From Chloroflexota bacterium (GTDB lineage Bacteria > Chloroflexota > Anaerolineae > Fen-1058), in contig JACRBO010000554.1 in NCBI GenBank assembly GCA_016219235.1, positions 1 through 7,544 of the forward strand: 7,544 nt of DNA, given 5' to 3'. A program made the position numbers and the translations under genes. Below the pieces are notes generated by a model. It did no database searches. It had not been told where the DNA came from and saw only the letters and a program-made list of their open reading frames with translations. Shown here in pieces: positions 1-7,544 of this stretch (position 1 is its first letter; every line of letters begins with the position of its first letter).

Positions 1-1151
1 CCGACCAGCGCCAGCACTTCGCCGGGTTTTACTTCCATCGAAACAGCGTGCAGCGTGTGAACTTGCTCGTTGTCCCTGTAGGCAAATGATACGCCATCGA
101 GTTGGATATGACCGGCGACGCGGGACAGGGGGCGCGCGCCGGGCGCATCGGCAATCTCTGGCGGCGTATCCAGAATCTCAAACAGCCGCTTTGTCGCGCC
201 CAGCGCTTCCTGCAGGCCCGTCCACAGACTGCTGAACTGGCCGATCGATCCGGCGATCGTCATCGTCAGGATCAAGAACATCACCAGTTGGCCCGGCGAC
301 AAATTCTGATTCAGTACCTCGTGCCCGCCGAACCAGAACACCGACACGACCGCGGCAAAGCCCATGAACGAGGCCAGCGGCCCGAACACCGCCGACAGGC
401 GAATGCGCTGCATGGCGAGTGTGAACGTGCGCTCGATGCTGTCGCGGAAGCGGCCGATCTCATACGGCTCGCGCGTGAACGACTGCACCACGCGCACGCC
501 GCTGATGGCTTCTTCCACCACGGTGGTCGCGCCGGCGAGTTGATCCTGCACCGCGCCCGACAGCTTGCGCAAGCGCCGGCCAAACAGCAGCGCCACGATG
601 ACGACCAGCGGCACCAGCGCCAGCATAAACAGCGTCAAGCGCCAGTTGGTCAACACGATCAAGATCAACGCGCCGACGAACGTCAGCACTTGCGAGATAG
701 CCGTCGAAATGTCGCTGGTCATCAGGACGCGCACCGTCGAGACGTCGTTGGTCAGGCGGCTGACCAGTTCGCCCGTGCGGCGCTCGTTGAAGAAACTCAG
801 CGACAGGCTTTGCAACTGCGCGAACAGCCGCAGCCGCAGATCGGCCATGACGCGCTCGCCGATGAATTGCAGCTGATATGCGCGGATGAAGTAGAAGACG
901 CTCTGCGCGGCGAACACGCCCACCAGCACCACCGTGATCTGATTCAGCAGCGCGCCGTCGCTCTGCTTGAACACGGCATCGATGAGGAATTGCAGCATGT
1001 ACGGCCCGGCCAGACTCAACACGCTGCCGATGACGACGGCGATCAACGCGATGATCAACCGGCCGCGATAGGGCCTGACAAACGCCAGCAGGCGGCGAAA
1101 CTGATCGGTACTCTTGAGTGGGTTTTCTCGCTTTGATTCAGGTTGTTGCAT
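1..1151 (-). CDS. ABC exporter, membrane domain fused to ATPase (3' part outside window)
   Basis: Only the first 383 residues are present; the frame is open at the left edge. The protein is a half-size ABC exporter with the membrane domain first. About six hydrophobic segments are visible (roughly residues 32-50, 70-90, 152-170, 172-190, 255-275, 285-305). The cytoplasmic-loop motif FFNERRTGELVSRLTNDV (120-137) is typical of MsbA/LmrA/BmrA-type type IV exporters. The ATPase begins near residue 348 with the A-loop aromatic in VSFAY (Y358) and is cut just at the Walker A glycines (LALVG). It should act in the cytoplasmic membrane, exporting a lipid, drug or peptide using ATP; the substrate cannot be read from the sequence. 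The ATG at 1151 is chosen because GAGGT lies just upstream at 1155-1159, though at a short spacing. The gene follows thrB on the same strand, but its own promoter (1248-1276) suggests it is not simply part of the thr operon. Confidence 0.93.
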   Translation of the reverse strand, partial: MQQPESKRENPLKSTDQFRRLLAFVRPYRGRLIIALIAVVIGSVLSLAGPYMLQFLIDAVFKQSDGALLNQITVVLVGVFAAQSVFYFIRAYQLQFIGERVMADLRLRLFAQLQSLSLSFFNERRTGELVSRLTNDVSTVRVLMTSDISTAISQVLTFVGALILIVLTNWRLTLFMLALVPLVVIVALLFGRRLRKLSGAVQDQLAGATTVVEEAISGVRVVQSFTREPYEIGRFRDSIERTFTLAMQRIRLSAVFGPLASFMGFAAVVSVFWFGGHEVLNQNLSPGQLVMFLILTMTIAGSIGQFSSLWTGLQEALGATKRLFEILDTPPEIADAPGARPLSRVAGHIQLDGVSFAYRDNEQVHTLHAVSMEVKPGEVLALV

Positions 1152-1206
1152 AAGACCTCGGTCGACTCTCACCCCGCGCGCCGACGGCGCGGTTCTCAGA
1201 CGAACA

Positions 1207-1230
1207 TCGGGCGGGTGTGCGCCCGCCCGA
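1207..1230. other. GC-rich inverted repeat in the exporter leader
   Basis: TCGGGCGGG (1207-1215) pairs perfectly with CCCGCCCGA (1222-1230) around a 6-nt loop. On the minus strand no U-run follows, so it is not a classical intrinsic terminator. It falls inside the leader predicted for the exporter transcript, just after the thrB stop, so it could protect the thrB mRNA end, weakly stop thr readthrough, or be a leader regulatory structure. A second, smaller GC hairpin (CGCGCC/GGCGCG, 1177-1191, 3-nt loop) lies between it and the exporter ribosome-binding site. Confidence 0.5.
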
Positions 1231-1247
1231 CATGTTACTCTAAGAAA

Positions 1248-1276
1248 AGTATAGCCCGTGCCATGCAGTGCGTCAA
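1248..1276 (-). promoter_or_regulatory. sigma70-type promoter for the ABC exporter
   Basis: On the minus strand TTGACG (1276-1271) is separated by exactly 17 bases from TATACT (1253-1248). Each hexamer matches the sigma70 consensus at five of six positions. The -35 box overlaps the TGA stop of thrB (1275-1273). Predicted transcription start is near 1241, which leaves a leader of about 90 nt before the exporter ATG at 1151. It is a prediction from consensus only. Confidence 0.6.
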
Positions 1277-2163
1277 GAAACGACCCTCGCTCCCATCCGA
1301 TCGACCTTCAAAATCCACGTGCGCGAGTCGATGGCATTGGCCGCAAACGCCTGCGTCATCGCCTCAGCAATCTCCGCATGCCGATCGTGCGCGAAGGCGA
1401 TCAGGCTGGGGCCAGAGCCGCTGATGGCGACCGCCGCCGCCCCCGCACTTTTGGCCGCTGCCAACACCATGTCGTAGCCGATGATCAAGAACTTGCGCAG
1501 CGGCTGATGCAGCCGATCGTCCATGGCGCGCCCCAACAGATTCAGGTCGCCGCGCGACAGGGCCAGCGTCACCAGCGCCACGCGGCCCGCGTTGAAGATC
1601 GCATCGGCGCGCGGAATCTGCGCCGGCAAAATGCGGCGGGCCGTCTTCGTTGCCACGCGCAGATCGGGGTTGATGACGACCACGGTTAGATCGGGCACGT
1701 CCACGCGATCGACGATCGGGCCGTTATCATCCGCCGCTACGATGACCAGGCCGCCCAACAGCGCGGGCGCGACGTTATCGGGATGGCCTTCGATTTCGAT
1801 GGCGAGATCGAGTAACTGGGGATTGGTCAACGGGTAATGGGTCAAAGCGTTGGCGGCGACGAGTCCGCCGACGATGGCGGCTGAACTTGATCCCAGGCCG
1901 CCCATCATGGGGATGCGATTGATCGAGCGTAGGCACAGCCCTGTGGGTTGGTACCCCACCCGATCGAACACGCGCTGCGCCGAGCGCAAGATCAAGTTGT
2001 TGGCGTCGTGCGACAGTTCCGCCGCGCCTTCGCCGTCGATGACGATCTCCAGCCCGTGCGGAATCTCCGTCAACTCGATCTCTTGATACAGGGCCAGCGC
2101 CATGCCCAGGCAATCGAAGCCGGGGCCGAGGTTGGCGGTGGTGGCAGGGACGAGGACTTTCAT
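1273..2163 (-). CDS. thrB: homoserine kinase
   Basis: Homoserine kinase phosphorylates L-homoserine with ATP to O-phosphohomoserine, the substrate of threonine synthase, in the cytoplasm. The 296-residue protein is the usual length for this GHMP-kinase family. It has the N-terminal PATTANLGPGFD motif (6-17), the glycine/serine-rich phosphate loop GLGSSSAA (89-96), EGHPDNVAPALLGG (125-138) and the C-terminal GHMP motif ISGSGPSL (247-254). I start at the ATG at 2163 because family members begin almost directly before the PATTANLGPG motif. An in-frame TTG three codons upstream (2172) lies within repeat sequence and is less likely. No Shine-Dalgarno is visible before either start, so translation may depend on coupling with thrC or on A/T-rich leader sequence. 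It lies 68 nt downstream of thrC, with an inverted heptamer repeat in the gap. Confidence 0.96.
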   Translation of the reverse strand: MKVLVPATTANLGPGFDCLGMALALYQEIELTEIPHGLEIVIDGEGAAELSHDANNLILRSAQRVFDRVGYQPTGLCLRSINRIPMMGGLGSSSAAIVGGLVAANALTHYPLTNPQLLDLAIEIEGHPDNVAPALLGGLVIVAADDNGPIVDRVDVPDLTVVVINPDLRVATKTARRILPAQIPRADAIFNAGRVALVTLALSRGDLNLLGRAMDDRLHQPLRKFLIIGYDMVLAAAKSAGAAAVAISGSGPSLIAFAHDRHAEIAEAMTQAFAANAIDSRTWILKVDRMGARVVS

Positions 2164-2251
2164 AATTAACAATGATCAATTAACAATGACAAATGACCAA
2201 CACACCCCACGCAGCACGCTTTTGTCATTGTTCATTTTTCATTTGTCATTG
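2164..2251. repeat. heptamer repeats and inverted repeat between thrC and thrB
   Basis: Period-7 units are visible at both ends: AATTAAC, AATGATC, AATTAAC, AATGACA, AATGACC (2164-2198) and TGTCATT, GTTCATT, TTTCATT, TGTCATT (2223-2250). The two blocks are inverted copies. CAATGACAAATGA (2184-2196) is perfectly complementary to 2239-2251, and an alternative perfect 12-bp pairing joins 2182-2193 with 2221-2232. The right block encodes the last residues of thrC (MTNEK and the TGA stop at 2234-2232). In the thrC-thrB mRNA this would give two alternative hairpins just before thrB. Confidence 0.85.
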
Positions 2252-3296
2252 CCGCTTCCAGCGCACCCATTTCCGCCTCAATTTCCAGCGGTTTGGGCAT
2301 ACGCTCGGTGATGACGGTCGGGTCTTTGAGGCCGTGACCGGTCAGCACGCACACGATGCGTTTGCCTTCATAGGCGTGCTTGTTTTGCAGGATCGCCTTG
2401 CGCAAGCCGGCCACACTCGCCGCCGAGGCCGGTTCCACCCACACGCCTTCGAGTTGGGCCAGCAGCCGTTGCGCGTCGAGGATTTCGTCGTCGCTGACGG
2501 CCAGGATGCGGCCGTGAGATTCTTCGGCGGCCAGCAGCGCCTCTTCGCCGCGCGCGGGTCGGCCAATGCGAATCGCGGTAGCGATGGTCTCCGGGTTATC
2601 GACGGCGTGGCCGATGACGAGTGGTGCGGAGCCTTCAGCCTGGGCACCTAACATGCGCGGCAACGTAGTGGCTTTGCCGATCTGCTGATATTGCTTGAAG
2701 CCCGCCCAGTACGCCGTGATGTTACCGGCATTGCCGACGGGCAGGCACAGCCAATCGGGCGCGGCGCCCAGCGCATCGCAGATTTCAAACGCGGCCGTTT
2801 TCTGCCCCTCGATGCGATACGGATTGATCGAGTTGACGAGCATGATCCGGCCGGTGGCCGAAATCTCGCGCACCAAGCGCAGGCCATCGTCAAACGAGCC
2901 TTGACTCTGGATCACCTGCGAGCCGTAGGCAATCGCTCCGGCCAGTTTGCCCGCGGCCACTTTGCCCTGCGGAATCAGCACCACGCACTTCAGGCCGGCG
3001 CGGGCCGCGTACGCCGCCGCGCTGGCGGCCGTGTTGCCGGTGCTGGCGCAGATGACGGCCCGCGCGCCATCGGCCACGGCTTGCGTCATGGCGGCCGTCA
3101 TGCCGCGATCTTTGAACGAGCCGGTAGGATTCAGCCCTTCGAACTTGGCGCGCAGATTGGCGTTGAACAACATCAACTCATGCGCCAGGCGGGGCAGGGG
3201 AATCAATGGTGTGTCGCCTTCCAGCATTGTAATCGGTTCGATGTTGGCGACGTTGAGTAGGGGACGGTAAGCGGCGATGACGCCGGGCCAGGCCAT
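2232..3296 (-). CDS. thrC: threonine synthase
   Basis: Threonine synthase converts O-phosphohomoserine to L-threonine with release of phosphate, using pyridoxal phosphate (PLP), in the cytoplasm. At 354 residues it matches the shorter, Bacillus/Thermus-like class. Visible motifs: EGDTPLIPL (26-34), the PLP-lysine motif NPTGSFKDRG (56-65, Schiff-base Lys62), STGNTAAS (85-92), SINPYRIEGQKTAAFE (156-171) and the phosphate-binding loop PVGNAGN (186-192). I start at the ATG at 3296 because GGAGG lies four bases upstream and the N-terminus MAWPGVIAAYR is family-like. The frame stays open for ten more codons upstream, but those are encoded by heptamer repeat. The C-terminal MTNEK and stop lie within repeat DNA. 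It is the first gene of a thrC-thrB unit. Confidence 0.96.
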   Translation of the reverse strand: MAWPGVIAAYRPLLNVANIEPITMLEGDTPLIPLPRLAHELMLFNANLRAKFEGLNPTGSFKDRGMTAAMTQAVADGARAVICASTGNTAASAAAYAARAGLKCVVLIPQGKVAAGKLAGAIAYGSQVIQSQGSFDDGLRLVREISATGRIMLVNSINPYRIEGQKTAAFEICDALGAAPDWLCLPVGNAGNITAYWAGFKQYQQIGKATTLPRMLGAQAEGSAPLVIGHAVDNPETIATAIRIGRPARGEEALLAAEESHGRILAVSDDEILDAQRLLAQLEGVWVEPASAASVAGLRKAILQNKHAYEGKRIVCVLTGHGLKDPTVITERMPKPLEIEAEMGALEAAMTNEK

Positions 3297-3300
3297 AGTG

Positions 3301-3305
3301 CCTCC
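3301..3305 (-). promoter_or_regulatory. thrC Shine-Dalgarno
   Basis: GGAGG on the minus strand, four bases before the ATG at 3296. It decides the thrC start against the longer repeat-encoded extension. Confidence 0.85.
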
Positions 3306-3306
3306 A

Positions 3307-3350
3307 ATGATGAATGCATAATGCACAATGCATAATGCTCAATGCACAGC
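3307..3350. repeat. heptamer repeat in the thrC leader
   Basis: Direct period-7 units GCATAAT, GCACAAT, GCATAAT, GCTCAAT, GCACAGC (3316-3350), preceded by degenerate units. They fill almost the whole predicted 5' leader of thrC between the -10 box and the Shine-Dalgarno. Confidence 0.85.
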
Positions 3351-3356
3351 GAGGCG

Positions 3357-3365
3357 ATTATATCA
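3357..3365 (-). promoter_or_regulatory. extended -10 promoter for thrC-thrB
   Basis: On the minus strand TGATATAAT reads as an extended -10 (TGnTATAAT; perfect TATAAT at 3362-3357). Predicted start is near 3350, giving a leader of about 54 nt. The region where a -35 box would sit is heptamer repeat with no good match, which fits an extended -10 promoter. Confidence 0.6.
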
Positions 3366-3366
3366 T

Positions 3367-3495
3367 GTGATGAGTGACGAGTGATGACTGAACTGTACTG
3401 CGTAAAGCGTACTGCGTAAAACGGCATTCACGCATCACGGATTACGTAGTACGCATTACGCATCTTGCATCTTGCATCCTGCATCTTGCATCCCG
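3367..3495. repeat. complex heptamer repeat block between divergent promoters
   Basis: This non-coding block contains several period-7 families in a row: GTGATGA, GTGACGA, GTGATGA (3367-3387); a 14-mer (two periods) GTACTGCGTAAAGC / GTACTGCGTAAAAC (3395-3422); and eight consecutive units ending in G from 3440 to 3495 (TAGTACG, CATTACG, CATCTTG twice, CATCCTG, CATCTTG, CATCCCG after GATTACG). Positions 3400-3419 and 3442-3461 are an inverted repeat matching at 18 of 20 positions with a 22-nt centre. The block lies exactly between the two outward-facing extended -10 promoters. Confidence 0.85.
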
Positions 3496-3497
3496 CG

Positions 3498-3506
3498 TGC
3501 TATAAT
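3498..3506 (+). promoter_or_regulatory. extended -10 promoter for the small acidic gene
   Basis: TGCTATAAT (TATAAT at 3501-3506) is a perfect extended -10. A convincing -35 is not visible in the repeat upstream. Predicted start near 3513 gives a 19-nt leader carrying the Shine-Dalgarno. An in-frame ATG at 3505 overlaps this box and so would lie upstream of the transcript start. Confidence 0.6.
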
Positions 3507-3521
3507 GCCTCATCTCGTGCT

Positions 3522-3526
3522 GGAGG
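3522..3526 (+). promoter_or_regulatory. Shine-Dalgarno of the small acidic gene
   Basis: GGAGG five bases before the ATG at 3532. Together with the -10 box it fixes the start there rather than at 3472 or 3505. Confidence 0.8.
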
Positions 3527-3531
3527 CCGAC

Positions 3532-3873
3532 ATGCAACTGCCCGATCCGCTGCCCACAGAACCGGATGCCCTGGAAGAGCTCTATCGAACTTACTGCCAG
3601 CAGGAAGATGCGGATGAAGCGGAGTTGCAGCGTCTGACTGAGGCACGGCTGTCTGCCTGGGGCATCGATCCGCAGCACATGACGGCCGATCAAGTCTTCA
3701 ACGCGATGAACGAATCGATGAACAGCATGCTGATGAATCTGTACGCGGCTCAGGACGAAGCGCCGGATGATGAGTTGGCGACGCAAATGAAGGAGTTGAT
3801 CGGAATGGCGGAGCAACTGCGAGAGCACATCAGCGAGGCGATGAACGACGAAAAAACGAAGAATGACAAGTGA
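3532..3873 (+). CDS. small acidic helical protein, function unknown
   Basis: I do not recognise this 113-residue protein. It is strongly acidic and appears almost entirely helical, with no signal peptide, no membrane segment and a single cysteine (C22). Segments 11-40 (rich in E, D, L) and 80-104 look like amphipathic helices separated by a GIDPQHMTADQVFNAMNES stretch (44-62) and a run of methionines and asparagines. The lysine-rich tail (NDEKTKNDK) grades into the heptamer repeat that also supplies the stop. An extended -10 promoter, a good ribosome-binding site and the soluble composition support a real gene. The overlapping antisense frame is histidine/arginine-rich and looks like a shadow. 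It lies divergently from thrC and convergently with the cyclase, so neighbours give little clue. It may be lineage-specific. Confidence 0.75.
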   Translation: MQLPDPLPTEPDALEELYRTYCQQEDADEAELQRLTEARLSAWGIDPQHMTADQVFNAMNESMNSMLMNLYAAQDEAPDDELATQMKELIGMAEQLREHISEAMNDEKTKNDK

Positions 3874-3921
3874 TGAGTGACGAGTAACGAGTAAAGAACG
3901 ATTACTCGTCACTCGTTACTT
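3871..3921. terminator. bidirectional terminator-like inverted heptamer repeat
   Basis: Between convergent genes, 3876-3894 (units TGACGAG, TAACGAG) is an inverted copy of 3902-3920, agreeing at 17 of 19 positions with a 7-nt loop. One of the two differences is a G-U pair in RNA. The right arm contains the TGA stop (3911-3909) of the minus-strand cyclase, and the left arm starts at the stop of the plus-strand gene. No strong U-tract follows on either strand, so termination or mRNA-end protection is inferred from position and structure. Confidence 0.55.
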
Positions 3922-4544
3922 ATTAGAATGGCCCGCACCGGCGCGCCGTCGCCGCCCTTCAACTTCAACGGCAAACAGATCAGTTGATAGTTCCCCGGTT
4001 CAATCCCGCTGAGGTTCAAATTCTCCACGGCGATAATGCCTGCGCCCAGCAAAATCTCGTGTGGCACGATCGTATCCGCGAAGGGCGCGACGGACATATA
4101 GTCCACGCCCACCAGTTGGACACCACGCTCGACGAGCCATGCCGCGCCCGATGGATCGATCCCGACGTAATCGGTGTGACAGACGTTATCGCCGCGCGCC
4201 CAGATTTCGGAATTGCGCGTGCGGAAGAGCAAGCGCCGCGTGTCTGCCGGGATGTCGAGGGTGTCAAGCAGAGCGGCATTGATCACTGTCGCGTCGGGCA
4301 CATACACCACCACACACGGACCAATCAACACAGTCAGATCGAGTTGATCGACGGTGCGGCCGCCCTTGACGAAGTGCAGCGGCGCATCGAGGTGTGTGCC
4401 GATATGCGAGCCAGTTTCCAGCCGGGACAACGTACACACATCGCCGTTATTCACGTCGGCCACGCGATAGAAGTTGACGGCCGGATCACCCGGCCACACC
4501 GGCAAGTCGTTGGAGATTGTAAGCGTAATGTCGAAGATGGGCAT
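3909..4544 (-). CDS. cyclase family metal-dependent hydrolase (kynurenine formamidase-like)
   Basis: The 211-residue protein belongs to the cyclase/KynB family of soluble metal-dependent amidohydrolases, about the usual length. The signature HIGTHLDAPLHF (47-58) carries the expected metal ligands H47, H51 and D53 plus H57. The N-terminal ITLTISNDLPVWPGDPAV (6-23) and the late GVDYMSV and LLGAGIIAVENL stretches are also family-like. KynB members hydrolyse N-formylkynurenine to kynurenine and formate. Other members act as isatin hydrolases or antibiotic cyclases, so I give no symbol. No tryptophan-degradation gene is adjacent to settle the substrate. The ATG at 4544 is the natural family start, although no Shine-Dalgarno is visible before it. 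It lies 117 nt downstream of the anti-sigma gene on the same strand, separated by repeats. Its last codons (SNE and TGA) are in heptamer repeat. Confidence 0.88.
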   Translation of the reverse strand: MPIFDITLTISNDLPVWPGDPAVNFYRVADVNNGDVCTLSRLETGSHIGTHLDAPLHFVKGGRTVDQLDLTVLIGPCVVVYVPDATVINAALLDTLDIPADTRRLLFRTRNSEIWARGDNVCHTDYVGIDPSGAAWLVERGVQLVGVDYMSVAPFADTIVPHEILLGAGIIAVENLNLSGIEPGNYQLICLPLKLKGGDGAPVRAILISNE

Positions 4545-4562
4545 GGTGAGGAATCGGCGATA

Positions 4563-4659
4563 AAGCGATCAAGCGATCAAGCGAATCTGCGAACAAGCGA
4601 CCAGTTACCAGTTGACCAGTTACCAGTTGACCAATTTACCAATCTACCAGTTACCAATC
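4563..4659. repeat. tandem repeats between anti-sigma gene and cyclase
   Basis: Two sequence families are side by side: AAGCGATC in tandem (4563-4584, period 8) and a perfectly duplicated 15-mer CCAGTTACCAGTTGA (4601-4615 and 4616-4630), made of a 7-mer plus an 8-mer, then degenerate copies (CCAATTTA, CCAATCTA, CCAGTTA, CCAATCA) to 4659. Unlike the other gaps these are direct repeats without a strong inverted partner. The cyclase leader would run through them. Confidence 0.85.
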
Positions 4660-4661
4660 AA

Positions 4662-4907
4662 CTACTCCCCCGCCTTCCAATTCCTGAATACACTCAACAA
4701 CTCATCGCGTGCCTGTGGTTCGATGGTCTCTTCGCTCAGGTGGCCGAGCGTGCGAATGGTGATCTCCATCTGATCGAGATAATGGCCGCACGCTTCGCAG
4801 TCGGACAGGTGCATTTCAAAACGCGACCGATCCGTCGGCGGCAGTGCGCCTTCCAGATAGTCGGTCACCAGTTCAACCAGTTCGTTGCAAGCCAGATCGT
4901 GAGCCAT
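4662..4907 (-). CDS. soluble zinc-binding anti-sigma factor (zf-HC2 / ZAS type)
   Basis: An 81-residue protein made of a single anti-sigma zinc-finger domain. It would bind and hold the ECF sigma factor encoded just upstream. Predicted zinc ligands are C7, H33, C37 and C40, that is C-x25-H-x3-C-x2-C; the H-x3-C-x2-C piece is HLSDCEAC (33-40). There is no membrane segment, so unlike many anti-sigmas it should be cytoplasmic. The ATG at 4907 shares one base with the sigma TGA stop (TGATG), which implies translational coupling and roughly matched production. An in-frame TTG at 4910 is one codon longer but less likely. The same ligand spacing occurs in the disulfide-responsive RsrA of Streptomyces, but non-redox members share it too. 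Confidence 0.9.
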   Translation of the reverse strand: MAHDLACNELVELVTDYLEGALPPTDRSRFEMHLSDCEACGHYLDQMEITIRTLGHLSEETIEPQARDELLSVFRNWKAGE

Positions 4908-5554
4908 CAATGATTTGCCAGGTAATCTTCCAGCGCCGCGCGCACCTTCGCGCGAGCGCGATGCAGCAGGACGCGCTGATTAGTCTCGCTGATGTCCAGC
5001 GCATTACAAACCTCGTCCGAACTCCAGCCGTCGACGTCGCGCAAGGTGATCACTTCGCGTTGGGCGGGCGGCAGGGCGTCGATGGCCGATCGGATGTAGG
5101 CCAGCGTCTCGCGCGATAGCAGCCGCGTTTCCGGCTGATCGTTCCACGCGCCCGGCTCGATCGACCAGCTACCCGCCCATTGCTCGTCGGGCGACACAAA
5201 CCGATCGGGCGTGACGGTCGGCTCAGCCGCTTCCGACTCCACATCGAATAGCGTCGAAAACGGCACACTGCGCGCCTCGCGCACGCCGCGCGTTTTGGCC
5301 GTGTTGGTCAGGATGCGAAACAGCCACGTTTTGAAGGACGAGCGGCCTTCGAAGCGATCAATGCCTTTCAGCACGCCCAGCCAGGTATCTTGCACGACCT
5401 CCTCAGCCGCGGCGCGATCAGCCACGTACATCTGCGCCAGGCGCACGAGCGAGGCGTGATAGCGATCAACCAGCTCGACGAACGCCGCTTCGTCGCGGCG
5501 GCGCAGGGCTTCAATCAGAACGGCTTCTTCGGTAACGGCAGGCAGGGTGACCAT
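4907..5554 (-). CDS. ECF-family RNA polymerase sigma factor
   Basis: A group 4 (ECF) sigma factor that would direct RNA polymerase to a dedicated promoter set. Region 2 spans about residues 20-92, with the core-binding and -10 recognition stretch from AEEVVQDTWLGVLKGI to FKTWLFRILTNTAKTR. Region 4 spans about 150-205, with the helix-turn-helix around ITLRDVDGWSSDEVCNALDI and NQRVLLHRARAKVR. The linker (about 97-148) is long for an ECF factor and contains DRFVSPDEQWAGSW, a pattern I associate with one ECF subgroup paired with small zinc anti-sigmas. I chose the ATG at 5554 (215 residues): the in-frame TTG at 5596 and ATG at 5569 lie in or upstream of the predicted promoter. The stop overlaps the anti-sigma ATG. 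Confidence 0.93.
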   Translation of the reverse strand: MVTLPAVTEEAVLIEALRRRDEAAFVELVDRYHASLVRLAQMYVADRAAAEEVVQDTWLGVLKGIDRFEGRSSFKTWLFRILTNTAKTRGVREARSVPFSTLFDVESEAAEPTVTPDRFVSPDEQWAGSWSIEPGAWNDQPETRLLSRETLAYIRSAIDALPPAQREVITLRDVDGWSSDEVCNALDISETNQRVLLHRARAKVRAALEDYLANH

Positions 5555-5564
5555 CTCGGCTGGA

Positions 5565-5593
5565 AGCATACAACACGGCTGTAACCTTGTCAA
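5565..5593 (-). promoter_or_regulatory. sigma70-type promoter for the sigma/anti-sigma pair
   Basis: On the minus strand a perfect TTGACA (5593-5588) is followed after exactly 17 bases by TATGCT (5570-5565; four of six matches). Predicted transcription start is near 5558, only a few bases before the ATG at 5554, so the transcript would be leaderless or nearly so. No Shine-Dalgarno precedes that ATG, which agrees with this. Confidence 0.6.
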
Positions 5594-5676
5594 CAAATCT
5601 CAGACAGTTGATTTGAATCTCGTCGCACAGCCGCTGCGTATTGAACGATAAGCCACTTTGACTGGAGCAGATCGGT

Positions 5677-5958
5677 GTGACCGCGTTTCGAAATGCTCAA
5701 ACCCTCATTGACCGGATCAGTGCCTTGCCGGAACCGTACCAAACCAACCTGATCGAGTGGTTCCGGTGCGGACTCGATTGGTCGATCCACGCCCCCTGCG
5801 AAGGATTAGTTCGCCTGGAAGACTTGCTGCGCACCGCACCGCTGGGGCATCTGGTGCAGCTGAAGCAAGTGCTGGCAGAGGCCGAACGTTATTTTGGCGG
5901 CGTTCAACTTGTAATGAATTCACCGGTCAGGCAGACTATCTTCGCAACCAGTAGTTAA
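5677..5958 (+). CDS. small protein of unknown function upstream of the reductase
   Basis: I do not recognise this 93-residue product. It starts at GTG, nine bases after GGAG (5664-5667). It looks like a folded soluble helical protein: one helix around 8-30 (ALPEPYQTNLIEWF), then CGLDWSIHAPC (31-41) with two cysteines and a histidine, then an amphipathic helix about 44-72 ending at the aromatic pair in ERYF. No signal peptide or membrane segment is visible. Codon third positions are fairly GC-rich in the middle, supporting coding. It ends 22 nt before the glutaredoxin-reductase start, so the two are probably co-transcribed, and it is divergent from the sigma gene. The overlapping minus-strand frames look like shadows. 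A small adaptor or regulator is possible, but nothing in the sequence proves a role. Confidence 0.55.
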   Translation: MTAFRNAQTLIDRISALPEPYQTNLIEWFRCGLDWSIHAPCEGLVRLEDLLRTAPLGHLVQLKQVLAEAERYFGGVQLVMNSPVRQTIFATSS

Positions 5959-5980
5959 TCCTCTATTGCGAAGGGAACAC

Positions 5981-7165
5981 ATGTCTCATACCAACCTCAC
6001 CGTCTATGGCGCCACCTGGTGCGGCGACTGCAAACGCGCCAAGAAGTTTCTGGGCGAGCAGCGCGTCCATTATGAATGGGTCGATGTCGAGCAGGATGCC
6101 GACGGGCTGGCGCTGGTCGAGCGCGTCAATAGCGGCAAACGTATCATCCCCACGATTGTCTTCCACGACGACAGCAGTTTTCTCATCGAACCCAGCAACG
6201 CCGAACTGGCCGCAAAACTCGGCCTGCAAACCACCGCGCGCATGAGCTATTACGATCTGATCTGCGTCGGCGGGGGGCCGGCCAGTTTGACGGCGGCGCT
6301 GTACGCGGCGCGCGAAGGGTTGGATGTGCTCGTGATCGAGAAGAGCGGCCTGGGCGGGCAGGCGGGCGTCACCGAGCGGCTGGATAACTTCCCCGGTTTC
6401 CCCGACGGGATCGGCGGGGGCGAGTTTGCCGATCGGTTGACCACTCAGGCGCGGCGCTTCGGCGTCGAGTTGTTGCAAGCGCAGGAAGTCACCGCCTTGC
6501 GTGAAGAAGAAGAATCGAAATACGTGACCACGTCCGACGGGCGCGAGTACGGCGCGCGGGCAGTGCTCATCGCTACGGGATCCACCTACAAACGATTGGG
6601 CGTGCCGGGCGAAGACGACCTCATCGGCGCGGGGGTGCATTTCTGCGCGACGTGTGATGGGCCGTTTTACAAGGGTGAGCACGTGGCCGTCATCGGCGGC
6701 GGCAACAGCGCCGGTGAAGAGAGCCTGTTTCTGACGCGGTTCGCCGACAAAGTGACGATCCTGGTGCGCGGCGCGGACATGACGGCCAGCCAGATCGTGA
6801 TTGATAAAGTGAACGCGAACGCGAAGATCGAGTTACGCTACAACACCGAAGTCACGCAACTGCACGGTGAAGCCAAACTCGACGGCCTCACCGTGCACGA
6901 TCGGATCAGCGGCGCGACCGAAGTCATTCACCCCAGAGCCGCCTTCGTGTTCATCGGCCTGTCGCCGAACACCGGCTGGCTGCCCCCTGAAGTAAAGTTG
7001 GATAAATATGGCTTCATCGTTACGCAGCCGAACCTTGAAACGTCGATGCCGGGCGTGTTTGCGGCGGGTGATGTGCGCCTGGGCAGCACCAAGCAGGCGG
7101 CCAGCGCCGCGGGCGAGGGGGCTACGGCGGCGCTAATGGTGCGCGAGTATCTGAAGACGATCTGA
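5981..7165 (+). CDS. glutaredoxin-like domain fused to thioredoxin reductase
   Basis: A 394-residue fusion. Residues 1-80 are a glutaredoxin/mycoredoxin-like thioredoxin fold with active site WCGDC (C14, C17) and the cis-proline stretch IIPTIVF. From about residue 88 (MSYYDLICVGGGPAS) a complete low-molecular-weight thioredoxin reductase follows. It has FAD motif GGGPAS (97-102), redox-active CATC (C222, C225) in FCATCDGPF, nucleotide-binding motif GGGNSAGEE (239-247), and C-terminal FAD motif GVFAAGDVR (358-366). The reductase should pass electrons through FAD and CATC to its own CGDC domain and then to cytoplasmic disulfides. Oddly, the NADPH-phosphate motif HRRxxxRA is replaced by VRGADMTA (262-269). 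The ATG at 5981 has AAGGGA just upstream and begins right before the glutaredoxin fold; a TTG at 5966 is disfavoured. The internal Met88 looks like the ancestral reductase start but has no clear ribosome-binding site. Confidence 0.95.
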   Translation: MSHTNLTVYGATWCGDCKRAKKFLGEQRVHYEWVDVEQDADGLALVERVNSGKRIIPTIVFHDDSSFLIEPSNAELAAKLGLQTTARMSYYDLICVGGGPASLTAALYAAREGLDVLVIEKSGLGGQAGVTERLDNFPGFPDGIGGGEFADRLTTQARRFGVELLQAQEVTALREEEESKYVTTSDGREYGARAVLIATGSTYKRLGVPGEDDLIGAGVHFCATCDGPFYKGEHVAVIGGGNSAGEESLFLTRFADKVTILVRGADMTASQIVIDKVNANAKIELRYNTEVTQLHGEAKLDGLTVHDRISGATEVIHPRAAFVFIGLSPNTGWLPPEVKLDKYGFIVTQPNLETSMPGVFAAGDVRLGSTKQAASAAGEGATAALMVREYLKTI

Positions 7166-7168
7166 CAA

Positions 7169-7232
7169 GTGACGAGTGACGAGTGAGCAATGTTCTTTCA
7201 CTCGTCACTCGTCATTCGTTACTCGTTACTCG
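7169..7232. terminator. perfect 17-bp inverted heptamer repeat between convergent genes
   Basis: TGACGAGTGACGAGTGA (7170-7186) is perfectly complementary to 7198-7214, with an 11-nt loop. The left arm is two GTGACGA units plus GTGAGCA; the right side is five units (TCACTCG twice, TCATTCG, TTACTCG twice) running to 7232. It starts four bases after the reductase stop and ends just before the stop of the minus-strand gene. It is probably a bidirectional transcription-end or mRNA-stabilising structure, although U-runs are weak. Confidence 0.65.
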
Positions 7233-7239
7233 TCAAACT

Positions 7240-7503
7240 TTACTTCTTCGCCTTCAACGACTCCACCAACGCCACATACTCCTGCATCGCGGCGTCTTTC
7301 GTTTTGCCCTTCAATTTGGCCCACGCGTCATACTTCAATTTGCCCTCCATGTCGAAGCCGGCGGGCCGGCTGCCGGACACATCGCCGCTGGTGGCCTGTT
7401 TGTACAGCCCGTATAGTTTGAGCAGCGTGTTGTTGTCGGGTCGCTTCGGCAACTTCTTGGAATCGAGCGCCGCTTGCTCGAACGCGGCTTTCACGTCGGC
7501 CAT
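7240..7503 (-). CDS. acyl-CoA-binding protein
   Basis: An 87-residue protein, the full length of the acyl-CoA-binding protein (ACBP) family, which holds medium- and long-chain acyl-CoA esters in the cytosol and buffers or delivers them. Family motifs are LYGLYKQATSGD (30-41), RPAGFDMEGKLKYDAWAKLKG (from 46) and the final helix AMQEYVALVESLKAKK. The ligand-contacting residues of bovine ACBP (Y28, Y31, K32, K54, Y73) are all conserved as Y31, Y34, K35, K57 and Y76. The usual KWDAW is KYDAW here, with W61 kept. The start at 7503 has AAGGAG six bases upstream. It is monocistronic as far as visible and convergent with the reductase. The family is near-universal in eukaryotes and patchy in bacteria. 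Confidence 0.95.
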   Translation of the reverse strand: MADVKAAFEQAALDSKKLPKRPDNNTLLKLYGLYKQATSGDVSGSRPAGFDMEGKLKYDAWAKLKGKTKDAAMQEYVALVESLKAKK

Positions 7504-7510
7504 GCTAGTC

Positions 7511-7538
7511 TCCTTGCAAGTGGGGTAAATCGATTTTA
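7511..7538 (-). promoter_or_regulatory. ribosome-binding site and possible -10 box of the acyl-CoA-binding protein gene
   Basis: AAGGAG (7515-7510 on the minus strand) is a clear Shine-Dalgarno. TAAAAT (7538-7533) matches five of six bases of the -10 consensus and would give a leader of about 22 nt. The -35 region lies beyond the window edge and cannot be checked. Confidence 0.45.
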
Positions 7539-7544
7539 GTAGCG

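Follow-up and report, generated by a model that had tools for sequence, protein, structure and literature searches.

The window, i.e., the whole stretch of 7,544 nucleotides analysed (a contig of a Chloroflexota bacterium), carries thrB, thrC, a cyclase gene, a zf-HC2 gene and other ORFs, and many of the gaps between them hold short tandem arrays (Table 1). Four of the array groups are inverted pairs that form hairpins (inverted-repeat scan), which were absent from an earlier note on this sequence. The arrays affect annotation, as neighbouring ORFs terminate within them.

Table 1. Arrays and hairpins of the window (positions counted from its first letter)
Feature	Position	Strand	Identified by	Remarks
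Array AATTAAC/AATGATC/AATGACA	2164..2193	+	Tandem Repeats Finder, inverted repeat I1	5' arm of hairpin in the gap between thrC stop and thrB start (DNA fold z -2.8); on minus strand, pyrimidine-rich leader of thrB
3' arm of thrC-thrB gap hairpin	2221..2251	-	Tandem Repeats Finder, inverted repeat	thrC ORF stops within it on minus strand (protein end MTNEK*); purine fraction 0.74
thrC leader array, sense GCATTAT/GCATTGA...	3306..3350	-	Tandem Repeats Finder	Adjoins GGAGG (3301-3305) on its upstream side, thrC ATG at 3296; layout (array, SD, ATG) seen elsewhere too; no inverted pair, fold z +0.4
Array GTGATGA/GTGACGA	3367..3392	+	Sequence, orthologues	Unit family of gaps 3866-3925 and 7163-7235; shorter copy kept in relative G118 (GTGACGAGTGA)
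Hairpin CGTACTG/CGTAAAG/CGTAATG	3395..3463		Tandem Repeats Finder, inverted repeat, orthologues	Arms 3399-3419 and 3442-3462, complementarity 90%; DNA fold of 3364-3500, z -1.8; similar hairpin retained in G118
Array GCATCTT x5, pyrimidine-rich	3460..3495	+	Tandem Repeats Finder, orthologues	On leader side of ORF at 3532; array not in G118, which has an ORF of ~210 codons in that gap
Hairpin GTGACGA/GTAACGA between convergent genes	3866..3925		Inverted repeat, fold z -6.0	Arms 3873-3894 and 3902-3923; both neighbouring ORFs terminate within it
Period-8 array, GCGATCAA on plus	4557..4604	-	Tandem Repeats Finder	Pyrimidine-rich in sense of cyclase gene (start at 4544)
Mixed 7/8 array, ACCAGTT/ACCAGTTG on plus	4600..4659	-	Tandem Repeats Finder, fold, inverted-repeat scan	Mildly purine-rich (0.57) in sense of zf-HC2 gene (stop at 4662); inverted repeat looked for, not found
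Hairpin GTGACGA/GTAACGA between convergent genes	7163..7235		Tandem Repeats Finder, inverted repeat, fold	Arms 7165-7186 and 7198-7219; first bases within stop codon of upstream gene; DNA fold z -4.3, RNA z -5.8 and -6.7

Extent of the period-7 signal

A lag-7 scan of the window gave six segments covering 216 bp, of which 189 bp lie outside genes, and none in 20 first-order Markov shuffles; in the same scan period 8 gave one segment, period 14 two, and periods 4-6 and 9-13 none. Tandem Repeats Finder reported period-7 rows at 2164-2187, 2225-2251, 3313-3348, 3395-3418, 3424-3463, 3460-3492, 3864-3892, 4600-4656, 7163-7186 and 7198-7235, within a few bases of where the earlier note had placed the arrays, and rows of period 8, 15 and 16 in 4553-4659. 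The arrays had been said to fill most intergenic regions, which holds for five of the nine gaps in the gene list used for the lag scan; the other four (1173-1272, 5597-5676, the short gap before 5981 and 7504-7544) were array-free in that scan. A 236-kb sample of G118, the closest relative, was drawn without regard to repeats (one of its contigs, C674, was taken for its ThrC). Here, period 7 was found in 14 of 94 gaps versus 0.0 in shuffled gaps, at 628 per Mb of gap versus 11 per Mb of coding core, and every other period from 4 to 13 in at most three gaps. Thus, the claims that seven is the dominant period, with eight a distant second, that the arrays are mainly intergenic, and that gaps are enriched beyond shuffled controls stand in the window and in these 236 kb. 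In a larger, partly selected set, 64 of 246 arrays lie within greedy ORFs of at least 150 codons, and these are either wrong gene calls or truly coding. An assembly artefact is an unlikely source, because separately assembled relatives carry arrays at the same gaps.

Known elements were also sought in the window. Intrinsic terminators (GC-rich stem and T-run) matched eight times, with 8.1 expected from shuffles and none on arrays, and Rfam gave three matches, none of them reaching the gathering score. The sub-threshold Rfam matches on the hairpin at 7163-7235, mir-587 (E 0.0008) and mir-5880, are taken as chance, driven by the palindrome.

Orientation at gene ends and polarity of hairpins

The mRNA-sense strand of the arrays is purine-rich just 3' of stops and pyrimidine-rich just 5' of starts. 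This orientation was found at 10 of 10 gene ends of the window, which were picked by hand, and is strong in two of three Chloroflexota groups, in a sample without the Chloroflexota loci chosen by ThrC; in the third group (G118 and the window, with crude gene calls) it holds after stops only, with 27 purine-rich to 13 pyrimidine-rich arrays there and 7 to 4 on the start side. The 28 nt past stops were purine- versus pyrimidine-rich in a ratio of 82:29 with an array and 303:222 without (Fisher p 0.002), and had more G than C in 85:27 versus 297:255 (p 1e-5). Arrays just 5' of a Shine-Dalgarno sequence (SD) and ATG were pyrimidine-rich in 17 of 18 cases, compared with 208 of 369 array-free leaders, in a test that excluded SDs inside arrays and required ATG and 120 codons, a filter picked after a first result was known. 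That first leader test showed no bias (17 pyrimidine-rich to 13 purine-rich) because SD-like tracts within purine-rich arrays had been counted as starts. Similarly, single arrays in tandem gaps had no strand bias when pooled (30:32), and it was the split by gene end that made the rule visible. Arrays outside hairpins obey it as well (purine- to pyrimidine-rich 35:12 after stops, 8:19 before ORF starts), and cyanobacterial stretches follow it more weakly (26:14 past stops and 7:12 ahead of starts; Fisher p 0.05).

When one cutoff is used throughout, a hairpin lies no more than 45 bp from 98 of 246 arrays, and not all of these hairpins consist of heptamers. Among heptamer hairpins with a G/C difference, 58 of 65 have more G than C in the 5' arm, compared with 43 of 83 other intergenic hairpins (Fisher p 9e-7), and counted by distinct unit families the ratio is 48 to 7. 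Other intergenic hairpins also have a mildly purine-rich 5' arm (56:30), so intergenic hairpins in general share part of the purine/pyrimidine polarity, but not its G/C component. Stop codons were commoner in the 5' arm of 69 hairpins and in the 3' arm of 10, with 19 equal. Selection for stop codons as the cause of the polarity was rejected, as distinct units exceed letter shuffles in only two of seven groups (27 vs. 20.3 in the genus of G242, 7 vs. 4.5 in G385) and lie near or under expectation in the other five; therefore purine content accounts for most of the stop bias. For templating of one arm by the other, the mean score was 20.0, compared with 17.7 for shuffled unit order (Wilcoxon p 2e-8), but none of 55 individual hairpins reached p 0.05, and the hairpins had been picked by score.

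Units shared between sites and replaced at orthologous gaps

The earlier note held the units to be gap-specific, sharing a period and not a sequence. This was contradicted by GTGACGA, which is present in three gaps of the window, and by three copies of GTRACGA in 48 of 396 Anaerolineae genomes; sequences too are shared, within the genus of G242 and across genomes. The reversed GTRACGA pattern, which matched 22 of 396 Anaerolineae genomes in our own count, was rejected as a null since it is itself a unit of the AGTGAGC type, a real array family. In the genus of G242, 5.2% of array pairs have identical units versus 0.2% for letter-shuffled units. A 30-bp cassette whose unit variants stand in one set order has 23, 25, 29, 10, and 7 copies in five genomes, in which its units occur in a different order in 4, 6, 7, 3, and 1 copies, and therefore copying between sites also occurs. 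The AATTATG cassette adjoins the SD, with CTCC (the complement of GGAG) at most 20 nt away in 17 of 20 fetched copies as read by eye. The units GTGACGA, AATGACA, CGTAATG, GCATTAT, and GCATCTT of the window contain no GGG; a small number of units in relatives contain it, e.g., AGGGATC.

Relatives (83-86% nucleotide identity between G118 and the window, 82-93% within the genus of G242) often carry arrays at corresponding gaps, with shared edges, often a hairpin and sometimes quite different units; some of their stretches were selected for containing a unit, and genomes that share ancestry do not count as independent samples. The thrB/thrC gap has arrays with different units in the window, G118, G138, and G031, and no detectable array in G066; the thrC leader units also differ among the window, G118, and G138, and at site L160:11588 the units are GTGACGA versus CGTAATC. 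At orthologous arrays the unit was within one mismatch in 19 of 22 comparisons of G242 with G262 (93% nucleotide identity), 10 of 19 with G404 (87.5%), 6 of 14 with G370 (82%), and 1 of 2 with G403, compared with 10.7% of random pairs, a distance that errs at some sites: L158:7801 in G404 and L159:18681 were scored as different but share units when inspected by eye. Period and site persist, while the unit is kept at some gaps and swapped at others.

Between G242 and G262, 7 of 12 length differences are multiples of seven (1.7 expected), fitting slippage by whole heptamers, and farther from G242 multiples of seven are not in excess (4/21 in G404, 2/16 in G370, 0/3 in G403). The proposal of local expansion instead of dispersal is therefore supported in its first half by these steps and countered in its second by the shared units and the fixed-order cassette. 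Where G242 has a hairpin (nine distinct sites), the orthologue had a hairpin of whatever sequence in 13 of 18 comparisons, versus 6 of 43 for non-hairpin arrays; control intergenic segments, of which five were obtained, were left out of the comparison. At L156:1027 and L156:12877 hairpins of the CGTAATC type and of the AGTGAGC type are abruptly exchanged between G242 and G262, and such swaps are not produced by slippage alone. By eye, a heptamer array alternates with unrelated palindromes at L158:19319, L159:6002, and L160:3893.

Origin of the arrays and comparison with known systems

We lean slightly towards the explanation that the heptamer arrays at gene ends reflect three processes: slippage by seven, unit copying from site to site and from arm to arm, and selection. 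Units would gain or lose copies through replication slippage seven nucleotides at a time, as seen in the closest species pair, and units and short strings of them would be copied to other gaps and between facing arms. The dispersal is supported statistically, and its route may be ectopic template switching or gene conversion on repeats; such copying would give each genome a limited vocabulary of units and keep the arms complementary. Selection would retain those arrays that neighbouring genes tolerate or use. A pyrimidine-rich sense strand before the SD would contain few SD-like tracts, and leader arrays are probably unstructured spacers 5' of the SD. An array between two gene ends would tend toward a hairpin whose 5' arm is rich in purines, an orientation that is observed and for which this is the probable cause. 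At the 3' ends of transcripts the hairpins probably serve as punctuation that does not depend on sequence. If what counts is mainly the period, the orientation, and the pairing, a site could outlast changes in its letters. As the polarity tracks neighbouring gene ends, selection as well as mutation probably shapes the arrays. It is tempting, if improbable, to speculate on a sequence-free code, in which a dedicated process rewrites facing arrays at transcript ends in 7-nt steps with words from a genome-wide vocabulary, and selection sees nothing but the period, the pairing, and the polarity, with purines after a stop and pyrimidines before a start.

A purely mutational origin, in which the replication machinery sets the period and neutral arrays survive where harmless, is unlikely. 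It would explain the dominance of seven with eight second and the length changes in steps of seven, and the available text of two papers contains a proposal that the heptanucleotide period is a polymerase contact length (PMC4679880; PMC4692102), but it predicts neither the strand orientation at stops and starts, nor the hairpin polarity by unit family, nor the fixed-order dispersal of a 30-bp cassette. Rather doubtful, too, is the possibility that the arrays are REP- or MITE-like non-autonomous palindromes, moved by an enzyme and replaced by insertion at gene-end targets. The limited unit vocabulary per genus, the replacement of entire hairpins with shared edges, and the three sites where array and unrelated palindrome alternate (by eye) would agree with mobility; against this, no constant ends or target duplications were noticed (by eye only), and unit number varies between arrays. 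Moreover, PF01797 (Y1 transposase, the RAYT family) occurs in 11 of 14 array-bearing genomes and was not found in G118, G073, and G123, drafts that may be incomplete, which disfavours a RAYT/Y1 transposase as the engine. That each family is the motif of its own binding factor, with the arrays in leaders and 3' regions providing several copies of the site, as proposed for the TAACTGA repeats of Beggiatoaceae (PMC4679880, as far as the available text goes), is very unlikely: the AATTATG cassette beside the SD and the thrC leader arrays of window and relatives fit it, but the thrC leader units differ and unit turnover within one genus would hardly be tolerable for a sequence-specific factor.

The preferred combination of slippage, copying, and selection bears on two questions described as open in the available text of the same papers, namely what makes seven the preferred length of many intergenic repeats in bacteria and whether these do anything (PMC4692102; PMC4679880). 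Where orthologous sites swap letters but preserve the period, the edges, and often the hairpin, mutation and selection become separable: mutation picks the words and selection the orientation. This natural experiment can be followed in metagenomes, and the orientation rule makes a genome-wide statement open to testing.

Repeats of this kind are already known in bacteria, and the present ones are a many-family hairpin variant; the combination of facing heptamers, gene-end orientation, and same-site rewriting was not found described in the literature. REP elements are short extragenic palindromes present in many copies and paired with RAYT. The arrays resemble REP elements with RAYT (PMC3733652; PMC12306157, available parts) as short multi-copy extragenic palindromes, but have no constant palindrome, and PF01797 was not found in G118, G073, and G123; a conserved palindrome together with a Y1 (PF01797) transposase in the genome was not found. 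In the same phylum, the 22 satellites of Chloroflexus aurantiacus derive from one heptamer repeat, (GATAGRA)n, and are likewise scattered genome-wide, whereas the available text makes no mention of hairpins or gene-end orientation (PMC6749651). According to the accessible part of MacGregor (2015, PMC4679880), TAACTGA repeats of Beggiatoaceae mostly point toward start codons, and heptamer indels between two Cyanothece strains are mostly in 7-nt steps, both of which recall the present arrays; TAACTGA is, however, a single unit, mostly without SD and with one inverted set, whereas here leader arrays precede the SD.

The arrays belong with heptanucleotide SSRs in having tandem 7-bp units above chance, an intergenic position (in the G118 stretches), and whole-unit changes in copy number (G242-G262). 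The resemblance to cyanobacterial heptamer arrays seen in the earlier note is sound: period 7, several families, many intergenic, and the unit AATGACA are common to both. In cyanobacteria (Nostoc) such arrays carry the name STRR. The same criteria (arrays, score of at least 13; hairpins, repeat segment of at least 11, so that hairpins are not strictly a subset of arrays) gave 80 arrays and 3 hairpins in cyanobacteria versus 268 and 100 in Anaerolineae stretches, and paired heptamer repeats are described as few in Nostoc in the available text of Rehm et al. (2015, PMC4692102). The Xanthomonas GGGAATC heptamers described in the same text are intergenic, near stop codons, and more frequent between convergent (16%) than divergent ORFs (7-8%). 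Their inverted pairs, in an orientation called "convergent", number 70 and 75; they mostly have the same gene neighbours, yet vary between two species. The present arrays are alike in being heptameric, intergenic, near stops, and in inverted pairs, and paired arrays here are also convergent with the G-rich strand first, the matching polarity in Xanthomonas being read from the word "convergent" (PMC4692102). Quadruplex-capable G-runs are not found in the window units, and where Xanthomonas has one G4-forming family, the present arrays comprise dozens, swapped at orthologous gaps and oriented relative to starts as well as stops.

Period 7 and array hairpins in the window

A period of seven, as the earlier note had reported, was real and specific by period scanning and repeat finding. 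Arrays, i.e., tandem runs of units of about 7 bp, had been reported there for most intergenic regions; they were present in five of the nine window gaps and the other gaps were without. The units were not specific to individual gaps as had been supposed, GTGACGA being common to the gaps at 3367, 3866, and 7163. In 236 kb of the closest relative, G118, not chosen for repeats, a period-7 array was found in 14 of 94 gaps (shuffles, 0.0), and each other period from 4 to 13 was never found in more than 3 gaps.

Four groups of window arrays form inverted pairs (Table), a feature absent from the earlier note. When folded as RNA the hairpins at 3873-3923 and 7165-7219 gave z-scores of -5.8 to -7.6 on either strand, and DNA folding gave no hairpin at 3303-3360 (z +0.4) or 4555-4665 (z +0.6). 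Anaerolineae stretches of 1.07 Mb, part of them selected for holding a unit, yielded 268 arrays, along with 100 hairpins built of heptamers or octamers. Convergent gaps held 18 of the hairpins, tandem gaps 58, and divergent gaps 7, and another 8 lay within ORFs (background gaps: 77 convergent, 343 tandem, and 73 divergent). Arrays in tandem gaps had a median distance of 10.5 bp from the upstream stop.

Features of the window
Feature	Position	Strand	Evidence
ABC transporter membrane domain	3-1172	-	Pfam
GHMP kinase (ThrB)	1273-2163	-	Pfam
Inverted pair	2164-2193/2221-2250		DNA fold z -2.8
PALP enzyme (ThrC)	2232-3296	-	Pfam
Inverted pair	3399-3419/3442-3462		DNA fold z -1.8
ORF, no Pfam match	3532-3873	+	Pfam search
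Inverted pair	3873-3894/3902-3923		DNA fold z -6.0
Cyclase	3909-4544	-	Pfam
zf-HC2	4662-4910	-	Pfam
Sigma-70 region 2 and 4 protein	4907-5596	-	Pfam
ORF, no Pfam match	5677-5958	+	Pfam search
Glutaredoxin-Pyr_redox fusion	5981-7165	+	Pfam
Inverted pair	7165-7186/7198-7219		DNA fold z -4.3
ACBP	7240-7503	-	Pfam

The fusion is a single ORF joining a glutaredoxin domain (residues 7-63) to a thioredoxin-reductase-like Pyr_redox domain. This Chloroflexota bacterium also encodes a small acyl-CoA-binding protein (PF00887), and G118 aligns over the regions of both small ORFs without Pfam match.

Array orientation at gene ends

The orientation rule of the arrays concerns gene ends. Of 98 hairpins, 86 had a purine-rich 5' arm, 10 a pyrimidine-rich one, and 2 an arm with purines and pyrimidines in equal number; when distinct unit families were counted G exceeded C in this arm in 48 vs. 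7. Other intergenic hairpins had a mild purine bias (56:30) and no G/C bias (43:40). After stops, the ratio of purine-rich to pyrimidine-rich on the mRNA-sense strand was 82:29 with arrays compared to 303:222 without, while 17 of 18 positions before a Shine-Dalgarno (SD) sequence and ATG were pyrimidine-rich with arrays and 208 of 369 without. Non-hairpin arrays were oriented at gene ends as well. The ratios after stops and before starts were 83:33 and 12:50 in the genus of G242, 12:2 and 1:11 in G256, G385, G123, and G332, and 26:14 and 7:12 in cyanobacteria; for G118 and the window they were 27:13 and 7:4, i.e., the start side of the rule was not borne out. In hand-picked window segments purine content conformed at 10 of 10 ends, and G/C alone was less regular.

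Transcription-coupled mutation alone is disfavoured as the source of this orientation, because both arms in one tandem gap lie on the same sense strand and yet have opposite composition. Selection probably oriented the arrays, which may function as 3'-end hairpins or as leader spacers.

Persistence of sites and exchange of units

Array sites persist while their letters are swapped. At resolved orthologues of G242 arrays, the unit was within one mismatch at 19/22 sites in its closest relative G262, 10/19 in G404, 6/14 in G370, and 1/2 in G403, by a unit distance that misjudges a few sites; for random array pairs the value was 10.7%. The array was missing in 1/23, 3/24, 4/24, and 1/3 sites, and 0, 2, 6, and 0 were unclear, respectively. 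For example, at L160:11588 (L numbers are loci in relatives) a GTGACGA hairpin in G242 corresponds to a CGTAATC hairpin in G370 between common flanks TTACGGCCGTA and CGACGGCCGTGCCCA. Three species have three unit families at L156:1027 with nearly unchanged edges, and at L156:14086 GTAATTGG in G242 and G262 stands against AGATTAG in G404. Judged by eye, some species have unrelated palindromes where others have the array at L158:19319, L159:6002, and L160:3893. Changes in steps of seven occur in the closest pair, G242 and G262: 12 of 24 length differences were zero and 7 of the remaining 12 were multiples of 7, with no excess of such multiples at greater distances.

The ThrC protein of the window shares 95% identity with its G118 counterpart and 77-79% with those of G066, G138, and G031. 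These matches, together with best-matching loci in a named collection that mostly bear the labels Anaerolineae or Chloroflexi, place the window in the Chloroflexota, class Anaerolineae. The thrB-thrC gap holds an AATGACA/AATTAAC hairpin in the window, CGTAATG/CGTACTG in G118, GTAACGA opposite TTACTCA in G138, a short GTAACGA hairpin in G031, and no array seen in G066. Leader units of thrC are GCATTAT in the window and NTCATTN in G118 and G138, and every leader ends at GGAGG. G118 has a hairpin similar to that at 3395-3463 and lacks the GCATCTT array at 3460-3495, the gap in which it has an ORF of about 210 codons (L133:3528-4160) between thrC and the small gene. Just past this array a TATAAT-containing stretch (3498-3509), conserved in G118 (TGCTATAATGC), is possibly a promoter for the ORF at 3532. 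At 3866-3925 the GTGACGA hairpin compares with AATGAAC plus CGCATCA/CGCAGTA units in G118, and at 4557-4659 units are altered in G118 and the length is 53 bp less. The non-heptameric GC-rich hairpin within the gap 1173-1272 is conserved. The G118 comparison ends before gap 7163-7235, which lies past its contig end.

Dispersal of units and known heptamer repeats

Units disperse. Identical units were found in 5.2% of array pairs within the G242 genus (letter-shuffled units, 0.2%) and in 0, 0.15, 0.2, 0.4, 1.3, and 3.9% between six genus pairs, the last two inflated as they include G118 contigs picked for GTGACGA. Three exact GTRACGA units occur in 48 of 396 Anaerolineae genomes. The 30-bp string AATTATG-AATTATG-AAGGATG-AATTATG-AA has 23, 25, 29, 10, and 7 copies in G242, G262, G404, G370, and G403 (4, 6, 7, 3, and 1 in permuted order), and 0 in seven other genomes, including G353 of the same genus. 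Comparison of 20 of the 23 G242 copies gave no long common flank, and the SD complement, read by eye, adjoins 17 of 20 fetched copies. The cassette TTCATAATTCATCCTTCATAATTCATAATT (sense), directly 5' of the SD of many genes in one genus (L292-L311), is a possible common leader element. The longest strings common to different loci were slightly above unit-shuffled controls in 6/6 genomes tested. We infer a copying route by which units would be copied from site to site.

Other repeats were also encountered. G256 carries a dispersed element that is not heptameric, about 134 bp long (L163:5266-5399; about 39 copies listed, 84-95% identity), with weaker copies in G181 and G349. Another dispersed element, of about 80 bp (L158:6100-6182), has many copies listed in G242, G262, G404, and G403. 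Two GTGACGA arrays of 67 bp each (L127:3668-3734 and 3895-3961) are identical; the second follows a run of N in a draft contig and is perhaps a scaffolding artefact.

Among the open-licence papers listed by literature searches, none was seen to describe Anaerolineae hairpins built from many heptamer families, or a start/stop orientation of heptamer arrays. The portions consulted of published reports record heptamer repeats in Xanthomonas and Nostoc (PMC4692102), Beggiatoaceae (PMC4679880), and Chloroflexus (PMC6749651), the first two papers citing a 2007 survey. In Nostoc linckia (G005), AATGACN-type 20-mers matched 401 times, overlapping matches included; the nine Chloroflexota genomes searched with these 20-mers gave no match. 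By the criteria used for Anaerolineae, 0.40 Mb of cyanobacterial DNA contained 80 arrays but only 3 hairpins.
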